Source: an uncultured archaeon (GTDB lineage: Archaea > Thermoproteota > EX4484-205 > JAAOZP01). Taken from it: 64,000 nt of DNA. Numbering within the stretch: position 1 is the first letter of the stretch; each line of letters starts with the position of its first letter. The DNA is taken from assembly GCA_938045545.1 (NCBI GenBank), contig CALIBN010000006.1, forward strand, positions 1 to 64,000, in the 5' to 3' direction. The notes under the pieces were generated by a model. It worked only from the letters and a program-made list of their open reading frames with translations, was not told where the DNA came from and ran no database searches. The translations under genes and the position numbers were made by a program. Of the stretch, positions 1 through 64,000 are shown in pieces.

Positions 1-393
1 CAGGAAAGGGCATTCAGCAATCCTAAGATAGAGTTTTTATGGAACAGCGTGGTGGAGGAGATTCTGGGAGGTGAACGCGTGGAAGGAGTAAGGGTTAAAA
101 GGGTTGACACTGGAGAGGTGTCTGAAATCAGGTGCGACGGGGTTTTCGTATCGATAGGCTATAAGCCTAATACTGAGCTTTTCAGAGGGCAGGTGGAAAT
201 TGATGAGAAAGGGTACATAGTTGTTAGAGACTATACGAAGACTAGTGTTGACGGTGTTTTCGTCGCCGGTGAGGCTAAGGATTACCGTTACCGTCAGGCT
301 ATTACTGCGGCAGGCGAAGGATGTCAAGCCGCGCTTGATGCAATAAAATACGTTGAAGAGATTAAACACCGTCCTAATAGGTTGTTATCCTAA
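1..393 (+). CDS. trxB: Thioredoxin reductase-like flavoprotein, C-terminal part (5' end outside window)
   Basis: The reading frame is open from base 1 to the TAA at 391-393, so the gene starts before the window. The visible 130 residues carry the C-terminal half of a TrxB/NADH-dehydrogenase-type FAD/NAD(P)H oxidoreductase. A GVFVSIGYKPNTEL stretch comes after the NADPH domain. It is followed by the FAD-domain block GVFVAGEAKD with the YRQAITAAGEGCQAA helix, which contacts the flavin. Enzymes of this family pass electrons from NADPH through FAD to a CxxC site; that site lies upstream and cannot be checked, so a ferredoxin-NADP-type relative without the redox cysteines is possible. The family call is firm, the exact substrate is not. 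Confidence 0.85.
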   Translation, partial: QERAFSNPKIEFLWNSVVEEILGGERVEGVRVKRVDTGEVSEIRCDGVFVSIGYKPNTELFRGQVEIDEKGYIVVRDYTKTSVDGVFVAGEAKDYRYRQAITAAGEGCQAALDAIKYVEEIKHRPNRLLS

Positions 394-412
394 CCTGTAA
401 ATCAACAGTATT

Positions 413-597
413 ATGCCTAGAATCGGTTTCCACGCGGTTTATGAGAAAATTAGAGAAGCAGTGGACCTTGCTCACAAGCATGGCTTTTCTTAGCGCGCTC
501 GATATATATGAAACGCTATGAAGTTCCCCCGGAGAAGTACACGGTCATCAATGTTCTTTCAAGCATGCTAAAAGGCGCGAGATTTTCCTCACACTAG
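413..597 (+). pseudogene. Possible remnant of a sugar-phosphate isomerase/epimerase (TIM-barrel) N-terminus
   Basis: An ATG at 413 opens 26 codons (MPRIGFHAVYEKIREAV, then DLAHKHGFS) before a TAG at 491. The pattern resembles the first strand and helix of xylose-isomerase-like TIM barrels, where residues after GFS normally continue into the second strand. That continuation (ALDIYETL) exists in another frame directly after the stop, and a further piece (PPEKYTVINVLSSMLKG) follows in a third frame. No long frame survives, so this is most simply a decayed gene. Identification rests on a short stretch only. The rest of 394-920 shows no gene. Confidence 0.35.
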
Positions 598-889
598 ACT
601 GTCGAACTTAAGGCTATGACACTACTCATCGCGTTGTTGAAGAATTTTCCTTAAAACCTAGATAAAAGTAAGGGGATGCCATTTGCACGATAGGACTGAA
701 AAGAAGGACGCCAGATAATCGAATGGGTTCACGGATTTCAAACATTGCCTGAGAACTCTCTCCAAACCATGATTTAGAGCATACTATGGAGCGTGCTGGA
801 CCATTTAAAAACTCCTTGGTTCCTCTTAAAGCGCTCTTTTAGAAAAAATATTAAGAGCTACTTGAGCCCTGCCTATGGGAGGGGGAAAA

Positions 890-900
890 GTTTAAACTTA
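890..900 (+). promoter_or_regulatory. TATA box for the radical SAM gene
   Basis: GTTTAAACTTA preceded by a purine-rich BRE-like GGGGGAAAA lies about 26 bases before the GTG at 921. This spacing fits an archaeal promoter making a leaderless transcript and supports that GTG as the start. Confidence 0.6.
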
Positions 901-920
901 GATGCTGCTCATACTTTATT

Positions 921-1949
921 GTGAAAGAGGCTGTTCTATGGCATAAAGAGGATGATAAAATTAGATGCGACCTTTGTGGGAGACGCTGTTTAATATCTGA
1001 CAGGACCTTTGGAGCATGCCTTGTGAGGAAAGCTATTGACGGAAAACTTTACAGTCTAAACTATGGTAAACTCATCGCTCTACATGTCGACCCCATTGAG
1101 AAGAAACCTCTTTTCCATTTCCTACCTGGGAATTTCACTTTTTCAATAGCGAGTGCAGGATGCAATTTCTCATGCAGGTTTTGCTGCAATTACGATATTA
1201 GTCAGGTTTACCGCGACAGGAGGCTAGAACATGTTGTCGGCGACGAGTATTCTCCTGAAGACGTTGTCAACCAGGCTTTGTCAGAGGGCTGCAGGATAAT
1301 AAGCTACACGTATACCGAGCCCACAATATTCTTCGAGTTCGCCTATGATACTGCAAAGCTAGCCCATGAAAGGGGCATCAAAAATACCTTCGTCACTAAC
1401 GGCTACATGACGCCGGAAGCGGTTAGGATGATCGCACCATACCTTGATGCCGCTACTGTGGACTTCAAGTGCTCAGGCGACCCGGAGTGTTACAGGAAGG
1501 TAATCGGCATCTCAGATGTTAAGCCCATATACGACTGCCTTATGGAGATGAAGAAGCAAGGGATCTTCATCGAGATTACGAACCTCGTTATCCCGGGTTT
1601 CGACGATGATATGAGTGGTTTCAGGGATCTCGTCAGGTGGATTAGAGATAACCTGGGCGACGAGACTCCTCTTCACATACTCAGATTCTTTCCAACATAC
1701 AGGTTTTCAGACATTCCGGATACGCCCTTGGAAAGCCTTAGGAAAGCATATGAGTTAGCCAGACAGGAAGGAATGAAGTTTGTTTATTTAGGAAATGTAC
1801 CCGGCCAAGGTGAGAACACTTACTGCCCAAGTTGCGGGGAGCTTTTGATCGAAAGATTCGGGTTGATGATGAGCCGCAGTAGGCTTGTCGGTGACAGATG
1901 CCCGAGATGCGGGGCGAGAATACCAGTAGCGGTTGGAGGCAGGCATTGA
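921..1949 (+). CDS. Radical SAM enzyme of the AmmeMemoRadiSam / PflA-like family
   Basis: A 342-residue protein. The CxxxCxxC motif binding the SAM-cleaving [4Fe-4S] cluster is C81, C85, C88 (CNFSCRFC). A cysteine-rich N-terminus (CDLCGRRC, residues 17-24, then a later Cys) and a C-terminal zinc-ribbon-like tail with CPSCG and CPRCG are typical of the COG1180 subgroup that often accompanies AMMECR1 and Memo proteins. Neither partner is visible here. The TYTEPTIFFEF block matches the family's conserved SAM-binding region. The substrate is unknown; pyruvate-formate-lyase activase is unlikely because no glycyl-radical enzyme is nearby. The GTG start is backed by a TATA box 26 bases upstream. Confidence 0.88.
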   Translation: MKEAVLWHKEDDKIRCDLCGRRCLISDRTFGACLVRKAIDGKLYSLNYGKLIALHVDPIEKKPLFHFLPGNFTFSIASAGCNFSCRFCCNYDISQVYRDRRLEHVVGDEYSPEDVVNQALSEGCRIISYTYTEPTIFFEFAYDTAKLAHERGIKNTFVTNGYMTPEAVRMIAPYLDAATVDFKCSGDPECYRKVIGISDVKPIYDCLMEMKKQGIFIEITNLVIPGFDDDMSGFRDLVRWIRDNLGDETPLHILRFFPTYRFSDIPDTPLESLRKAYELARQEGMKFVYLGNVPGQGENTYCPSCGELLIERFGLMMSRSRLVGDRCPRCGARIPVAVGGRH

Positions 1950-2030
1950 AGTTTGCAAGCGGTTTTCCTTCCTGAAAGACGGCCTTAACAATAACTATTA
2001 ATACATCCCCAAAGTATTCTTATTTGAGCC

Positions 2031-2834
2031 TTGCAAACGGTATGCGTAATCGGAGTAGGGAAAATGGGCAGCACAATGGTTAGAAACATAATTAAAACTG
2101 GAGAGTACAGGGTGGTCGCTACTGATGTTGACCCCAATAGGCGTATGCTTGTTAAATCGTACGGGGTTGAGGTTTTCGAAAGTAACAGGGATGCCGTAAA
2201 GAACTCCGACTTGGTCATACTAGCTGTTAAGCCTAGGGAAGTAGAAGCTGTGTTAAACGATGTTAAAGACTTGATCGGTGGAAAGCTTGTAATATCGATT
2301 GCTGCAGCAGTAACTTTAAAGCATATGGAGAAGATTGCTGCAGACGCTAGGTTTATCAGAGTAATGCCGAACATCCTTATTGAAGTTGGCGAAGCGTTCA
2401 TCGCAATATGCCCCGGCTCTAGAGCGACGGAGGAGGATGTTGAACTGGCTTCAAGGGTCTTCAGCAGGATGGGCGAGGTGGCTAGGGTTAAGGAGAATCT
2501 GATGGATGCAGTAACAGGGTTCTCTGGAAGCGGGCCGGCTTACGTATTCACCATTATAGATGCTTTTGCAGACGCCGGTGTGAAGATTGGCCTGCCGAAG
2601 GAGCTTGCACTCAGAATAGCTGCAAGGATGATGCTAGGCTCCGCAAAAATGGTTTTGGAGGGAAAAGGTAGGCCGATGGAGCTTAGAGACATGGTTGCAA
2701 CCCCTGGAGGTACAACCATAATGGGCATTTACGAGCTTGAGAAAGGAGGGATTAGGGCAACAATAATGAACGCTGTGGAGGCCGCTTTCAAGAGAGCTAG
2801 GGAATTGTCAGAGCCGCTCTCCCAAACCGATTGA
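2031..2834 (+). CDS. proC: Pyrroline-5-carboxylate reductase
   Basis: This enzyme reduces 1-pyrroline-5-carboxylate to proline with NAD(P)H, the last step of proline synthesis. The 267-residue length is normal. The N-terminal Rossmann fold has the GVGKMG dinucleotide motif at residues 8-13, and the substrate-binding C-terminal region contains VTGFSGSGPAYVF and the signature RDMVATPGGTTIMGI. The TTG start at 2031 places the first beta strand (TVCVIGVG) at the N-terminus as in homologues. An AT-rich TATA-like stretch around 1996-2005 sits about 30 bases upstream. It stands alone, about 80 bases from both neighbours. Confidence 0.95.
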   Translation: MQTVCVIGVGKMGSTMVRNIIKTGEYRVVATDVDPNRRMLVKSYGVEVFESNRDAVKNSDLVILAVKPREVEAVLNDVKDLIGGKLVISIAAAVTLKHMEKIAADARFIRVMPNILIEVGEAFIAICPGSRATEEDVELASRVFSRMGEVARVKENLMDAVTGFSGSGPAYVFTIIDAFADAGVKIGLPKELALRIAARMMLGSAKMVLEGKGRPMELRDMVATPGGTTIMGIYELEKGGIRATIMNAVEAAFKRARELSEPLSQTD

Positions 2835-2872
2835 ATTAAAGTTTAGGAGGGTTAGAAGGCTTTCTGAAAACC

Positions 2873-2882
2873 CTTATATAAG
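2873..2882 (+). promoter_or_regulatory. TATA box of the ABC exporter operon
   Basis: CTTATATAAG is a perfect 10-base palindromic TATA element about 39 bases before the ATG at 2917, which predicts a short leader of roughly 12-15 bases. Confidence 0.6.
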
Positions 2883-2916
2883 TCCCTTCCATTCGCAAGG
2901 TTTCAACCAATAAGAC

Positions 2917-4752
2917 ATGAGCGTTGAGAAGCCGCTGCTAGACTATGTAGAATCGTTAAGGCCGAGGAAAAGTTTTACAGAGTCAATAACAGCCTTCACG
3001 AGGCTAATTAAATACCATAAGAAATATTTTTTACTCATAGCTATAGTTATAGCATTATCTTTCATAAGAGCTTACCTGTTTACCCTTGAACCCCTCTACA
3101 CATCTCTAATAATAGACGATGTTGTCGTAGGGGGGAAACACGAGTTACTTGTTGATTATATTATGGCAATTCTGCTTGTCGGAATAGGTTTCGCCGTCGT
3201 CAACTTTTTCGTAAGCTATTTGAACGGTTTGATGGCGCTTTACATAGTACGGGACATACGGTCCGAGTACTATGCTTCCCTCCAGGTTAAATCCTTCAGC
3301 TTCTATGACTCCGTCGCAGTAGGCGACCTTGTTTCAAGAGCCACGATGGACCTTCAGCCTGTTGAAGCCTTCCTAAGAACATGGGTCAGCACCGTGTTCA
3401 ACGCGGTTTTCTCAATAATAGTTTTCTTCTCAGTAATGTACTCCGTCAGCCCCTCCATGACCCTTATCTCCTTAATACCCATACCTATAATATTCTACTT
3501 TACGACCCGCCTCTGGGTGGAGACGATGCCGCTTTTCCGAGTGATGCAGCTTATACTTGGGAGATTGAGCGCCTACATTCAGCAGAACATTATTGGCATG
3601 AAGACCGTTAGGATATTCCGGAGAGAGAGGGATGTTGTCGAAGGCTTCAAGAAGGCGGAGCAAGTATTCGTTAAAACAGCCATAAACGCTGGGAGAATAC
3701 AGTCGATCTACATGCCTCTCCCAACCGCGATACTAACCCTTTCAATAGCGATGGTTTACGTTTACGCCGCATACTCGATTTTCAACGCTGGAGCGGCGCT
3801 GACGGTTGGAAGCATAATTCTTTTCGCAAGATACATGATGCGGCTAAGCTTCCCGTTGAGAGACCTCAGCATGCTGCTCGGAACCTGGATCAACGCGTCA
3901 GCTGGGCTTGAAAGGGTCTTCGAAGTCATGGATGCTCCGAAAGGTGTTGAAGACTTGCCTGACGCTGAAGAAATAACTATAAAGGAGGGGACAGTGGAAT
4001 TCCGGAACGTTACTTTCCAGTATGCTAACGGCAAGCCTGTTTTAAAGAATGTGAGTTTCAAGGTTAATCCGGGGGAGAAAATTGCGATTCTCGGTGCCAC
4101 CGGCTCAGGTAAATCCACCCTTGTCTACCTTATACCGAGGTTCTACGACCCTACTTCAGGAAGCATACTCATAGACCGCGTAGACATTAAAAGGTTTAAA
4201 CTGTCTTCTTTAAGAAGGCAGATAGGCATTGTTCCACAGGATGTTTTCCTATTCTCCGGAACCATCAGGGAAAACATAGCTTTCGGAAAGCCCGATGCCT
4301 CCATGGAGGAGATCGCGAGGGCTGCGGAGCTGGCTAAGATACGAGACTTCATAGAGTCCCTCCCTGATGGTTACGATACTTTCGTCGGCGAAAGGGGGGT
4401 AACGCTCTCAGGAGGACAGAGACAGAGGATAACTATTGCGAGGGCGATTCTCACAAACCCTAGGATACTTATAATGGATGATTCGCTCTCCTTCGTGGAT
4501 TCTAAGACTGAGCAGGAAATACAGTCTGCAATAAATGAAGTGATGAAGGGTAGAACAACCTTCATAATCGCGCAGAGGCTTTCAACAATAAGGAATGCTG
4601 ACAGGATAATGATTCTAGACGACGGGGAAATCGTCGAGTTTGGAACACACGGGGAGCTTATGGCTAGGAGTGGCGCCTACAGGAGGATTTACGAAACACA
4701 GTTCCTAGGCAAGAGTTTAGAAATCGTTTCAGCAGAGGTGGGTGAAAGGTAA
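2917..4752 (+). CDS. Heterodimeric ABC exporter, fused membrane-ATPase subunit with degenerate Walker B
   Basis: This half-transporter of 611 residues has an N-terminal type-IV exporter membrane domain with six predicted helices (about residues 35-330) and a C-terminal nucleotide-binding domain. Walker A is GATGSGKS at 393-400, the Q-loop reads VPQDVFLFSG and the signature LSGGQRQR is canonical. The Walker B reads ILIMDDS with Asp at 522 where the catalytic Glu should be. The H-loop position also looks altered: IIAQRLST has Gln where His is usual. These substitutions are typical of the degenerate ATP site in heterodimeric exporters. The partner is encoded by the next two genes, starting at an overlapping TAATG. 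The substrate (lipid, drug or peptide) cannot be told. Confidence 0.92.
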   Translation: MSVEKPLLDYVESLRPRKSFTESITAFTRLIKYHKKYFLLIAIVIALSFIRAYLFTLEPLYTSLIIDDVVVGGKHELLVDYIMAILLVGIGFAVVNFFVSYLNGLMALYIVRDIRSEYYASLQVKSFSFYDSVAVGDLVSRATMDLQPVEAFLRTWVSTVFNAVFSIIVFFSVMYSVSPSMTLISLIPIPIIFYFTTRLWVETMPLFRVMQLILGRLSAYIQQNIIGMKTVRIFRRERDVVEGFKKAEQVFVKTAINAGRIQSIYMPLPTAILTLSIAMVYVYAAYSIFNAGAALTVGSIILFARYMMRLSFPLRDLSMLLGTWINASAGLERVFEVMDAPKGVEDLPDAEEITIKEGTVEFRNVTFQYANGKPVLKNVSFKVNPGEKIAILGATGSGKSTLVYLIPRFYDPTSGSILIDRVDIKRFKLSSLRRQIGIVPQDVFLFSGTIRENIAFGKPDASMEEIARAAELAKIRDFIESLPDGYDTFVGERGVTLSGGQRQRITIARAILTNPRILIMDDSLSFVDSKTEQEIQSAINEVMKGRTTFIIAQRLSTIRNADRIMILDDGEIVEFGTHGELMARSGAYRRIYETQFLGKSLEIVSAEVGER

Positions 4753-5810
4753 TGTCAGGACCTTGGCGCACCTTCTCCTCCACTGAGGAAGAGGGGAAGA
4801 GAACTGTTCCGGATAGAATACTTATTAAAAGGCTTTACCATTATATTAGGCCGTTTAGAAAGAACCTGGCAATCGCGGTCCTAGCGATAGTTTTAACTTC
4901 GATAACCGGGTTGGCTGCACCGTACATGCATAAGGTTGCAATAGACCAGATAATACAGACGGGGGATCTTTCAAACTTCCTCTGGTGGATACCGCTGTTT
5001 ATCCTTGTCGTACTATGCAACTTCTTCTTCCAATACGTGCAGATATTTCAAATGAGAATAATCGGTGAAAACGTTGTTTCATTAATTAGAGATGAAATTA
5101 TGGAGAAACTTCAAGTCATATCTTTAAGATATTTCTCAGAGGGCGAGATAGGTAGGATAATCTCCAGACCAGTAAACGATGCTAACAACCTTAGAATATT
5201 CCTTCGCATGGGTTTCACCAGCATACTTCTCGATACGTCTTCAATACTGGGCACATTCATAATCATGTTCATGCTGGATTTCGAATTGACCGTCATAGCC
5301 CTCGCCTTCATCCCCATAGCTGTAATCATTATTTGGCAGCTTGGAAGATATTCTAGAAGAGTTTACAGGAAAACCCTTTCAACACTAGCAGGATTAACCG
5401 GGAGGATGCAGGAGGACCTTTCCGGAATAAAAGTTATCCAGGCCTTCGTGCAGGAGGAAAGGGCGTTGAGAAGGTTTGAAGAAACGCAGGTGGAGAACGT
5501 TAAGGCGACGAAGAACGCGTTGAAAATCTCCTCAGCCTACCAGCCTGTCGTCATAATGCTGAGGATAATCGGAACCTTGGCTATTCTATGGTTCGGAACC
5601 CTTTTCATTGAGAGTGGGGCAATAACCATAGGCACACTTGTCGCATTCATAGAATACCAGTTCTCCTATTTCATGCCGCTCGTGGACTTGATAAATGTTG
5701 CAGACCAGTATAACTCTGCAATGGCTGCTGTCGAAAGGCTTTTCGACCTTATTGATGCTAAGATTGAAGTAACTGAGCCTCCCCCCGGAATAGCTGTTGA
5801 GCTGAAATGA
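4752..5810 (+). CDS. Heterodimeric ABC exporter, membrane domain of the second subunit (split gene)
   Basis: These 352 residues cover only the six-helix exporter membrane domain (helices from about residue 30 to 320) and end at the linker that normally leads into the ATPase domain. The start ATG overlaps the stop of the preceding subunit (TAATG). The stop TGA overlaps the ATG of the next gene (ATGA), so three genes are translationally coupled. The partner subunit is fused, which makes this split noteworthy. Either termination-reinitiation makes two polypeptides, or a -1 slip at the AAATGA junction, or a one-base assembly error, hides a single 600-residue protein. Confidence 0.85.
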   Translation: MSGPWRTFSSTEEEGKRTVPDRILIKRLYHYIRPFRKNLAIAVLAIVLTSITGLAAPYMHKVAIDQIIQTGDLSNFLWWIPLFILVVLCNFFFQYVQIFQMRIIGENVVSLIRDEIMEKLQVISLRYFSEGEIGRIISRPVNDANNLRIFLRMGFTSILLDTSSILGTFIIMFMLDFELTVIALAFIPIAVIIIWQLGRYSRRVYRKTLSTLAGLTGRMQEDLSGIKVIQAFVQEERALRRFEETQVENVKATKNALKISSAYQPVVIMLRIIGTLAILWFGTLFIESGAITIGTLVAFIEYQFSYFMPLVDLINVADQYNSAMAAVERLFDLIDAKIEVTEPPPGIAVELK

Positions 5811-6550
5811 TAGAGGAAGTAAGTTTTGAAAACGTTACGTTCGGCTACGATCCGAGCCTCCCTGTCGTGAGAAACATCAGTTTCACGCTTACAAAGGGGA
5901 AGAAGCTGGCCATAGTTGGTCCAACTGGAGCCGGGAAGTCTACGGTAATAAACCTGCTTGCAAGGTTTTACGATCCCAATGAGGGAAGAATCCTTGTGAA
6001 CGGTCATGATTTACGTAGGATACCCATTTCATCTTGGAGAGCCAGACTGAGCATAGTTCTTCAAGACTCGTTCCTTTTCCCGATGAGCGTGAAGGAGAAC
6101 ATAAGATTCGGTAAACCGGATGCTTCAGACGAGGATGTTATAGCTGCAGCTAAGGCTATTGGTGCGCACGAGTTCATAGTTAAGCTCCCCGACGGATACG
6201 ACTACATGATTCAGGAGGGTTCGTCGAACATCTCTATTGGCCAAAGACAGATGATAAGCTTCGCGAGAACCCTACTGGCGAACCCTGAACTGCTCGTGCT
6301 GGATGAAGCCACATCCTCTGTAGACCCTTACACTGAGCTTATCATACAGAGGGCTCTGAGTAAACTCCTAAAGGGGAGAATGGCGATCATAATAGCACAC
6401 AGGCTCTCAACAATAAGGCTATGCGATGAAATAATAGTGCTTAATAATGGTGTTATTGTTGAAAAAGGCACGCACGAGGATCTTATGCGGAAAGGCGGCT
6501 TATACAGTTCTTTCTACAGGCTTCAGTTCATAGAGGAAAAAGGCTTTTAA
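5807..6550 (+). CDS. Heterodimeric ABC exporter, ATPase domain of the second subunit (split gene)
   Basis: A 247-residue exporter-type nucleotide-binding domain starting at the ATGA overlap with the membrane-domain gene. It has Walker A GPTGAGKST, Q-loop VLQDSFLFP, a canonical Walker B with catalytic Glu (LLVLDEATSSVD) and H-loop IIAHRLST. Its signature is SIGQRQ instead of LSGGQ. It therefore complements the first subunit. The functional site would pair this Walker A/B with the partner's LSGGQ; the degenerate site pairs the partner's Asp with this altered signature. That reciprocity is strong evidence that all three genes form one asymmetric exporter. Confidence 0.9.
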   Translation: MIEEVSFENVTFGYDPSLPVVRNISFTLTKGKKLAIVGPTGAGKSTVINLLARFYDPNEGRILVNGHDLRRIPISSWRARLSIVLQDSFLFPMSVKENIRFGKPDASDEDVIAAAKAIGAHEFIVKLPDGYDYMIQEGSSNISIGQRQMISFARTLLANPELLVLDEATSSVDPYTELIIQRALSKLLKGRMAIIIAHRLSTIRLCDEIIVLNNGVIVEKGTHEDLMRKGGLYSSFYRLQFIEEKGF

Positions 6551-6616
6551 ACGACTCAGTGTCGGATTAAAAAATTTTAAAAGGCGTTTTTAAAACCGTT
6601 CTACCGGGGAGGCGGC

Positions 6617-7984
6617 TTGGCCGGAGTTAGAGAGGTTTCCGAATCTCTACGCGAATGGGAGAGGATTGCGGCGCATTCGCACATAACCGGATTAGGCTTA
6701 GAAGGGTTGAAGGCTAAGCCTGTCGGAGGCGGAATGGTAGGCCAGATCGAGGCAAGGGAGGCAGCTGGCCTAGTGGTAAGGCTGATAAAAAGCGGCAAGT
6801 TTGCGGGCAGGGCAGTCCTGCTCGCAGGCCCGCCTGGAACAGGAAAGACAGCGATAGCTACAGCAATCGCTAGAGAACTCGGCAGAGACGTCCCCTTCGT
6901 ACCACTCGCCGCAAGCGAAATATTCTCCACAGATATTAAGAAGACCGAGTTTCTAATGCAGACCCTTAGGAAGGCGATAGGCGCAAGGATACATGAGGTC
7001 AGGAAGATTTACGAGGGGGAGGTTAAGGAGGTCTCTATAGAAAAAGCCCCGCACCCGTATAATCCCTATCAGCAGGTGCCTGCAGGAGCCACGATAAAAA
7101 TCGCCACCAAGGAGGAGTCGAAGAGGCTTACGATGGACCAGAGCTTCGCAATCCAGCTGATACAGCAGGGCATAGAGACAGGCGACATTGTTCAAATAGA
7201 TCCTGAAGGGGGAAGAATCGTTAAGCTCGGCAGGAGTAGGAGGAGCGTGGAGGAGAAGAAGGTTGACCTTTCCACCGTCCAGGTCATGGATGTTCCTAAT
7301 GGGAACGTGCTTAAGGAGAAGGAGTTCGTCTACCCTGTTACGCTGCATGCTCTCGACATGGCTGCGACGCGACGAGGCGGAGACATTTTCAGCATATTTT
7401 TTGGAGGAAGAGAATCTAAGGAGATTGAGCCTGAAACCCGGAGGGAGGTTGACGACTATATAAAGACGCTTGTTCAAGAGGGCAGGTGTGAACTATTACC
7501 TGGGGTGGTTTTCATAGACGAGTGCAGTATGCTCGACATAGAGACCTTCGCATTTTTAAACAGGGCGCTGGAGCAGGACCTAGCCCCTATAATAATATTC
7601 GCGACGAACAGAGGGTTTTCCACCGTGAGGGGCACAGACATTAGGGCTCCCCACGGAATGCCCCTGGACCTTCTCGACAGGCTTCTAATAATAAACACGA
7701 AGCCCTACAGTAGAGAAGAGATAAGGAAGATACTTGAAATAAGGTCTGAGGCCGAGAAAATCCCGATAAGCAACGAGGCGATTGAATACTTGACGGATAT
7801 AGGGGGTAACACAAGCCTAAGGTATGCGGTTCAGCTGATGGCTCCAGCATTCGAACTGGCTAAGGAGAGAAAAGCCAGCAGAATAGAAAAGGATCATGTA
7901 AGCTATGTGGAGAAACTGTTCGTAGACGTGAAGAAATCCGTTGAATATTTGAGGGAATATGAAAAACAGTTCCTAGATCTCTAG
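6617..7984 (+). CDS. TIP49/RuvBL-like AAA+ ATPase
   Basis: Homologue of eukaryotic RuvBL1/RuvBL2, the hexameric AAA+ ATPases of chromatin remodelers and snoRNP assembly; the archaeal role is not well established. Length (455 aa) is usual. Walker A GPPGTGKT is at residues 71-78. An OB-fold-like insert (domain II, about 125-230) separates it from Walker B (VVFIDECSMLD, near 298-308). Sensor 1 (FATNRG) and the arginine-finger region GMPLDLLDRLLII follow. The TTG start at 6617 has a GGGGAGG ribosome-binding sequence just upstream, and an AT-rich promoter-like stretch lies at about 6570-6597. It is a single gene between the ABC operon and a phosphatase. Confidence 0.93.
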   Translation: MAGVREVSESLREWERIAAHSHITGLGLEGLKAKPVGGGMVGQIEAREAAGLVVRLIKSGKFAGRAVLLAGPPGTGKTAIATAIARELGRDVPFVPLAASEIFSTDIKKTEFLMQTLRKAIGARIHEVRKIYEGEVKEVSIEKAPHPYNPYQQVPAGATIKIATKEESKRLTMDQSFAIQLIQQGIETGDIVQIDPEGGRIVKLGRSRRSVEEKKVDLSTVQVMDVPNGNVLKEKEFVYPVTLHALDMAATRRGGDIFSIFFGGRESKEIEPETRREVDDYIKTLVQEGRCELLPGVVFIDECSMLDIETFAFLNRALEQDLAPIIIFATNRGFSTVRGTDIRAPHGMPLDLLDRLLIINTKPYSREEIRKILEIRSEAEKIPISNEAIEYLTDIGGNTSLRYAVQLMAPAFELAKERKASRIEKDHVSYVEKLFVDVKKSVEYLREYEKQFLDL

Positions 7985-8012
7985 GGCGAACATTTAAGAC
8001 GCTTTTTTTAAA

Positions 8013-8489
8013 ATGCTCCTCATGTGGATAGTGGACGGGGTGGTTGCAGCCTCGCCAATTGCGACAAGACCGGAAGACGTTGACTATTGGTTAGAATCCG
8101 GTGTGAAGGCTGTTGCAATACTAGCTGAGCCTCACGAGATAGCCAGATACTGGGGGGACTCGGAGAACTATTTCAAGTTTCTTAAGGATAAGGGTTTTGA
8201 AATCCTACATAGCCCGATCAAGGATTTCCATGCTCCAACGTTAAGCCAGCTTGAGGAACTGGTTGAATGGATGGAGGCTAAGGTTAAGGCTGGCAAGCCG
8301 GTTCTGGTACACTGCCACGCTGGCATAGGTAGGACAGGGATGGTGATAGCCGCCTATCTTATCAGGAATGGCAGCACCCTTGAGCAGGCAGTGAGAGAAG
8401 TGAGGAGTAAGATTCCTCTGGCCCTAGAGGTTGACGTACAGTTATCACTGGTCTACGAGTATTATGAGAAGAAGAGAACAGTCGGTTAA
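8013..8489 (+). CDS. Dual-specificity / tyrosine protein phosphatase
   Basis: Small (158 aa) cysteine-dependent phosphatase with the signature HCHAGIGRTG. C101 is the nucleophile and R107 the phosphate-binding arginine of the HC(X5)R loop. A general-acid aspartate is likely the one in IKDFHAP about 30 residues upstream. Archaeal members dephosphorylate Tyr or Ser/Thr of proteins. A TATA-like ACATTTAAG at about 7987-7995 is close enough for leaderless starts at either ATG 8013 or ATG 8022. It follows TIP49 by 28 bases on the same strand, but the promoter-like element suggests its own transcript. Confidence 0.9.
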   Translation: MLLMWIVDGVVAASPIATRPEDVDYWLESGVKAVAILAEPHEIARYWGDSENYFKFLKDKGFEILHSPIKDFHAPTLSQLEELVEWMEAKVKAGKPVLVHCHAGIGRTGMVIAAYLIRNGSTLEQAVREVRSKIPLALEVDVQLSLVYEYYEKKRTVG

Positions 8490-8549
8490 TAGCGCGCGAT
8501 TTTAAAGAGCAATCGAGAAATATAGGGAAGAGCTAAAGCCCACCCTCTT

Positions 8550-8993
8550 TCAAGAAGTATTCAAAATCCTGTCGCTTGACGATGTTTCCGGTTTCTTCTT
8601 CAATATTTCAGCCATAATACTAGTATTCTCCCGTATTTTCCTCGCCAGCTTCATGTCGTCTGTTACCAGTTTAGCATTGTTCTCCGTTGACGCAACTATG
8701 TAGGATGCATCGTAGAATGTTGTTTGAAGATCATAAGCCAACTTGAGGGCGAGATCATTGTTTGAAATGTCTACAACCCTCATTATTTTCAAAACCTTAT
8801 CTAACAGGACCATTGTTTCAAACGCCTCCTCAACGCCTATTCTCTTCTGCAGTAAGGCTTCTTTCCACAAAGCGTTCCCGATTTCATATTTCGCAAGGCA
8901 TAGGATTAGAGAATCCTTAAGCAGTCTATAAGCATCCTGCTTACGGAGCCTTATGACGTTTAATAAGGCAGAAGCATCGTAAAGCAGCTTCAT
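8550..8993 (-). CDS. vapC: PIN-domain toxin (VapC-type ribonuclease)
   Basis: A PIN-fold nuclease of 147 residues with the metal-binding acids in place: D6 (YDASALLN), E37 (KYEIGNALWK), D95 (FYDASYI) and D112/D113 (VTDD). VapC toxins cleave RNA and are held inactive by the VapB partner, encoded directly upstream with a four-base ATGA overlap. The C-terminal 20 residues after the PIN fold look unstructured. The pair runs divergent to a second PIN cassette at 9348-10035. Confidence 0.9.
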   Translation of the reverse strand: MKLLYDASALLNVIRLRKQDAYRLLKDSLILCLAKYEIGNALWKEALLQKRIGVEEAFETMVLLDKVLKIMRVVDISNNDLALKLAYDLQTTFYDASYIVASTENNAKLVTDDMKLARKIRENTSIMAEILKKKPETSSSDRILNTS

Positions 8994-9217
8994 CTCTCTT
9001 CCCGACCCTCTCTTATCAGGGCAGCGATCTCTTCAGAGGGAATCTTCTCCAAAACTCCCCCGATCCTCTGCAGAGCCTTCCTGACTTCCTCCTCCTCTAC
9101 TCTTCTAACCTCTTCCTCAAGAGCTTTTCTAACAACCTTGCTCACAGGTATGCCGTATTTTCTCAACTTCTCACGCAACTCTCTATCTATCTTAGCGGAT
9201 ACAGTCACATACGTCAA
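8990..9217 (-). CDS. vapB: VapB-type antitoxin
   Basis: A 75-residue protein starting with a beta strand (YVTVSAKIDRELREKL) and a helix, as in ribbon-helix-helix or VapB DNA-binding antitoxins, followed by a long charged region rich in Glu and Arg that would wrap the toxin. It overlaps the toxin start by four bases. TTG at 9217 is the upstream start; a GTG at 9208 is an alternative. Three 14-base-spaced repeats lie immediately upstream of the start, the expected place for autorepression. Confidence 0.82.
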   Translation of the reverse strand: MTYVTVSAKIDRELREKLRKYGIPVSKVVRKALEEEVRRVEEEEVRKALQRIGGVLEKIPSEEIAALIREGREER

Positions 9218-9218
9218 C

Positions 9219-9254
9219 GTAATACTGTTTGAGTAATACTAAAAAGGTAATATT
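9219..9254 (-). promoter_or_regulatory. Three phased repeats over the vapBC promoter (probable operator)
   Basis: GTAATACT at 9219-9226 and 9233-9240 and GTAATATT at 9247-9254 are direct repeats spaced exactly 14 bases apart, beginning one base before the antitoxin start codon. An AT-rich TATA-like stretch for the leftward gene falls at about 9240-9247, between repeats. The spacing and position suggest cooperative antitoxin binding; this is inference. Confidence 0.6.
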
Positions 9255-9307
9255 TAAGTTTTATAGAAACGCGAGCTCGCGCGCATTAGACTCCCTAAAG
9301 GAAAAAA

Positions 9308-9348
9308 GATATAAAGGGCTTTGTTTCCTTACTAGTCTTGGTAGGGAA
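9308..9348 (+). promoter_or_regulatory. TATA box and imperfect inverted repeat before the second PIN cassette
   Basis: GATATAAA at 9308-9315 is a TATA candidate. TTCCTTAC (9325-9332) and GTAGGGAA (9341-9348) form an inverted repeat with seven of eight pairs matching, ending at the start codon. This would suit a repressor site. Confidence 0.4.
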
Positions 9349-9638
9349 TGGGCGGCATCAAGGTCTACATATCAGACGGGTTAGAAAAAAGGTTCAGGGA
9401 AATGGCCATGAGGCTTTATGGGTATGGCAGGGGTTCGTTGAGCATAGCCTCAGAGAAGGCGTTTACAGCCTGGCTTTCTCAAGTTTCAGAAGTTCTAGAT
9501 GTTGCAGAATCCATTGAGGATCCTGTGGAAGCCATATACGGCATGCTCTCCCACGTTAAGAAGACGGGGGTTGAACTCCAGCATGAGGCGCGTGAAGCCA
9601 GAGCGAGAAAAACCCTTGAGCACAGAACTTCTGCTTGA
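9348..9638 (+). CDS. Probable antitoxin of a PIN toxin pair
   Basis: This 96-residue protein opens with a strand-helix pattern (IKVYISDGLEKRFREMAM) resembling CopG/VapB-type DNA-binding antitoxins and continues with helical, charged sequence. It overlaps the following PIN-domain gene by 56 bases, the usual order of antitoxin then toxin. No named family was recognised beyond this pattern, so the function comes mainly from context. Confidence 0.65.
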   Translation: MGGIKVYISDGLEKRFREMAMRLYGYGRGSLSIASEKAFTAWLSQVSEVLDVAESIEDPVEAIYGMLSHVKKTGVELQHEAREARARKTLEHRTSA

Positions 9639-10035
9639 CTCCAACGTTTTCCTAGAGGTAGAACTGGCGGAGCAGCACGCAGAAGCATGTAAGCTCCTCC
9701 TAGGCAGGATTAGGGACGGCCTCGTTAGGTCAGCGATCACAGATTTCCACGTGGACTCTATTGTCACAGTTATGGAGAACTACGGTAAAGGCTGGAAAGA
9801 TCTAGCTGTGTTCCTAGCCTCACTACTCCGGTACAAAGGGTTGAGAATACACCCCATGGGTCTAGGAGGCCGAATTAAGGCTGCACACATCATGAGAGAC
9901 CACGGTTTGGATTTCGACGACGCGCTTGCAGTCCAAGCACTCAAAGAGCTGTCAATAGAAACAATAGTCTCCTACGACGATGATTTTGACGCAGTACAAT
10001 GGGTTAAAAGACGTACTCCCGAAGAACTGCTCTAA
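9583..10035 (+). CDS. PIN-domain ribonuclease toxin
   Basis: The PIN fold begins at TELLLDSNVFLEV, and its first catalytic Asp is D19 counted from ATG 9583. The centre has FDDALAV and the end has SYDDDFD, the third and fourth acid positions. The N-terminal extension possible from 9499 is unlike PIN proteins and lies inside the antitoxin gene, so ATG 9583 is preferred; GTG 9592 or TTG 9616 are alternatives. About 150 residues, usual for the family. Target RNA unknown. Confidence 0.8.
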   Translation: MRRVKPEREKPLSTELLLDSNVFLEVELAEQHAEACKLLLGRIRDGLVRSAITDFHVDSIVTVMENYGKGWKDLAVFLASLLRYKGLRIHPMGLGGRIKAAHIMRDHGLDFDDALAVQALKELSIETIVSYDDDFDAVQWVKRRTPEELL

Positions 10036-10359
10036 AACTGCGCGCGCTTTCATTAACACGCTTTTTGGCGTGCACCCTGTTTCCTTGCACTCAATCCCTC
10101 AAAAGTTTTTAAGAGCTGAGACACACTGGTGTGCCTTGCGAAAAATAACCCTGTTTGAATTAATATGTTTAAAGCCTGTTGAAAGAAAAGCGCGTGCTCA
10201 GGAACATAATTCAGGCTTTTTGAGTATGCGATTAGGACTTTTAATCTAGTGCACGCTGTGACCGGGTTTCCTGAAAGAAAACTGTTTAAGGCTAGCGCGG
10301 TGCAATGTATTACAGTAGCGCTTAAAGACTTTTAAGAAGGAATATTAGAAAGTTTTGCC
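10036..10359. other. Intergenic region before the rhamnose operon
   Basis: No gene was recognised in these 324 bases. The only clear signal is a TATA-like ACTTTTAAG at about 10327-10335, about 29 bases before the rmlA ATG. Confidence 0.5.
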
Positions 10360-11421
10360 ATGAAAGGTGTTATTCTGCATGGCGGCGCCGGCACTCGTCT
10401 TCGGCCCTTGACTTTCAGCGGTCCTAAGCAGCTTATCCCCGTGGCGAATAAGCCTATTAGCCAGTACGTGTTGGAGGATTTGCGGAGTATCGGTGTTATT
10501 GACGTGGCGATTGTTCTGGGCGAAACCTTCCCAGAGCTTGTTCAGCAGTATTACGGTGATGGAAGCAGGTTCCGCGTGAGAATATCGTATGTCCACCAGG
10601 GTAAGCCCCTGGGCATTGCTCATGCAATATACTTGTGTAGGGATATCGTACAGGATGACAGCTTCATAGTTTACCTGGGGGATAATCTTCTTCAGAAGGG
10701 TGTGAAAAAATATTTTGAAAAGTTTCTTGTGAACGATTATGATTGCATGATTCTTTTGAAGGAAGTTGACGATCCCTCCAGGTTCGGAGTCGCCGAGTTC
10801 GATGACAAGGGTAGTCTTGTGAAGCTTGTCGAGAAGCCCAAGGTTCCCCCCAGCAGGTTCGCTCTTGCCGGCGTGTACTTCTTTAAGCCTGTTGTCTTCG
10901 AGATCATTAAAGGTTTGAAACCCAGCTGGAGGGGGGAGCTCGAGATTACCGACGCTATTCAAACAATGCTTGAGAAAGGGTACAAGGTGGGTTACAGCTT
11001 TGTCGACGGTTGGTGGCTCGACACCGGGAAGAAGGACGATATCCTGTATGCCAACTTGCTTATACTCGATGAGTTCGGTGTTAGGGAGATTAAGGGTGAA
11101 CTGATCGACTCGAAGGCCGAGGGCAGGGTTTCCGTGGGCGAGGGAAGCAAGATCATCAACAGCAATATAAGGGGCCCGGCGGCAATCGGGAGTAACTGCA
11201 TAATCCAAGATTCTTTCATCGGCCCCTACACGAGCATAGGTGATAACGCTAGGGTTTTCAACAGTTCGATCGAGTGTTCCATCGTTTTAGAAGGGGCGTG
11301 CATTGACCACGTGGACAGGCTTGAGGAGAGCCTTGTCGGAAGGAACGCGAGGATTGTGAAGAACAGGGCTAGTAATGCTGTAAGGCTCCATATCGGGGAT
11401 TACTCAGAGATAGAGCTATAG
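10360..11421 (+). CDS. rmlA: Glucose-1-phosphate thymidylyltransferase, long form
   Basis: This enzyme joins dTTP and glucose-1-phosphate to give dTDP-glucose, the first step towards dTDP-L-rhamnose. The nucleotidyltransferase domain (about residues 1-240) begins with the pyrophosphorylase loop GGAGTRLRPLT and the PKQLIPVANKP segment. It also contains VYLGDN and the WWLDTGKKDDI block. Residues about 255-350 are hexapeptide-like repeats (VGEGSKI, SNCIIQDSFIGPYTSIG) forming a left-handed beta helix. This makes the protein the 353-residue archaeal-type long RmlA. First gene of the rmlA-C-B-D run. Confidence 0.93.
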   Translation: MKGVILHGGAGTRLRPLTFSGPKQLIPVANKPISQYVLEDLRSIGVIDVAIVLGETFPELVQQYYGDGSRFRVRISYVHQGKPLGIAHAIYLCRDIVQDDSFIVYLGDNLLQKGVKKYFEKFLVNDYDCMILLKEVDDPSRFGVAEFDDKGSLVKLVEKPKVPPSRFALAGVYFFKPVVFEIIKGLKPSWRGELEITDAIQTMLEKGYKVGYSFVDGWWLDTGKKDDILYANLLILDEFGVREIKGELIDSKAEGRVSVGEGSKIINSNIRGPAAIGSNCIIQDSFIGPYTSIGDNARVFNSSIECSIVLEGACIDHVDRLEESLVGRNARIVKNRASNAVRLHIGDYSEIEL

Positions 11422-11452
11422 GCTTATTACCCTGCATCCGTATGTTTTAATC

Positions 11453-11980
11453 ATGCAGAACGAGGTTAGGGAGCTCCCCCTTTCGGGCGTGAGGCTTCTC
11501 GACCTGACTAGGCATCCTGACGAGCGGGGAGTGTTCACTGAAATCATGCGTTCAGACTGGAAAAGCCTTCTTGGGGAGGATCCTATTCTGCAGGCGAACC
11601 TCTCAGTAACATATCCTAGTATCGTAAGGGCGTGGCACAGGCATAAGAGAGGTCAGGCGGATTATTTTCTCACATTGAAAGGCACGGTAAAAGTCTGCAT
11701 CTACGACGAGGAGGAGGCTCACCTGCTTGAAGCAGTATTGTCTGAGGCCAGAATGCAGGTCCTGAGGGTTCCGGGTTACTACTGGCACGGCTTTAAGGTT
11801 GTGAGCCCCGAGCCCGCCTACCTAGTGTATTTCGTGAACAGGCTTTACGATTATGAGGAGCCTGATGAGGAGAGGAGGCCTTGGGACGACCCTCAAATAG
11901 TTCCCAGGAAGATTAACGGTAGGACTGATGATCCGCGGTGCAACAAGCCGTGGGACTGGTTTTACCCTTCTCACAGGTGA
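11453..11980 (+). CDS. rmlC: dTDP-4-dehydrorhamnose 3,5-epimerase
   Basis: A cupin-fold epimerase of 175 residues that inverts C3 and C5 of dTDP-4-keto-6-deoxyglucose. It has PDERGVFTEIMR near the N-terminus, VRAWHRHKRGQADYF around the catalytic His, and VPGYYWHGFKV in the second half, all family hallmarks. It starts 31 bases after rmlA and is followed four bases later by rmlB, so it is part of the operon. Confidence 0.9.
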   Translation: MQNEVRELPLSGVRLLDLTRHPDERGVFTEIMRSDWKSLLGEDPILQANLSVTYPSIVRAWHRHKRGQADYFLTLKGTVKVCIYDEEEAHLLEAVLSEARMQVLRVPGYYWHGFKVVSPEPAYLVYFVNRLYDYEEPDEERRPWDDPQIVPRKINGRTDDPRCNKPWDWFYPSHR

Positions 11981-11984
11981 GAAC

Positions 11985-12986
11985 ATGCGCCTCATAGTTA
12001 CTGGCGGCTGCGGGTTCATAGGAAGCAATTTCATAAGGCACGTGTTAAGCGAACATGAGGACGTTGAGGTTGTTAACGTTGACAACCTTTCCTACGGGTC
12101 TAACCTGAACAACCTGAAGGATCTTGAGGACGATAGGCGGTACAGGTTTGTAAGGGGAAGCATATGCGACACGGGTCTTATGAGCAGGCTCTTGGAGGAT
12201 GCTGAGGCTGTCGTCAATTTCGCCGCAGAGAGCCATGTTGACCGCAGCATAGCTGACCCCTGGCCCTTCTTTAAGAGCAATACTGAGGGCGTCCTAGTCT
12301 TGCTTGAGGCCGTCAGGAGGAGCAGCAGGGACGTTAGGCTCATTCAGGTAGGTACTGACGAGAGCTACGGTGACATTCTCGAAGGTTCTTTCAAGGAGGA
12401 GGATAGGCTTAAGCCTTCAAGCCCCTACGCTGCTTCAAAAGCCTCAGCAGACCTTTTCTACCTAGCCTACCATAGGACCTACGGGTTGAACGTTTGCGTG
12501 ACACGCTGCACGAACAACTTCGGACCATACCAGTTCCCTGAGAAACTCGTTCCGAAGACGATAGTTAGGGCGATGCTGAACCTGAAGATCCCAATATACG
12601 GGACCGGGAGAAACGTGAGAGACTGGATCTATGTCTCAGACCATTGCGAAGCATTAGACATGGTTTTGAGAAAGGGGAGAAAGGGTGAGGTTTACAATGT
12701 TTCAAGTGGAAATGAACTTTCAAATCTTCAGGTTGTAGACAAGATTTTGGAGCTCATGGGTAAGCCTAAAGACCTGGTGGAGTTTGTAGAGGATAGGCCC
12801 GGCCACGACATTCGATACAGCCTCGACTCCTCGAAAATCAGGAGCGAGCTAGGCTGGAGGCCGAGACACAGTTTCATGGAGGCGTTGAAGAACACCGTAG
12901 AATGGTATACGAGTAACGAATGGTGGTGGAAGCCTTTGGCTGGTGAGCAGGTTCTCCACCCCACGCCCTGGAAGCTTAAGTGGTAG
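11985..12986 (+). CDS. rmlB: dTDP-glucose 4,6-dehydratase
   Basis: Extended short-chain dehydrogenase/reductase that converts dTDP-glucose to dTDP-4-keto-6-deoxyglucose. The NAD motif GGCGFIG follows the start directly when ATG 11985 is used. An upstream in-frame ATG at 11928 would add 19 residues inside rmlC and is not preferred. The catalytic features are the TDESYG segment (usually TDEVYG), the YAASK of the YxxxK pair, and the substrate-binding TRCTNNFGPYQFPEK block. 333 residues, normal size. It overlaps the next gene by up to seven bases. Confidence 0.95.
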   Translation: MRLIVTGGCGFIGSNFIRHVLSEHEDVEVVNVDNLSYGSNLNNLKDLEDDRRYRFVRGSICDTGLMSRLLEDAEAVVNFAAESHVDRSIADPWPFFKSNTEGVLVLLEAVRRSSRDVRLIQVGTDESYGDILEGSFKEEDRLKPSSPYAASKASADLFYLAYHRTYGLNVCVTRCTNNFGPYQFPEKLVPKTIVRAMLNLKIPIYGTGRNVRDWIYVSDHCEALDMVLRKGRKGEVYNVSSGNELSNLQVVDKILELMGKPKDLVEFVEDRPGHDIRYSLDSSKIRSELGWRPRHSFMEALKNTVEWYTSNEWWWKPLAGEQVLHPTPWKLKW

Positions 12987-13876
12987 CTTTGAAAATACTG
13001 GTTACTGGTGCAAGCGGGCTCCTTGGCCATAAAGTGGTTGAGCTAGCGTTAAAAAAGGGGCACGAGGTCTACTCCCTCTACAGGGAGCATGCGGTGAACA
13101 TGGGTGTACCACTTATGCTCGACATAACCGATTGGGAGAAGCTGTTGAAGGCCATTTCCCAAATTAAGCCGCATGTGATTGTTCATACGGCGGCCTACAC
13201 CGATGTCGACGGTTGTGAAATTAACAAGGATTTAGCCTGGAGGGTGAACGCGGATGCGACTAAAAAAATAGCATTAGCATCAGCCGAGAACAGTTCGCAC
13301 ATGATCTTCATCTCCACAGACTATGTTTTCGACGGTGAGAAAGGTCTTTACCTGGAGGATGACAAACCAAACCCAATCAACTATTATGGTTTTACGAAGC
13401 TGAAGGGAGAAGAATTCGTTAAAGAGTATGCTGCGGAATGGTGCATCGCTAGAACCAGCGTCATCTATGGTTGGAGCCTAACAGGGAAGCTTAACTTCGC
13501 AACATGGTTAATTAACAATTTAAGACAAGGGAGGGAGATTAAAGCTATTACAGATCAGTACGTGTCGCCGACCCTCAACACCAACTTGGCCCAGATGCTT
13601 CTAGAGATCGTGGAGAGGAATATAACTGGTGTGCTGCATACTGCTGGCGCCACCAGGGTCAGCAGATACGAGTATGCCCTGAAGCTTGCCGAAGCACTCA
13701 GCCTAGACAGGGAACTGGTCAAGCCGGCTACAATGAGCAATATTCCGTGGAAAGCCAAGAGGCCCAGAGACTCCTCGCTTAACGTAAGCAAAGCATTAAA
13801 CATGCTTAACGAAAAACCATTAAGCCTGGACCAAGCCCTGCAAGAAATGGGGAAGGAAAAACATTCCGTTTCCTAA
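12980..13876 (+). CDS. rmlD: dTDP-4-dehydrorhamnose reductase
   Basis: Final enzyme of dTDP-L-rhamnose synthesis, reducing the 4-keto group with NAD(P)H. It has the Rossmann motif TGASGLLG, then FISTDYVFDG, and the catalytic YYGFTKLKGE containing YxxxK. The GTG at 12980 overlaps rmlB; TTG at 12989, giving MKILVTGASG, is equally plausible and closer to homologues. About 298 residues, typical. It completes a four-gene rml pathway on one strand. Confidence 0.93.
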   Translation: MVALKILVTGASGLLGHKVVELALKKGHEVYSLYREHAVNMGVPLMLDITDWEKLLKAISQIKPHVIVHTAAYTDVDGCEINKDLAWRVNADATKKIALASAENSSHMIFISTDYVFDGEKGLYLEDDKPNPINYYGFTKLKGEEFVKEYAAEWCIARTSVIYGWSLTGKLNFATWLINNLRQGREIKAITDQYVSPTLNTNLAQMLLEIVERNITGVLHTAGATRVSRYEYALKLAEALSLDRELVKPATMSNIPWKAKRPRDSSLNVSKALNMLNEKPLSLDQALQEMGKEKHSVS

Positions 13877-13929
13877 AGCTTTTAAGTTGATTATGCTTGA
13901 TTCCTAAGAAAGCATGAGGGTGTTTAGCA

Positions 13930-15453
13930 TTGCCTGACGACGAGGTTTTAAGCGTTGTATCCGTCGCCGTAGGCTCAATATACCTTGTTCTCCAAAACGT
14001 TTTCTCAACCGTTATCGGCATCTTGGGCTACGCTTTCATGGCGAGGGCGATAACACAGGAGGAGATGGGTGTTGTAGCCGGGTTTAATCTTCTTCATTCC
14101 CTCATTCAGGTTCTAGTGGATTTCGGGTTGAACTCTTCGGTCGCGAAGTTTGTTTCAGAGAGCATCGGCAGGAAGGCTGATTACGCTAAGCATGTTTTCT
14201 TAACCCTCGTGTTTAGGCTTCTAGTCTCCCTAGCAGTCTTTCTAATTGTGCTGTCTTCTTCAAAGACTGTTTCCCAAGTCTTCTTCGGAAACCCCGGGTA
14301 CTCAAGCCTGCTTACAATAGTTGCTGTAGACATGACGCTGGCTTCAATAGCTTCTCTTCTGAACAGCGTCCTACTGGGCTCCGGCCGCTTGAAAACCATG
14401 GCTTTCTTCAACACGGCTTCCGTCGCAGCCAGATGGGTTTTAATCATCACTCTCCTCCTCCAGGGCTATGGTTTAACAGGGGTGTTCTACGGATGGATTG
14501 CCGGAAGCCTGGTGCTGCTCACGCTGCTAGTCTTTTCAACCCTAAGGACGACTGGTTCCAGAAGGGGCACTGCAGAGGGACACGCTACTCTTTGGAGCAT
14601 GTTAAGATTCTCCACGCCGGTTTACGTCGCGTCCATGGTTTCCTTCCTCTACAACTGGTATGATAAGGCCCTCATACTCGCCTTCCTCCCGCTTCAACAG
14701 CTCGGAGTATACAACGTGGCTTACACTGCTTTCTCAGTCTTCGTATCCATAGCTTCAGCAATAGGCTCCTCGCTGCTCCCATATTACGGCGTGATGTACG
14801 GTAGGGGTGAGCACTCAGCCATTTCAGACGGCGTTAGGCGGGTAGGCAAGTACACCATGCTGCTTCTCTTCCCGCTTGCACTAGGCTTAGCGTCCACCTC
14901 TAGACAGGTGTTAATCGTTTTCGCAGGCCGGCAGTATGAGCCGGGGTGGCTAACCTTGGCTACGCTATCTGTCTTCGGCCTGGTCTACGGGCTTTCCACA
15001 GCCTTCAGCAGTCTTCTCCTAGTATACGGGAAGACCAGGACTATCCTCCTGGTGACGCTCACTTCAACGCTTCTCAGCATAGTGTTCATGCCTCTGGTAG
15101 CGGTTCTCAACCTGGTTGGCCTCGCCGTCGTCAAGGGGGTATCTATTCTTTTAAGCTTCCTGCTCTCGCTATTCTTCTTAAAGAGGATCATGAGGGTTAG
15201 AATAGACACTATGACTACTTTGAAGACTCTTCTCTCCTCAGTGTTGATGGCAATTGTTGTGCTGGCTGCTCAACAGTTTCTTCAGGGAAGCCTGTTTCTA
15301 CCCATGCATGTTCTAACTGGCGTCGCAGTCTACGCTCTACTAGTCAGGGGCCTCAGGGTTTTGAACAGCGATGACGTTGAGCTTATCGAAGGAGTGTTTG
15401 GAGAAAGGTTTTCCAGATACGTTGTTAGAATAATGGGGATAAAGCGCGGCTAA
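13930..15453 (+). CDS. Wzx-type polysaccharide flippase (MOP superfamily)
   Basis: A 507-residue integral membrane protein with about 12-14 hydrophobic helices across its whole length and the layout of the polysaccharide transporter branch of the MOP exporters. An N-terminal helix pair is followed by GYAFMARAITQEEMG, a pattern common in these flippases. They move lipid-linked sugar units across the membrane. It follows rmlD by 53 bases on the same strand, so it probably exports the rhamnose-containing unit. No glycosyltransferase lies in the window. TTG start. Confidence 0.85.
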   Translation: MPDDEVLSVVSVAVGSIYLVLQNVFSTVIGILGYAFMARAITQEEMGVVAGFNLLHSLIQVLVDFGLNSSVAKFVSESIGRKADYAKHVFLTLVFRLLVSLAVFLIVLSSSKTVSQVFFGNPGYSSLLTIVAVDMTLASIASLLNSVLLGSGRLKTMAFFNTASVAARWVLIITLLLQGYGLTGVFYGWIAGSLVLLTLLVFSTLRTTGSRRGTAEGHATLWSMLRFSTPVYVASMVSFLYNWYDKALILAFLPLQQLGVYNVAYTAFSVFVSIASAIGSSLLPYYGVMYGRGEHSAISDGVRRVGKYTMLLLFPLALGLASTSRQVLIVFAGRQYEPGWLTLATLSVFGLVYGLSTAFSSLLLVYGKTRTILLVTLTSTLLSIVFMPLVAVLNLVGLAVVKGVSILLSFLLSLFFLKRIMRVRIDTMTTLKTLLSSVLMAIVVLAAQQFLQGSLFLPMHVLTGVAVYALLVRGLRVLNSDDVELIEGVFGERFSRYVVRIMGIKRG

Positions 15454-15474
15454 TTTTCATACTCGAAGGTAAGA

Positions 15475-15721
15475 ATGCGAATAAAGATGAAGATTGGGCC
15501 TAAAGGCCAGATTGTCATACCTAAGATAATCAGGGAAGCCCTAGGGATTCAGCCTGGAGACGAAATCGTTATGGAGGTTAGGGAAAAAAATTGTTGATGA
15601 AGCCTGAACTAGATCCGGAGAAGTTTGTTGAAGAGTTCTTCTCCACGGGGAAAGAAGCTAACACGGAAAATAGACTTGAAGAGGATTATGGAGGAAGAGG
15701 CTGAGGATAGGCTTGCCCTAA
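15475..15721 (+). pseudogene. Decayed AbrB/SpoVT-type antitoxin
   Basis: From ATG 15475 the frame reads a clear swapped-hairpin AbrB N-terminus (MRIKMKIGPKGQIVIPKIIR, then EALGIQPGDEIVMEV). It stops at 15597 just after a run of seven A. One base added or removed restores LLMKPELDPEKFVEEFFSTG in the next frame. A second shift then gives KIDLKRIMEEEAEDRLALS. Two frame changes in about 240 bases suggest a true pseudogene. It precedes a broken PIN gene, the expected partner. Confidence 0.75.
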
Positions 15722-16077
15722 GTTGACTCCAACATCTTCATATACCCTGTAATCTATGATCCAGCATCCGTTCGCGAGGCAGCAAACGCTGGAAGCTTCC
15801 TGCTGCACGTGCAAATAGAGGCCTACGCTTCATCCGTCACTTGGGACGAGGTCGCATGGGCTGCTCGAAAAATCCTTGGAGTAGCTTATCGATGGGTCAG
15901 GGGAGAAAATTCCTGGATTTCCCAAACCTGAAAATCCTACCAGTGAAAAAGACGACAGCTATGAAAGCACAGGATCTGACGGAGGAATATGAGCTTAAGC
16001 CCAGAGACGCGCTGCAAGCTGCAATAGCCCTGGAAAACAAGATAACAACCATAGTAAGCTATGACGAAGACTTATAA
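15713..16077 (+). pseudogene. Decayed PIN-domain toxin
   Basis: A PIN sequence (VDSNIFIYPVIYDPASV onward) has an in-frame TAA at 15719 right after the likely TTG start. It then runs to about 15890, where the frame changes near a GGGGAGAAAA tract. The remainder (LKPRDALQAAIALENKI and VSYDEDL) is in a second frame and holds the last PIN acids. At least one nonsense codon and one frameshift are present. It is the partner of the decayed AbrB gene upstream. Confidence 0.75.
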
Positions 16078-16369
16078 AATCAAGGTTATTAAAAGAATCG
16101 AGCCTTAAACGGTTAGAGTATTGCAAGAATTAGCACGCGCGAGTTGAAAAACGAGGGTTAAGCGAACATTCTGGTGGTTGGCGGCTATTCGAGGGGCATG
16201 GCTGTTAAGATAGCTGGAGGGAGGGATGTGAAAGCAGTCTGGCGTGCTCGATAAAAGGGTAAAGCGTGCGCTACGGGCTTCTAAGCCTTTTGAAAAGGTT
16301 GAAGGATGCAGGTGGTTTACGTATGCAGGAGGGCTCTAGGAGTTTAGGCTAAAAACATGTGTTATTCAA
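16078..16369. other. Gene-poor stretch between decayed and intact toxin-antitoxin pairs
   Basis: Only short open pieces were found, such as one reading NILVVGGYSRGMAVKIAGG, which was not recognised. The stretch probably consists of further decayed sequence. Confidence 0.4.
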
Positions 16370-16412
16370 GGTAGACCATAAGATTTATAAAATGGTCTAC
16401 CATTGGTATACC
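16370..16412 (+). promoter_or_regulatory. Palindromic operator enclosing the TATA box of vapBC
   Basis: GGTAGACCAT (16370-16379) and ATGGTCTACC (16392-16401) are perfect 10-base inverted repeats. The TATA box TTTATAAA (16384-16391) lies exactly between them. A related palindrome GGTATACC follows at 16405-16412, near the expected transcription start. Antitoxin binding here would block TBP access and repress the operon; this is inferred from geometry. Confidence 0.75.
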
Positions 16413-16422
16413 GAAGAATCGC

Positions 16423-16653
16423 ATGAGCGTTGTAAGCGTTAAGGTTGAAAAGGAAATAAAGGATAAGATGATGAAATACAAGGATAGGGTTAACTGGGCC
16501 CAGGAGTTTAGAAGATTCATCGAGGACAGGATTAGGCAGCTTGAGGCTGAGGAGAACTTCAAGACGCTTATTGAAGCTTTGGAAAGAGCCTCGTGGAGCG
16601 TGCCGAAGGGCTTCTCAACAAGGAGCGTGAGGGAGGACCGTGATAGTGGCTGA
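16423..16653 (+). CDS. vapB: VapB-type antitoxin
   Basis: A 76-residue protein. An N-terminal strand (MSVVSVKVEKEIKDKMMKY) leads into helices, as in ribbon-helix-helix antitoxins. A Glu-rich middle follows, and the tail VPKGFSTRSVREDRDSG probably binds the toxin. It overlaps the PIN gene downstream by 14 bases. A palindrome enclosing the TATA box upstream suggests autoregulation. Confidence 0.82.
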   Translation: MSVVSVKVEKEIKDKMMKYKDRVNWAQEFRRFIEDRIRQLEAEENFKTLIEALERASWSVPKGFSTRSVREDRDSG

Positions 16654-17035
16654 CTCCTCAGCCATCATAGCCTTCTTTCTTCGCGAGGATGGCTGGGGCG
16701 AGCTCTCCAAATACATGGCTACAACCACGTCTATAGACCACGCTGTTAAAGAGTTTTATAATGCCGTGTGGAAGGCAGTAAACATTAAGAGAATAAGCGT
16801 TGAAGACGCTCCGCGTGTTTTAGCGTTGTTCAAAGACTATGTTAAAAGAAACATGGAGCTTAGGAGGGAAGAGGAGTATACGGATAAAGCGTTTGAAATA
16901 GCCTTGGAAAACGGGATAACGATCTACGACGCACTCTACATAACCCTAGCACTGGAAGAGAGGGGATCGCTGCTCACGCTCGACGATAAGCAACGCCATG
17001 TGTCCAAGAGGCTTGGAATCACAACCATACCATAA
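16640..17035 (+). CDS. vapC: PIN-domain toxin (VapC-type ribonuclease)
   Basis: This 131-residue PIN nuclease has all four acid positions: D5 (VADSSAIIAFF), E38 (AVKEFYNAVWK), D97 (TIYDALYITLA) and D115 (LLTLDDKQ). The GTG start overlaps the antitoxin end. The gene looks intact, unlike the decayed pair 600 bases upstream. Confidence 0.9.
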   Translation: MIVADSSAIIAFFLREDGWGELSKYMATTTSIDHAVKEFYNAVWKAVNIKRISVEDAPRVLALFKDYVKRNMELRREEEYTDKAFEIALENGITIYDALYITLALEERGSLLTLDDKQRHVSKRLGITTIP

Positions 17036-17257
17036 ACTAAAACAGTTGTGCGCACTAGGCTAAAACACCAGCTTTTGCTTCAGAGTATCTCAAGTCCAGC
17101 CTGCTGAAGGTTGACGCTGGAATCTCTGGGCTGTGCAGCAGGCACGGGGTCTCATCCTCAAGCGATGTTGCGCTCCAGATGTCATGCTCGTAAATGTCAC
17201 ATCCTTCTCGAGGCGATTAAGCCTGACATGTTTGCTGCCCTCACCTACCCATAAAGA

Positions 17258-17266
17258 CTATATACT
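17258..17266 (+). promoter_or_regulatory. TATA box for the SpoIIM-like gene
   Basis: CTATATACT lies about 27 bases before the GTG at 17289 and supports that start. Confidence 0.5.
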
Positions 17267-17288
17267 TTTTCAACACAATCATTAAGCT

Positions 17289-18917
17289 GTGAGCCTACCG
17301 CAGCCGGAGCCGCCTCCAGAGTTCCCTTCGCCACCCTACCCGTTACTGGTTACACATGCTTCTCTAGAAAGCCTGTTCAACGTGTCCTACTGGCTCTGGA
17401 GGCTTAACCCGTCCTCAATACTTCCAGTGATTCTGAGCAGCGCGGTCGACGTTTTAAAGCAATCGATAATTGTCGTTACACTCATAGCTGGCCTAATTCA
17501 GCTTGCGGCAGCAGGGGTTCTAAGGGCGATTGCAGAGTCTATCGGAACTGGAGACATCTCCAGACTAGTTTCGACACTGTCCCCAGTAATGCCGGCAATC
17601 ATAATAGCGGCTGCAATATCCGTATTCGTTTTCCTAACAGCGTCAATCTTGGCTGGCGGTTTTCTGAACTCCGCTGAATACGGTTCCTACCTCCTTCTTC
17701 TGCAAAAAGGCAGTGTTTCAATAGGAGATGTTTTCGAAGAGATGAGGCTCAAGTGGGTTAAGATGGCTTGGACAGTGCTGATTGTCGAAACAATAAAGAT
17801 TCTCCCGGTGCTAATAGTTTTGGCTTCAATACTCGCAGATGCTTTACGCCTGCTTTCCGCGAGCCCAGATCCTTCGACTGTTTTAGGCAGAGTGTTTCTA
17901 TGGCTTAGCCTCGCAATACTCGCGTCAGTCTCCACATTGGTCTTAGCGGTTTTAACAGTCTACGCTTACCCCGCGGCTGCAGACGGGGCATATGGTTTTA
18001 GCGCCGTGAGGAGAAGCATAGGGACATGCTTAAGGCTCCCCGCGAACACGGTGGCATACTGTATTCTAAGAGTCTTATCCGTCGTGCCGATGTCTATTGC
18101 CGCGTTTCTGGCAGGCCTGCTCGGCGTCCAGCTCTCGTCAATCGCAACCGTGATTCTAAGTTTCCTCGTGACACCGGTTTTCCACATTTTTAAGACAATG
18201 CTTTTTCTAAAGGGAAAGCCTGAACCATTTGTCACCCCGCTTCCAGTCGGCCCCCCTGTTTCAAAAGATGTTTTCCCGCATGTTTTAAACGCGGGTTTTA
18301 AAAGGGTTAAGAAGGGGTTAAGCGAGCTCGTCGACTTCCTGGCTGAGCCTAAGAACATGGTTTTCCACCTTTCCTCAGCAATAGTTTTCTCCCTTGGGGT
18401 AATCCTCGGGAAACAGTTATCCTCCTCAGGGATTAAGTCGATAATCTACGCTTTAGGATACGTGCCGGGGAAGGTGAGCACCATTTTTGAAGCGGCCTAC
18501 GGCCTGCCATTCTTGGCTCTCGACATATCCTTCCATAACTGGCAGGTTTCGCTCGCAACAGCCCTATCCGGAATCATATTTGTAGCTCCGGTGCTTGCAA
18601 CCCTTGTTTTCAACGGGTTCATCCTGGGGGTGGTTGAAGACATTGTTCAAAACCTAGCAATGTTCCTAGCAGCAATACTTCCACACGGCGTAATAGAACT
18701 CCCCGCCTTCCTGATAGCCGGCTCAGCCGGGTTAAGCCTGGGAGTAGAGTTTCTGAAGGCTTTAAAGAGGGGAAGCGTGAGCTCAGACCCCGGGTTACAC
18801 AATGCTTTAAGAAGAACAGTATACATTGTCTTCGGCCTAATTCCTGTCTTCATCATAGCAGGCGTCATAGAGACGTTTGTCACACCGTTTTTAATGCGGC
18901 TCTATGGCTGGCGCTAA
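17289..18917 (+). CDS. Membrane protein with C-terminal SpoIIM (DUF95) domain
   Basis: A protein of 542 residues. Residues about 35-300 hold five or six hydrophobic helices of an unnamed N-terminal membrane domain. Residues about 350-540 match the SpoIIM/DUF95 family, with FNGFILG, the hallmark PHGVIELPAFLIAGSAGLSLG and a final helix pair. SpoIIM works in forespore engulfment in Bacillus, but archaeal relatives have no assigned role. The two parts together may act in the membrane as a single channel- or scaffold-like protein. It stands alone with its own TATA box. Confidence 0.8.
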   Translation: MSLPQPEPPPEFPSPPYPLLVTHASLESLFNVSYWLWRLNPSSILPVILSSAVDVLKQSIIVVTLIAGLIQLAAAGVLRAIAESIGTGDISRLVSTLSPVMPAIIIAAAISVFVFLTASILAGGFLNSAEYGSYLLLLQKGSVSIGDVFEEMRLKWVKMAWTVLIVETIKILPVLIVLASILADALRLLSASPDPSTVLGRVFLWLSLAILASVSTLVLAVLTVYAYPAAADGAYGFSAVRRSIGTCLRLPANTVAYCILRVLSVVPMSIAAFLAGLLGVQLSSIATVILSFLVTPVFHIFKTMLFLKGKPEPFVTPLPVGPPVSKDVFPHVLNAGFKRVKKGLSELVDFLAEPKNMVFHLSSAIVFSLGVILGKQLSSSGIKSIIYALGYVPGKVSTIFEAAYGLPFLALDISFHNWQVSLATALSGIIFVAPVLATLVFNGFILGVVEDIVQNLAMFLAAILPHGVIELPAFLIAGSAGLSLGVEFLKALKRGSVSSDPGLHNALRRTVYIVFGLIPVFIIAGVIETFVTPFLMRLYGWR

Positions 18918-18962
18918 ACCACTGTTCAAGTGGGTTTCAGGCTCCCGCCCGTTTAGCCTTGC

Positions 18963-19398
18963 TCAAATCATCAGTATAAGGGCTCCTAGGAAAACAAGTA
19001 TCCCGGCAGCGACTGTTTTGAGGGACAGTTCCTCGCCGAGCACCAAGTATGAGGGCACTATTAATGAATAGTATGCTTGTCCTGTCTACCGTGGCAACCT
19101 TCGAGGCGTCTGCCAGCTTTAAGGCGGCGAAGTAGAACACCCATGAGAGCCCACCGCTTACGCCGCTAAGTATTATGAAAAGCATGTCTTTCTGCGTTAA
19201 CTCTGCTATTTGCGAGGCTCTTCCGAGAAGGATTATTACTCCAATCATTGTCGCAGCCATTATTAACGCCCTGACTCCAGCGGCCACGGTTGAGTCAACC
19301 GTCTTCAATCCTATTTTACCGAATATCGTGACTAATGCTGCGAAGAAGGCTGAGAGGAAGGCTAGGACGAGCCATGCCCCAACACCATCCGGATTCAT
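18963..19398 (-). pseudogene. Single-domain EamA (DMT) transporter, frameshifted
   Basis: ATG 19398 starts a four-helix EamA half-transporter (WLVLAFLSAFFAALVTIFGK, then LSGVSGGLSWVFYFAALKLA), and an ATATATTAG TATA box lies about 26 bases upstream. After DRTSILF the frame departs from the family. The expected ending, SYLVLGEELSLKTVAAGILV and FLGALILMI, is found in another frame, stopping at 18963-18965. A single indel near 19060-19075 explains this. The uncorrected frame continues to 18937. It may be an assembly error or a recent mutation. Confidence 0.75.
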
Positions 19399-19490
19399 AA
19401 AACTTTTTGTCTTGAGCAATATATTAGTTTTAGTTCCACTATGCTTGACAGCATAGTAAGACTTAAATTTTCGAAAGTACTTTCATAACC

Positions 19491-20162
19491 ATGGTGTCTA
19501 GGAGGCTACTGGTGTTAACGCATTCAGCAGGCTTCAAACACGATTATCTTCCTGTCGCCGTTAAAACCATGAGGGAATTGGGTGATCTAAACGGATTTAA
19601 TGTTTTCTCAACGGACGATTGCTCGATTATTAAAGAGAATTTTCTGAATGTTTTTTCAGCGGTGCTTTTCATGACGACCGGCGAGCTGCCCATGGATGAA
19701 GAGCAGAAGAGAATAATCATAGATTTTGTGAGAAACGGGAGGGGGTTCGTAGGCGTCCATAACGCGACTGATACTTTCTACCAATTTCCCGCCTACGGTG
19801 AGATGATTGGGGGCTACTTTAACGGTCACCCTTGGACTCAGGAGGTTGTTGTGAAAGTCGAGGATAATACTCATCCTTCCACTTCGCATCTTCCGGAGAA
19901 GTTTAACGTTAAGGAGGAAGTGTATACTTTTAAGGATTGGAGCCGCAGCAGGACGCGTGTGTTGATAAGCCTAGACAATTCCTCGGTGGACCTTAGCAAG
20001 GGCACTAGGGAAGATAACGATTACGCTTTAGCTTGGTGCCATGAGTATGGTGAGGGCAGGGTTTTCTACACTGCTTTCGGCCACTTCCAAGAAACATGGG
20101 GTGAAGAATGGTTTAGGAAACACCTCTTAGGCGGGATACTGTGGGCTATGAAAATCCTCTAA
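19491..20162 (+). CDS. ThuA-like domain protein
   Basis: This 223-residue protein of the ThuA family has a class-I glutamine-amidotransferase-like fold. It carries RRLLVLTHSAGFKHD at the N-terminus, NGRGFVGVHNATDTF in the middle and GEGRVFYTAFGHFQETW near the end, all conserved in the family. ThuA proteins are linked to sugar (trehalose) or xenobiotic metabolism, and their reaction is still debated. A TATA-like CTTAAATTT at about 19462-19470 precedes the ATG by 25 bases. Neighbouring TIM-barrel isomerases suggest a sugar-related role. Confidence 0.88.
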   Translation: MVSRRLLVLTHSAGFKHDYLPVAVKTMRELGDLNGFNVFSTDDCSIIKENFLNVFSAVLFMTTGELPMDEEQKRIIIDFVRNGRGFVGVHNATDTFYQFPAYGEMIGGYFNGHPWTQEVVVKVEDNTHPSTSHLPEKFNVKEEVYTFKDWSRSRTRVLISLDNSSVDLSKGTREDNDYALAWCHEYGEGRVFYTAFGHFQETWGEEWFRKHLLGGILWAMKIL

Positions 20163-20182
20163 GGGCTTTCACCTGCTCATCA

Positions 20183-20947
20183 CTACTGTAATGCTGAGCG
20201 TTGTCCATCACTCGCCCCAGAGCGCATGCTAAGTTTTTCACGTTTAAACATTTCTTGAAGAATAGGAATCTCCCTAATCTTCTCCGGCTGAATAAGACTC
20301 CAATATATGCCTCTGGGCTTCTCCCTATTCCTTTTAACTCTTAGAGTTAAAGTGGGGGTTGCAACGCAGTCCACCTGTAAATCGTACGGGTCAATCTCGA
20401 ACAGCTCTTTTACCAGCTGAACATCATGGATAGTGGTCGCTATGAGAGTGTTCTCCTCAACCTTACCGAACTCTCTTGCAACAGCCCATTCTATCTCAGA
20501 ATACCCCCCACCCTTGCCTATTCTCTCCCCCTGCTCGTTGACAGCCACGCTGCCGACAACCACAAGATCAACCTTTGGCAGGTCTGCAGGATTGATCTTT
20601 CTGCCTAGGGCGAATGCACCCTTGATTGTTGAGGCAAAACCATAGTCTCCCCTGTCTATACTTCCAGGGTCAAGAAGCAGGAAGCCCTCTCTAAGCCTTG
20701 GAGTGGGCATTATTACTGTAATATTGTTTAGAAGCGCCAGCCTTCTAACAGGTGCCTGTGGGGAGTCAGGGTTAACCTTAACCACGCTGGTCCTCCTCCA
20801 TTCTTCAAGCCGGGTAAGCCTTAAGGCTGCTTTCTCAGCGCCCGTAAAATTGGGGATTCTTCCGAAGGCGCCTGGGAAACGGGCTACGTGAAGCTCCTCC
20901 ATTCTTCTCCATATTTCCTCGCGCAGCTCTTGCTTCGTCCTAACCAT
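20183..20947 (-). CDS. 5-formyltetrahydrofolate cyclo-ligase family protein
   Basis: A 254-residue member of the MTHFS family, which closes 5-formyl-THF to 5,10-methenyl-THF with ATP. It has LREEIWRRMEE near the start, TPRLREGF, DLVVVGSVAVNEQGERIGKG and the signature GKGGGYSEIEWA (usually GxGGGYYDR). The last variation suggests a divergent subgroup seen in archaea. ATG 20947 is preferred over an upstream in-frame ATG at 20995, because a TATA-like AAAAATATTTTT lies at 20973-20984, about 30 bases ahead. Confidence 0.82.
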   Translation of the reverse strand: MVRTKQELREEIWRRMEELHVARFPGAFGRIPNFTGAEKAALRLTRLEEWRRTSVVKVNPDSPQAPVRRLALLNNITVIMPTPRLREGFLLLDPGSIDRGDYGFASTIKGAFALGRKINPADLPKVDLVVVGSVAVNEQGERIGKGGGYSEIEWAVAREFGKVEENTLIATTIHDVQLVKELFEIDPYDLQVDCVATPTLTLRVKRNREKPRGIYWSLIQPEKIREIPILQEMFKREKLSMRSGASDGQRSALQ

Positions 20948-20998
20948 GTGGAGACAGATACGTTTTCCCGGCAAAAATATTTTTACAGGCTTCAAACA

Positions 20999-21838
20999 CT
21001 ATTTTTCTTTCCCCATTTGTTCAAGTAGCATTTTCCTCGTCCTAAAAACTCCAGAAACCGCATCCTCCTTCCCTTCAAACTCTATTGAAAGATAACCACG
21101 GTATCCGACTTCCCTAAGGATTTCAAATATCCTTGAGTAATCTATGTCCAGTTCATACCACACTCCCCCACCATAGTAGGTTTTTACGTGAACCAGAACT
21201 GTGTACGGCGCTATTTTCCTCAGGCCGTTATACGTGTCCTCGACGAAGTTTCCAGCATCCATCAGAACCCTCAGCCATTTCGAGTCTACACTCTCAACTA
21301 TTTTTACAACTCCTTCAGGCGTAGCCGTCAAGCCCCAATGATTTTCCAAAGCCATTACTACTCCCAGGTTCTCTGCGACGGGTAGACATTTTTCTATAGA
21401 TTCCACTACCCATTCAAACGCATCCTCATCAGTGTAGCCTGGAATCGGCGGTTCCTTCCCCTTGTTCGCCATCAGCTCGTCAAAACTTCTTATTGTCCCC
21501 CATCGTCCGGAATTCAGCCTGATAGCTGGGGCACCGAGTTTATACGCGATTTCCAGGGAGTGCTTAGTGTGCTCTACTTCTTTTTCCCTCTGCTCTTCGC
21601 TCGGCTTCACGAAATTCTGATGTATAGCAAGACAGTAAATATCCAGACCAAGGCTTAAAGCTAGATTTTTCAAACTGTTCACATAGTCATTGTCTTCACT
21701 TTCCATCTGGACGTGGAGTATTTCGACCCCGTCTAGGTCCAGTTCCCATGCTTTTTCCATGACGAACTCTATCGGAACTTTTTCAGGGAGGAAATGCCAA
21801 AAACTGTAGGTGGAGGTGCCGATCCTGCATTTAAACAT
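20999..21838 (-). CDS. Sugar phosphate isomerase/epimerase (xylose isomerase-like TIM barrel)
   Basis: An AP-endonuclease-2/xylose-isomerase-type TIM barrel of about 279 residues. Metal-ligand candidates sit at strand ends: E in VVMALENHWG, D in RVLMDAGNF, H in VLVHVKTYYG and E in YLSIEFEGKED. Members isomerise or epimerise sugars or inositols; the substrate is not clear. ATG 21838 fits the family N-terminus (MFKCRIGTSTYSFWHF), and a CTTAAAAATTTT TATA element lies 30 bases upstream. The further upstream ATG at 21913 would place the promoter inside the gene. Confidence 0.87.
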   Translation of the reverse strand: MFKCRIGTSTYSFWHFLPEKVPIEFVMEKAWELDLDGVEILHVQMESEDNDYVNSLKNLALSLGLDIYCLAIHQNFVKPSEEQREKEVEHTKHSLEIAYKLGAPAIRLNSGRWGTIRSFDELMANKGKEPPIPGYTDEDAFEWVVESIEKCLPVAENLGVVMALENHWGLTATPEGVVKIVESVDSKWLRVLMDAGNFVEDTYNGLRKIAPYTVLVHVKTYYGGGVWYELDIDYSRIFEILREVGYRGYLSIEFEGKEDAVSGVFRTRKMLLEQMGKEK

Positions 21839-21862
21839 GGTGGACACAGTGGCATGCAGAGG

Positions 21863-21923
21863 CTTAAAAATTTTCTTCTCCAACCTCAACGGCCAATGCG
21901 CCTCGTTAAACAAGCCTTATAAG
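21863..21923. promoter_or_regulatory. Divergent promoters of the two isomerase-like genes
   Basis: CTTAAAAATTTT (21863-21874) serves the leftward gene and CCTTATAAG (21915-21923) the rightward one, each about 30-34 bases from its start codon. The two promoters are about 50 bases apart, so shared control is possible. Confidence 0.5.
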
Positions 21924-21952
21924 CCGCGGTTACGACGGTTAATCGAAGAGAG

Positions 21953-22777
21953 ATGTTCGTAGGGTTCCTAACCAGCGGGCAGCTGGGAGATTTAAGGAGG
22001 ACTCTTGAATGGGCTGAGGCGAAAGGCTTCAAATCCATCTCCATAGCCACGGGCCCCGGGAGCAGCTTCTTCAACGTGAACGAGGTTGTTTCAAACCCTA
22101 GAGTGGTTAAGGATGTTCTCAACTCCTCCAAGACAATAGTCTCAGCAATAGGCTTCTACGGAAACCCGATTGATCCTGTTGAGGAGAAGAGAAAAACCGC
22201 AAGAGAATTCTTCAAACAGCTTATTGAGGCCGCCTACAGGATAGAGGTTCCCGTTGTAACCGGCTGGATAGGTCTCCACCCGGGGAGCGTGGAGGAAAAT
22301 ATTAGGGAAATCGGAAGAACTTGGCCTGAAATAATCAACCTTGCTGAGGACAGGGGGATTAGGATAGCTATTGAAAACTGTCCGGGGAACATTGCCTATA
22401 GACCAGACATATGGAGGAGAATATTTGAAGAAATACCCTCTAGGAACCTGGGCCTAGAGTTTGACCCGAGCCACCTGATCTGCCAGATGATAGACGCGGT
22501 TAGGGCTGCTGACGAGTTCGGGGACAGAATATACCATACTCATATGAAGGATGCTCAAATACTTTGGGAGAAGGTTGCTGAAAACGGGATACGGAGCGAG
22601 GGATGGTGTCCCCATAGGCTCCCTGGCTTCGGCGAGCTAGACTGGGCCGACTTCATAACTGTTCTTAAAAAACACAAGTATGATTATGCTTTAAGCATTG
22701 AGCATGAGGACCCGTTCTACGAGTATAAGGAGGGCCTACTGCTAGCGAAAAAGTTCCTAGAGCAATTCATACCTTAG
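21953..22777 (+). CDS. Sugar phosphate isomerase/epimerase (xylose isomerase-like TIM barrel)
   Basis: A 274-residue TIM barrel of the same superfamily as its divergent neighbour but clearly distinct in sequence. Candidate ligands are E in IAIENCPGN, D in GLEFDPSHL, H in YHTHMKDAQ and E in LSIEHEDPF. The WCPHRLPGFGELDW loop before the last strand is common in uncharacterised sugar isomerases. ATG 21953 is supported by the TATA box at 21915-21923. Possibly a catabolic partner of the ThuA-like protein. Confidence 0.88.
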   Translation: MFVGFLTSGQLGDLRRTLEWAEAKGFKSISIATGPGSSFFNVNEVVSNPRVVKDVLNSSKTIVSAIGFYGNPIDPVEEKRKTAREFFKQLIEAAYRIEVPVVTGWIGLHPGSVEENIREIGRTWPEIINLAEDRGIRIAIENCPGNIAYRPDIWRRIFEEIPSRNLGLEFDPSHLICQMIDAVRAADEFGDRIYHTHMKDAQILWEKVAENGIRSEGWCPHRLPGFGELDWADFITVLKKHKYDYALSIEHEDPFYEYKEGLLLAKKFLEQFIP

Positions 22778-22808
22778 CAGTGTAGCCTCGAGCGTTGGAA
22801 AACCTGCG

Positions 22809-23318
22809 ATGAAGACTCTTATCATATATGTCTCGATGCATCACGGCAACACTGAGAAGATTGCCAAAGCCATTGCAGGCGTGCTTGAAGCAGACTTGGC
22901 TACACCGGCTGAAGTGGATGCTGACACAGTTTCAAAGCATGATTTAATCGGGTTCGGCTCCGGAATATATTTTGGGAAACATCATCCAAGTATTTTCAGC
23001 CTTGTCGAGAGGCTTCCCAGTCAAAATGGCAGAGCAGCGTTCATCTTCTCAACAAGCGGTTTAAGGAGAATAAGACTCCTCCACGATTTCGACAAGCCTC
23101 TGAGAAAAAGCCTACTGGCCAAAGGCTTCAGAATCATAGGCGAGTTCAACTGCAGGGGCTGGGACACTTACCCGGTGTGGGTTAAACCGTTCGGCGGGAT
23201 CAATAAAGGTAAGCCAGGGGAAAAGGAGCTTAAGGAGGCCGAGTTGTTCGCAATAAGCTTAAAAAAATATTTTAAAGCCTACCTGTACTCCCTACAGGTT
23301 GGACAGTACCATCTCTGA
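22809..23318 (+). CDS. Flavodoxin-domain protein
   Basis: 169 residues with a flavodoxin fold. The FMN phosphate loop region is IYVSMHHGNTEKIAKAI, and the isoalloxazine loops probably lie at GFGSGIYFGKHH and FSTSGLRR. It acts as a low-potential electron carrier or as a flavodoxin-like quinone reductase; it is closer to the protoporphyrinogen-oxidase-type or archaeal COG0716 forms by length. Its last 40 bases overlap the 3' end of the convergent gene at 23279-23698. Confidence 0.87.
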   Translation: MKTLIIYVSMHHGNTEKIAKAIAGVLEADLATPAEVDADTVSKHDLIGFGSGIYFGKHHPSIFSLVERLPSQNGRAAFIFSTSGLRRIRLLHDFDKPLRKSLLAKGFRIIGEFNCRGWDTYPVWVKPFGGINKGKPGEKELKEAELFAISLKKYFKAYLYSLQVGQYHL

Positions 23319-23698
23319 TACTGCTGTATGTACATCAACGGGGTGTTACATTTGGGGCATGTCGGCACGGGAACGCTCTCAGCCTGAGCTGCAGGAGGCA
23401 CGGCTGAAACCGGCATTGTCTTCCTTATCTCCTCCATCGCGAGCTGTGTGGAAATACGGAAGGCTGACGCCCATGTTCCTAGAAACGACACCAAGAAGCC
23501 AACTATCCATATAATGATGATGACTCCCACGGCGCTCCAATTCACATCGATATATGGAGGCTCAGGTATCATGCGGACTGCACCCAGCGCGCCGAAAAAG
23601 GTTCCGGCTATAATGATAATTCCTCCGATAATGCTCCAGAGTATTGTGAAAGCTAGGAGGACGAGTGCTGCTTTAAACGCTCTTCCCCAGGAAACCAT
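23279..23698 (-). CDS. Two-helix membrane protein with C-terminal zinc ribbon
   Basis: A protein of 139 residues with two transmembrane helices (about 8-32 and 55-77). A Pro/Ala-rich linker follows, then a C-terminal zinc ribbon CPKCNTPLMYIQQYQRWYC with a final CPTC. The same ribbon layout (CPKC, IPQY, YYC, CKQY) ends the PRC-barrel protein at 58916-59299. Function unknown; the ribbon is probably on the cytoplasmic side. AT-rich promoter-like sequence lies at 23719-23740. Confidence 0.75.
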   Translation of the reverse strand: MVSWGRAFKAALVLLAFTILWSIIGGIIIIAGTFFGALGAVRMIPEPPYIDVNWSAVGVIIIIWIVGFLVSFLGTWASAFRISTQLAMEEIRKTMPVSAVPPAAQAESVPVPTCPKCNTPLMYIQQYQRWYCPTCREYR

Positions 23699-23880
23699 TT
23701 TTCATCAATGGTTCATCGTTTTTAGATTTTTAAGTTTTAAAAAGCTTCAAAAAGGTGCTTTAAAGGTATTCTCGCCTTTTTTCAGGCAGATATGGTTTAA
23801 GAGCTATGTTTAAAAGGGGGTGCCGACAGGCTTAGGCTGGACTGCTTGTTTTTATCAGGGGAAACGAGCATCCGGAGTAG

Positions 23881-23889
23881 AGGAGGTGA
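23881..23889 (+). promoter_or_regulatory. Strong Shine-Dalgarno sequence deciding a TTG start
   Basis: AGGAGGTGA matches the archaeal 16S rRNA 3' end over nine bases and sits five bases before TTG 23895, so that codon is preferred over upstream starts. Confidence 0.7.
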
Positions 23890-23894
23890 AGAAG

Positions 23895-24041
23895 TTGAGT
23901 TCAGGATACGGGGTCAGGCCGAGGAAAATGTACAAGATAACTTGCTCGGACTGTGGGAAGGAAGCGGAAGTTCCCTTCAAACCCACGGAAGGCAGGCCTG
24001 TCTATTGTAAGGAGTGCTTCCAAAAACACAGGAAGTATTAA
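23895..24041 (+). CDS. Small CxxC zinc-ribbon protein
   Basis: A 48-residue protein, with KITCSDCGKEAEVPFKP and RPVYCKECFQKHR giving two CxxC pairs for one zinc. This CxxC-x-KP-x-YCxxC pattern is common in small archaeal and bacterial proteins of unknown function, which may bind nucleic acid. The start at TTG 23895 follows a near-perfect Shine-Dalgarno; the longer frame from 23820 lacks family resemblance upstream. A T-rich run at about 24075-24081 may end the transcript. Confidence 0.75.
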   Translation: MSSGYGVRPRKMYKITCSDCGKEAEVPFKPTEGRPVYCKECFQKHRKY

Positions 24042-24248
24042 TGGCTAAAGCCTTAGCACAAGCTGGAATCTGTTTCCCGATTTTTTTAAAGCTGTTTTCA
24101 CCGGATTATCATATTCTAGTGTCGCTTATAGCTCAAACCCTGTCTTAAAAAAGGATAGTTGAACTATTCAAGAAATTCCGTAAACCGCTATTAGAAACAG
24201 TCAAACAAACATGGTATATAGAAAAAAATAATGGCTTTATCTCGGACA

Positions 24249-24833
24249 CTATGCTTTTTCAAATCTTTCTTCAACAGTTTTCCAGTCTATTGTTTTGAAG
24301 AACGCCTCTACATAGTCTGCACGCTTCAGCCCATAGTCGATCATGTACGCATGCTCGAAAACATCCATTATGAGGATAGGTTTAGCACCGGAAAGATGCC
24401 CCGCATCATGCTCGTTAATCCACGTGTTCAACAGTCTTCCTGCTGCCGGATCATAGTATAGCGTGACCCAGCCGATTCCACGCATTGTTCCAACAGCCTT
24501 AAAGTCTTTCTCCCAGTTTTCATACGAGCCGAAGTCTTCGGCAATCCTCCTGTACAATCTAGAATCCTTGTCTAACTCTACACTATCCTTCGCCATGTTT
24601 CCGAAGTAGTATTCGTGGAGCCTCATCCCGTTCCACTCCCATCCGAGCCTGCGTTTCAACTCAGCATACTCGGGCGAACCGGTTTTCCCCTCTTTCAGGA
24701 GCGTTGCCAGCGCGTCTATCAGCTTGTTCGCGTTGTTAACGTACCCTTGGTATAGGGTGAAATGGTTTTTGAGAAGTTGGTCGCTGAAGCCTTTAAGACC
24801 AAGCAGGTGTTCAAAACTCTTAGGCTGATACAT
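24249..24833 (-). CDS. sod: Superoxide dismutase (Fe/Mn)
   Basis: Converts superoxide to oxygen and hydrogen peroxide in the cytoplasm. 194 residues; the metal ligands are H24 (LKNHFTLY), H73 (MRLHEYYFGN), D157 and H161 (DVFEHAYMIDYG). The Fe versus Mn preference cannot be set from these. The presence of SOD suggests contact with oxygen. A TATTTATGC element at about 24862-24870 lies 30 bases before the ATG, divergent from the aldo/keto reductase. Confidence 0.96.
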   Translation of the reverse strand: MYQPKSFEHLLGLKGFSDQLLKNHFTLYQGYVNNANKLIDALATLLKEGKTGSPEYAELKRRLGWEWNGMRLHEYYFGNMAKDSVELDKDSRLYRRIAEDFGSYENWEKDFKAVGTMRGIGWVTLYYDPAAGRLLNTWINEHDAGHLSGAKPILIMDVFEHAYMIDYGLKRADYVEAFFKTIDWKTVEERFEKA

Positions 24834-24944
24834 TTTTCATCGAGTCTTTTTCCGCAACCATGTATTTATGCTTATTCCGAACACCGGCTCGTTCGAAGGC
24901 TTTTCGAGTAAAACTTTTATTTTGAAAACAGCTCTTTTCCTAAC

Positions 24945-25745
24945 ATGGACACCAAGTTTTTCAGAAAGCTTGGGCGGAGCGTTTCGAGCCTTGGGCTTGG
25001 AACCTGGAGGATGGGGGAAGACAGGTCTATGGATGATGCTTCAGTAGCCGCGCTTAAACGGGGGGTTGAGCTGGGCGCTACGATGATTGACACTGCTGAA
25101 ATGTATGCTAACGGTAGGGCTGAGGAGCTCGTCGGCAGGGCGATAAAAGGCTTCAACAGGGATGAGCTTTTCATAGTGACTAAGGTTTGGCCGACTAACG
25201 CAAGCTACGAAGGTGTTTTAAAGGCCGCTAGGAGGAGTATGGATAGGCTTGGAACCTTCATAGACCTTTACCTTCTCCACTGGCCTTCAAGCTTCCCGAT
25301 CTGCGAGACGATGAGGGCGATGGAGGAGCTTGTCAACAGGGGCATGGTGAAGCATATCGGATTAAGCAATTTTAACGTTGAAAGCATTGAAGAGGCCAGA
25401 GCATGCTTGAAGAAAACGGATATTGCTGCTGTTCAAAACAGGTTCAGCCCAGCCTATAGGAAGGACTATGCCGACGTGATCCCGTATGCTCAGAGGGAGG
25501 GGATGCTTTACATGGCTTATACTCCTATCGAGAAGGGGGCTCTCTCCGGGAACAGACTGCTGAAGAGGATTGGCGAGAAATACGGTAAGACGCCTATCCA
25601 GGTTGCTTTAAACTGGCTTATCTGCATCGAGCCTGTTGTGCCGATTCCGAAGGCTTCAAGGATGGAGCACGTGGATGAGAACGTTGGAAGCATGGGGTGG
25701 AGGCTGAGCAGCGAGGACTTCACCGAGATTCTGAACCGTCTCTGA
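24945..25745 (+). CDS. Aldo/keto reductase
   Basis: NAD(P)H-dependent TIM-barrel oxidoreductase of 266 residues. The catalytic tetrad is D49 (MIDTAEMY), Y54, K80 (IVTKVW) and H112 (LLHWP). GLSNFNV and the C-terminal cofactor loop IPKAS are present. Substrates are usually sugar aldehydes or other carbonyls. TTTTAT-type TATA sequence about 28 bases upstream supports the ATG. Confidence 0.93.
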   Translation: MDTKFFRKLGRSVSSLGLGTWRMGEDRSMDDASVAALKRGVELGATMIDTAEMYANGRAEELVGRAIKGFNRDELFIVTKVWPTNASYEGVLKAARRSMDRLGTFIDLYLLHWPSSFPICETMRAMEELVNRGMVKHIGLSNFNVESIEEARACLKKTDIAAVQNRFSPAYRKDYADVIPYAQREGMLYMAYTPIEKGALSGNRLLKRIGEKYGKTPIQVALNWLICIEPVVPIPKASRMEHVDENVGSMGWRLSSEDFTEILNRL

Positions 25746-25881
25746 GTTTATGGGTAAGCATCGCAAAAGGCAAGTGTTAAAAGCAGGACGCTTATTAGTC
25801 TTGGAAAACACGGATGAAAATGCTTTCCCCAAAACTGTTTTTTAATCGAAAGCTTTTTGTCAAGCCATAGCATGCTGTCTT

Positions 25882-28041
25882 ATGGTAGACTGGTGGAGGA
25901 AGCGCTTCATATGGCTTACCTGGGGGGATTACGGAGACTTTAGCCAGGAGAATATTGAGAGGGTTGTGGAGGAAGCTTCTCGAAGAAACTGCAACCTTCT
26001 GGAGGTGGTCTCCTACAAGGGGGATATCAACAGGGAGTTCGCCCTTTACGATAGTAAGGTGCTGCCTAAATGGGACGGGGCGGGTGGTAGAGACCTGCTC
26101 CGTGAACAAGTTGAGGCTGCACACCGGAAAGGTCTTAGGACGAGAACATACTTGAATGTTCACTATTACGGTGACGAGTTTTACTCTAAGCATAGGGATT
26201 GGGCTCAGGTTAAGTCAGACGGGAAGCGATTGACACTCTGTACGGCCACGGTTTCTCGATGTGCGTGAACACGCCGTACAGGGATAGAATGTTCAAACTG
26301 ATTCTAGAGATCGCTGAAAGAGGCGTAGACGTGATCTTCCTAGACGGGCCTGCTTACTATCCCGGCGCGTGCTACTGCAAGCATTGCAGAAGCATGGTTT
26401 CCCGATTCCAGCCAGAGAGGATTGGAGCGACCCCGCGTGGAGGAGGTTCGTGATCTTCAGGTATGATTCTATCGCAAGGTTTCTGAAGGACGGGCAGAGA
26501 AAGCTTAGAGAGAAAGGGTTTGAAACCCTTCTTTACAGTAATAACAGCGGCCAAGTGTGGTCCTCATGGAGCTTCGCGCTGAGCGCTGAAGACTCGTATG
26601 AGGGTCAGAGCATCATAGGGATGAGAGCTACCAGTACTACACGCTGCCAAACAGTGTTCCAATCTGGTTTCAGGGTTGGACAACCAAGCTGGCTAACTCT
26701 ATTAAGAGGGAGAAGCCTTTCTGCCTGTTCCTAGCGGCGTCGCATCAGCCGTGGTTTAGGCAGAGGATGCCTGACGTCAAATACTTGTTGGGCAAGGTTC
26801 AGGGGTTGGCGAACGGTGCTGACATGTTTGAAGACCACGGTTTTGCCAGGGAGGCGATTGAAGAGGGTAAGAGGTTTTTCGACACGGCGAGGAGGTATGA
26901 GAGTTATTACCAGGAGGCGGAGTCTGATGCTAGAGTAGCGCTAGTCTGGTCTAGGAGAACAGGCGACTTCTTCTTCGAGGTTCCTCCTCAAGCAGGCGCT
27001 GAGGAGGCTCAGGCAAGGGTTGAGATGGAGAAGCCTGCTACAATAGGGGTTCAGGCAGGTGATTTTCTCAAGGCGCAGAGAATAGCTGCATGGAAGTTTG
27101 AAAGCGAGAAGAAAACCGTTGAAGAGGCAAGGGGCTTCTACGAGGCGCTGCTTCGCCTCCATGTTCCTTTCGACCTGATAAGCGATTTAAACGTTAACAG
27201 CGAGGATTTGAAAAAGTACAGCCTGGTTATTCTGCCTAACGCGGCATGCATGAGCAATAGGCAGGTTGAGGCAGTCCGGTCTTTCGAGTCTGGGGGCGGG
27301 CTGGTCGCAACCTACAAGACCTCCATGTTTGACGAGACGGGTTGTCTTAGGGATCACCCGGCTCTCTCCGACGTCTTCGGAGTCTCAGTAGGGGGAAGGG
27401 TTATGGGGCCTTTAAGATGGGACTACATGGTTATCAAGAAGGATCACGCGCTGGTTGCGGGCGTACCCAAGTTTAAGACGACTCCTGAAGGCTTTAGAAT
27501 ACTTCCAAGCCCGGAATTCGTTATTCAAACCACTGTCTCCCGAGGATTACCGGTCTGCCTACAGCTGGAGCCTGCTCCAGCCAGATATGGGGATCTTACT
27601 CCTGAGACAGGTTTTCCAACGATCGTAGCGTCAGAGTTTGGAAGAGGCAGGGCTGTCTACTTCCCATGCACGTTTGCAGGACAATACTGGAATAACGGGT
27701 TTCTCGATTATCTTAAGATAATTGGAAACTCGGTTGAATGGGCCGGTTGGAGCGTGCGCGACCTTGAGACTGATGCTCCTGAGACTGTTGAAATAACTGT
27801 TTTCAGAGGGAGGAACTATCGTATGCTTCACCTGGTGAATTTTACCTATGCGCTCAGAAGGCCTTTCAACAGGGTTTTCCCGGTGGAGAATATTTCCTTC
27901 AAGATAAGGTCTGTGGAGGAGCCTAGAACAGTTAAGGCGCTTACTCTCGAAAAACCCCTCGAATGGTCCTTTGGGGAAGGGTTTTTACGATTCGTATTGC
28001 CGAAGCTTGGGCTCTATGAAGCGTTGCTGATTGAATACTGA
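25882..28041 (+). pseudogene. Glycoside hydrolase-like protein with beta-galactosidase-type architecture, broken by three frameshifts
   Basis: Four consecutive reading frames together give about 715 residues. They start at 25882 (MVDWWRKRFIWLTWGDYGDF), shift near 26225-26235, again near 26395-26410, and again near 26620-26640. The last part is open to 28041. The N-terminal TIM-barrel region includes DVIFLDGPAYYPGACYCKHC, typical of hypothetical glycosyl hydrolase 6. The C-terminal part (YSLVILPNAACM, FESGGGLVATY) matches the beta-galactosidase trimerisation-type domain, which resembles glutamine amidotransferases. Residues are conserved across every break, so decay is recent or the breaks are sequence errors. 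Confidence 0.8.
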
Positions 28042-28095
28042 GCAGGCTCATGCTGATTGCGATAACCGGATATCAGCCTATTGACGGTTACTTTT

Positions 28096-28877
28096 TTATT
28101 CGCCTCGTGCAGGCTGCTGACGCTTTTTAAAAATTAAGCCGCACATCCTCCATTTCGAGGATTTTGGCAACCAGCCTCGCCAAAACTCTTTGTAAACAAG
28201 TTTCCAACCATGACTCTTAATAACGCTTTCTGTGAAAGACGGGGTCATGCCCCAGATCCAGTGGCTCGTATCCATTACACTGGCGTCTGAAAAATTAGCC
28301 CAGTAATCTGTTTCCTCAGCCCATTCTTCTCTAAAAGGGATCAGGCTGTAAGCCTTTGAGCCTGAAAGCAGGACTAGGCTGTTGCGGAAAGGCATGGTTT
28401 TCTCAGGCAGTATAGGCTGCGAAACCAGGAAGAACCTGCTTGTTTTCGACAGCATCAGGTTCAGGGTTTGCATTAAATCCGTCTGGTGCAATGGAACATC
28501 GTATGCTAACGCGAGGTCGTAGGATGCGTCTAGGGTGGACATGAACTCCTCGTCTGAAAAATCACCCTTCTAAAGTCTATACCGTTCCTTACGCGAGGAT
28601 TCCGCATCCAGTTTTCTGACACGTACTTGTCAACCATTGTTACTCGAGCTATTCTAAACCTTTCGCGCAAACCCTGGAGTACAGGCCGTCCACCTCCCAC
28701 ATGCCCCCGAAGTCGATTACGCTCTCAACCGGTAGACACTTCTCTATCGGGAGATCTTGCGCAGAATAGTGTCCAAGTCTTTCTCCCAGTCTATAGTCTT
28801 ATAGTCCGCCCTGTCGATCAGCCCGGGTGGAAGAAGCCGATTAAGCGTTGGCGAGCGCATGGTCCTGGCCTGTTCAT
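28096..28877 (-). pseudogene. Class I SAM-dependent methyltransferase, broken by frameshifts
   Basis: A likely ATG at 28877, with a CTTTAAAG TATA element at 28901-28908, opens MDEQARTMRSPTLNRLLPPG. The frame is lost near 28745. The next frame holds the SAM motif VIDFGGMWEVDGLYS. A third frame has RVTMVDKYVSENWM. The last open part (28542 to 28096) contains the methyltransferase C-terminal strands and ends near IFKKRQQPARGE. At least three shifts are needed, so this is a decayed gene. It is convergent with the broken glycoside hydrolase. Confidence 0.75.
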
Positions 28878-28949
28878 CCATAAGATGCGGGGAACCGAGG
28901 CTTTAAAGCTTATTAGAAGGGATGTTTAAAACTAGTTGAAAACAGTGGC

Positions 28950-30083
28950 TTGAGAGCCTGGCTCTGCATGGTTAAGACGGATCCTCACGATCATCACCTA
29001 TATAGGATTAGGCTTGGCGAGCTGAGGGAGCTGAGTATTGCAGCCGGCTACAGCGTTGCCGGTTCTACGATACAGGTTAGCCCAAAGGAGAATGTTGCAT
29101 TCATGCTTGGGAGAGGCAAGCTGGAGGAGGTGAAGCAGCAGGCTGCTGAAAACAGTGTTGAAAGCGTAATCTTCTACAACGTGTTGACCAGTAAGCAAAA
29201 GTATAATCTTGAAAAGACACTGGGCTTGGAAGTGCTGGACAGGTATGACTTGACGCTCAAGATTTTCGAGATTTCATCTTCAGATAGGCTTTCCAAGCTT
29301 CAGATAAGGCTTGCCAGGCTTTTGAAGGAAATACCATACAGGAAGCTGTTGGCATCCATAAGGTTTAAGACTGGGAGGGAGCACCCGGGCCCCAGGAGCC
29401 TGGGAGAGTATGCTTACCACGAGACTGTTGCAAGCCTTTTGAAAAGGAGGTCGATGATTCAGGCGGAGATTGAGAAGAGGAGGCTTGAAAAGCTTTCCCA
29501 GCTTAAAAGAAGGAGGGAGATGGGCGTGCCTACGGTTTGCATAACCGGCTACTATAATGCTGGGAAAACAACGCTCTTCAACTCTCTCACAAACCTCAGT
29601 AAACCTGTCAGCCCAAGACCGTTCACAACGCTAACCAGCAAGTACTACCTGCTCCCCCACAGGAAGCTTGAAATTTTCCTGGTTGACACGATAGGGTTTG
29701 TTTTAGACCTGGATCCCAGGCTGATCGCATCCTTCAGCCTAACGCTTGACGACATAAGGCTCTCAGACCTTGTAATTCTCACCGTGGATGTAAGCGATCC
29801 TTCAGACCTTCTGCTCCTAAGGATTAAGACTTGCCTGGACGTCCTTAAAAGCCTGAGTGTTGAGGATAAGAGGCTACTGGTTGTTTTCAACAAGTGTGAC
29901 CTTGCAGCGGGCAGCGAAGAGGTAAAGTTGAAGATTGACCGCGCGTACCCTATTATCCACAACCTGCCTTACTGCCTGGTTTCCGCAAGGCTGCGTGAAG
30001 GCTTGGATGAGCTCATGAATCTAGTAGCATCCCTGCTCGACAATATTGCGGAGCCCGTTTTACAGAGAAACATATTCAACTAG
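28950..30083 (+). CDS. hflX: HflX-family GTPase
   Basis: Ribosome-associated GTPase of 377 residues. The N-terminal HflX domain (about 1-185) includes NVAFMLGRGKLEEV and ends in a charged helical linker. The G domain follows with G1 GYYNAGKTTLFN, the switch FTTLTSKYYLL, G3 DTIGF and G4 NKCD. The usual VGYTNAGKS loop is altered to ITGYYNAGKTT. TTG 28950 preserves the first beta strand (RAWLCMVKTD) and is 25 bases after a GTTTAAAAC TATA box; ATG 28968 is an alternative. It overlaps the 3' end of the convergent ATPase by four bases. Confidence 0.93.
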   Translation: MRAWLCMVKTDPHDHHLYRIRLGELRELSIAAGYSVAGSTIQVSPKENVAFMLGRGKLEEVKQQAAENSVESVIFYNVLTSKQKYNLEKTLGLEVLDRYDLTLKIFEISSSDRLSKLQIRLARLLKEIPYRKLLASIRFKTGREHPGPRSLGEYAYHETVASLLKRRSMIQAEIEKRRLEKLSQLKRRREMGVPTVCITGYYNAGKTTLFNSLTNLSKPVSPRPFTTLTSKYYLLPHRKLEIFLVDTIGFVLDLDPRLIASFSLTLDDIRLSDLVILTVDVSDPSDLLLLRIKTCLDVLKSLSVEDKRLLVVFNKCDLAAGSEEVKLKIDRAYPIIHNLPYCLVSARLREGLDELMNLVASLLDNIAEPVLQRNIFN

Positions 30084-32278
30084 CCTTTCAACAGCTCTTT
30101 CAGCCTCTCGTTTAACTGCATTAAATCCTCCTCTAATTCGCTGCTAAGCGTTAGATACGCTTCCTCAGTGATCCCGCCGGATTCCCTCAAGTGTTGCAGT
30201 CTCTTAAGTTTCCTCATTATCGCTCCTCTTCTCCCCCTAATCTTCTTAACCTGGATGAGCACTTCGGGCGAGGGGCCTCCAAACCTGTGTCTCCTGAAGA
30301 ACGGCTTCTTAACCAGCTCCAGCAGGATGAAGTATGAAACTAGGATTATTGCGACTATAGCTAGGAGATAGGCTGAGGGTGCTGTAAATTTGAAGGCTTC
30401 GCCGACAGGAGAATAGACTATGAAGATCACCGCTAGGAAGACTATTTCAGTCGTACCGACCAGCCAGCCGCTCGGCTTAGAGCGGTAGAAAGGCAGGTGG
30501 GTCCTTATTGAAAAAGTCACGAACATTTCTGAAAGCACTGATTCTAGAAACCATCCTGTTCTGAAAAGCATCTGGAAGATTTCTGAGTTCAGATCGTAGT
30601 GGAGTTGCAGGAGTATTCTGAGCGCCTGCATCGTTAGAAGGTCGAACATTGTGCTTATTAGGCCGAAGAACATCATTGCTTCTGAAAGGAACCTTATGTT
30701 CCATCTTTTCGGCGACTTTAAATACTCTTTGTCAACATTATCCGTTGAAATCATCAGAAGTGGGGCGTCTGAAAGGAGGTTTAGGAGAAGAACCTGTGTC
30801 GGGAGGAGTGGGATAAAGGGGAGGAGAACGGATGCGAAAGCTACGGTAAGCATGTTTCCAAAGTTCGCGCTCAACGTGTTCAGAACATACTTTATGGTGT
30901 TGCCGAATATTCTCCTTCCCTCGATTACACCGTTCGCTATCACGCCGAGCCTTTTTTGAAGCAGGATGATGTCGGCGGCATCCTTAGCCACGTCCACAGC
31001 AGTATCGACCGATATGCCTACGTCTGAAACCCTTAGCGCAGGTGCGTCGTTCACCCCGTCCCCCAGAAATCCAACCACGTGGCCGTTTTCTCTCAGCGCC
31101 TTTATTATCTCAACCTTCTGTTCAGGCGTGACGCGTGCGAAAACATTATGTTTTTCAACAACCTCTTTCAACTGTTCCCCGTCCATCCCCTCAAGCTCGC
31201 TTCCAGTAATCACCCTTCCCCCCTCTATTGGGAGTCCCACCGACCTGCAGACTTCTGCAGTGACATTCGGATCGTCGCCGCTTACAATCTTAAGGTTGAT
31301 CCTCAGTCTCCTGAACGCGGTCATCGCCTTGATAGCGTCTTTCTTCGGAGGGTCCAGAAACGTTATGAAACCCATGAAAGTTAAGCCGTTTTCATCCTCC
31401 GGGGAAAACTTCTTACCGGATTCCACTTCTTCCTCAGAAAGCTCCTTTACCCCTATGCCTATAACCCTGTAGCCGGACCTACTCCAGCTTGAGCATATTT
31501 CTTTAAGATTCTCCTCCAGGCTTGAAATCGGCTCGTTAGACTCAGAAACATGCACGTCTTTACACGCCGAAATAACCGACTCAGGCGCCCCCTTGCAGAC
31601 TAAAAGGTATTTCCCATCCTTCTCAACCACCACGCTCATCCTCCTTCTTGAAAAGTCGAATGGAATTAGCTGTATCCGCTTATACGCCGCAACCCTGCCG
31701 TGTCCAAACTTTCTAAGAACATAGTTGTAGATCGCTGAATCTATGGGGTTTCCTACTGCTTTCCCTCTTTGAACCGTGACGTCGCACGCTACTGCTGCAA
31801 GCTCGACGACTGTTTCAGAAGGCCTGTTGTCGACAGTAAAATAGTTTTCAACAGTAATCACGTTCTCGGTTAGGGTACCTGTTTTGTCAGTACATAAAAC
31901 ATCCATATTGCCGATGTCCTCGATGGATTCCAGCCTCTTCACTATGACCTTCTTCCTAGCCATTTTTAGAGAACCCATTGAAAGGCTTACTGTTATTACG
32001 AATGGAAGCGCCTCAGGGGTTATTCCCACTGCAAGAGCCAGCGCGAAAAGCAAAGAGTCTATCAACGGCCTCTGGAGGAGTGCGTTCGCTGCGAAGACGA
32101 ATCCCGTCATCACCGCGACTATTTCCACCAGGAACCTGCTGAACCTTGAAATGCTTCTGGAGAATTCTGTTTCGCCCGTTTCCTCAGCAAGGTATTTCAC
32201 AGCCCTTCCGAAGAATGTCTGCTTCCCAGTTGAGACGACTATACCTGTTGCTGCGCCGGAGATAACGCTGGTGCCCAT
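30080..32278 (-). CDS. mgtA: MgtA-like P-type ATPase, C-terminal part (frameshifted from its N-terminal part)
   Basis: Most of a P3B-type magnesium/cation transport ATPase. It has the phosphorylation motif DKTGTLT, nucleotide-domain PFDFSRRRMSVV, the hinge GDGVNDAPALR, and C-terminal helices NTLSANFGNMLTVAF and LLLNLLSDAPLL with DNVD as in MgtA. A 60-residue charged tail after the last helix (LRESGGITEEAYLTLSSELE) resembles a SHOCT-like helical module, which is unusual. The N-terminal part is in the next frame (32239-32856). The join falls at a run of six T near 32334-32339, so an assembly error is plausible. Confidence 0.88.
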   Translation of the reverse strand: MGTSVISGAATGIVVSTGKQTFFGRAVKYLAEETGETEFSRSISRFSRFLVEIVAVMTGFVFAANALLQRPLIDSLLFALALAVGITPEALPFVITVSLSMGSLKMARKKVIVKRLESIEDIGNMDVLCTDKTGTLTENVITVENYFTVDNRPSETVVELAAVACDVTVQRGKAVGNPIDSAIYNYVLRKFGHGRVAAYKRIQLIPFDFSRRRMSVVVEKDGKYLLVCKGAPESVISACKDVHVSESNEPISSLEENLKEICSSWSRSGYRVIGIGVKELSEEEVESGKKFSPEDENGLTFMGFITFLDPPKKDAIKAMTAFRRLRINLKIVSGDDPNVTAEVCRSVGLPIEGGRVITGSELEGMDGEQLKEVVEKHNVFARVTPEQKVEIIKALRENGHVVGFLGDGVNDAPALRVSDVGISVDTAVDVAKDAADIILLQKRLGVIANGVIEGRRIFGNTIKYVLNTLSANFGNMLTVAFASVLLPFIPLLPTQVLLLNLLSDAPLLMISTDNVDKEYLKSPKRWNIRFLSEAMMFFGLISTMFDLLTMQALRILLQLHYDLNSEIFQMLFRTGWFLESVLSEMFVTFSIRTHLPFYRSKPSGWLVGTTEIVFLAVIFIVYSPVGEAFKFTAPSAYLLAIVAIILVSYFILLELVKKPFFRRHRFGGPSPEVLIQVKKIRGRRGAIMRKLKRLQHLRESGGITEEAYLTLSSELEEDLMQLNERLKELLKG

Positions 32279-32856
32279 GAAGACAAAGTTGGAAAGCTCT
32301 TGGGGAACGGGTTTAGCCTTAATCGGGTTGAAGTTTTTTCAACAGGCAATGACTCTCCTGTTAAAGTCGACTCGTTTGTAGTGAAGTTTTCACACGATAT
32401 TAGTCTTATGTCCGCCGGAACTATGTCGCCGACTGTAAGCTCTACAATATCCCCTGGTACGAGTTGAGACGAATCTATCACCATTTTCTTACCGTCTCTT
32501 ACAACCTTTACGCTATACCTGACGTATCTCCTTAATTTTTCAAGGGCTTTTCCAGATCTTCTTTCCAATACGAATCCGATTAGAGAGTTTACAATTACTA
32601 TGATGAGGATTATAATGGCGTCCGTCAGCTCCCCTGCGAACGCTGCGATGAGGGTTGCGAAAATCAATATGTAGACTAGGGGGCTTCTAAACTGGGAGAT
32701 GAATAGAAAAAGGGAGGATAATCTTTTACTGGTAGCAGCCTCGTTTAAACCGTACTCCCTAAGTCTACGGTCCGCCTCATCCCTACTGAGCCCTTGGGGA
32801 GTGGTCTTTAACTCTTCGAAAACCTGTTCAGGGGGGAGCTCCCATATGTTTCTCAT
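32239..32856 (-). CDS. mgtA: MgtA-like P-type ATPase, N-terminal part
   Basis: Residues 1 to about 180 hold the cation-ATPase N-terminal domain (GLSRDEADRRLREYGLNE). The first membrane helices and the actuator domain follow, the latter with VPGDIVELTVGDIVPADIR and the dephosphorylation motif TGES. After EKTSTRL the frame turns non-family, and the correct continuation (SNFVFMGTSVISGAATGIVV) lies in the frame of the next feature. CTATATAGG at 32881-32889, about 28 bases upstream of the ATG, is a good TATA box. Whole protein about 920 residues if joined. Confidence 0.88.
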   Translation of the reverse strand: MRNIWELPPEQVFEELKTTPQGLSRDEADRRLREYGLNEAATSKRLSSLFLFISQFRSPLVYILIFATLIAAFAGELTDAIIILIIVIVNSLIGFVLERRSGKALEKLRRYVRYSVKVVRDGKKMVIDSSQLVPGDIVELTVGDIVPADIRLISCENFTTNESTLTGESLPVEKTSTRLRLNPFPKSFPTLSSWAPALSPAQQQV

Positions 32857-33005
32857 ATTCCCCGTTAGCCTTAGAACGACCTATATAGGTTTTGTAACCG
32901 TCTTCCAGCGTGCGCTCTCTGCAACAACTTTATAAAGCATCGACCTGTTTCCTATGCATCACGCTGGCTTGAGGTTTGAAAAGCTCTTAGGCAGGAAACG
33001 AGGGG

Positions 33006-33689
33006 ATGTTTTTGAGAGTTAAGATTGCCGCTTCAATACTGTCCGCGGATTTCGCTAGGCTGGCTGAGGGCGTAAAGCAGGCGGAGTCAGCCGGAGTGGA
33101 TCTGCTTCACATAGACGTTATGGATGCGCATTTCGTGCCAAACATGACGATAGGACCGCCTGTAGTGAAATGCATCCGGAAGGAGACGAGGCTCCCCTTG
33201 GAGGCTCACCTTATGGTGGATAAGCCAGAATGGTTTATCAACGAGATGGCTAAGGCAGGAGTTGATATCATAACCATACACGTCGAGTCCACTCGCAGAC
33301 CTTTGAGCCTTATAAGGAGAATCAGAGAGCTCGGGGTCAAGCCGGGGGTTTCGCTAAACCCTGGCACTAAGGTTGGTAAAATCACGAGGCTGCTTGACAG
33401 CGTGAGCATCGTCCTTGTTATGACCGTCAACCCAGGCTTCGGCGCTCAACGATTCATGCCCGAAACGCTTCCAAAGATCACCGCGGTAAGGAGAAGCCTT
33501 TTTTCGAAGAGCCTGAGCAATGTGGATGTTGCTGTCGATGGGGGTGTGAACGTTGATACTGCGCCATTAGCTGTTAAAGCAGGTGCGACGATGCTTGTAG
33601 CCGGCTCCGCAATATACGGGTCTAACAATGTTGCAAAGGCGGTTAAAGATTTGAGAAAGAGTGTTGAGGGAGTACGCTGGGAGCCTTGA
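33006..33689 (+). CDS. rpe: Ribulose-phosphate 3-epimerase
   Basis: Interconverts D-ribulose-5-phosphate and D-xylulose-5-phosphate. TIM barrel of 227 residues with the family blocks VKIAASILSADFARL, HIDVMDAHFVPNMTIG (metal ligands H and D), EAHLMVDKP, VMTVNPGFGAQ and VDGGVNVDTA. ATG 33006 or TTG 33012 could start. It overlaps the next gene by four bases (TTGA), an unexpected partner for this enzyme. The family is not universal in archaea, many of which use the ribulose-monophosphate route. Confidence 0.95.
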   Translation: MFLRVKIAASILSADFARLAEGVKQAESAGVDLLHIDVMDAHFVPNMTIGPPVVKCIRKETRLPLEAHLMVDKPEWFINEMAKAGVDIITIHVESTRRPLSLIRRIRELGVKPGVSLNPGTKVGKITRLLDSVSIVLVMTVNPGFGAQRFMPETLPKITAVRRSLFSKSLSNVDVAVDGGVNVDTAPLAVKAGATMLVAGSAIYGSNNVAKAVKDLRKSVEGVRWEP

Positions 33690-34810
33690 GGCCTGCAATA
33701 TTTTACGACAGCATGACTTGCGATGAGGCAGGGATAAAACTGGCCGCTCAGGAAAAGGGAATAGTGCTTGAGACCGTAAATTTTCCAGTGACGGTAAACA
33801 TGCTTGGAGGCGTTGGAGAATACTCTCCGGTTATAAACAGGTGTCAATCTAAAGCGAGAAGGGAGAGAGCATCGTTCCTGCTGGAGGAGGAAGGGTGTAG
33901 AGTGATAAATGCCTTTGAAGTTGAAACCGTCTGCAACAATAAAACGTTCACTATCGCGAAGTTCATTAGAAACGGAGTTAAAACCGTTAAGACTGCATAC
34001 GTTCCTTTCGCCGTCGAAAAAGAAGGGGAGAAACCCGTATACAGGGTTGAAGACATCAGTAAAGTAGTTGAAAGAATAGAGTTTTCATTCGACTACCCGT
34101 TGGTTGTTAAGCCTGAAAGAGGCAGCCGGGGGAGGAACGTCATGCTGATTGAGGAGAGGAAGCAGCTTGAAAGCGTGCTTAAAAGATGGGTTAGAAGCCT
34201 AGACAGTCCTTCAGGCCTGCTGGTGCAGAGTCTCGTGAACAAGGCTTTCGACTTAAGGATAGTAGTGGTTTCTTACGATGGGGTTAATCATGTCTGTATA
34301 GCGTCTCTGGCAAGAGTCCCTTCCTCGAGAGAGGCTTTTGCAACGAACACTGCCATGGGTGCCGTGCCCGTAGGCGTGAGTATTCCTGGAAGGATTTGGA
34401 ACGAGGCTGTCAAGGCTGCCGCGGCCGTTTCAAAGAAAATAGGTGTACTTGGGGTTGACGCAATACCTGAGGCGGATAATGAAGCTGTCGAAAAAGTTGT
34501 CGAATACGCTAATATCCTTGCACCCGTTCATGAGCGGGTTAAAAGGCTTAAGGAGTATTTTTCCAGAAGCGTCAGGCTCCCGCCGGAGAAGTTTCTAGAG
34601 GCCAGGGGGAAGATGGATGAAGCTTTCAAAGAAATGTTTAGAACGCCGGAGTACGTCAAGCTTAGAAGCTTTCTGGAAGAGGTTTTGGACGATGCGGATG
34701 TCTACTTCATAGAGGTTAATTCTCGCCCAGACTTCTACATTAACACTAGGAACTGTACGGGGGTGGATGTTTCAGAAGCATACGTAGAATGCTTAGAGGC
34801 GATGCTTTGA
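33686..34810 (+). CDS. RimK/LysX-like ATP-grasp ligase
   Basis: A 374-residue ATP-grasp protein. The central domain has FDYPLVVKPERGSRGRNV (glycine-rich ATP loop), LLVQSLVN, DLRIVVV and the late motif YFIEVNSRPDFYIN for metal and ATP binding. This family makes amide bonds, as in glutamylation (RimK), lysine biosynthesis (LysX) or F420 tailing (CofF). An insert of about 80 residues lies between the two halves of the ATP-grasp, so the substrate is probably not the usual one. The TTG start overlaps rpe, giving a two-gene operon. Confidence 0.8.
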   Translation: MRPAIFYDSMTCDEAGIKLAAQEKGIVLETVNFPVTVNMLGGVGEYSPVINRCQSKARRERASFLLEEEGCRVINAFEVETVCNNKTFTIAKFIRNGVKTVKTAYVPFAVEKEGEKPVYRVEDISKVVERIEFSFDYPLVVKPERGSRGRNVMLIEERKQLESVLKRWVRSLDSPSGLLVQSLVNKAFDLRIVVVSYDGVNHVCIASLARVPSSREAFATNTAMGAVPVGVSIPGRIWNEAVKAAAAVSKKIGVLGVDAIPEADNEAVEKVVEYANILAPVHERVKRLKEYFSRSVRLPPEKFLEARGKMDEAFKEMFRTPEYVKLRSFLEEVLDDADVYFIEVNSRPDFYINTRNCTGVDVSEAYVECLEAML

Positions 34811-34823
34811 ATTTTTCGACTAG

Positions 34824-36005
34824 CTATATTGTAAAGCCGAGAAGCAGGAACTTTGCGGCAGCGTACGCGCCTACGAAAAGTATAGCTTTAACCCATTGGA
34901 ACTCATGAACAACCCTGAGCGATATGGCAAAAAGGAGGAACTGCCATATTGATATGGCTATGATTAGAACCTGAACTATCGGGCTAATCTTCTCGTTTAT
35001 AAGGTTGACTAAAGGCCGCGGGTCAGGGCTTTGCGCCACCTCCGTGTAGAAGCTTGAAGAAATCTCGTAGCTTTCCACCTTCATACGCGCATCGTAGACA
35101 TTCAAAGTCACGGTGTACGGTATGGACATGTTTTCTTGAACCGGTGAGACATAGGTGTTGTTCAGGAGCAGGGTTAAGTCAACAGTGAACCTCTTAACGC
35201 AATCCCCTGTGCAGTAGTCTCCGCTGTCAAAAACGTTTTTCATTATCAATGGAGTGTCATAGTTTATACTTGTACCGTTTAACCAAATGCGTTTCATGGT
35301 CTTATTAATTCCCGATAAGGTTACCGCAGCATAAGTAATATTGATTTCTCCTTCAACTATTCTAGTGGTCCCTATTATCGCGCCGGTGCTACTAATCGTA
35401 GCGTTTAACGGGATGTCATAGTAACCTCTGACCCTTATTGTTAAATTGGACTCTTCCCCAACGTAATCCCTTAAACCTATGACTATGTTATCCTCATACT
35501 GTCCTCTCGCAGGATAGCCTACGAGTGTGAGAACCCCTGTTGGAACCGCTGGCGTAGACAGGATCAGTAAAATGATAATCACAAGGCCCAAGACATTGGG
35601 GAAGTGCACATAGCCTGTTACAGAAATGCCCTGTTTAAAGTTTCCATATCCGCCTATAAGTCTTCCGCTCGAGAAAATAAGCAGTAACAGAAGTATGCCG
35701 AACAAGACTATAATTATGTATTGCATCAACCGGAATTGAATAAGACTGTTTACGAAAGAATCTATCTGCCCCGTGTAGAAAGCTGCCGGAATATCCATTT
35801 TCACCCTATAGAAAACATAGTATTGAGCAAAAGTTAATATCACGAGGATCGGCGGGATGACCGCCATTGGAAGAACGCTGGGCGAATCCTTGACTCGGAG
35901 AAACGCTTCCTTCGGATTTATGATTACTAGCAGAATTTGCCTCAGAAAACGACGTGGGGCTGGCGCCTCTTCCTCCTCCTTCAAACCCTCTTGCTCAACA
36001 GACAA
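34824..36005 (-). CDS. Yip1-like membrane protein with large sequon-rich external loop
   Basis: 393 residues from TTG 36005. A Glu/Pro-rich cytoplasmic start is followed by three helices near the N-terminus (FAQYYVFY, IIIVLFGILLLLLIFS, NVLGLVIIILLIL). A 190-residue beta-rich external region comes next, then two last helices (VQVLIIAISIWQFLLFAISL and LFVGAYAAAKFLLLG). The external part carries seven N-x-S/T sequons and a close Cys pair (YCTGDC). Overall it resembles archaeal Yip1-domain proteins split by an insert. TTATTAAAC at 36031-36039 is a TATA box about 30 bases before TTG 36005; an ATG at 36161 would overlap the divergent gene. Confidence 0.72.
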   Translation of the reverse strand: MSVEQEGLKEEEEAPAPRRFLRQILLVIINPKEAFLRVKDSPSVLPMAVIPPILVILTFAQYYVFYRVKMDIPAAFYTGQIDSFVNSLIQFRLMQYIIIVLFGILLLLLIFSSGRLIGGYGNFKQGISVTGYVHFPNVLGLVIIILLILSTPAVPTGVLTLVGYPARGQYEDNIVIGLRDYVGEESNLTIRVRGYYDIPLNATISSTGAIIGTTRIVEGEINITYAAVTLSGINKTMKRIWLNGTSINYDTPLIMKNVFDSGDYCTGDCVKRFTVDLTLLLNNTYVSPVQENMSIPYTVTLNVYDARMKVESYEISSSFYTEVAQSPDPRPLVNLINEKISPIVQVLIIAISIWQFLLFAISLRVVHEFQWVKAILFVGAYAAAKFLLLGFTI

Positions 36006-36030
36006 TTTTGACGGTTCTTCACCGCGGCCA

Positions 36031-36094
36031 TTATTAAACTTTTTAGACGCAGGGTTGCTGGAGCCAGAAAGTAAGCTTCTCGAAAAGTTTATTT
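36031..36094. promoter_or_regulatory. Divergent promoters of the Yip1-like and PriS-like genes
   Basis: TTATTAAAC (36031-36039) directs the leftward gene and AGTTTATTT (36086-36094) the rightward one; each is about 28-32 bases from the start codon. Confidence 0.5.
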
Positions 36095-36117
36095 GAAAAC
36101 TAGCGTAGAAAAACTGT

Positions 36118-37473
36118 GTGTCAGCGCCTAGTCGCCAAAATAGTGTCGATTGGATTTTCAAGTATTACTCTCAACCGAGGGTCATAGAGGATCTTTTAGA
36201 TTATGGTAGAAACAGGTGGATAGCTGTCGAAGGCAACTCCAAGGGAAGAGTCTTCATAAGGCATGGTAGAGACGGCTCGCCCCTTAGATTCGAGGATTCA
36301 AGCAGCGTAATCAGGCTGCTTAAAGAATTCTGGTTTGTTAAGCCTAGGTCTTTCTACGGCTCGGCTAACAAATACGGTAGGCTTTCGGCGAACGAGGACT
36401 TAGAGGATGTCTCCAACATTCTCCGTTCGACTCCAACCTGGGATGTTGACAACAGCGTTGAAAAGTGGCGCGAAACCCTGGCTGTTTGCAGGCTGATAGT
36501 TGAAACGCTTGAGAAGGAGAACGTTGTGAAGTCAGTGTATCTCAAGTGGAGTGGGAGAGGGTGTCATGTGCATGTTTCTGAAGAAGCTTTTTCCAGGGAG
36601 TTTCTTAAAAAGCATCATCCTCTTGACGCTGCTTTCGCGGTAGTCGAGTACGTCACCAGGATTGTTAAGCCTAGGCTTAATGCTCTAGCTGCCGGCGCCA
36701 AGGTTGAGAACAAGATGGATTTGAAACGGGTTTTCACGCTTCCGCTCTCGCTCCACAGGAAGCTGGACTCCGCATGCGTCTGCTTCAAACCCGATGAGAT
36801 CAACGTCTTTGATCTCTCATGGGTGGACCCTAGAAACTTTAAGCATAAACCCGCCTACAAGGATTTTGAAGCGGGAGAGGCAGACGGGCTTGCTGAAAAA
36901 GCTTTATCTTCCGTCGGAGGGTATTTCAAAAGGGTGGCTCCGATGTCTTCCAGCAGAGTTGGCAGCAGGAAGGATGAGGCACCTAGGCTTGGAAGGTTCC
37001 AGGTTATGGCGTTGCTGCAGGCTGCCCGATGCTTCCTTTTAACCGGGGACATTGAGAAATCCAAGTCTTTCGGTTTAAACAGGGCAATATTCTACGCTTG
37101 GGCTAAGCATAGAGGGGTTGAGGCAAAGAAGCCTCCTGGCGGAAGAGGAGTTGTAAAGCATGAAAAACGGGTGGGGGAGGTGAATATGTTCTATTTGGGG
37201 AACGAGGCGGCCTACTTGTCTGACGACGGGTGGCTTACAATAGGTGACGCTAAGCAGACTCCGCAGGACTATGATGCCCAGATAGCCAAGAGGATAAACA
37301 GCGTCATTCCCTATGAGGAGGCTTGGAGGAGAGCCCTTGAATACATTGGAAGATTCCCGCGAGAGACTCTGCTTGACCAACAGAAGTTTTTCAACCAGGT
37401 TTACAAGCCTGTGAGAGACTCGTTTATCGAAACAGTCTACAGAAGGGAAACCGGCTCAGGAAGCAGCGTTTAG
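36118..37473 (+). CDS. PriS-like archaeo-eukaryotic primase (AEP) family protein
   Basis: A 451-residue protein. The catalytic metal pair is D109 and D111 (TWDVDN). The SxH-type motif is SGRGCHVHV at 145-153, and the third element is MDLKRVFTLPLSLHRKLD at 200-217. Upstream YYSQPRV and RSFYGSANKYG align with replicative PriS blocks. The N-terminus lacks the usual REF motif and the C-terminal 180 residues (about 270-451) are extra. It is therefore a PriS-like paralogue or divergent primase, not clearly the replicative subunit. No PriL is visible here. GTG start with a TATA box 28 bases upstream. Confidence 0.75.
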   Translation: MSAPSRQNSVDWIFKYYSQPRVIEDLLDYGRNRWIAVEGNSKGRVFIRHGRDGSPLRFEDSSSVIRLLKEFWFVKPRSFYGSANKYGRLSANEDLEDVSNILRSTPTWDVDNSVEKWRETLAVCRLIVETLEKENVVKSVYLKWSGRGCHVHVSEEAFSREFLKKHHPLDAAFAVVEYVTRIVKPRLNALAAGAKVENKMDLKRVFTLPLSLHRKLDSACVCFKPDEINVFDLSWVDPRNFKHKPAYKDFEAGEADGLAEKALSSVGGYFKRVAPMSSSRVGSRKDEAPRLGRFQVMALLQAARCFLLTGDIEKSKSFGLNRAIFYAWAKHRGVEAKKPPGGRGVVKHEKRVGEVNMFYLGNEAAYLSDDGWLTIGDAKQTPQDYDAQIAKRINSVIPYEEAWRRALEYIGRFPRETLLDQQKFFNQVYKPVRDSFIETVYRRETGSGSSV

Positions 37474-37496
37474 AAAGTTAAACAAAAGCACTAAAT

Positions 37497-38813
37497 CTAA
37501 TCGTTATTTTTAGCGATTTTCCTTAACGGGTCTGTTTCCACGTATTTTATTAGTATTAGCAGGCAGGGGATTAATGTTACTGAGGACACTGGGCCCCATA
37601 GCAGTAGCCCCATAGAGTAGGTCTGACCCTGGGCAGGGGGCAGGTCTGCCAGGATGCCGGAAATGTAGCGGGCTAAGGCTTGCAGTATGTTCAACGGCAC
37701 GCTGACTAAGCCCACGTAGCTGCCTGCACGGGCCTCCCTCTTCGTGACCTCGTCTTCCTGCGCCATGTCTGCTGTAACAGGGTTCGGCAAGAGGTACCAG
37801 CCTGAGATCCCTGCTCCGACGAACGCGACAAACAGGACTGCTTGAACCATGCGGGGGACAGGGTCTAGGGCTGGCTGGCCGAAGACTAATGTGAGGGGCA
37901 GGAAGACCACAAGGATCATTAGAGATGTTACCAGCGGCTTCTTCTTCCCGGTTCTCCTCGCTATCCTGGCCCATACGAAGAAAAGCACTATTGTTAGAAG
38001 GAGCATTAGGCCTCCTGCCATCATGTACTCAACATCCCCTAGGCCCAGAACCCTCTGCAAATAGCTTATAACTAGGCTTGCTAGAACAGCTGTTGGAATC
38101 GACATGGCTCCTTGGAGGGCAAGCCACGCCCTGTAGTTCCTGTTGCTCCAAAGTATTGACAGCTCTCTTCGCACATCCGGCTTCGGAATAGGCTTCTCCT
38201 CCTCCCTTATAGTTAAGACAGCCGGCATGTATAATGCTATTTCTAAAACAGCTAGGCCAAGTAGCAAACCCAGATAGGAGAAGGAGCCGGTTTTCAGAAG
38301 GGAAGGAAGCAGGAAGCCAACAGGTATCCCGACGACCTGCGCCATCATGCCGAAAATATTTTGATACGCTGAAACGATTACTCGTTCTTCAGGGCTAACG
38401 ATTTCCGCAAGCCACGCCATATAGGGTGTGCTTAGAAGCCCGTAGCTCATGTTCGCAAGGCTAAGGAAAAAAGTCGCGTAAGCGAATAACTGTGCCTCAT
38501 CGGAAACCGATATGAAGTAGCTTGGCATGAATATCATTATCGTTGAGAAAGCTAGAAGCAGACTCCCCGCTAAAACGTATTGCCGCCTTCTACCCCATCT
38601 TCTCGACTTGGTCACGTCACTCAGATAGCCAAAGTACCAGCCGAAAAAGGCTATGACAAGCTTTCCGGTGGCGAAGGCAACACCTGTTAAAAACCCGCTT
38701 AGCTTAAGAAAATCCCAGTAGAACCAGAATGTTGCGAGATCTATGAGAGACAACAGGATGGAGGACCCAAGCCTCCCCATAGCGTAAATCAGCTTTCCCC
38801 TCCCAGTTAACAA
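37497..38813 (-). CDS. GPH-family sugar:cation symporter (MFS)
   Basis: A 438-residue transporter with 12 predicted helices and the MelB/GPH signature features. It begins with RGKLIYAMGRLGSSIL, then FWFYWDFLKLSG, and a DVTKSRRWGRRRQYV cytoplasmic loop after helix 2. STPYMAWLAEIVSPEERV is the conserved loop of this family. Substrates are oligosaccharides or glycosides with Na+ or H+. The TTG start is the first available. It ends 23 bases from the convergent PriS-like gene. Confidence 0.88.
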   Translation of the reverse strand: MLTGRGKLIYAMGRLGSSILLSLIDLATFWFYWDFLKLSGFLTGVAFATGKLVIAFFGWYFGYLSDVTKSRRWGRRRQYVLAGSLLLAFSTIMIFMPSYFISVSDEAQLFAYATFFLSLANMSYGLLSTPYMAWLAEIVSPEERVIVSAYQNIFGMMAQVVGIPVGFLLPSLLKTGSFSYLGLLLGLAVLEIALYMPAVLTIREEEKPIPKPDVRRELSILWSNRNYRAWLALQGAMSIPTAVLASLVISYLQRVLGLGDVEYMMAGGLMLLLTIVLFFVWARIARRTGKKKPLVTSLMILVVFLPLTLVFGQPALDPVPRMVQAVLFVAFVGAGISGWYLLPNPVTADMAQEDEVTKREARAGSYVGLVSVPLNILQALARYISGILADLPPAQGQTYSMGLLLWGPVSSVTLIPCLLILIKYVETDPLRKIAKNND

Positions 38814-38986
38814 CCGTGATTCACAACTGTGATGGACTGCAACACATGTATAAATGTTTTTGCAAACTGGTTATAAGCCAGCTGAGAGCTGGGGAACACG
38901 TATCCTTCGGAAATGACTTTTCGAAATCACATTTTGAGAGCCATTTTTAAATACTGTTAAGGCTTTTTAAAGCTGGTGGATGGAAA

Positions 38987-39613
38987 GTGAGGATTGAGCC
39001 TAGGAAAACTGTGGAAATAGACGTTTTAGAGGAAGACCTGTTCGTCGGAGAAGGTTCAACCATCAAGGCGAAGACAGGTGAAATGATCATTGTGAAAGGA
39101 GTTGTGGAGTTTGAGGGGGATTGTAATATCCTTTCCAGCTTACGTGCTTCCGGCCTCCGCCTCAAAGACGAGGGGAGGATTAAAGTTCAGGGCGACCTTA
39201 TCGTAGAGGGGTCCATCGACCTCGAGGACGGGGAGCTGTGGGTAAGCGGGAGGCTTGAGGCTCAAGACGTGGACGTCGGAAAGATGGTCAAGGTGGGCAA
39301 GGGCCTGAGATGCTCGGAAATAAGCGTCGGAGGAGCTTTAGAAGCCATGGGCAACGTAGAAGCTGAGAGAATAGATGTGGGGGGAAGGGCCTCTATTCAA
39401 GGAAACGTGAAGGGACGTGACCTCAACGTAGGGGGAGCCCTAACCGTTAAGGGTTTAACGGAGCTTGAAAGCCTTGACGTGGGCGGCATGGCGAGGATCA
39501 GCGGCGGGAGAATACTCAATATAAGCGTCGGAGGATCCTTCGAGTCGACCGGAAAACTGTCCTTCGAGGAGTTGGATGTTGGAGGAGTTGCGAAGTTAAA
39601 GGCGGTGGGTTGA
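38987..39613 (+). CDS. Bactofilin-like beta-helix repeat protein, first of a pair
   Basis: 208 residues made mostly of 16-17-residue repeats with a VGG core (ISVGGALEAMGNVEAER, IDVGGRASIQGNVKGRD and so on). This predicts a right-handed beta helix like polymer-forming cytoskeletal proteins (bactofilins). The N-terminal 90 residues are looser strand repeats without VGG. It ends with GVAKLKAVG and a TGA, one base before the start of the next gene, which continues the same repeats in another frame. The GTG at 38987 is preferred because the upstream ATG leads to an early stop. Confidence 0.78.
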   Translation: MRIEPRKTVEIDVLEEDLFVGEGSTIKAKTGEMIIVKGVVEFEGDCNILSSLRASGLRLKDEGRIKVQGDLIVEGSIDLEDGELWVSGRLEAQDVDVGKMVKVGKGLRCSEISVGGALEAMGNVEAERIDVGGRASIQGNVKGRDLNVGGALTVKGLTELESLDVGGMARISGGRILNISVGGSFESTGKLSFEELDVGGVAKLKAVG

Positions 39614-39614
39614 G

Positions 39615-40217
39615 ATGGAAATAAAGGGTTCTCGCATTTCGGTGGGCGGTAGTCTAAGGGTTGAGGGGGACGCGGAGATCGACGAAGTAGAGGTAGGAGG
39701 GACAATCAAGGTTGAGGGTTTCATAAAGGCGAAGAGGATTGAGGTTGGAGGAGCGCTAAGTGTTGATGGGAATGCCTCCGTGGAAAACAGGCTGGAGGTG
39801 GGCGGGGTAGCGAAGGTGAGCGGGGAGCTGAAAGCCGGCATAGTCGAAGTGGGCGGCGCTTTGAAGGCTGACGTCCTTTTCGCTGAGGTCGCGAAAGTCG
39901 GCGGGAGGGTTGAGACCAGAAGGGGCTCAAGGGTCAGGACGTTCGAAATAGGGAAGAAGGGGGAGGTTATAGGCCCGATCGTCGCGGAGAACGTCAAAAT
40001 AGGCCGTAAGGCGAGCGTTGAGGACATCTACGCCGACCGGCTTGAACTCGGAGAAGATTCTTCCGCCCGCAACGTCTACGCGAGGGAAGCATATTTGAGA
40101 GAGGGATGCGAGGTCACGGGGGAGCTCCTTTACGTCGATAAGCTGGAATTGGGGAGAAACGTCAAAACGTATTCCGAGCCTCGAAAGGTGGAGAAGCTGC
40201 CCGAGCCCTCCACTTAG
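39615..40217 (+). CDS. Bactofilin-like beta-helix repeat protein, second of a pair
   Basis: 200 residues starting ATG 39615 right after the previous TGA. Repeats with VGG continue (ISVGGSLRVEGDAEIDE, VEVGGTIKVEGFIKAKR, IEVGGALSVDG), later drifting to IGKK, IGRK and LGED forms, and the tail is Pro-rich (EPRKVEKLPEPST). It may be a second filament subunit or the second half of a single 410-residue gene split by a one-base change. No membrane anchor is seen. A small winged-helix gene follows. Confidence 0.78.
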   Translation: MEIKGSRISVGGSLRVEGDAEIDEVEVGGTIKVEGFIKAKRIEVGGALSVDGNASVENRLEVGGVAKVSGELKAGIVEVGGALKADVLFAEVAKVGGRVETRRGSRVRTFEIGKKGEVIGPIVAENVKIGRKASVEDIYADRLELGEDSSARNVYAREAYLREGCEVTGELLYVDKLELGRNVKTYSEPRKVEKLPEPST

Positions 40218-40255
40218 AGCCCCCTATAGTTACAACTAGAATATGGTGGAAACGC

Positions 40256-40516
40256 ATGGGCAGGCCCAAGAGGCATAGGCTCCAACTGTATGCGGATATC
40301 CTCAGGGTCCTGAGGGTCTATGAGGGGGGCTGCGGGATAACGAGGCTATCGTACGGGGCCAACATGCCCCTGGACAGGGCTAAGAGGCTCGTTGGAGAGC
40401 TGATTTCTCACGGTTTGATAGGTAGAAGGACCGATGACCCGAGAATATTCGTCTTAACAACCAGGGGAATGGAATTCCTGAATGCCTTCGACAAGCTTGC
40501 AATGTTCCTCGAATAA
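40256..40516 (+). CDS. Small winged-helix protein
   Basis: An 86-residue protein matching short archaeal winged-helix regulators (HTH_45-like). YADILRVLRVYEGGCGITRLSY is the first helices, ANMPLDRAKRLVGELISHGLI the recognition helix, and RIFVLTTRGMEFLNAF the wing and last helix. It lies 38 bases after the beta-helix pair on the same strand, so it may belong to that operon or regulate it. Target unknown. Confidence 0.78.
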   Translation: MGRPKRHRLQLYADILRVLRVYEGGCGITRLSYGANMPLDRAKRLVGELISHGLIGRRTDDPRIFVLTTRGMEFLNAFDKLAMFLE

Positions 40517-40616
40517 CTCTGAACCCAATACAACGCTTGAAAGGACAGCGTGGTTCAGATCGAGGGGAATGGCAAGACTTATTTAGTCATCATTACCGCC
40601 TGGTCAAGAAGGAAAA

Positions 40617-41960
40617 ATGTCCGTGCTTACGGATGGGATGAAGGCAGCCGAAAAACTCCTCCGCGAATGGAGGGGGGAATCGTACGTGTTTGGGGAGAAC
40701 GTACTGAACAGGGTCGGAAGTCTCGCGAAAGAATATGGGGACTATGCCCTCGTAGTGGCGTCGAGCGCCAACCCCTGGATTCAAAAACTGCTGGCAAAGG
40801 TTTCTGACTCCCTTAATGAGCAGGGGGTTAAGCATGATGTTGTGCTGGGCTCCAGGCCCAACTCTCCCTTGGCAGACCTTTACAGGATAGCTTACCATGC
40901 TGCACTATACAGGCCCAAGAGCATTATTGCACTGGGAGGAGGAAGCACGATAGACGCCGTCAAGGCTGCAAGCGTGCTGGCCACCTATTCGCCTGCTGAA
41001 GTGAGCCGCACATTGGGAGTAAGCTGGGATAAGGCTTGCACAATAGAGCCGTATTTCGGCACAGGTCTCGTCACCATGATGAAGAAGGCGACGGGCAGGG
41101 ACATCATGCCGGTTATTGCGGTGCAAACAGCCTCAGGCTCAGCCTCCCACCTGACCAAGTATTCGAACATAACTGACCCCGTGGCTGGGCAGAAGAAGCT
41201 GATCGTAGACGAGGCCATAGTTCCGAAAAAGGCTGTCTTCGACTACCTCGCGACGCTCGGTGCGCCAAGGGATCTAACTGTCGACGGGGCTCTCGACGGC
41301 ATTTCCCACATCTGGGAAGTATTCATGGGGGCAACTGGCAAAGACTACTACGGCAGGATAAAGGAGATCGCTCAGATTGGAATAAGGCTCATAGTGAACA
41401 GCCTTAGGCAAGCCGTAGAGAGGAACGATTTGAAGGCTAGGGTTGCCCTCGGACTCGGGACCGATCTTGGAGGATACGCTATAATGATTGGTGGAACAAG
41501 TGGTCCTCATCTCGGTAGTTTCTCGCTAGTCGACGTCCTGACGCACGGTAGGGCGTGCGCGATTCTCAACCCTTACTACACAGTGTTCTTCGCCGACAGG
41601 ATAGAGGATCAGCTTACAACTATCGCTCCAATACTTAGAGACGCAGGCCTCATAAGTGAGGACCCGCATGTTCTTAAGGGTAGAAAGCTGGCTGAAACCG
41701 TGGCTAAGGGCTTCCTCTCTTTCTACAGGTCTCTAGGGATTCCAACTACGTTGAAGGAGGCTGGGGCTTCAAGGCTGCACCTGGAACGCATGATGCTTGC
41801 GGCAAAAGACCCGCAGCTCAAGATGAAGCTGCTTAACATGCCAATACCATTAGACCCTGAAAGAGGAGATATAGAGAGATACATGAGAGGAATATTGGAG
41901 GCAGCGTTCACAGGAGACCTTAGCCTAATAAGCAGTATGACCCTAGCTAGGCTCAGTTAA
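40617..41960 (+). CDS. Iron-containing alcohol dehydrogenase
   Basis: A 447-residue Fe-ADH superfamily protein. The NAD-binding motif is GGGSTIDAVKAASVL. The metal site is probably D in VDGALDGISH, H in the same segment, H in GTSGPHLGSF and H in LTHGRACAILNPYY, which correspond to the DHHH of the family. Substrates of archaeal relatives vary (butanol, lactaldehyde, glycerol-1-phosphate-like) and cannot be chosen here. TTATTTAG about 38 bases upstream may be its TATA box. Confidence 0.88.
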   Translation: MSVLTDGMKAAEKLLREWRGESYVFGENVLNRVGSLAKEYGDYALVVASSANPWIQKLLAKVSDSLNEQGVKHDVVLGSRPNSPLADLYRIAYHAALYRPKSIIALGGGSTIDAVKAASVLATYSPAEVSRTLGVSWDKACTIEPYFGTGLVTMMKKATGRDIMPVIAVQTASGSASHLTKYSNITDPVAGQKKLIVDEAIVPKKAVFDYLATLGAPRDLTVDGALDGISHIWEVFMGATGKDYYGRIKEIAQIGIRLIVNSLRQAVERNDLKARVALGLGTDLGGYAIMIGGTSGPHLGSFSLVDVLTHGRACAILNPYYTVFFADRIEDQLTTIAPILRDAGLISEDPHVLKGRKLAETVAKGFLSFYRSLGIPTTLKEAGASRLHLERMMLAAKDPQLKMKLLNMPIPLDPERGDIERYMRGILEAAFTGDLSLISSMTLARLS

Positions 41961-42092
41961 TAGAGCATTTGGCGTATTGAACCACCTTAAACCAGCCTTA
42001 TGCCTGTTAAAACCGGGTGCCGACAGTAATGCTTAATAGTTAAATAATATTTCCAGACATGAACAGCCCTGACGGAGTTTGCAAGAATACCT

Positions 42093-43103
42093 GTGATCGA
42101 CTGCCACATGCATGTAACAAGCATCCAGGAGACCAGTAACGTTCTCCAAATAGTTTCCGAGGCGGGTTTCCACAGAACATCCCTCTTAAGCATTATAGAT
42201 GATAAGAGGGTTAATTTTAACCCTGAAGTATTGTTTCTAAAGGCTTTACACCCGGAAATGTTCTACGCTTTCGGAAGCCTTGACTACTCTTTCGTTTTCA
42301 CAGGCAGCCAGCCTCAACCGCTTCGCGACCAGGTGGACAGGCTTCTAAACATCGGGTTTGACGGGGTTAAAATGGTTGAGGGGAAACCTGTTTGCAGGAA
42401 AATTTTGAAAATCAGGTTTGACGACCCTTTCTACGAGGATTATTTTGCACGCCTCGAAGAGACTGGGCTTCCCCTGCTTTTTCACGTCGCCGACCCCGAG
42501 GAATTCTGGGATCCCGTGAAAGTTCCGGTTTGGGCTAAGGAGCAAGGCTGGTTTTACGACCAGACTTATCCTCCGAAACAACAGTTCTACGAAGAGGTTG
42601 ACACCGTCTTAGAGAAGCATCCCGGTTTAAAAGTCGTATTCGCGCATTTCTATTTTCTTTCTGCAGACATAGCGGCAGCCTCAAGCTTCCTAGAGAAATA
42701 TAAGAATGTTCATTTCGACCTGACTCCGGGAATAGAGATGTATCATAATTTTTCGATGAAAAGAGAGGCTTGGCGGGGATTCTTCGTAAAATACGAGGAT
42801 AGGATTCTTTTCGGCACTGATATTTTCGGCGGCGAGAGGGTTGAAAGCGCTTTAGCTAAGGTTCAGCTGGTCAGGGGGTTTCTGGAAACCGATGAAGGGT
42901 TAAATCTGCCGAGGCATACTTTGGAGAAAGTATATTGTTCGAATTTCCAGAGAATCGTAGGCCCCAGGCCGAGAAAGCTCGATTTCGACCTTGCTGTAGA
43001 AGAGTGTGGAAGACTAGCTAGGGAGGAAGCACTTCTAAGCTCGCGGCCTCTGGAAGAAACCGTTGCTTGGACTGTTGCCGGAAAAATAAGGAGCCTAGCC
43101 TGA
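42093..43103 (+). CDS. Amidohydrolase-2-type metal-dependent hydrolase
   Basis: A 336-residue TIM-barrel hydrolase. The first metal motif HMH is at residues 5-7 (IDCHMHV). Strand-end residues are K in GVKMVEGKP, H in LLFHVADPEE, H in VVFAHFYF and D in ILFGTDIF, all as in PF04909 amidohydrolases and decarboxylases. Substrate unknown. GTG 42093 is the only start after an in-frame TGA at 42060-42062. A TTAAATAATATT TATA-like element near 42036-42048 would give a leader of about 20 bases. Confidence 0.85.
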   Translation: MIDCHMHVTSIQETSNVLQIVSEAGFHRTSLLSIIDDKRVNFNPEVLFLKALHPEMFYAFGSLDYSFVFTGSQPQPLRDQVDRLLNIGFDGVKMVEGKPVCRKILKIRFDDPFYEDYFARLEETGLPLLFHVADPEEFWDPVKVPVWAKEQGWFYDQTYPPKQQFYEEVDTVLEKHPGLKVVFAHFYFLSADIAAASSFLEKYKNVHFDLTPGIEMYHNFSMKREAWRGFFVKYEDRILFGTDIFGGERVESALAKVQLVRGFLETDEGLNLPRHTLEKVYCSNFQRIVGPRPRKLDFDLAVEECGRLAREEALLSSRPLEETVAWTVAGKIRSLA

Positions 43104-43260
43104 TCTCAACAATCTCTTCCAACGATTCAGCGGGAACCCGCATAATAGATTTTCAAGGCCATTGAATGTGCTGCGGACAACAGCAAACAGTATGCTGAAC
43201 CCTAGCATAGTGTTTTCCTCAGTCAAGGTTAATATTCCGGTGTAGTGTCTAATCTACGGG

Positions 43261-44118
43261 TTGGAGAAGCCTCGCGTAAGGCAAGTATCAGCCTTAATTC
43301 CGAGTTTTCTAGCATGCAAAATCGCCGGGCAACTAACGGCTAAACCGGGTTTCGAGCAGGCGCCAGTAACCAGCAAGTATGAAGCAATAAGAGGAAGGTT
43401 AAGAGGTAAGACTGTGATAATATACCGTTCCGGCAGTATTGTCTACGACGAGGCTCTTAAAGAAGTCAGAAGCATGCTTGAGGAGGCCCTTTACGACTAC
43501 TATAAGGCTGCCGGCATCCTCATTGGATCGGATGAGGCGGGTAAAGGAGAGGCCCTCGGGCCCCTTGTTATTGCCGCAGTTGCGTTAACACCAAGGCAGG
43601 CAGCGTATCTCCAATCAATAGGTGTTGCAGACAGTAAGATTATTCCTGAGAACAGGATTCTGGAACTTGCAAAAAGTATTAAACGGTTTTCACTCGGCTA
43701 TAGCATTTTGAGAATTCCTCCGTTTAAGCTTAACGAAATGTTTAGGGCAAAGGAGAAGCACGGTAACTTGAACGATATACTTGCAAAAGCACACTGTAAA
43801 GTTTTAAAGTCTGTTCTTTCAAAGATCTCTGAGAAGCCTTCTCAAATAATAATTGACAAATTTGATTCCAGTAAAACTAATAGGCGGACAAAGATTATTG
43901 AGAACGCTCTCAACGGTTTAAGGGTCCAGGCGATTGAAAAAGGAGAGGTTTTCCCAGCGGTGGCAGCGGCAAGCATACTGGCTAGGAGCAGCTACTTAAA
44001 ATGGATAAGTAGAAAACTCGATGTGGAGACGCTGAGAAGAGTTAAGGAGGGAGAGTATAGTGCTGTCGGAGCTAAGGAAAGCCTTCCACAATATTTCAAG
44101 ATGTGCTATTTAAAGTGA
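43261..44118 (+). CDS. rnhC: Ribonuclease HIII-like protein
   Basis: Removes RNA primers or RNA in RNA/DNA hybrids. 285 residues in two domains. The N-terminal TBP-like part (about 1-80) has the HIII pattern YEAIRGRLRGKTVIIYRSGSI. The catalytic domain has D91-E92 in GSDEAGKGEALGPL, DSK, and D199 in IIIDKFDSSK. The fourth acid is less clear; KGEVFPAVAAASILAR offers Glu where Asp is usual. Length and N-terminus fit HIII, not the single-domain archaeal HII. TTG start; upstream promoter not clear. Confidence 0.82.
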   Translation: MEKPRVRQVSALIPSFLACKIAGQLTAKPGFEQAPVTSKYEAIRGRLRGKTVIIYRSGSIVYDEALKEVRSMLEEALYDYYKAAGILIGSDEAGKGEALGPLVIAAVALTPRQAAYLQSIGVADSKIIPENRILELAKSIKRFSLGYSILRIPPFKLNEMFRAKEKHGNLNDILAKAHCKVLKSVLSKISEKPSQIIIDKFDSSKTNRRTKIIENALNGLRVQAIEKGEVFPAVAAASILARSSYLKWISRKLDVETLRRVKEGEYSAVGAKESLPQYFKMCYLK

Positions 44119-44162
44119 ACCATACTGTAATATAGCTGTTATTCGAGGCGCTAGACAGGGAA

Positions 44163-44172
44163 AGCTTTAAAA
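44163..44172 (+). promoter_or_regulatory. TATA box deciding the alaX start
   Basis: AGCTTTAAAA is centred about 29 bases before GTG 44197 but only 14 before ATG 44182, so GTG 44197 is the likelier start. Confidence 0.5.
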
Positions 44173-44196
44173 TCCGTCCTGATGCTTAAGGTAATT

Positions 44197-44904
44197 GTGC
44201 TGACGAAACTGCTCTATATGGATGACTCGTACCTGAGGGAGTTTGATGCTAGGGTTGTTGAAATCTCGGGGGACAACGTGATACTTGAGAGAACAGCATT
44301 CCATCCTAGGGGAGGAGGTCTTCCAGATGATACGGGTGTTTTTCTAAAAGAAGGGAGGGCAACTAAGGTTGTTCAAGTTTTAAGTGAAGATGGAAAAGTC
44401 CTGCACTCGGCACCGGGCCATGGGTTTAGTGTCGGAGATTCTGTGAAGGGCATCCTAGACTGGGAGAGGAGGTATTTAATCATGAGAATGCATACCGGCA
44501 TCCACGCTTTGGCCTCGGTTTTTAACAAACGAACAGGGGCTTTAATAACTGGAAACCAGGTTAACGTGGATAAGTCTAGGCTTGATCTGAATCTTGAGAA
44601 GATGGATAGGGCTTTGATAGATGATGTTTTCAACGAGACCAACAGGGAGCTTGCCTCAGGAAGAAACGTTAAGATATATTATCTTCCTAGGGAGGAGGCT
44701 CTTAAAATACCGGGGATAGTTAAGCTTGCTGAGGCGGCACCACCTAACGTTGAGAAACTCAGAATAGTTGAGATTGAAAACCTAGATGTTCAGGCTGACG
44801 GTGGGCCTCACGTGGCCAACACGAGAGAAGTTGGAGAACTGATTCTCTTGAAAATAGAGAATAAAGGGAAGAACAATAGAAGGGTCTACTTCACCTTAAG
44901 ATGA
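44197..44904 (+). CDS. alaX: AlaX-type alanyl-tRNA editing protein
   Basis: Free-standing editing enzyme that removes wrongly attached Ser (or Gly) from tRNA-Ala. 235 residues with an N-terminal barrel (LLYMDDSYLREFDARVV, ERTAFHPRGGGLPDDTG). The editing core has zinc ligands in the HxxxH of MRMHTGIHALAS. The usual CxxxH is replaced by DGGPHVANT, so one ligand may be Asp or absent. The start is set at GTG 44197 by TATA spacing and by homologues beginning near TKLLY; ATG 44182 would add five residues. Confidence 0.88.
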   Translation: MLTKLLYMDDSYLREFDARVVEISGDNVILERTAFHPRGGGLPDDTGVFLKEGRATKVVQVLSEDGKVLHSAPGHGFSVGDSVKGILDWERRYLIMRMHTGIHALASVFNKRTGALITGNQVNVDKSRLDLNLEKMDRALIDDVFNETNRELASGRNVKIYYLPREEALKIPGIVKLAEAAPPNVEKLRIVEIENLDVQADGGPHVANTREVGELILLKIENKGKNNRRVYFTLR

Positions 44905-44944
44905 TTTTAGAGGAAAAAAGAAAAGAGGACGGAAGCTCTTCTCC

Positions 44945-44979
44945 GACTTCTGCATAGAAGTCAATCCGGTCCGGTTTTT
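44945..44979 (+). terminator. Hairpin followed by a T run
   Basis: GACTTCT (44945-44951) and AGAAGTC (44956-44962) form a perfect seven-pair stem with a GCAT loop; CCGGTCCGG and TTTTT follow. More T runs occur to about 45085. It lies 41 bases after alaX, so it is a plausible terminator for that gene. Confidence 0.5.
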
Positions 44980-45154
44980 GTCCATTTGCCTCAATTTGCC
45001 CATTGGATTCTCTCTTTTTTATTTCCATCTTTGCATCGAAAGGAAGAGAGCTCGCTATTTTTTATTTTTTCCTTCAGAGGTTTTTTATCTAGAAGTATGT
45101 ATGGCTTTTTCTCTCGAGTAAAATATTTATAACAATGCGCCCTCCCTCAGCATC

Positions 45155-45619
45155 GTGGAGATGCCCACCCTGTATGCCCTCTGCGGTGTCGCAACGAGCA
45201 TTGGTGCTCCCATGGCCGGTTTACTAGTCGACAGATACGGGGGACCTACTCTCACTCATCATCAGGGATGCTCCATCCCTTCCACTCCTCCTTACCTTCG
45301 CGCTAGCTCCGCTACCCATGGCTGCGGCATCGCTAGCATTTCTGGCCTTCCTTGCACAGTTGAGCAGAGGATCGAGTCGATACTTGGTGGAGAAGACGAA
45401 GCAAGAGCACAGGGGTCTAGTAATGGGGTTCATGAATGCCGTGGGGAAGTGTCGGCGATACCAGGCCCCCTACCTGGAACTCTCCTCTGGAAAATCTCCC
45501 CTCGTATCGTCTTCGTGATTCCCGCTGCAGCAATACCAGTGGGCATTGCAATGCTCCTTGCAACGCTTAAGATCGACAAAAAGCCTAAACTTCCAGCCGA
45601 AGAATTGCAGCACTGTTGA
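45155..45619 (+). pseudogene. Remnant of an MFS transporter (C-terminal half)
   Basis: Three pieces in different frames resemble the second half of an MFS protein. LYALCGVATSIGAPMAGLLV is in the first frame. An overlapping frame carries LAFLAFLAQLSRGSSRYLVE and QEHRGLVMGFMNAVGK. The first frame then resumes with VFVIPAAAIPVGIAMLL. The N-terminal half is missing and the T-rich stretch upstream carries no gene. The first 155 codons stay open, but the middle is not family-like in that frame, so the gene is broken. Confidence 0.6.
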
Positions 45620-45729
45620 CAAATGTTTATTATTTCGCAAGTGATCCTATGGTCAGGTTGAGGGAAGCAGGTGCACTGAAGGAAGAACAATAGGAAAGTT
45701 TACTCATCCAAAGTGGAGTTGGTTCCGAA

Positions 45730-46089
45730 TTACAATGCGAGCAAAGCCTCGCTTTTTCTAAGCTGCTGCGTTACTGGGTCGACTTCGAGCCCCAAGCTTT
45801 CTAACCCATGTAAACCTAAGACGTTTCCATCTTTCTCTTCCGCAAAGACTACTAGGGTAGGTGCCTCCTCCCCCTCGTATTCTATAAGTATGTGTCCGAC
45901 CTCTCTTTCTACTACATCGCCTCTTATGGTTTTGAACCTCATCCTTCTAACCGGTTTTACACCCAACTCTTCCAATGTTTTTCTTGAAACCCAGGAGTAA
46001 GTGGCTCCTGTATCTACAAGTAGCCTTAATTCTTCCCGCTTTGTTCCGGCTATTGCCCGCACTTTGACAAGTACGTATGTTTCTCCCAA
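45730..46089 (-). CDS. Retropepsin-like aspartic protease domain protein
   Basis: A 119-residue single-domain protein. The catalytic DTG is in LRLLVDTGATYSWVS, the flap region is MRFKTIRGDVVEREVGHILIEY, and the late GLHGLESLGLEVDP matches the Leu-Gly loop of clan AA proteases, which work as homodimers. Archaeal members are stand-alone and without known substrates. TTG start at 46089, with TTTATAAAC about 25 bases upstream. No polyprotein or mobile element is nearby. Confidence 0.85.
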   Translation of the reverse strand: MGETYVLVKVRAIAGTKREELRLLVDTGATYSWVSRKTLEELGVKPVRRMRFKTIRGDVVEREVGHILIEYEGEEAPTLVVFAEEKDGNVLGLHGLESLGLEVDPVTQQLRKSEALLAL

Positions 46090-46255
46090 AGCCCGATATT
46101 CTCAAGCGGCGCTTCATTTATAAACTATTCTACTATTCTGGCAGATAATAAATCAAGACGATACTAAGCGGGGGAAGTGTGCATAAACTGTCCGTGTATT
46201 CACCCGGTATTTTTAACTAAATGCTTTTAACCGGGCATCTTTATGCTGCACATAA

Positions 46256-47461
46256 TTGCCTGAGGAAAACCGGATCGGTTTAAGAAGAAGCGTGTATGAG
46301 GCGATTCTTCTCTTCGGCATAGTGAGCCTGATGGGAGACGTGATATACGAGGGTTCGAGAGGAGTAGTGCCAGATTACCTTAAGTTTCTCGGTGCTTCCG
46401 CAGTGGTGGTTGGACTGGTAAGCGGCTTTGGAGAGTTCCTGGGCTACGCGGTGAGAATCCTAAGCGGGTACCTTGCTGACTTAACCAAGTCATACTGGCT
46501 GTTTACATTCATAGGTTACGGGCTTATCGTAGCAGTTCCCCTTCTATTTTTAAGCAATATGTGGACCGTTGCGATCATTCTCATCATTCTTGAAAGAATT
46601 GGGAAAGCCATTAGGACGCCGGCGCGAGACACGTTGCTCTCAATAATCGGCAGAGGGTCTGAAACCGGTAAGGTCTTCGGGCTCCACGAGTTTTTCGACC
46701 AGATTGGAGCCATCATAGGCCCGATGCTAATGTCGATAGCGATGCTTTATACTTACAACAATTATCAACTATCCTTTAGTCTCATGTTCATCCCCTATAT
46801 CATATTAATACTAGCCTTATTCTATGCTTTCATAAGGATTGGAAGAACTATAAGCATTGAGAAAACACCAAGAGGTGGAATAAAGGGGAAGCTGGACACT
46901 AGGTTTAAAACTTATGTCGCCGCTGTTTTCTTCAACACGTTCGGACTGATTCCTGCCAGCCTCATACTTTACAAAGCATCCACACTGCTCAGCGCCACGG
47001 GCCAGCAATGGATTGTCCCAATCCTCTATCTTGTGATTCAAGCGGTCGACGCGCCCATCGCGATAGTGTCCGGTTACTTTTACGATAAACATGGTTTAAA
47101 AATTCTGTCACTACCATTCCTCCTATCAATAGCTCCATCGCTAATAGCTTCGCTTCAGCCGAGCCTACTCTCTCTAACAATTGCTTCAATATGTTTTGGA
47201 ATGGTTCTGGGCATGCAGGAGTCGATTTACCGTGCAGCCGTGTCAGACTTGGTGGAGGTTAACATCAGGGGTTCTGCATACGGAGTTTTTAACACTGCTT
47301 ATGGATTGGGGATGCTTCTGGGAGGATTAGCCTACGGGTTTTTCACTGATACTGGTTTTGCAATAACTGTTGTAGCTTTTTACTCCATAAGCCTACAGCT
47401 TGTTGCAATACTACTCCTTAGAAAAACCTTTAGCAAGGCAGGTCCACAGAAGGTTTTATAA
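46256..47461 (+). CDS. MFS transporter
   Basis: A 401-residue protein with 12 helices. GYLADLTKSYWLFTFIGYG is the loop between helices 2 and 3, and RIGKAIRTPARDTLLSIIGR is the positive loop typical of this MFS subgroup. HEFFDQIGAIIGPMLMS follows in the first half. Substrate unknown. TTG start, with GCTTTTAAC near 46224-46232 about 27 bases upstream. It is followed by a VOC gene whose TATA box lies inside its stop region. Confidence 0.85.
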   Translation: MPEENRIGLRRSVYEAILLFGIVSLMGDVIYEGSRGVVPDYLKFLGASAVVVGLVSGFGEFLGYAVRILSGYLADLTKSYWLFTFIGYGLIVAVPLLFLSNMWTVAIILIILERIGKAIRTPARDTLLSIIGRGSETGKVFGLHEFFDQIGAIIGPMLMSIAMLYTYNNYQLSFSLMFIPYIILILALFYAFIRIGRTISIEKTPRGGIKGKLDTRFKTYVAAVFFNTFGLIPASLILYKASTLLSATGQQWIVPILYLVIQAVDAPIAIVSGYFYDKHGLKILSLPFLLSIAPSLIASLQPSLLSLTIASICFGMVLGMQESIYRAAVSDLVEVNIRGSAYGVFNTAYGLGMLLGGLAYGFFTDTGFAITVVAFYSISLQLVAILLLRKTFSKAGPQKVL

Positions 47462-47493
47462 AGATATTTGGAGACAATATGTTTTGAAGAACC

Positions 47494-47958
47494 ATGAGTA
47501 GGACGGTTCAAGGGTTCAGAAGGGTGACGCAGATAGGGATTGTCGTGAGGAACATTGAGAAAAGCGTTGAAACATGGGGGAAACTCCTAGGCGTAAAGGC
47601 TTCTGGGATAGTGGAGACCGGGCCCTTGGAGGAAACAGGCATGAAGTATAAGGGTAGGGCTGCGGAGGGAAGGGCTAAACTAGCGTTCCTACAGCTTGAG
47701 AACATAACTATTGAGCTGATAGAGCCCGTGGGTGGACCCAGCACCTGGAGAGACTTTTTAGAGAAGCATGGGGAGGGTGTGCACCACATAGCGTTCAACG
47801 TTGAGAACATGGAGCATGCCGAGAATAGCCTTAGAGAGATCGGTGTTGAAATAGATCAGGAGGGGTTTTTCACAGGAGGAGCCTATGCCTACACGAATCC
47901 TGAAAGCCCCCTGGGAATCATAATAGAGCTCCTAGCGCATAACTCCCGACTCCGATAA
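47494..47958 (+). CDS. VOC family protein (methylmalonyl-CoA epimerase-like)
   Basis: Two-module vicinal-oxygen-chelate protein of 154 residues. In methylmalonyl-CoA epimerases the metal is held by His, Gln/Glu, His and Glu. Here the first position is Gln (VTQIGIVV), the second is in ITIELIEP, the third is HHIAF and the fourth is IIIELL. The His-to-Gln change makes the epimerase activity doubtful; other VOC activities are possible. No methylmalonyl-CoA mutase lies in the window. TTTTATAAA at 47454-47462 overlaps the preceding stop. Confidence 0.8.
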   Translation: MSRTVQGFRRVTQIGIVVRNIEKSVETWGKLLGVKASGIVETGPLEETGMKYKGRAAEGRAKLAFLQLENITIELIEPVGGPSTWRDFLEKHGEGVHHIAFNVENMEHAENSLREIGVEIDQEGFFTGGAYAYTNPESPLGIIIELLAHNSRLR

Positions 47959-48081
47959 TCCGCACCCATAGTAATCCTTAACCCAGTTTTTCCCACCCCT
48001 ATGTGTCGAGTCTTGAAGCATGAGGCAGAAACTGCCCCTCAGCGACAAAGTTAAAATCTCTCGGCTGCTTAATTATTCGGG

Positions 48082-50424
48082 TTGAGAGTGAAGCTTTGGC
48101 TTCTAGATTTGAACCAGGAGTTCCTCTCAGGTAAAGATGCTGTTTTCCTATGGGGTATCTCTAATGCTGGAAAAAGAGTGCTGCTGGTAGATGATAGTGT
48201 TGAAAGCTTTTTCTTCCTGAAGCCTTTAAACGGTGTTGACGCTGATGAAGCGGTTAGAGCGGCTTTTCCGGAGGGTAGGAGGTATGGCGTCACCAGGATG
48301 GAGGTGTGCGACAAGCTGGTTCTCGGAAAACCCGTTAGGGTTGTTAAAGTATGCGTCGACAGGTCTGACAATGTTGAGAAAGCAGCCGGGAGGCTTGAAA
48401 AGCTTAAGCTGTTCGAGAAGGCTTTCGAAAGTGACCTTAGGCTTTCGACAAGGTATTTGCTTGAGAAAAACCTTACTCCATCCTCTTGGTTTGAGGCAGA
48501 GGTTGAGATAAACCCTTTTCTACCTTCCATTCCTAACGTAGAAGCCTTCAAGGTTAACGCGGTCAGACCATTAGAGGAGGAGAAACCCCCGGAGCTCCGA
48601 GTAATGGCTGTGCATCTTCTCAAAGTGGGTGGAAAAGGCTCTCCTAAGCCGGAGTACGATCCTATTGTTGCAATATCCACTTACGATGGGAAGGAGCTGA
48701 AACAGTTTAGGTTTGACGGTGAAACAGACAGGTTTTTAATAGAAGGCTTTCTGGATCAAGTGAAAAAGTTTGATCCAGATGTTATAGTGGGGTATGGAAT
48801 AACTGAGGACTGGAGTTATCTGGCGGAGAGATGCAAGAGGGTTGACGTTCAGCTGGAGGTTGGACGGAACTACGCTAAGCCGCATACGAGTGTTTTCGGG
48901 CATGTTTCAGTAACCGGCAGGATTAGCATCGATCTTTTCCATAATGCTCGAGAAAACCCTCAGTTGACTGAATATACGTTGGACGAGTATGCTGAATCCC
49001 TCGGCTTTAGAGTTGGCCAAAGGATTCCTGAGCATAAATACTCCGAGTATTTGTCAAGCTCTTCAGAGGCGGAGAAGCTTTTCAAACAATCAGAGGAGTA
49101 TGCGAGGCTGTTGCACAGGATTTGGATGATGCTCGGCGATTTCGCAATACAGCTTTCCCAGATCACCGGGCTGCCTATGGACCATGTTTTCACAGCCTCC
49201 TCGGGGCATAGGGCTGAGGCATACTTGATCAGGGAGGCCTATTCTTTGGGAGAGTTAATACCCCCAAGGGTTGAAAAACCATATGTTCCTTACGCAGGCG
49301 GCCTGGTTCTACAGCCGCAGGAAGGCGTTTATGAAAACGTCAGCGTGATCGATTTCTCATCGATGTATCCAAACATTATGCTGAAATACAATGTTTCTCC
49401 AGACACATATGTCCCTGAAGGCGAGGAATGCAAGGATTGTTACGTCTCGCCTGAGTCGAAACACAGGTTTAGGAAAGACTATAGAGGAGTCTACACTAGA
49501 ATGCTTCAGAAGCTTCTGGAGGCTCGGAGGAGTGTGAGAAAGAGGCTTGAAAGCGTGGAGGAGGGGAGTGTTGAACACAGGATTCTCGACGCTAGGCAGA
49601 AAGCCCTCAAGATTCTTGCGAACACGCTTTACGGTTACGCCGGCTGGATTGGTGCACGCTGGTATCTGAGGCAGGTTGCTGAATCCGTTGCAGAATGGGG
49701 AAGATACATGATTACAATGGCTATTCAGAAAGCCGGGCAGATGGGGATGAAGATAGTCTATGGGGACACTGACAGCATCTTTGTTATGGACGGTGAGAAG
49801 CTTAAGGAGCTGGTAGGCTGGATTGAAAGTGAGCTTGAAATGGAGGCGCGTGTCGATAAGAAATACAGGAGAATACTTTTCACTGAGGCGAAGAAAAGGT
49901 ATGGCGGTCTTTTAGAGGATGGTGGTCTCGAGGTTGTAGGCTTAGAGGTTGTCAGGGGGGACTGGGCGGAAATCGCTAAGGAGACTCAGCTGGGGGTTTT
50001 GAAAACAATGCTTGAAACAATGGATGTCGGCAAGGCAGTATCCTACGTGAGAAACATTATAGCAGAAACCAGAAGCGGCAGGGTTGAGATGGAGAAGATG
50101 ATCATATGGAAGAGAATGACTAAGCCTCCGGAGGCCTATGAAGTCAGAGCACCGCACGTGTTGGCTGCTCTCGAGCTCTCTAAAAGAGGCTGGAGGATAG
50201 ATGTGGGTGACAAGGTTGGCTACGTTATTGTAAAGGGTTCTTCGAAAATAGGTGAGAGAGCCAAACCATGCCAGCTGGTTGAAAAGAGGGATGTTGACTA
50301 CGAGTATTATGTTAAGAACCAGATAGTTCCGGCAGCCATGAGAATACTTAAAGTGTTTGGAGTAGACGAGCAGAATCTACTGCATGAGTCTAAGAGGGGG
50401 CTCATGGCCTTTGGTGCAGATTAA
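48082..50424 (+). CDS. polB: Family-B DNA polymerase with inactivated exonuclease domain
   Basis: 780 residues, the usual length for archaeal PolB. Polymerase motif A is DFSSMYPNIMLKYNVSPDT with D424, motif B KILANTLYGY, and motif C YGDTDS with D562 and D564, so the polymerase site is intact. The 3'-5' exonuclease site is not. The Exo I position (AFDIE in homologues) reads AVHLL at 176-180. Exo III (YNRDD) reads YARLL at 340-344. Only the Asp of Exo II (EDWSYL) remains. This paralogue should polymerise without proofreading. TTG start, with GTTAAAAT about 29 bases upstream. It is not in an operon with other replication genes. Confidence 0.9.
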   Translation: MRVKLWLLDLNQEFLSGKDAVFLWGISNAGKRVLLVDDSVESFFFLKPLNGVDADEAVRAAFPEGRRYGVTRMEVCDKLVLGKPVRVVKVCVDRSDNVEKAAGRLEKLKLFEKAFESDLRLSTRYLLEKNLTPSSWFEAEVEINPFLPSIPNVEAFKVNAVRPLEEEKPPELRVMAVHLLKVGGKGSPKPEYDPIVAISTYDGKELKQFRFDGETDRFLIEGFLDQVKKFDPDVIVGYGITEDWSYLAERCKRVDVQLEVGRNYAKPHTSVFGHVSVTGRISIDLFHNARENPQLTEYTLDEYAESLGFRVGQRIPEHKYSEYLSSSSEAEKLFKQSEEYARLLHRIWMMLGDFAIQLSQITGLPMDHVFTASSGHRAEAYLIREAYSLGELIPPRVEKPYVPYAGGLVLQPQEGVYENVSVIDFSSMYPNIMLKYNVSPDTYVPEGEECKDCYVSPESKHRFRKDYRGVYTRMLQKLLEARRSVRKRLESVEEGSVEHRILDARQKALKILANTLYGYAGWIGARWYLRQVAESVAEWGRYMITMAIQKAGQMGMKIVYGDTDSIFVMDGEKLKELVGWIESELEMEARVDKKYRRILFTEAKKRYGGLLEDGGLEVVGLEVVRGDWAEIAKETQLGVLKTMLETMDVGKAVSYVRNIIAETRSGRVEMEKMIIWKRMTKPPEAYEVRAPHVLAALELSKRGWRIDVGDKVGYVIVKGSSKIGERAKPCQLVEKRDVDYEYYVKNQIVPAAMRILKVFGVDEQNLLHESKRGLMAFGAD

Positions 50425-50734
50425 ATCAAAAGCCCGTCTATCCCTATTAATTAATAACTGTTAAGTAAAAATAATAACCCGTTTAAACCCGCCGCGGCAC
50501 GCGCCGAATTGTTTAGTAGAGGAGATAGTTGCAATTTCTAAATGGTTATAAAAATGTTACCTTATGGAATTATGCTTTTTAGGAGGATAAATCGTTTCTC
50601 ACTGAACGAAGGCTAAAACTCTTGCAAGACAACGTCTAGTTAGGTTTTCAAAGAGATAGAGACAAACCATTCTTATTTTCCTGATCGAAACACATAAGAT
50701 TAATGAATCAAACCATCATCTTAGCAACAAGGGA
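50425..50734. other. Intergenic region after polB
   Basis: No gene was recognised in these 310 bases. GGTTATAAAA at about 50543-50552 is a good TATA-like element, 20-25 bases before a 14-codon frame beginning ATGCTTTTT at 50571. That frame could be a tiny peptide or nothing. AGATTAATG near 50697 may serve the next gene. Confidence 0.4.
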
Positions 50735-51187
50735 ATGTTTGAGAAAGAGTACATAGTAAGGGAGGCTAAAGAAGAAGATTTAGAGACAATAGTGAGGCTT
50801 GAAAAAGCCTCCTTTCCTGAGTATCCTTACCCCTTTAAGGTTTTTGAAGAACTATTGATGCGCTGCCCGAAGTATTTTTTAATAGTAGAATACAAGGGGA
50901 GGATTTCAGGCTATGTTTGTGGAAGGCTTGTTGGAAAAAGCCTGGGGGTAGTCGTGTCTATAGCTGTTGAACCAGAGTTGAGGAGGAGGGGAATCGGCAG
51001 GATTTTGATGCTTGAGCTTGAATCAAGGTTTAGGGAAAACCATGTTAAAACTGTTCGTTTAGAGGTGGGTGTTGATAATGATGCAGCTATTCGGCTTTAC
51101 GAGTCTTTGGGCTATGAGACTGCCGGGTTGAGGAGGAAATACTATCCGGATGGAAGCGACGCATTGGTAATGGTTAAAAATTTATGA
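50735..51187 (+). CDS. GNAT N-acetyltransferase (RimI-like)
   Basis: A 150-residue acetyltransferase. The acetyl-CoA loop is VEPELRRRGIGRILM (R/QxxGxG/A), and RLEVGVDNDAAIRLYESLGYE is the typical RimI end. Archaeal RimI/Ard1 proteins acetylate protein N-termini. The N-terminal REAKEEDLETIVRLEKASF matches the first strand and helix. It is not clearly operonic with nikR, which has its own TATA box. Confidence 0.92.
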   Translation: MFEKEYIVREAKEEDLETIVRLEKASFPEYPYPFKVFEELLMRCPKYFLIVEYKGRISGYVCGRLVGKSLGVVVSIAVEPELRRRGIGRILMLELESRFRENHVKTVRLEVGVDNDAAIRLYESLGYETAGLRRKYYPDGSDALVMVKNL

Positions 51188-51251
51188 TGAAAATACGAGT
51201 TTCACAATATCAGCTAAAATGTTTATAATATTCGTCTGCGCGGGTTTAACT

Positions 51252-51650
51252 ATGAGGAGCAGGATTGTTAGGACATCGGTCTCTTTGCCTAGGGACCTGA
51301 TAAAAGAGCTGGATAGGTTTGTGGATTCGATTAAATCCGACAGGTCTAAGGTTGTTCAGCAGGCGATAAGGAATTTTCTGAGCATACCGCACAAAGAGGG
51401 TGATGTGGTTTCAGGTTCCCTGATGATAGTCTATAGCCATGATGAACGCGGTTTAGAGGAAGAGCTGACAGATATTCAACATAGGTTCGTCAACTTCATT
51501 ATTTCAAACATTCATATTCATTTAGATGAGCATAGATGCATGCTAACGATATTCGTAAAAGGAAGCTTTAAAGATGTTCAGAGCCTGATTAGAAGTATCA
51601 CAGGGAAGAAGGGCGTGTTAATGGTTAGAGAATCGCTGGTACGGATTTAA
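51252..51650 (+). CDS. nikR: NikR nickel-responsive transcription regulator
   Basis: A 132-residue ribbon-helix-helix repressor with a C-terminal ACT-like nickel domain. The DNA-binding strand is RIVRTSVSLPRDL. The nickel ligands are all present: H77 (DIQHRF), H88 and H90 (NIHIHLD) and C96 (HRCMLTI), one residue off from the E. coli numbering. ATG 51252 is chosen because TTTATAATA at 51222-51230 lies 26 bases ahead; an upstream ATG at 51219 would begin inside the promoter. Target genes (nickel uptake or nickel enzymes) are not in the window. Confidence 0.93.
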   Translation: MRSRIVRTSVSLPRDLIKELDRFVDSIKSDRSKVVQQAIRNFLSIPHKEGDVVSGSLMIVYSHDERGLEEELTDIQHRFVNFIISNIHIHLDEHRCMLTIFVKGSFKDVQSLIRSITGKKGVLMVRESLVRI

Positions 51651-51663
51651 AAACGCTTTGAAA

Positions 51664-52665
51664 TCACTCTGGCAATATTAAAATCCCCATGATTGACGAT
51701 AGGAATATCATATAGAGAACTAATAGGTAGAAGCCTTCTCTTAAGCCAAGGTTGCCCTTGTGCATTAAATACCATAAGAGTATGTTTGCAAGCGTTGAAA
51801 AAGCCACTAGGTCGGAGAAAACCTGGATGTTGAACCTTACTGTGGAGAGTAAAAGCGTTGCCCCCAGTATAAGCGTAATGTTCGTGAAGCAACTTCCTAT
51901 AGCATTGCCGAAGGCGAGATCAACATGTCCCTTCAACATGGCTTGAATGGACAATGACAACTCTGGGGCGTTTGTTCCTACAGCAATGATGGTTGCAGAT
52001 ATTATGGATGCCGGCACTCCGATTATGAGGGCGATTTTTACCGTTGAATTAACTAGAAGGTCTGCACCTACAATAACCCCGATTATACCCATTAATGCCA
52101 ACACCAAGTAAAGTATTAACTTGCTTCCCTCACGATTCTTCGCGATAACGGTCTCAGCGTTTTCCCCTAGAGGAAGTTCTCTCTTTAGAATTATTTGAAA
52201 AGTGTTGAAGGCGTATATAATTATCAGTACTAACCCGACGATTTTGCTAGCGGGCAGGAAGCTTATCAGGAGAATAGGGATAACGGATGCCGTGAATATT
52301 CCAAGGTATAGCAGGTCAAGCTCTTCAGGTTTAAACCCGACGGAGGGAAGTTTCTTGGATCTTGTTCTGAAAGAATATAAGACTAGACCTAATCCTATAA
52401 CCAGGCAAACGTTAGCAACATTAGAGCCTAATATGTTTCCTATAGATACTGGTGCTTCTCCCGATATTGCCGCGAAAAAGGCTACTGCAAGCTCTGGCAG
52501 GGTTGTTGATGTTGCCACTAGGGTGAAACCTATCCTCGACTTCCCTAAGCCGGTTATCTCCGACACTTTCACGATGTTCCTAATGGCTAAATGGCTACCT
52601 ATTACTACCAGTATCAGAGAAAAAACCATGTTTGCAATACTTAACAAAGGTTCGTACCCAATCAT
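51664..52665 (-). CDS. CaCA-family Ca2+ (or Na+)/cation exchanger
   Basis: A 333-residue antiporter with 10 helices. The two alpha-repeats are GFTLVATSTTLPELAVAFF with GNILGSNVANVCLVIG, and SATIIAVGTNAPELSLSIQ with GNAIGSCFTNITLILG. The paired acidic residues (PEL in each repeat) bind cations. It uses the Na+ or H+ gradient to expel Ca2+. It is convergent with nikR, 13 bases away. Confidence 0.93.
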   Translation of the reverse strand: MIGYEPLLSIANMVFSLILVVIGSHLAIRNIVKVSEITGLGKSRIGFTLVATSTTLPELAVAFFAAISGEAPVSIGNILGSNVANVCLVIGLGLVLYSFRTRSKKLPSVGFKPEELDLLYLGIFTASVIPILLISFLPASKIVGLVLIIIYAFNTFQIILKRELPLGENAETVIAKNREGSKLILYLVLALMGIIGVIVGADLLVNSTVKIALIIGVPASIISATIIAVGTNAPELSLSIQAMLKGHVDLAFGNAIGSCFTNITLILGATLLLSTVRFNIQVFSDLVAFSTLANILLWYLMHKGNLGLREGFYLLVLYMIFLSSIMGILILPE

Positions 52666-52739
52666 CTTCCACTGTCTTGAAACAAGGGTTTAAAAGGTTT
52701 TCCTTCCTTTCAAACATTGGCAGGCAGCGTCAAAAGTAA

Positions 52740-53744
52740 TTAGTGGCTTTCCCAGACGAGTATGACTCCTAAAGCCTTCGTCCTGTCTTTCAACAGTTGC
52801 CCGTAGATTTCTGGCGCATCCTTGTAGGGCACTTTATGAGTTATGAGTTTTGAAACATCCAGCTCCCCGTTTTGAAGCATATCGAAGAAGAGTTCGACAT
52901 GTCTCCTCCTGCTCCAAGGGTTGTTCAGGGTTTCAACCGGCGGATGCGACATGTTGTGTGCACCTATTATGGTGAAGCTGGGAGCGTTACAGTAGTCGTG
53001 GAGGTCAATATACGTTGGGCCTCTCGGGCTGCTTAACACGACGAATCTTCCGAGCCTTCTCAAGCATTTAAACTCTTCAACAATCAGGTTTTGGTTTCCA
53101 GTGACTTCGAAGACTATATCTGCCATCCTCCCCTTGGTCAGTCTTTCAACCTCTGAGGCAACATCCTGCTTCAACGGGTTTATCTTGACGATGTTCCCGG
53201 GAAGGTATTCAAGCCTGTTATCTGAGACGTCGACGACTATAACGGGCATAGCGCCCGCCATCTTGCAAATCCTCGCGGTCAACTGGCCGAGTATCCCGGC
53301 GCCGTAGATTACGACCGATTCTCCGAATGAAAGCTGGCTTCTCCTGACGCCGTTCATAACGATTTCAGCTATCGTGAAGAACGAAGCCTCGTCCATAGAA
53401 ACACCCTGGGGGACGAGCATGATGTCCTTCTGGGAGGCTGAAACATACATAGCGTGGGGCGAGTATGAGGCAACGGTTTTACCTATTAGGCTCCGGTCAG
53501 CATCAGGGCCAGCGTCGACAACCATGCCTATGTTGTCGTAACCTGGGGTAAACGGGTATTTGCCGTAGTTTGCCCAGTACGACTGGGGAGGGAACTCGCC
53601 GCTTAAAATAGTGAGCTCTGTTCCTATGCTGACCAGGCTCCGCTCGGTTCTTATGAGAACCTCGTCCCCCTTGATCCGTGGAATCTCCTTGTCTTCAACG
53701 ATAACGGTTTTAGGCTTGGGAAACACTACCGTAGGGTTGTTCAA
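52740..53744 (-). CDS. Zinc-independent-looking medium-chain dehydrogenase (MDR superfamily)
   Basis: A 334-residue MDR protein. The N-terminal catalytic domain has VLIRTERSLVSIGTELTILS, where zinc MDRs have Cys, and no structural-zinc cysteine cluster. The NAD(P) domain has VIYGAGILGQLTARICKMAG. The SIGTE signature recalls a bacteriochlorophyllide/threonine-dehydrogenase-like group. The substrate is unknown. It diverges from gapN, but no shared promoter can be shown. Confidence 0.85.
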   Translation of the reverse strand: MNNPTVVFPKPKTVIVEDKEIPRIKGDEVLIRTERSLVSIGTELTILSGEFPPQSYWANYGKYPFTPGYDNIGMVVDAGPDADRSLIGKTVASYSPHAMYVSASQKDIMLVPQGVSMDEASFFTIAEIVMNGVRRSQLSFGESVVIYGAGILGQLTARICKMAGAMPVIVVDVSDNRLEYLPGNIVKINPLKQDVASEVERLTKGRMADIVFEVTGNQNLIVEEFKCLRRLGRFVVLSSPRGPTYIDLHDYCNAPSFTIIGAHNMSHPPVETLNNPWSRRRHVELFFDMLQNGELDVSKLITHKVPYKDAPEIYGQLLKDRTKALGVILVWESH

Positions 53745-53813
53745 CTCGTCTTAAACACTGTCTCCCGGTAAATATTCTTTTCCGTTTAGGCTGCGAGCAG
53801 AATGCGGGGAAAA

Positions 53814-53821
53814 CTTATAAA
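53814..53821 (+). promoter_or_regulatory. TATA box of gapN
   Basis: CTTATAAA is centred 26 bases before ATG 53844 and sets that codon as start; an upstream ATG at 53802 would lie before the promoter. Confidence 0.6.
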
Positions 53822-53843
53822 CGTGTCATGGAGCCGGCTCCCC

Positions 53844-55370
53844 ATGGCTTCGAATAAGCTTGACGAAATAACTCTTCCAGACGAGTTCAAAGATTTTTAT
53901 GACGAGGAGGATGGTTTGAAGAGGTTCAGGCTTTTCATAGGGGGGAGATGGGTTAGGCCTGGAAACGGAAGATACTTCAGTGTAAAATCGCCTTCAACCA
54001 GGAGGGTTCTGGCAGAGGCCCCGCTGGGAAGCAGGAATGATGCTCTCCAAGCTATTTCGGAGGCGGATTCTTCAAGGAGTAAAATAAGGAACCTCGCGGC
54101 AATAGACAGGATAGAGATACTGGAGGAGGCGTCCAGCCTAATCGCCAAATATGAGGACTGCTTGATCAGTATTCTAGTGTCTGAGGCTGGTAAACCTTTA
54201 GCATACGCTGAGGGAGAGGTTAAGGCCGCCAGGGAGAGGTTGAGGCTCACGCTGGAGGAGGCGAGAAAGATATATGGGGAATACATTCCTGGGGACTGGG
54301 TCGACGATACTAAGAACAAGTTCGCAATAGTTCTAAGGGAGCCTGTTGGAGTGATTGCCGCCATCACGCCGTTCAACTACCCTCTTTTCTCACCGATAGC
54401 GAAGATTGCTCCCGCGCTTGCCTCCGGGAACTGCGTGGTCCATAAGCCCGCCAGCGACACTCCAATAATGGGGCTCGTCCTAGCCAGGATACTGCAGGCC
54501 GCTGGGCTTCCAGACGGTGTTTTAAACGTCGTAACTGGGCCGGGAGGCGAGGTTGGAGACACTTTTATTTCAGACCCAAGGGTGAGGGCCGTAAGCTTCA
54601 CCGGAAGCACGGAAGTCGGCTCCAAGATACCTGTTAAAGCAGGCTTGAAGAAGCTTCATCTAGAGCTCGGGGGGAAGGCTGCGGCAATAGTTCTTAAGGA
54701 TGCTGACCTTGACCTTGCTGCGGAGAAGATCACGTTAGGCGTCGTGAAGAACTCTGGCCAACGGTGCGACGCCATAAGCCGGGCGCTGGTTGTTAAGGAG
54801 GTTGCCGACGAGCTCGTCAGCAAGCTTGAGGACAGGTTCAGAAGCGTCAAGTTCGGCTATCCTTGGGAGGAGGGTGTTCAAGTCGGACCCTTAATAAACG
54901 AGAGGGCTTTAAACCATGTTGCAAGCCTCGTCGAAGACGCTGTCAGCAGGAACGCCGTCCTGCTGGTGGGAGGGAAAAACCACGGTTTGATCTATGAGCC
55001 TACTCTTCTCGACCACGTGCCGCTTGAAGCCAGGATTGCCTGGGAGGAGACGTTCGGCCCAGTCCTGCCAGTGATAAGGGTTAGGGACGAGCATGAAGCT
55101 GTAGAGGTTGCGAACAGGTCCAACCTGGGTTTAGACTCCGCGGTTTTCACGAACTCGCTGTACAGCATGTGGAGGGTTGCTAAGACTCTGCAAGTCGGCA
55201 GTGTGAGCGTTAACGATGCTCCAGCGCACGGGGTTGGAAACTTCCCGTTCGGCGGTGTGAAGGATTCAGGAATAGGGAGGGAGGGGCTTGGATACAGTAT
55301 TGATGAGTTGACGGTTATAAAAACGGTTTCCGTGAACCTTGCACCATCCGGGCTCTGGAAGGGAAGATAG
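53844..55370 (+). CDS. gapN: Non-phosphorylating glyceraldehyde-3-phosphate dehydrogenase
   Basis: An aldehyde dehydrogenase superfamily enzyme that oxidises glyceraldehyde-3-phosphate directly to 3-phosphoglycerate with NAD(P). In many archaea it replaces two steps of the lower glycolytic pathway. 508 residues. The catalytic pair is E274 (HLELGGKAAAIVL) and C308 in the GapN-type context NSGQRCDAISRALV. The NAD loop SFTGSTEVG and the end FPFGGVKDSGIGREG are normal. General aldehyde dehydrogenase is an alternative, but the QRCDA signature favours GapN. Confidence 0.88.
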   Translation: MASNKLDEITLPDEFKDFYDEEDGLKRFRLFIGGRWVRPGNGRYFSVKSPSTRRVLAEAPLGSRNDALQAISEADSSRSKIRNLAAIDRIEILEEASSLIAKYEDCLISILVSEAGKPLAYAEGEVKAARERLRLTLEEARKIYGEYIPGDWVDDTKNKFAIVLREPVGVIAAITPFNYPLFSPIAKIAPALASGNCVVHKPASDTPIMGLVLARILQAAGLPDGVLNVVTGPGGEVGDTFISDPRVRAVSFTGSTEVGSKIPVKAGLKKLHLELGGKAAAIVLKDADLDLAAEKITLGVVKNSGQRCDAISRALVVKEVADELVSKLEDRFRSVKFGYPWEEGVQVGPLINERALNHVASLVEDAVSRNAVLLVGGKNHGLIYEPTLLDHVPLEARIAWEETFGPVLPVIRVRDEHEAVEVANRSNLGLDSAVFTNSLYSMWRVAKTLQVGSVSVNDAPAHGVGNFPFGGVKDSGIGREGLGYSIDELTVIKTVSVNLAPSGLWKGR

Positions 55371-55415
55371 TCTTCCAGTCTAAAAATTAATATTTTGAAG
55401 CGTTGCTATAGAAGC

Positions 55416-56381
55416 ATGGCTACAAAGGGGTTGCGAAGGATCCTAGGCTTAGTCTACGGGAGGGAGCTGCTATCCTATGATTTCGGCCCAGGCCACGTGA
55501 TGAATTCAGCTAGGCTTGAGTCCTTTTTCAAAGCCTTAGAGTCGTCTGGGCTGGTTTCAGACAGCAGGATTATTCTGATTAAGCCTAGGATGGCAACCAT
55601 GGAGGAGTTAGCTCTATACCATGACGAGAAGTATATCGAATTCGTGAAGCACATGTCTGCAGAGGGAAAGGGCCTGCTAGACCATGGTGATACTCCCGCC
55701 TTCCCAGGTGTTTTCGAGGCCGCTTCTCTAGTAGTCGGCTCCACGCTTGAAGCGCTGGACGCAGTCATGAGGCGGGACGTTTCATACTCCATGAACCCGA
55801 TGGGAGGATTACACCACGCGAGGCGCGGCAGGGCCGCTGGATTCTGCGTTTTCAACGATGTTGGTGTTTTAATCGAAAAAGCCAGGAGAAAATACGGTGT
55901 TAGGAAAATACTGTACGTTGACTTGGATGCTCACCATGGCGACGGCGTGATGTACGACTACTATTATGACCCGGATCTTTTCATCGTTGACTTCCATGAG
56001 AACGGCCGGTACCTCTACCCGGGAACGGGTTTCGAAGGGGAAACCGGCGGCGGGGAAGCTGCCGGGACTAAGCTGAACCTTCCTTTAAAACCGTGGGCGA
56101 CCGACCGGGATTTCGAGGATAAGATGGAGAGGGCTAAGCAGTTCGTGTCTAAAGCCTCCTTTGAATTGATGGTTTTTCAAGCTGGTGCTGACAGTATTGC
56201 AGGCGACCCTATTACACACCTGAAGCTAAGTGCTCAGGCGCACCTTCAAATTGTTTCTCTTCTTAAAGACCTATCCAGTAAATCAAGCATGTGCCCCCTG
56301 ATCGTGCTGGGCGGCGGAGGATATAATCCGAGTAACACGGCGGAAGTCTGGCTTAAAATAGTTAACGCCCTAATAAAATAA
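55416..56381 (+). CDS. Histone deacetylase/AcuC superfamily deacetylase
   Basis: A 321-residue zinc deacetylase. The charge-relay HH is in MGGLHHARRGRAAGFCVFND. Zinc ligands are in DLDAHHGDG (D and H) and GADSIAGDP (D), and the catalytic Tyr is in GGGGYNP. Substrates could be acetyl-lysine on proteins (such as Alba), acetylpolyamines or acetoin-related compounds. ATG 55416 is chosen over 55395, because AAATTAATATTT at 55385-55396 is a TATA box about 26 bases ahead. Confidence 0.92.
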   Translation: MATKGLRRILGLVYGRELLSYDFGPGHVMNSARLESFFKALESSGLVSDSRIILIKPRMATMEELALYHDEKYIEFVKHMSAEGKGLLDHGDTPAFPGVFEAASLVVGSTLEALDAVMRRDVSYSMNPMGGLHHARRGRAAGFCVFNDVGVLIEKARRKYGVRKILYVDLDAHHGDGVMYDYYYDPDLFIVDFHENGRYLYPGTGFEGETGGGEAAGTKLNLPLKPWATDRDFEDKMERAKQFVSKASFELMVFQAGADSIAGDPITHLKLSAQAHLQIVSLLKDLSSKSSMCPLIVLGGGGYNPSNTAEVWLKIVNALIK

Positions 56382-56447
56382 CGAGTGTACGAAACACTCC
56401 ATGGAACATAAATTGTTAAATGTATGTGGATAGCGCGGGATGACCGA

Positions 56448-57353
56448 ATGAAGATCGCGGTCTTAGCGGAGCTGCTTGCAGTATTCTTCTGGGCCCTGGG
56501 GAACATATTCGTAGCATATTTAAGCATGTTCTTCGACAACTATACGCAGAACTTTTTCAGGTTTGTCTCAGCCGGCGTGGCGCTACTGGTTTTCTCATTA
56601 TTATTTAAAAAGGAGGCTTATTTAAACTCTTTGAGAAGGCTGAAGACATTTTCAATCCCCATTGCCACCGTCTTCGCCTTCCAAATATTCATCGTGTACG
56701 GGATAGTGTTTACAACGCCAACTGTAGCAATGTTGATAACGCGCCTCAGCATCGTCTTCGTCGACATACTTGCCTTCCTCCTATTCCCGGAGGAGAGAGC
56801 AGCCCTTTCGAAGAAGAGTTTTGCAGCAGGCACTGTAATGTCTTTCATAGGGGTTACAGGGGTTGTCTTAACAGGATCAGGTTTTTCCGAGCCTGGAGGA
56901 ATGTTTCTCGCCGGCGTCGTCTTCCTGCTGCTGGCCTCAATACTCTGGGCGGTTTACACGGTTTCCATGAAGATTGCGCTCAGGGATTCAGACCCGCTTT
57001 CAGCGACGGCCAACATATTCCTGTTCTCAGGAATAATTTATCTCCCCTTCTCAACGCTAACCGGGGGAATATACGAGGTCTTGAAAGCAGAGCCGGCTGT
57101 GAACCTGCTGCTGGCCGTCTCAGGGATTCTCGCGATAGGCTTAGCAAACTTTCTCAACTATTACGCTATACAGAGGTTGGGCGCATCCCTGCCTGCAAAC
57201 CTTCAGATTCTCCTCCCGGTTTTCACCGGCGCGATGTCCATGATAGTGTTCCGTGAAGAAATGCAGCCCCTTAAAATCTTCTTCTCCGTCTTAACCCTGA
57301 TTGGAAGCTGGGTTATAGTTAGAGCTTCAGAGCAAGCCTTTCTGAGAAAATGA
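56448..57353 (+). CDS. DMT-superfamily transporter with two EamA domains
   Basis: About 301 residues and ten helices, with the EamA duplication: first repeat from LLAVFFWALGNIFVAYLS, second from LLLASILWAVYTVSMKIAL. Such exporters move amino acids or other small metabolites. ATG 56448 begins exactly at the first helix and is about 30 bases after TTGTTAAAT. An in-frame ATG at 56424 would add eight residues but lies too close to the TATA-like box. Confidence 0.85.
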   Translation: MKIAVLAELLAVFFWALGNIFVAYLSMFFDNYTQNFFRFVSAGVALLVFSLLFKKEAYLNSLRRLKTFSIPIATVFAFQIFIVYGIVFTTPTVAMLITRLSIVFVDILAFLLFPEERAALSKKSFAAGTVMSFIGVTGVVLTGSGFSEPGGMFLAGVVFLLLASILWAVYTVSMKIALRDSDPLSATANIFLFSGIIYLPFSTLTGGIYEVLKAEPAVNLLLAVSGILAIGLANFLNYYAIQRLGASLPANLQILLPVFTGAMSMIVFREEMQPLKIFFSVLTLIGSWVIVRASEQAFLRK

Positions 57354-57452
57354 ATATTCGGCATAAGCCTCAAACAGCTTGTTTAAACCTGCTCAACATG
57401 CTTGGCTGTTTAAAATAGAAAAATTTATCCATACGGTTTTCTCGCCTAATGC

Positions 57453-58772
57453 ATGAGCAATAGGGATGACCTTGCGAAGCTGCTTTCAAACCTGCTGCAG
57501 ATAGATACGAGTAATCCGCCTGGGAATGAGAGTAATGCTGCCGGCTTTCTAAGAGACTGGCTTTCGGAGAGGGGTGTGGAATCTGAAATCGTGGAGTTCG
57601 AGAAGGGGAGGGCTAACCTGTTTTCCAGGATAAAGGGCTCCGGTGAAGGACCATCATTACTCCTGCTTTCACACACCGATGTTGTTCCTGCTGATCCAGC
57701 GAGGTGGAAGATTCCTCCTTTCTCCGGCGCTGTTAAAGACGGATATATCTGGGGGAGGGGAGCGTTAGACATGAAGAGCATGGTTGCCGTGGAAACCATG
57801 GTTTTCAGCGAAATGGCGGATAAGCGGTTGAAGGGCGACCTAGTTCTCTTAGCGGCGGCCGATGAAGAGAAGGGAGGCTTAGGAGTGAAAAAAATGCTTG
57901 AAAACTCTATGGGAAAAATTATTGCCGACTACGTTATAAACGAGGGCGGGGGAGAGGGGGTGCTCACCAAGAAGGGCTGGCTGTTCGATATTCAGACCGC
58001 TGAAAGAGGAGTCTTTTGGTTTCGTGTTCAAACAAGGGGTTCTCCGGCACACGGCTCAGTACCTGGGCTTGGCGTGAACGCTATAGAAAGGATGCGACCA
58101 TTGCTGAACAGGGTTTCAGAATTCAAGGGGGCTTGCGAACGGGTCGACCCGTCTTGGAGATACGTTGAATCCCTGTTGAAAATGATGGGGCTTGCAGTCG
58201 AGGAAGTGGATGTCAACAATATTGAGATTCTCCTGAATAAGCTGGCGGAAACCGATAGGGGTTTGGGAGAGTCTGCGAAAGCCATGCTTCAGGTTACGAT
58301 GACGCCCACAATGATTCAGGGGGGTGTTAAGGAGAATGTTGTCCCATACGAGTGTAACCTAACCGTTGACTGCAGAGTCCCCCCCGGATACTCTAAGGAG
58401 CGCGCGAAAAGCATGATTACCGGCCTGTTCCATGGCCTTGAATACGAGTTAGAGTTCATACAGGAGTCGGAGCCAACCGTCTCACCTGTCGACACGCCTC
58501 TGTACAGGGTGATTGAGAGTTCTCTCTTGAAGCAGGTTCCCGGAGCTAAGCTTGAACCCACTACTAAGACGGGTGGAACAGATTCAAGATACTTCAGGAG
58601 AATGGGCATACCTGCATACGGCTTTCAGCCTTTAATGGTTGAGGGAAACTATTACGAATGGTCAAGAATGGTGCACGGGGACAACGAGAGGATCTCGATA
58701 GAGAACCTGGACTTCTGCTACAGGGTTTTGAAACAAGTGGTCGACTCATTCATGTCGCCACACCACGGCTAA
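57453..58772 (+). CDS. M20-family metallopeptidase/deacylase (ArgE/DapE/CPG2-like)
   Basis: A 439-residue zinc amidohydrolase. Zinc ligands are H in LLLSHTDVVPAD, D in GRGALDMKS, the EE pair in AADEEKGG, a late E in VINEGGGE and the final H in RMVHGDNERIS. The dimerisation lid lies at about 185-310. The reaction is removal of an acyl or peptide group; ArgE- or DapE-type roles are possible but no biosynthetic neighbours are present. AAAATTTATCC near 57418-57428 lies about 30 bases upstream. Confidence 0.9.
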   Translation: MSNRDDLAKLLSNLLQIDTSNPPGNESNAAGFLRDWLSERGVESEIVEFEKGRANLFSRIKGSGEGPSLLLLSHTDVVPADPARWKIPPFSGAVKDGYIWGRGALDMKSMVAVETMVFSEMADKRLKGDLVLLAAADEEKGGLGVKKMLENSMGKIIADYVINEGGGEGVLTKKGWLFDIQTAERGVFWFRVQTRGSPAHGSVPGLGVNAIERMRPLLNRVSEFKGACERVDPSWRYVESLLKMMGLAVEEVDVNNIEILLNKLAETDRGLGESAKAMLQVTMTPTMIQGGVKENVVPYECNLTVDCRVPPGYSKERAKSMITGLFHGLEYELEFIQESEPTVSPVDTPLYRVIESSLLKQVPGAKLEPTTKTGGTDSRYFRRMGIPAYGFQPLMVEGNYYEWSRMVHGDNERISIENLDFCYRVLKQVVDSFMSPHHG

Positions 58773-58915
58773 AGCAGGGTTTCGGTTCACACTCCTATGG
58801 GGAATATCCTGCCGATTCCTATCGAGCCGGAGCCATAACGCTGACTATTTCTAAGAATATGGATGCGGGCAATTCGACTAGAGTTTTTAATCAAAAAAAG
58901 CGGAGAATATTTAGT

Positions 58916-59299
58916 TTAGATGTATTGTTTACAGTTGTAACAGTAGTATCTCTTATACTGAGGTATCCATGTTCCAGGCTTGCCGCACTTGGGGCAGAGT
59001 GGTGCTGCCGGTTGAGCAGCGGGGGCTGCGGCGGCCGGAGCCTGCTGCACAGCGGGTGCAGCAGCCACAGCCACTTGGGGTATTTCAATCTTTTTAGAAA
59101 GCAGGATAATGTCGCCAACAGTCTTCACGTCTCCCCACTCTATCTCAACCGTGCTGCCGGCTTTCGTCGAAATATAAAGCGTTATGCCTCCCTCGCCTGG
59201 AACAAGCCCTATTTCCTTAACCGTCCCTACGAAAAGGCAGTCGGGATCGTAAACCTGCATGCCTATTAGTTTCGACTGGGGAATACCTTTTCCACTCAT
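58916..59299 (-). CDS. PRC-barrel domain protein with C-terminal zinc ribbon
   Basis: 127 residues. The N-terminal PRC-barrel reads KLIGMQVYDPDCLFVGTVKEIG. An Ala/Pro linker (about 78-100) follows, then a zinc ribbon, CPKCGKPGTWIPQYKRYYC, ending CKQYI. The tail closely matches that of the membrane protein at 23279-23698. PRC barrels occur in CdvA-type cell-division proteins and RNA-processing factors, but the function here is unknown. TATATTAAC at about 59322-59330 precedes the ATG by about 27 bases. Confidence 0.82.
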   Translation of the reverse strand: MSGKGIPQSKLIGMQVYDPDCLFVGTVKEIGLVPGEGGITLYISTKAGSTVEIEWGDVKTVGDIILLSKKIEIPQVAVAAAPAVQQAPAAAAPAAQPAAPLCPKCGKPGTWIPQYKRYYCYNCKQYI

Positions 59300-59500
59300 C
59301 GCCGCTAAAAAGCGCTGAGGGTCATATATTAACTTTCACGTTTTTCATCCAGATAAGACTTTTCCCGGCAGATAAACATTGTTGAGACTGTGCAACCATT
59401 TTTAACACCGTCAAAAGCGTTTCCGGCTGGGGTCAGTTTTTCCCCGATACGCCTCGGTGGAAAACTCTTTTAAAAAGAGCAGCCGGTCGAGGAGCATACG

Positions 59501-60739
59501 TCATAGAGATTTGGAACTGAGCTCCTCCACATTCCTCTTAACCTTCTCGAATGCCGCTATTATGTCATCCATATCCTCCTTGGAGCCGAGTAGCACGTTC
59601 TGAGGAAGCCATAAGCCCTCCGCGTAACAGGCTTTCTCAGCCACAGGCAGGCTTAGCTTAGAGTAATCCATTGAACTGCCGTAATACGGGCACGACAATG
59701 GGCATTTTTTAAAATATTCGAGGTACGGCTCCTTGTAAAGCGGCCTCGAGTAACCTACGCTTACAGGTATACCCTCAGCCTTCATCGCCTCGGAGAAAAC
59801 AGCCTTGGATGCTCCTCCAAAGGCTTCTGGGTCATACCTGAATATGTAGAGGTGCCAAGCATGCCTAGTAATCCTCTCGTCATCCTTCAGAGGCTTTAAA
59901 CCATCTATTTTAGAAAGCTTGCCGTTAAGATAGCTCGCGTTCTCCATGCGTCTCCTAGTATGCTCGTCCAGCCTCTCAAGTTGAGCTAGCAAGAGTGCAG
60001 CCTGAAACTCAGTCATACGGTAGTTGACCCCGGGAAGATAATGCTCGTACCATGCTCCCTGCGGGAGGCGGCCGCAGTTATGCAGGCTCCAAGCCTTAAC
60101 GTACAGCTCCTGGTTGCTGGTTACTATGATTCCCCCCTCCCCGCTGGTGATGTTCTTGCTCGACTGGAAGCTGAAGCACCCGAAGTCTCCGAAGCTCCCT
60201 GTCCTCCTCCCCTTCCACTCTGCACCCCAGGCTTGACACGCGTCCTCAACAACGCAGAGATCATGCTTCTCCGCTATCCTCATGACCTCATCCATGTTCG
60301 CCGGCCTGCCCCCTATGTGGACAGGAAGGATCGCCCTTGTTTTTTCAGTAATAGCCTCCTCTATTCTGCGGGGGTCAATATTGAAAGTATCAGGCTCAAT
60401 GTCGACGAAGACGGGTATAGCGTTAACATAAAGGATTGCTGTGGCCGTAGCCATAAACGTGTAGGGGGTTGTTATAACCTCGCTCCCACAGCCTACTCCA
60501 CATGCGCGGAGAGATATTTCGAGCGCGGTTGTGCCACTGGTTACGGCAACACCATACTTGGCATGCTGGTATGCTGCGAACTTCTCCTCGAGCTGCTTAA
60601 CATATTGCCCGCCTATACCCCACACGCCACTCTCCAAGACTTTTTTCAAAGCTTCAAGCTCGCTGCCGTCGAAGACAGGCCACTTTGGAAACGGTTTATC
60701 CCTAACCGGCTTACCTCCTTTTAAAGCTAGTTGAACCAT
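59501..60739 (-). CDS. DegT/DnrJ/EryC1/StrS-family aminotransferase
   Basis: A 412-residue PLP enzyme. The PLP lysine is in FSFQSSKNITSGEGG. GVAVTSGTTALEISL binds the phosphate group, and VVEDACQAWGAEWKG is a family block. It most likely makes an amino sugar of a nucleotide-activated sugar or an AHBA-like compound. No other sugar nucleotide gene is beside it; the rml operon is 45 kb away. TATAAAAATATATC at about 60762-60775 is the TATA box. Confidence 0.92.
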   Translation of the reverse strand: MVQLALKGGKPVRDKPFPKWPVFDGSELEALKKVLESGVWGIGGQYVKQLEEKFAAYQHAKYGVAVTSGTTALEISLRACGVGCGSEVITTPYTFMATATAILYVNAIPVFVDIEPDTFNIDPRRIEEAITEKTRAILPVHIGGRPANMDEVMRIAEKHDLCVVEDACQAWGAEWKGRRTGSFGDFGCFSFQSSKNITSGEGGIIVTSNQELYVKAWSLHNCGRLPQGAWYEHYLPGVNYRMTEFQAALLLAQLERLDEHTRRRMENASYLNGKLSKIDGLKPLKDDERITRHAWHLYIFRYDPEAFGGASKAVFSEAMKAEGIPVSVGYSRPLYKEPYLEYFKKCPLSCPYYGSSMDYSKLSLPVAEKACYAEGLWLPQNVLLGSKEDMDDIIAAFEKVKRNVEELSSKSL

Positions 60740-60970
60740 GTCTTCAACCCTCTTCTAGCAGTATAAAAATATATCTTGAGAAAAACACCCCGCCACATGG
60801 GTCGACAGTTTTGCGAACATTTCAATCATGTCTCGCAACATTAAACAAAGGTCAAAACTGCGCTCCAACGCCTTTAAAAGTCCCTAGGGTGAGCTAGACG
60901 GAACTGCGGCGTAAAAAGCCTCATAGCCAGATGGCGTTAGCCGGGATGATTTCCGGTTTAAAGCTTAAGG

Positions 60971-63478
60971 CTAGACGCGTAAAACGTAGTTTAAGACGAA
61001 CAGCGTAACGTTGTAGGCAGCGTGCAGTGCTATTGGGCACCACAGTCTGTAGCCTCGTTTCTTGAAAACGTATCCGAGTATGATGCCGACTAGGAAAGCG
61101 GGGAGAAATTGCCAAGGGTTAAGGTGGAAAGCCCCGAAAAGGATTGACGATAATAGTATTCCCCACTTGCTCCCAAAGCTTGACTCTAAGCCCCGCTGCA
61201 TGAACCCTCTGAATAAAACTTCTTCGCAAGGAGCGACGACGAGAATCGTTATTAGAGAAAGAGCAACTAGATCTACGAATGAAGAGGGCGATAGCATTTT
61301 AAAAACTTCTTCAAACCATGGCGGAACAGGTATGAGTTTTTCAACGATCACTCCGGCTGAAAAACCCGTTAAGACGGTTAAAGGAAGAACAAGCAGCGCT
61401 ATTCTATACTCCTGCAGTGCGCTCTGAGAGTCTAATCCAAGGAACCTTAAGCTGATCTTCTTACCAACCATGTAGAGCAAGACTGGGATGACCATCGCAA
61501 ACTCCCCCGTGATGAGCAGTGCTAAGCTATCAATAGTCAAGCCTGTTGAAAAAGAGAATGCTAAAAAGGGTAGTTCTAAGACGGTGGGGAGAAACATTGC
61601 TAGGACAAGCATTAGGAATGATTGAGAAGCCTTCCACGGCACTTTGCCAGGAGCCTCGAACACGGCTTTCTCACCGCATTGTTTCACGGCTTTCCTCTGG
61701 AGCAGTATGGATGCTGCAAGCACTAGGCTTGTTAAACCTGCTAAAGGCAGACCATAAACCCACCTCTCTGATTCTGACCGGCCTAGTGAAACAGCTTCAG
61801 GTTTTCCGAGAGAAATCCCGACTAGGCTTACAACTAGAAGTATTGAAGAAGCCAGCGTTGAAAAGTTCAGAATATAACTCCTGTAGTCTATTGGATTCTG
61901 TGTTTCAAGCCTCTGACTGGCTGTGGGAAAAGGCTCCTCAACAGGAGGCTGGCAGAAAAACGTTTCCGACCTTGCCAGCGTATACTTGGATAACAGGAAG
62001 GCGATTAGGCTTGTGTAGGATACTAGTATGAGGATAATCATGGGCGGGGGTGTGTCTGCGATGCTGATCGTGGTTCTGGCAAGTATTACAGGCATGGAGA
62101 GAAATACGGCTCCGAAAAGCGGTATGAACACGTATAGTAGGGCGCTGAGTGAAAGAGCGTTTGAAGGCTTGCTCAACACTAGTGCTGAGGCTACTGACAG
62201 GATGGATGAGAAGAGCGTCACAGATAATATGAGCAGGAAATCAAGCACTAGGAAAGGTGTTCCAGCTAAAAGGATGCTGAAAACAGAGTAGAAAACAACG
62301 GCGAAGCTGAAGGTCGCTATAAAGTAGGCTACGAGCATGCCTTTCACGTATCTCCGAAACCCTTTTTCCGAGACCGCTACCGTCCAGAGTGTTTCACGCT
62401 CAATTATTCCCCAGTTTATCGAGAAGATCGCCGGGATTAAAGGGGTGTAGAGTATGCTGAAGGTTAAGGCTGCCAGCGCGAAGAATCTAAACTGCCTAAC
62501 TAGAATCGGGAAGCTTAAATTGGCGAGTGTAGCGATTGCGAAGAGCATAATGGCCGTGAAAAGACTGCCATCCCTCAATATCCTCAGGAGGTTCAGCTTA
62601 ACGACTAAAGCCGTCGGCTTCTCACTCATTTTAGGCGAAAGTATCTGTGTGAAAGTCCTTGGAACCCATCTAAGTATTCTACGGTTGCTCGAAGGCATCT
62701 CCATTAACGCCGTTGTGAGAAGAGGAGTAACATTAGGAAGGAAATTGATCCTCATCACAGCGGAGTAGGAGCCCAAAATCAAAATCAAGTAGGCAAACCA
62801 TATGGCTGTTTCCAGGGTTCCTAAAGAGCCTAAAGAGAATTTGGCCAGCAGGGTTGAAGGATAAGGCAGGTCGGAGTAGTTCACATCCAGTCCCATTGCC
62901 ATGCTTACCAGAGGCATGAAGAGTGTGAGAAGGATAACCCATCCAGCTGCCTCGACGCCAACTTCTTTCACGATACTCTTCAGAACCCCCAGTATCTGGG
63001 CTATTGTTGAAGAGGAAAAAAGCATCATCTCATAGGATAGAAAGACAGCGGGCAGAGCGTTTAAACGAGGATAGAGCATCACGGCCATGAAGGAAATTAA
63101 CGGCGGAGTGACGGCGAAGTTTAGGAAGAAGAATTGGAAAAGCAGGTCTGCCACAAGATATGTTGAAGGCCTTATGGGTGATGTTAAGACAAAGTCTATT
63201 TCCGGTTCAAGTGCCGTTATTCCTCCTTTAAGACCTAAGAAGACGCCCATGGCGATCACGCTTGAAAAAGTTATCGATATTACGTTGACAAGCTCCCTCT
63301 CGCTCATCTCGGAGAAACCATAGACCCCTCTTATGAAAAACCCGCTGAAAAGAGACGAGAAAACAATGACGAAGTAAAACATGACTGTGGAGAACTTTAC
63401 TGAGGGACTTCTCCTTAACGGTCCATAATACTGGAGAAGCTTGAAAAAGAATATTTGCAGAACCCTAGAGCCTCCCAC
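60971..63478 (-). CDS. ABC-2-type permease fused to a CPBP (CAAX/Abi) intramembrane protease domain
   Basis: An 835-residue membrane protein. The first 600 residues have about 12 helices of an ABC-2-type permease with a large loop. From about 655 a CPBP domain follows: EEVLFRG (EExxxR), FGAFHLNPW (His motif) and HAAYN near the end. It is therefore a NatB-like permease with a protease-like domain. The GTG start overlaps the ATPase gene by 14 bases. Substrate of the transporter and target of the protease are unknown. Confidence 0.85.
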   Translation of the reverse strand: MGGSRVLQIFFFKLLQYYGPLRRSPSVKFSTVMFYFVIVFSSLFSGFFIRGVYGFSEMSERELVNVISITFSSVIAMGVFLGLKGGITALEPEIDFVLTSPIRPSTYLVADLLFQFFFLNFAVTPPLISFMAVMLYPRLNALPAVFLSYEMMLFSSSTIAQILGVLKSIVKEVGVEAAGWVILLTLFMPLVSMAMGLDVNYSDLPYPSTLLAKFSLGSLGTLETAIWFAYLILILGSYSAVMRINFLPNVTPLLTTALMEMPSSNRRILRWVPRTFTQILSPKMSEKPTALVVKLNLLRILRDGSLFTAIMLFAIATLANLSFPILVRQFRFFALAALTFSILYTPLIPAIFSINWGIIERETLWTVAVSEKGFRRYVKGMLVAYFIATFSFAVVFYSVFSILLAGTPFLVLDFLLILSVTLFSSILSVASALVLSKPSNALSLSALLYVFIPLFGAVFLSMPVILARTTISIADTPPPMIILILVSYTSLIAFLLSKYTLARSETFFCQPPVEEPFPTASQRLETQNPIDYRSYILNFSTLASSILLVVSLVGISLGKPEAVSLGRSESERWVYGLPLAGLTSLVLAASILLQRKAVKQCGEKAVFEAPGKVPWKASQSFLMLVLAMFLPTVLELPFLAFSFSTGLTIDSLALLITGEFAMVIPVLLYMVGKKISLRFLGLDSQSALQEYRIALLVLPLTVLTGFSAGVIVEKLIPVPPWFEEVFKMLSPSSFVDLVALSLITILVVAPCEEVLFRGFMQRGLESSFGSKWGILLSSILFGAFHLNPWQFLPAFLVGIILGYVFKKRGYRLWCPIALHAAYNVTLFVLNYVLRV

Positions 63479-64000
63479 CCTCTATTCCCCCGACTATTCT
63501 GAAGAAGGCTTCCTCCAACGTCGCCGTGGATTCAAGCCCCACGGTTTTCTTAAGCCCGTCTATGGAACCGTCGGCGATGCTTCTCCCCCTGTTTATTATT
63601 GTGGCGCTGGTGCAGAATCTCTCAGCCATGTCGAGCATATGCGTGCACACGAGTGCCGCTCCACCGTCGCCGACAATGTTTTTAACAAGGTTTTTCACGA
63701 GACGCTGGCCCTCTGGATCCAGGCCGATGAAAGGCTCATCCATTATTATGAGCTTAGGCTGATGTATGAATACTGTTGCCAAAGCTAGCCTCTGCTTCAA
63801 GCCTTTCGAAAGCTCAAGGATAAACCTGTTTTCATAACCTTTAAGGTCAAACATGCTTAGAAACTCCTGGACCCTCTTCCTAGTCTCCTCCCCTGGTTCA
63901 ACCCCCCTGATCCTTGCAATATACCCTAGAAACTCCTTGGGAGTAAGATAGTCTGGGAGGGAAGGGGCTTCAGGCAAGTATCCAACCAGCCTTTTAAAAC
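63465..64000 (-). CDS. ABC transporter ATPase, 5' end outside the window
   Basis: The open frame continues through base 64000, so the Walker A is outside. What is seen: FKRLVGYLPEAPSLPDYLTP (Q-loop region), LSKGLKQRLALA (signature LSKGL for LSGGQ), Walker B LIIMDEPFIGLDPEG and the H-loop VCTHMLDMAERFC. It has the COG1131 layout that pairs with ABC-2 permeases, and it overlaps the permease fusion downstream. The signature departs from LSGGQ, as in some ABC-2 ATPases. Confidence 0.9.
   Translation of the reverse strand, partial: FKRLVGYLPEAPSLPDYLTPKEFLGYIARIRGVEPGEETRKRVQEFLSMFDLKGYENRFILELSKGLKQRLALATVFIHQPKLIIMDEPFIGLDPEGQRLVKNLVKNIVGDGGAALVCTHMLDMAERFCTSATIINRGRSIADGSIDGLKKTVGLESTATLEEAFFRIVGGIEGGRL

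Follow-up and report, generated by a model that had tools for sequence, protein, structure and literature searches.

A PolB3-group DNA polymerase with a degenerate exonuclease site and an intact polymerase site from an uncultured archaeon

The polB3 gene and its surroundings

The window is a stretch of 64,000 nucleotides from an uncultured hot-spring archaeon of the Thermoproteota (contig CALIBN010000006.1, positions 1 to 64,000). It includes an ORF at positions 48082..50424 of the forward strand that has a TTG start and encodes a 780-residue family-B DNA polymerase with the Pfam domains DNA_pol_B and DNA_pol_B_exo1, exactly the coordinates and length given in the initial annotation. The closest solved relative by sequence is the PolB of Pyrobaculum calidifontis (5mdn, E 2e-177), which is also the best PDB match of the predicted fold (TM 0.89). 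The protein scores 595 bits against 5mdn versus 150 against the PolB1 1s5j, and in the tree it is placed among the PolB3s, apart from the PolB1 outgroups. Judged on its sequence, it is a member of the PolB3 group, but an exonuclease-less variant rather than a typical member because the conserved 3'-5' exonuclease motifs, stated to be a feature of the family (PMC5911459), are missing. Identity as a PolB2 was rejected: motif C (YGDTDS) is intact and the PolB2 operon is missing, with neither an inactivated RadA nor arCOG07300 present around the gene.

The closest named relatives are Candidatus Brockarchaeota GD2_1 (88%) and QC4_43 (72%) and the 'Thaumarchaeota' MAG SJ3.Bin56 (84%), and the genome is therefore described here as Brockarchaeota-like, within the TACK archaea. 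The neighboring genes encode MFS, glyoxalase-fold, GNAT, NikR, Na/Ca exchanger, and dehydrogenase proteins; no repair-gene operon was found among these neighbors. The GNAT (RimI-like) acetyltransferase gene is located 3' of polB3 on the same strand (50735..51187, +). Genes of the same cluster adjoin polB3 at 18 loci (the window and 17 others), upstream of it at most loci and downstream in the Brockarchaeota. At the C terminus of the polymerase, the sequence KRGLMAF (50395..50415, +) may represent a degenerate PCNA-binding (PIP-like) tail; residues 770–780 form a low-confidence tail in the modelled structure, and clearer PIP-like C-terminal tails occur in relatives, such as RRLTDFF in locus L025.

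The window polB3 is mosaic when compared with its counterpart in GD2_1 (L033), with a break near 49030-49110. Third-position identity is at least 0.90 over codons 1 to about 320 and 0.3–0.6 beyond about codon 360, and the identity of the flanking DNA falls at the same break. Either the gene has recombined or one of the MAGs contains an assembly chimera.

Polymerase, exonuclease, and uracil-pocket residues

Residues were mapped by alignment to 5mdn and 96 exonuclease-intact PolB3s. The polymerase site is normal, as the initial annotation had proposed: motif A (IDFSSMYP, 49348..49371, +) includes D424 and the steric-gate residue Y429, motif B (KALKILANTLYGY, 49600..49638, +) is intact, and motif C (YGDTDS, 49759..49776, +) includes D562 and D564, which together with D424 are the carboxylates of motifs A and C. 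The exonuclease motifs are degenerate. The FDIE of Exo I in the aligned PolB3s is replaced by VHLL, within the remnant AVHLL (A176–L180; 48607..48621, +), and the catalytic D-x-E has become H178 and L180, in agreement with the earlier claim that this motif is lost. The claim that Exo III is lost also stands, but its register does not; in the remnant QSEEYARLL (residues 336–344; 49087..49113, +), the columns of the Y-x3-D motif are occupied by Q336 and Y340, so that the Tyr of YARLL sits in the Asp column. Damage to Exo II had been overlooked. In its remnant, GYGITEDW (residues 237–244; 48790..48813, +), the Asn is replaced by G239 and one residue is deleted, and D243 is the only catalytic residue left in the three motifs. 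On this alignment, loss of the exonuclease site is nearly certain, and, unlike in PolB2, only the exonuclease is lost, motif C being intact.

Compared with its counterpart in genome G005, the gene has a dN/dS of 0.12 over the exonuclease region and of 0.07 over that of the polymerase, and it is therefore a maintained gene, not a pseudogene. The exonuclease domain of the structure model is confidently folded (pLDDT mostly 83–96); it remains folded and under purifying selection, probably in a structural role.

Residues Y7, P36, F116, and R119 (Pfu and KOD numbering) are the uracil-pocket positions considered here; the pocket is well established for the Pfu and Tgo polymerases. The pocket Tyr is also given in PMC5911459. 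The equivalents of the first three in the window protein are Q12 (48115..48117, +), S42 (48205..48207, +), and L121 (48442..48444, +); at these positions Tyr, Pro, and Phe or Tyr, respectively, are present in 96/96 exonuclease-intact PolB3s. The equivalents of V93 (V87) and R119 (R124) are kept, and partial uracil sensing is possible because of these two residues. In a post hoc comparison of positions assigned by alignment, all four pocket residues are kept in 96/96 exonuclease-intact versus 14/86 exonuclease-less PolB3s; another alignment, made with less care, had one exonuclease-intact row that scored as pocket-eroded. The N-terminal domain is generally less constrained in the exonuclease-less proteins, and the columns of P42, Y12, and R124 are among its four least retained invariants. 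Because recent losers of the exonuclease (L187, L202, and L206 of the Sulfolobales and L086 of the Culexarchaeia) still have the full pocket, its erosion appears from these sequences to follow exonuclease loss. The decay of the uracil pocket in exonuclease-less PolB3s is a new observation.

Distribution, origin, and companion polymerases

The PolB3s that were aligned came from 80 named loci and from about 110 genomes spread across the phylum. Whether relatives share the loss was a check suggested by the initial annotation, and they do; it is a large, lineage-wide feature and not an individual oddity. The loss goes beyond a chance event, since the exonuclease site is missing from all seven copies read from the genus of the window (the window, L016, L019, L023, L033, L034, and L035), although some of these represent a single genome that was arrived at twice. 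Other exonuclease-less PolB3s are found in the Brockarchaeota, at every sampled Bathyarchaeota locus, in the korarchaeal Methanodesulfokora, in Geocrenenecus, in the Methanomethylicota, and in others, and Culexmicrobium has a partial loss; the PolB3s of the Thermoproteales, Desulfurococcales, most Sulfolobales, and Nezhaarchaeota are intact. Among 85 distinct exonuclease-less PolB3s, conservation is 100% at the Asp residues of motifs A and C and at the Tyr of the steric gate, and the four exonuclease catalytic columns vary. Positions that are invariant in the intact enzymes have a median retention in the exonuclease-less ones of 0.99 in the polymerase domain versus 0.87 in the exonuclease domain; catalytic-motif residues account for five of the six positions that are most often lost from the latter. 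At the level of the alignment, exonuclease loss is site-specific and not a general decay.

Position 353, an Asp in the window protein, is a near-invariant Pro in exonuclease-intact PolB3s and an Asp in 63/85 exonuclease-less ones, possibly a structural compensation. In loci L201 and L214 (genome G139), the PolB3 frame is broken by three TAG and one TGA codons, which may result from TAG recoding, a frameshift, or an assembly error. Loci L079 and L082 are from MAGs labeled Acidobacteria and Syntrophaceae with PolB3 contigs that are clearly archaeal, indicating contamination or mislabeling. Four Sulfolobales loci (L187 in G275, L202 in G068, L206 in G086, and L210 in G122) exhibit an independent and more recent decay of PolB3, in which the exonuclease is gone but the uracil pocket is still whole and which, in G086 and G122, has removed polymerase residues as well.

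A convergent polB3-dnaG neighborhood, in which dnaG was recognized from sequence and position, is present at 25/36 exonuclease-less and 33/44 exonuclease-intact loci; this pair is described for crenarchaea (PMC4104785). At the window locus, dnaG is not adjacent to polB3. Because the dnaG synteny is shared, the exonuclease-less genes are, as judged from gene order, orthologues of ordinary crenarchaeal PolB3. In a polymerase-domain tree made without long branches or an outgroup, a branch with a support of 99.4 sets off 49 exonuclease-less PolB3s. This tree places the Culexarchaeia (G178) and Sulfolobales (G275) as later, separate losses. In the tree that includes the PolB1 outgroups, the genus of the window is a long branch on the exonuclease-less side. 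This arrangement points to one ancient origin for the main exonuclease-less group and at least two later losses. Since PolB1 and euryarchaeal PolB3 carry the exonuclease motifs, we infer that the direction of change was loss and not gain.

The initial annotation had supposed that proofreading polymerases are encoded elsewhere in the genome, and family searches of the 2.03-Mb assembly (92% complete) bear this out. It contains exactly two family-B polymerases, the second of which is a PolB1, above the NCBIfam PolB1 cut-off, with the intact exonuclease motifs IDIE, FNGDKFD, and YCFRDAE. PolD is also present; DP2 was found, and the nuclease motifs of DP1 (DIH, GDLVD, GNHD, H, and GHVH) are intact as judged by eye. 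The genome also encodes a Y-family polymerase, which rules out the suggestion that the exonuclease-less PolB3 stands in for a missing one. Y-family genes are more common with exonuclease-less (22/54) than with exonuclease-intact PolB3s (4/57), and the exonuclease-less lineages have or lack them by no clear rule.

An exonuclease-less PolB3 is present in 51/55 PolD-positive versus 5/58 PolD-negative genomes (Fisher p 2e-21), an association behind which the tree places only about three changes of exonuclease state and for which an independent-pairs test is not significant. It is a lead and not a law. A strict rule that the exonuclease is lost whenever PolD is present is ruled out by four genomes (G217, G257, G204, and G106) that have kept the exonuclease although they have PolD and, in addition, another family-B polymerase similar in length to PolB1. 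Genome G021 (98% complete) and two Sulfolobales have lost the exonuclease without having PolD.

Probable function and comparison with known systems

The window protein is probably an active polymerase that does not proofread, tolerates uracil, and serves in bypass or gap filling beside PolB1 and PolD. It is a PolB3 orthologue from a lineage whose proofreading site disappeared long ago under continued strong selection on the polymerase, and its exonuclease domain has been retained, probably as a folded structural piece. The resulting enzyme would extend primers but could not trim a mismatched end, and, unlike ordinary archaeal family-B polymerases, its damaged uracil pocket would let it proceed without stalling ahead of template uracil. 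We infer that it has no exonuclease activity, tolerates uracil, and serves in bypass or gap filling, carrying out short, tolerant synthesis such as extension past lesions, deaminated bases, and mismatched ends and the filling of repair gaps; alongside two proofreading replicases, PolB1 and PolD, this type of synthesis is the likeliest, and its logic resembles that of eukaryotic Pol ζ. The error-prone or translesion role suggested in the initial annotation is a candidate reading, which the erosion of the uracil pocket fits; the gene could equally serve in Okazaki-fragment processing, in Pol α-like extension of primers, or in filling gaps in general. Weighing against bypass are the Y-family polymerase that the genome already encodes and the lack of a repair-gene operon around polB3. 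Sulfolobus can dispense with PolB3, but cells without it become sensitive to 4-NQO (PMC8100216). By analogy, these data point to a role in the damage response, although the Sulfolobus enzymes in question carry an exonuclease (PMC7785828). The PolB3 of Aeropyrum has a weak exonuclease despite intact motifs (PMC5911459), which suggests that proofreading may already have been marginal in the family. A literature search found no biochemical reports on any exonuclease-less PolB3. More tentatively, and with a chance that we place somewhat below even, one ancient event may have turned the PolB3 of most PolB3-bearing, PolD-positive Thermoproteota into a dedicated third polymerase that is proofreading-free and uracil-blind. 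It would be the archaeal equivalent of Pol ζ (or Pol α), having arisen independently within the replicative PolB3 family, and loss of the exonuclease would have freed uracil read-ahead from selection.

Bypass or gap filling is our first choice, and the serious rival is that the enzyme is an Okazaki-fragment polymerase, filling gaps and displacing strands on the lagging strand on behalf of PolD and PolB1. Exonuclease loss would then favor strand displacement and do little harm, as only short patches are made. The Thermococcus PolB, a PolB3-group enzyme, acts on the lagging strand, where it displaces strands and matures Okazaki fragments better than PolD does (PMC13136892), and the PIP-like tails of relatives and the far higher frequency of exonuclease loss with PolD agree with such a role. 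However, it does not predict the loss of uracil sensing, the PolD association amounts to about three independent changes, and the exonuclease and polymerase variants of Thermococcus are limited by viability (PMC13136892); overall we regard it as unlikely, if well worth considering. It is improbable that the enzyme is a Pol α-like extender, lengthening the products of primase until PolD or PolB1 takes over. Eukaryotic Pol α is an exonuclease-inactive family-B primer extender (PMC7544198), and polB3 is convergent with dnaG in most relatives, but this neighborhood is equally a feature of exonuclease-intact PolB3s and is absent at the window, and the two genes are convergent and not co-transcribed. 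A fusion to the true primase, or co-occurrence with it, was not seen.

If PolD and PolB1 suffice, a dispensable PolB3 might be in slow decay, with fidelity lost first and the polymerase drifting. PolB3 is dispensable in Thermococcus (PMC13136892) as well as in Sulfolobus (PMC8100216), the Sulfolobales L206 and L210 have lost polymerase residues too, and no PolB3 turned up in G007, a Brockarchaeal genome that is 92% complete. Nevertheless, the catalytic carboxylates are invariant in 85/85 exonuclease-less PolB3s from dozens of families, and both the median retention of 0.99 and the dN/dS of 0.07 in the polymerase region run counter to drift, leaving slow decay decidedly improbable. An alignment or annotation artefact, with the acidic residues located elsewhere or an error in the assembly, is scarcely credible; the mosaic structure of the gene calls for caution about assembly or recombination, but its break lies outside the catalytic positions of Exo I and II, independent assemblies agree (L016/L035, L019/L033, and L023/L034), and the loss is phylum-wide.

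PolB3 is described in the accessible literature as a proofreading polymerase, and high-fidelity enzymes for PCR come from archaeal PolB3s. The existence of a natural, lineage-wide exonuclease-less PolB3 beside PolB1 and PolD bears on the division of labor among archaeal polymerases and on whether uracil sensing serves proofreading, and the natural enzymes make both questions testable. Naturally exonuclease-less, uracil-tolerant thermophilic polymerases are also potential reagents. No published exonuclease-less PolB3 group was found in the open literature. The inactivation of PolB2 is known (PMC2527604, PMC4104785, and PMC7544198), and the accessible passages of these three papers on PolB3, the exonuclease, and inactivation mention no exonuclease-less PolB3; an earlier notice in print may exist.

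Among known systems, the crenarchaeal PolB3s (Pyrobaculum 5mdn, Aeropyrum PolB3, and Sulfolobus Dpo3) are the best match, being orthologous and having the dnaG synteny of the relatives and a full polymerase site, but they keep all of the exonuclease and uracil-pocket residues, most of which the window protein has lost. PolB2 (Dpo2), for which a translesion role has been shown, similarly has degenerate exonuclease motifs and coexists with proofreading polymerases. It differs in having an altered motif C with one Asp and an operon with a RadA-like gene and arCOG07300, whereas the YGDTDS of the window protein is perfect and those neighbors are absent. Eukaryotic Pol ζ, which performs translesion extension, and Pol α are also family-B enzymes in which the exonuclease site is inactive and the polymerase site active, but they belong to another branch and have extra domains and subunits. 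The euryarchaeal PolBs (Pfu, KOD, and 9N) are, like the window protein, members of the PolB3 group that coexist with PolD; in contrast, they have a strong exonuclease and stall by uracil read-ahead.
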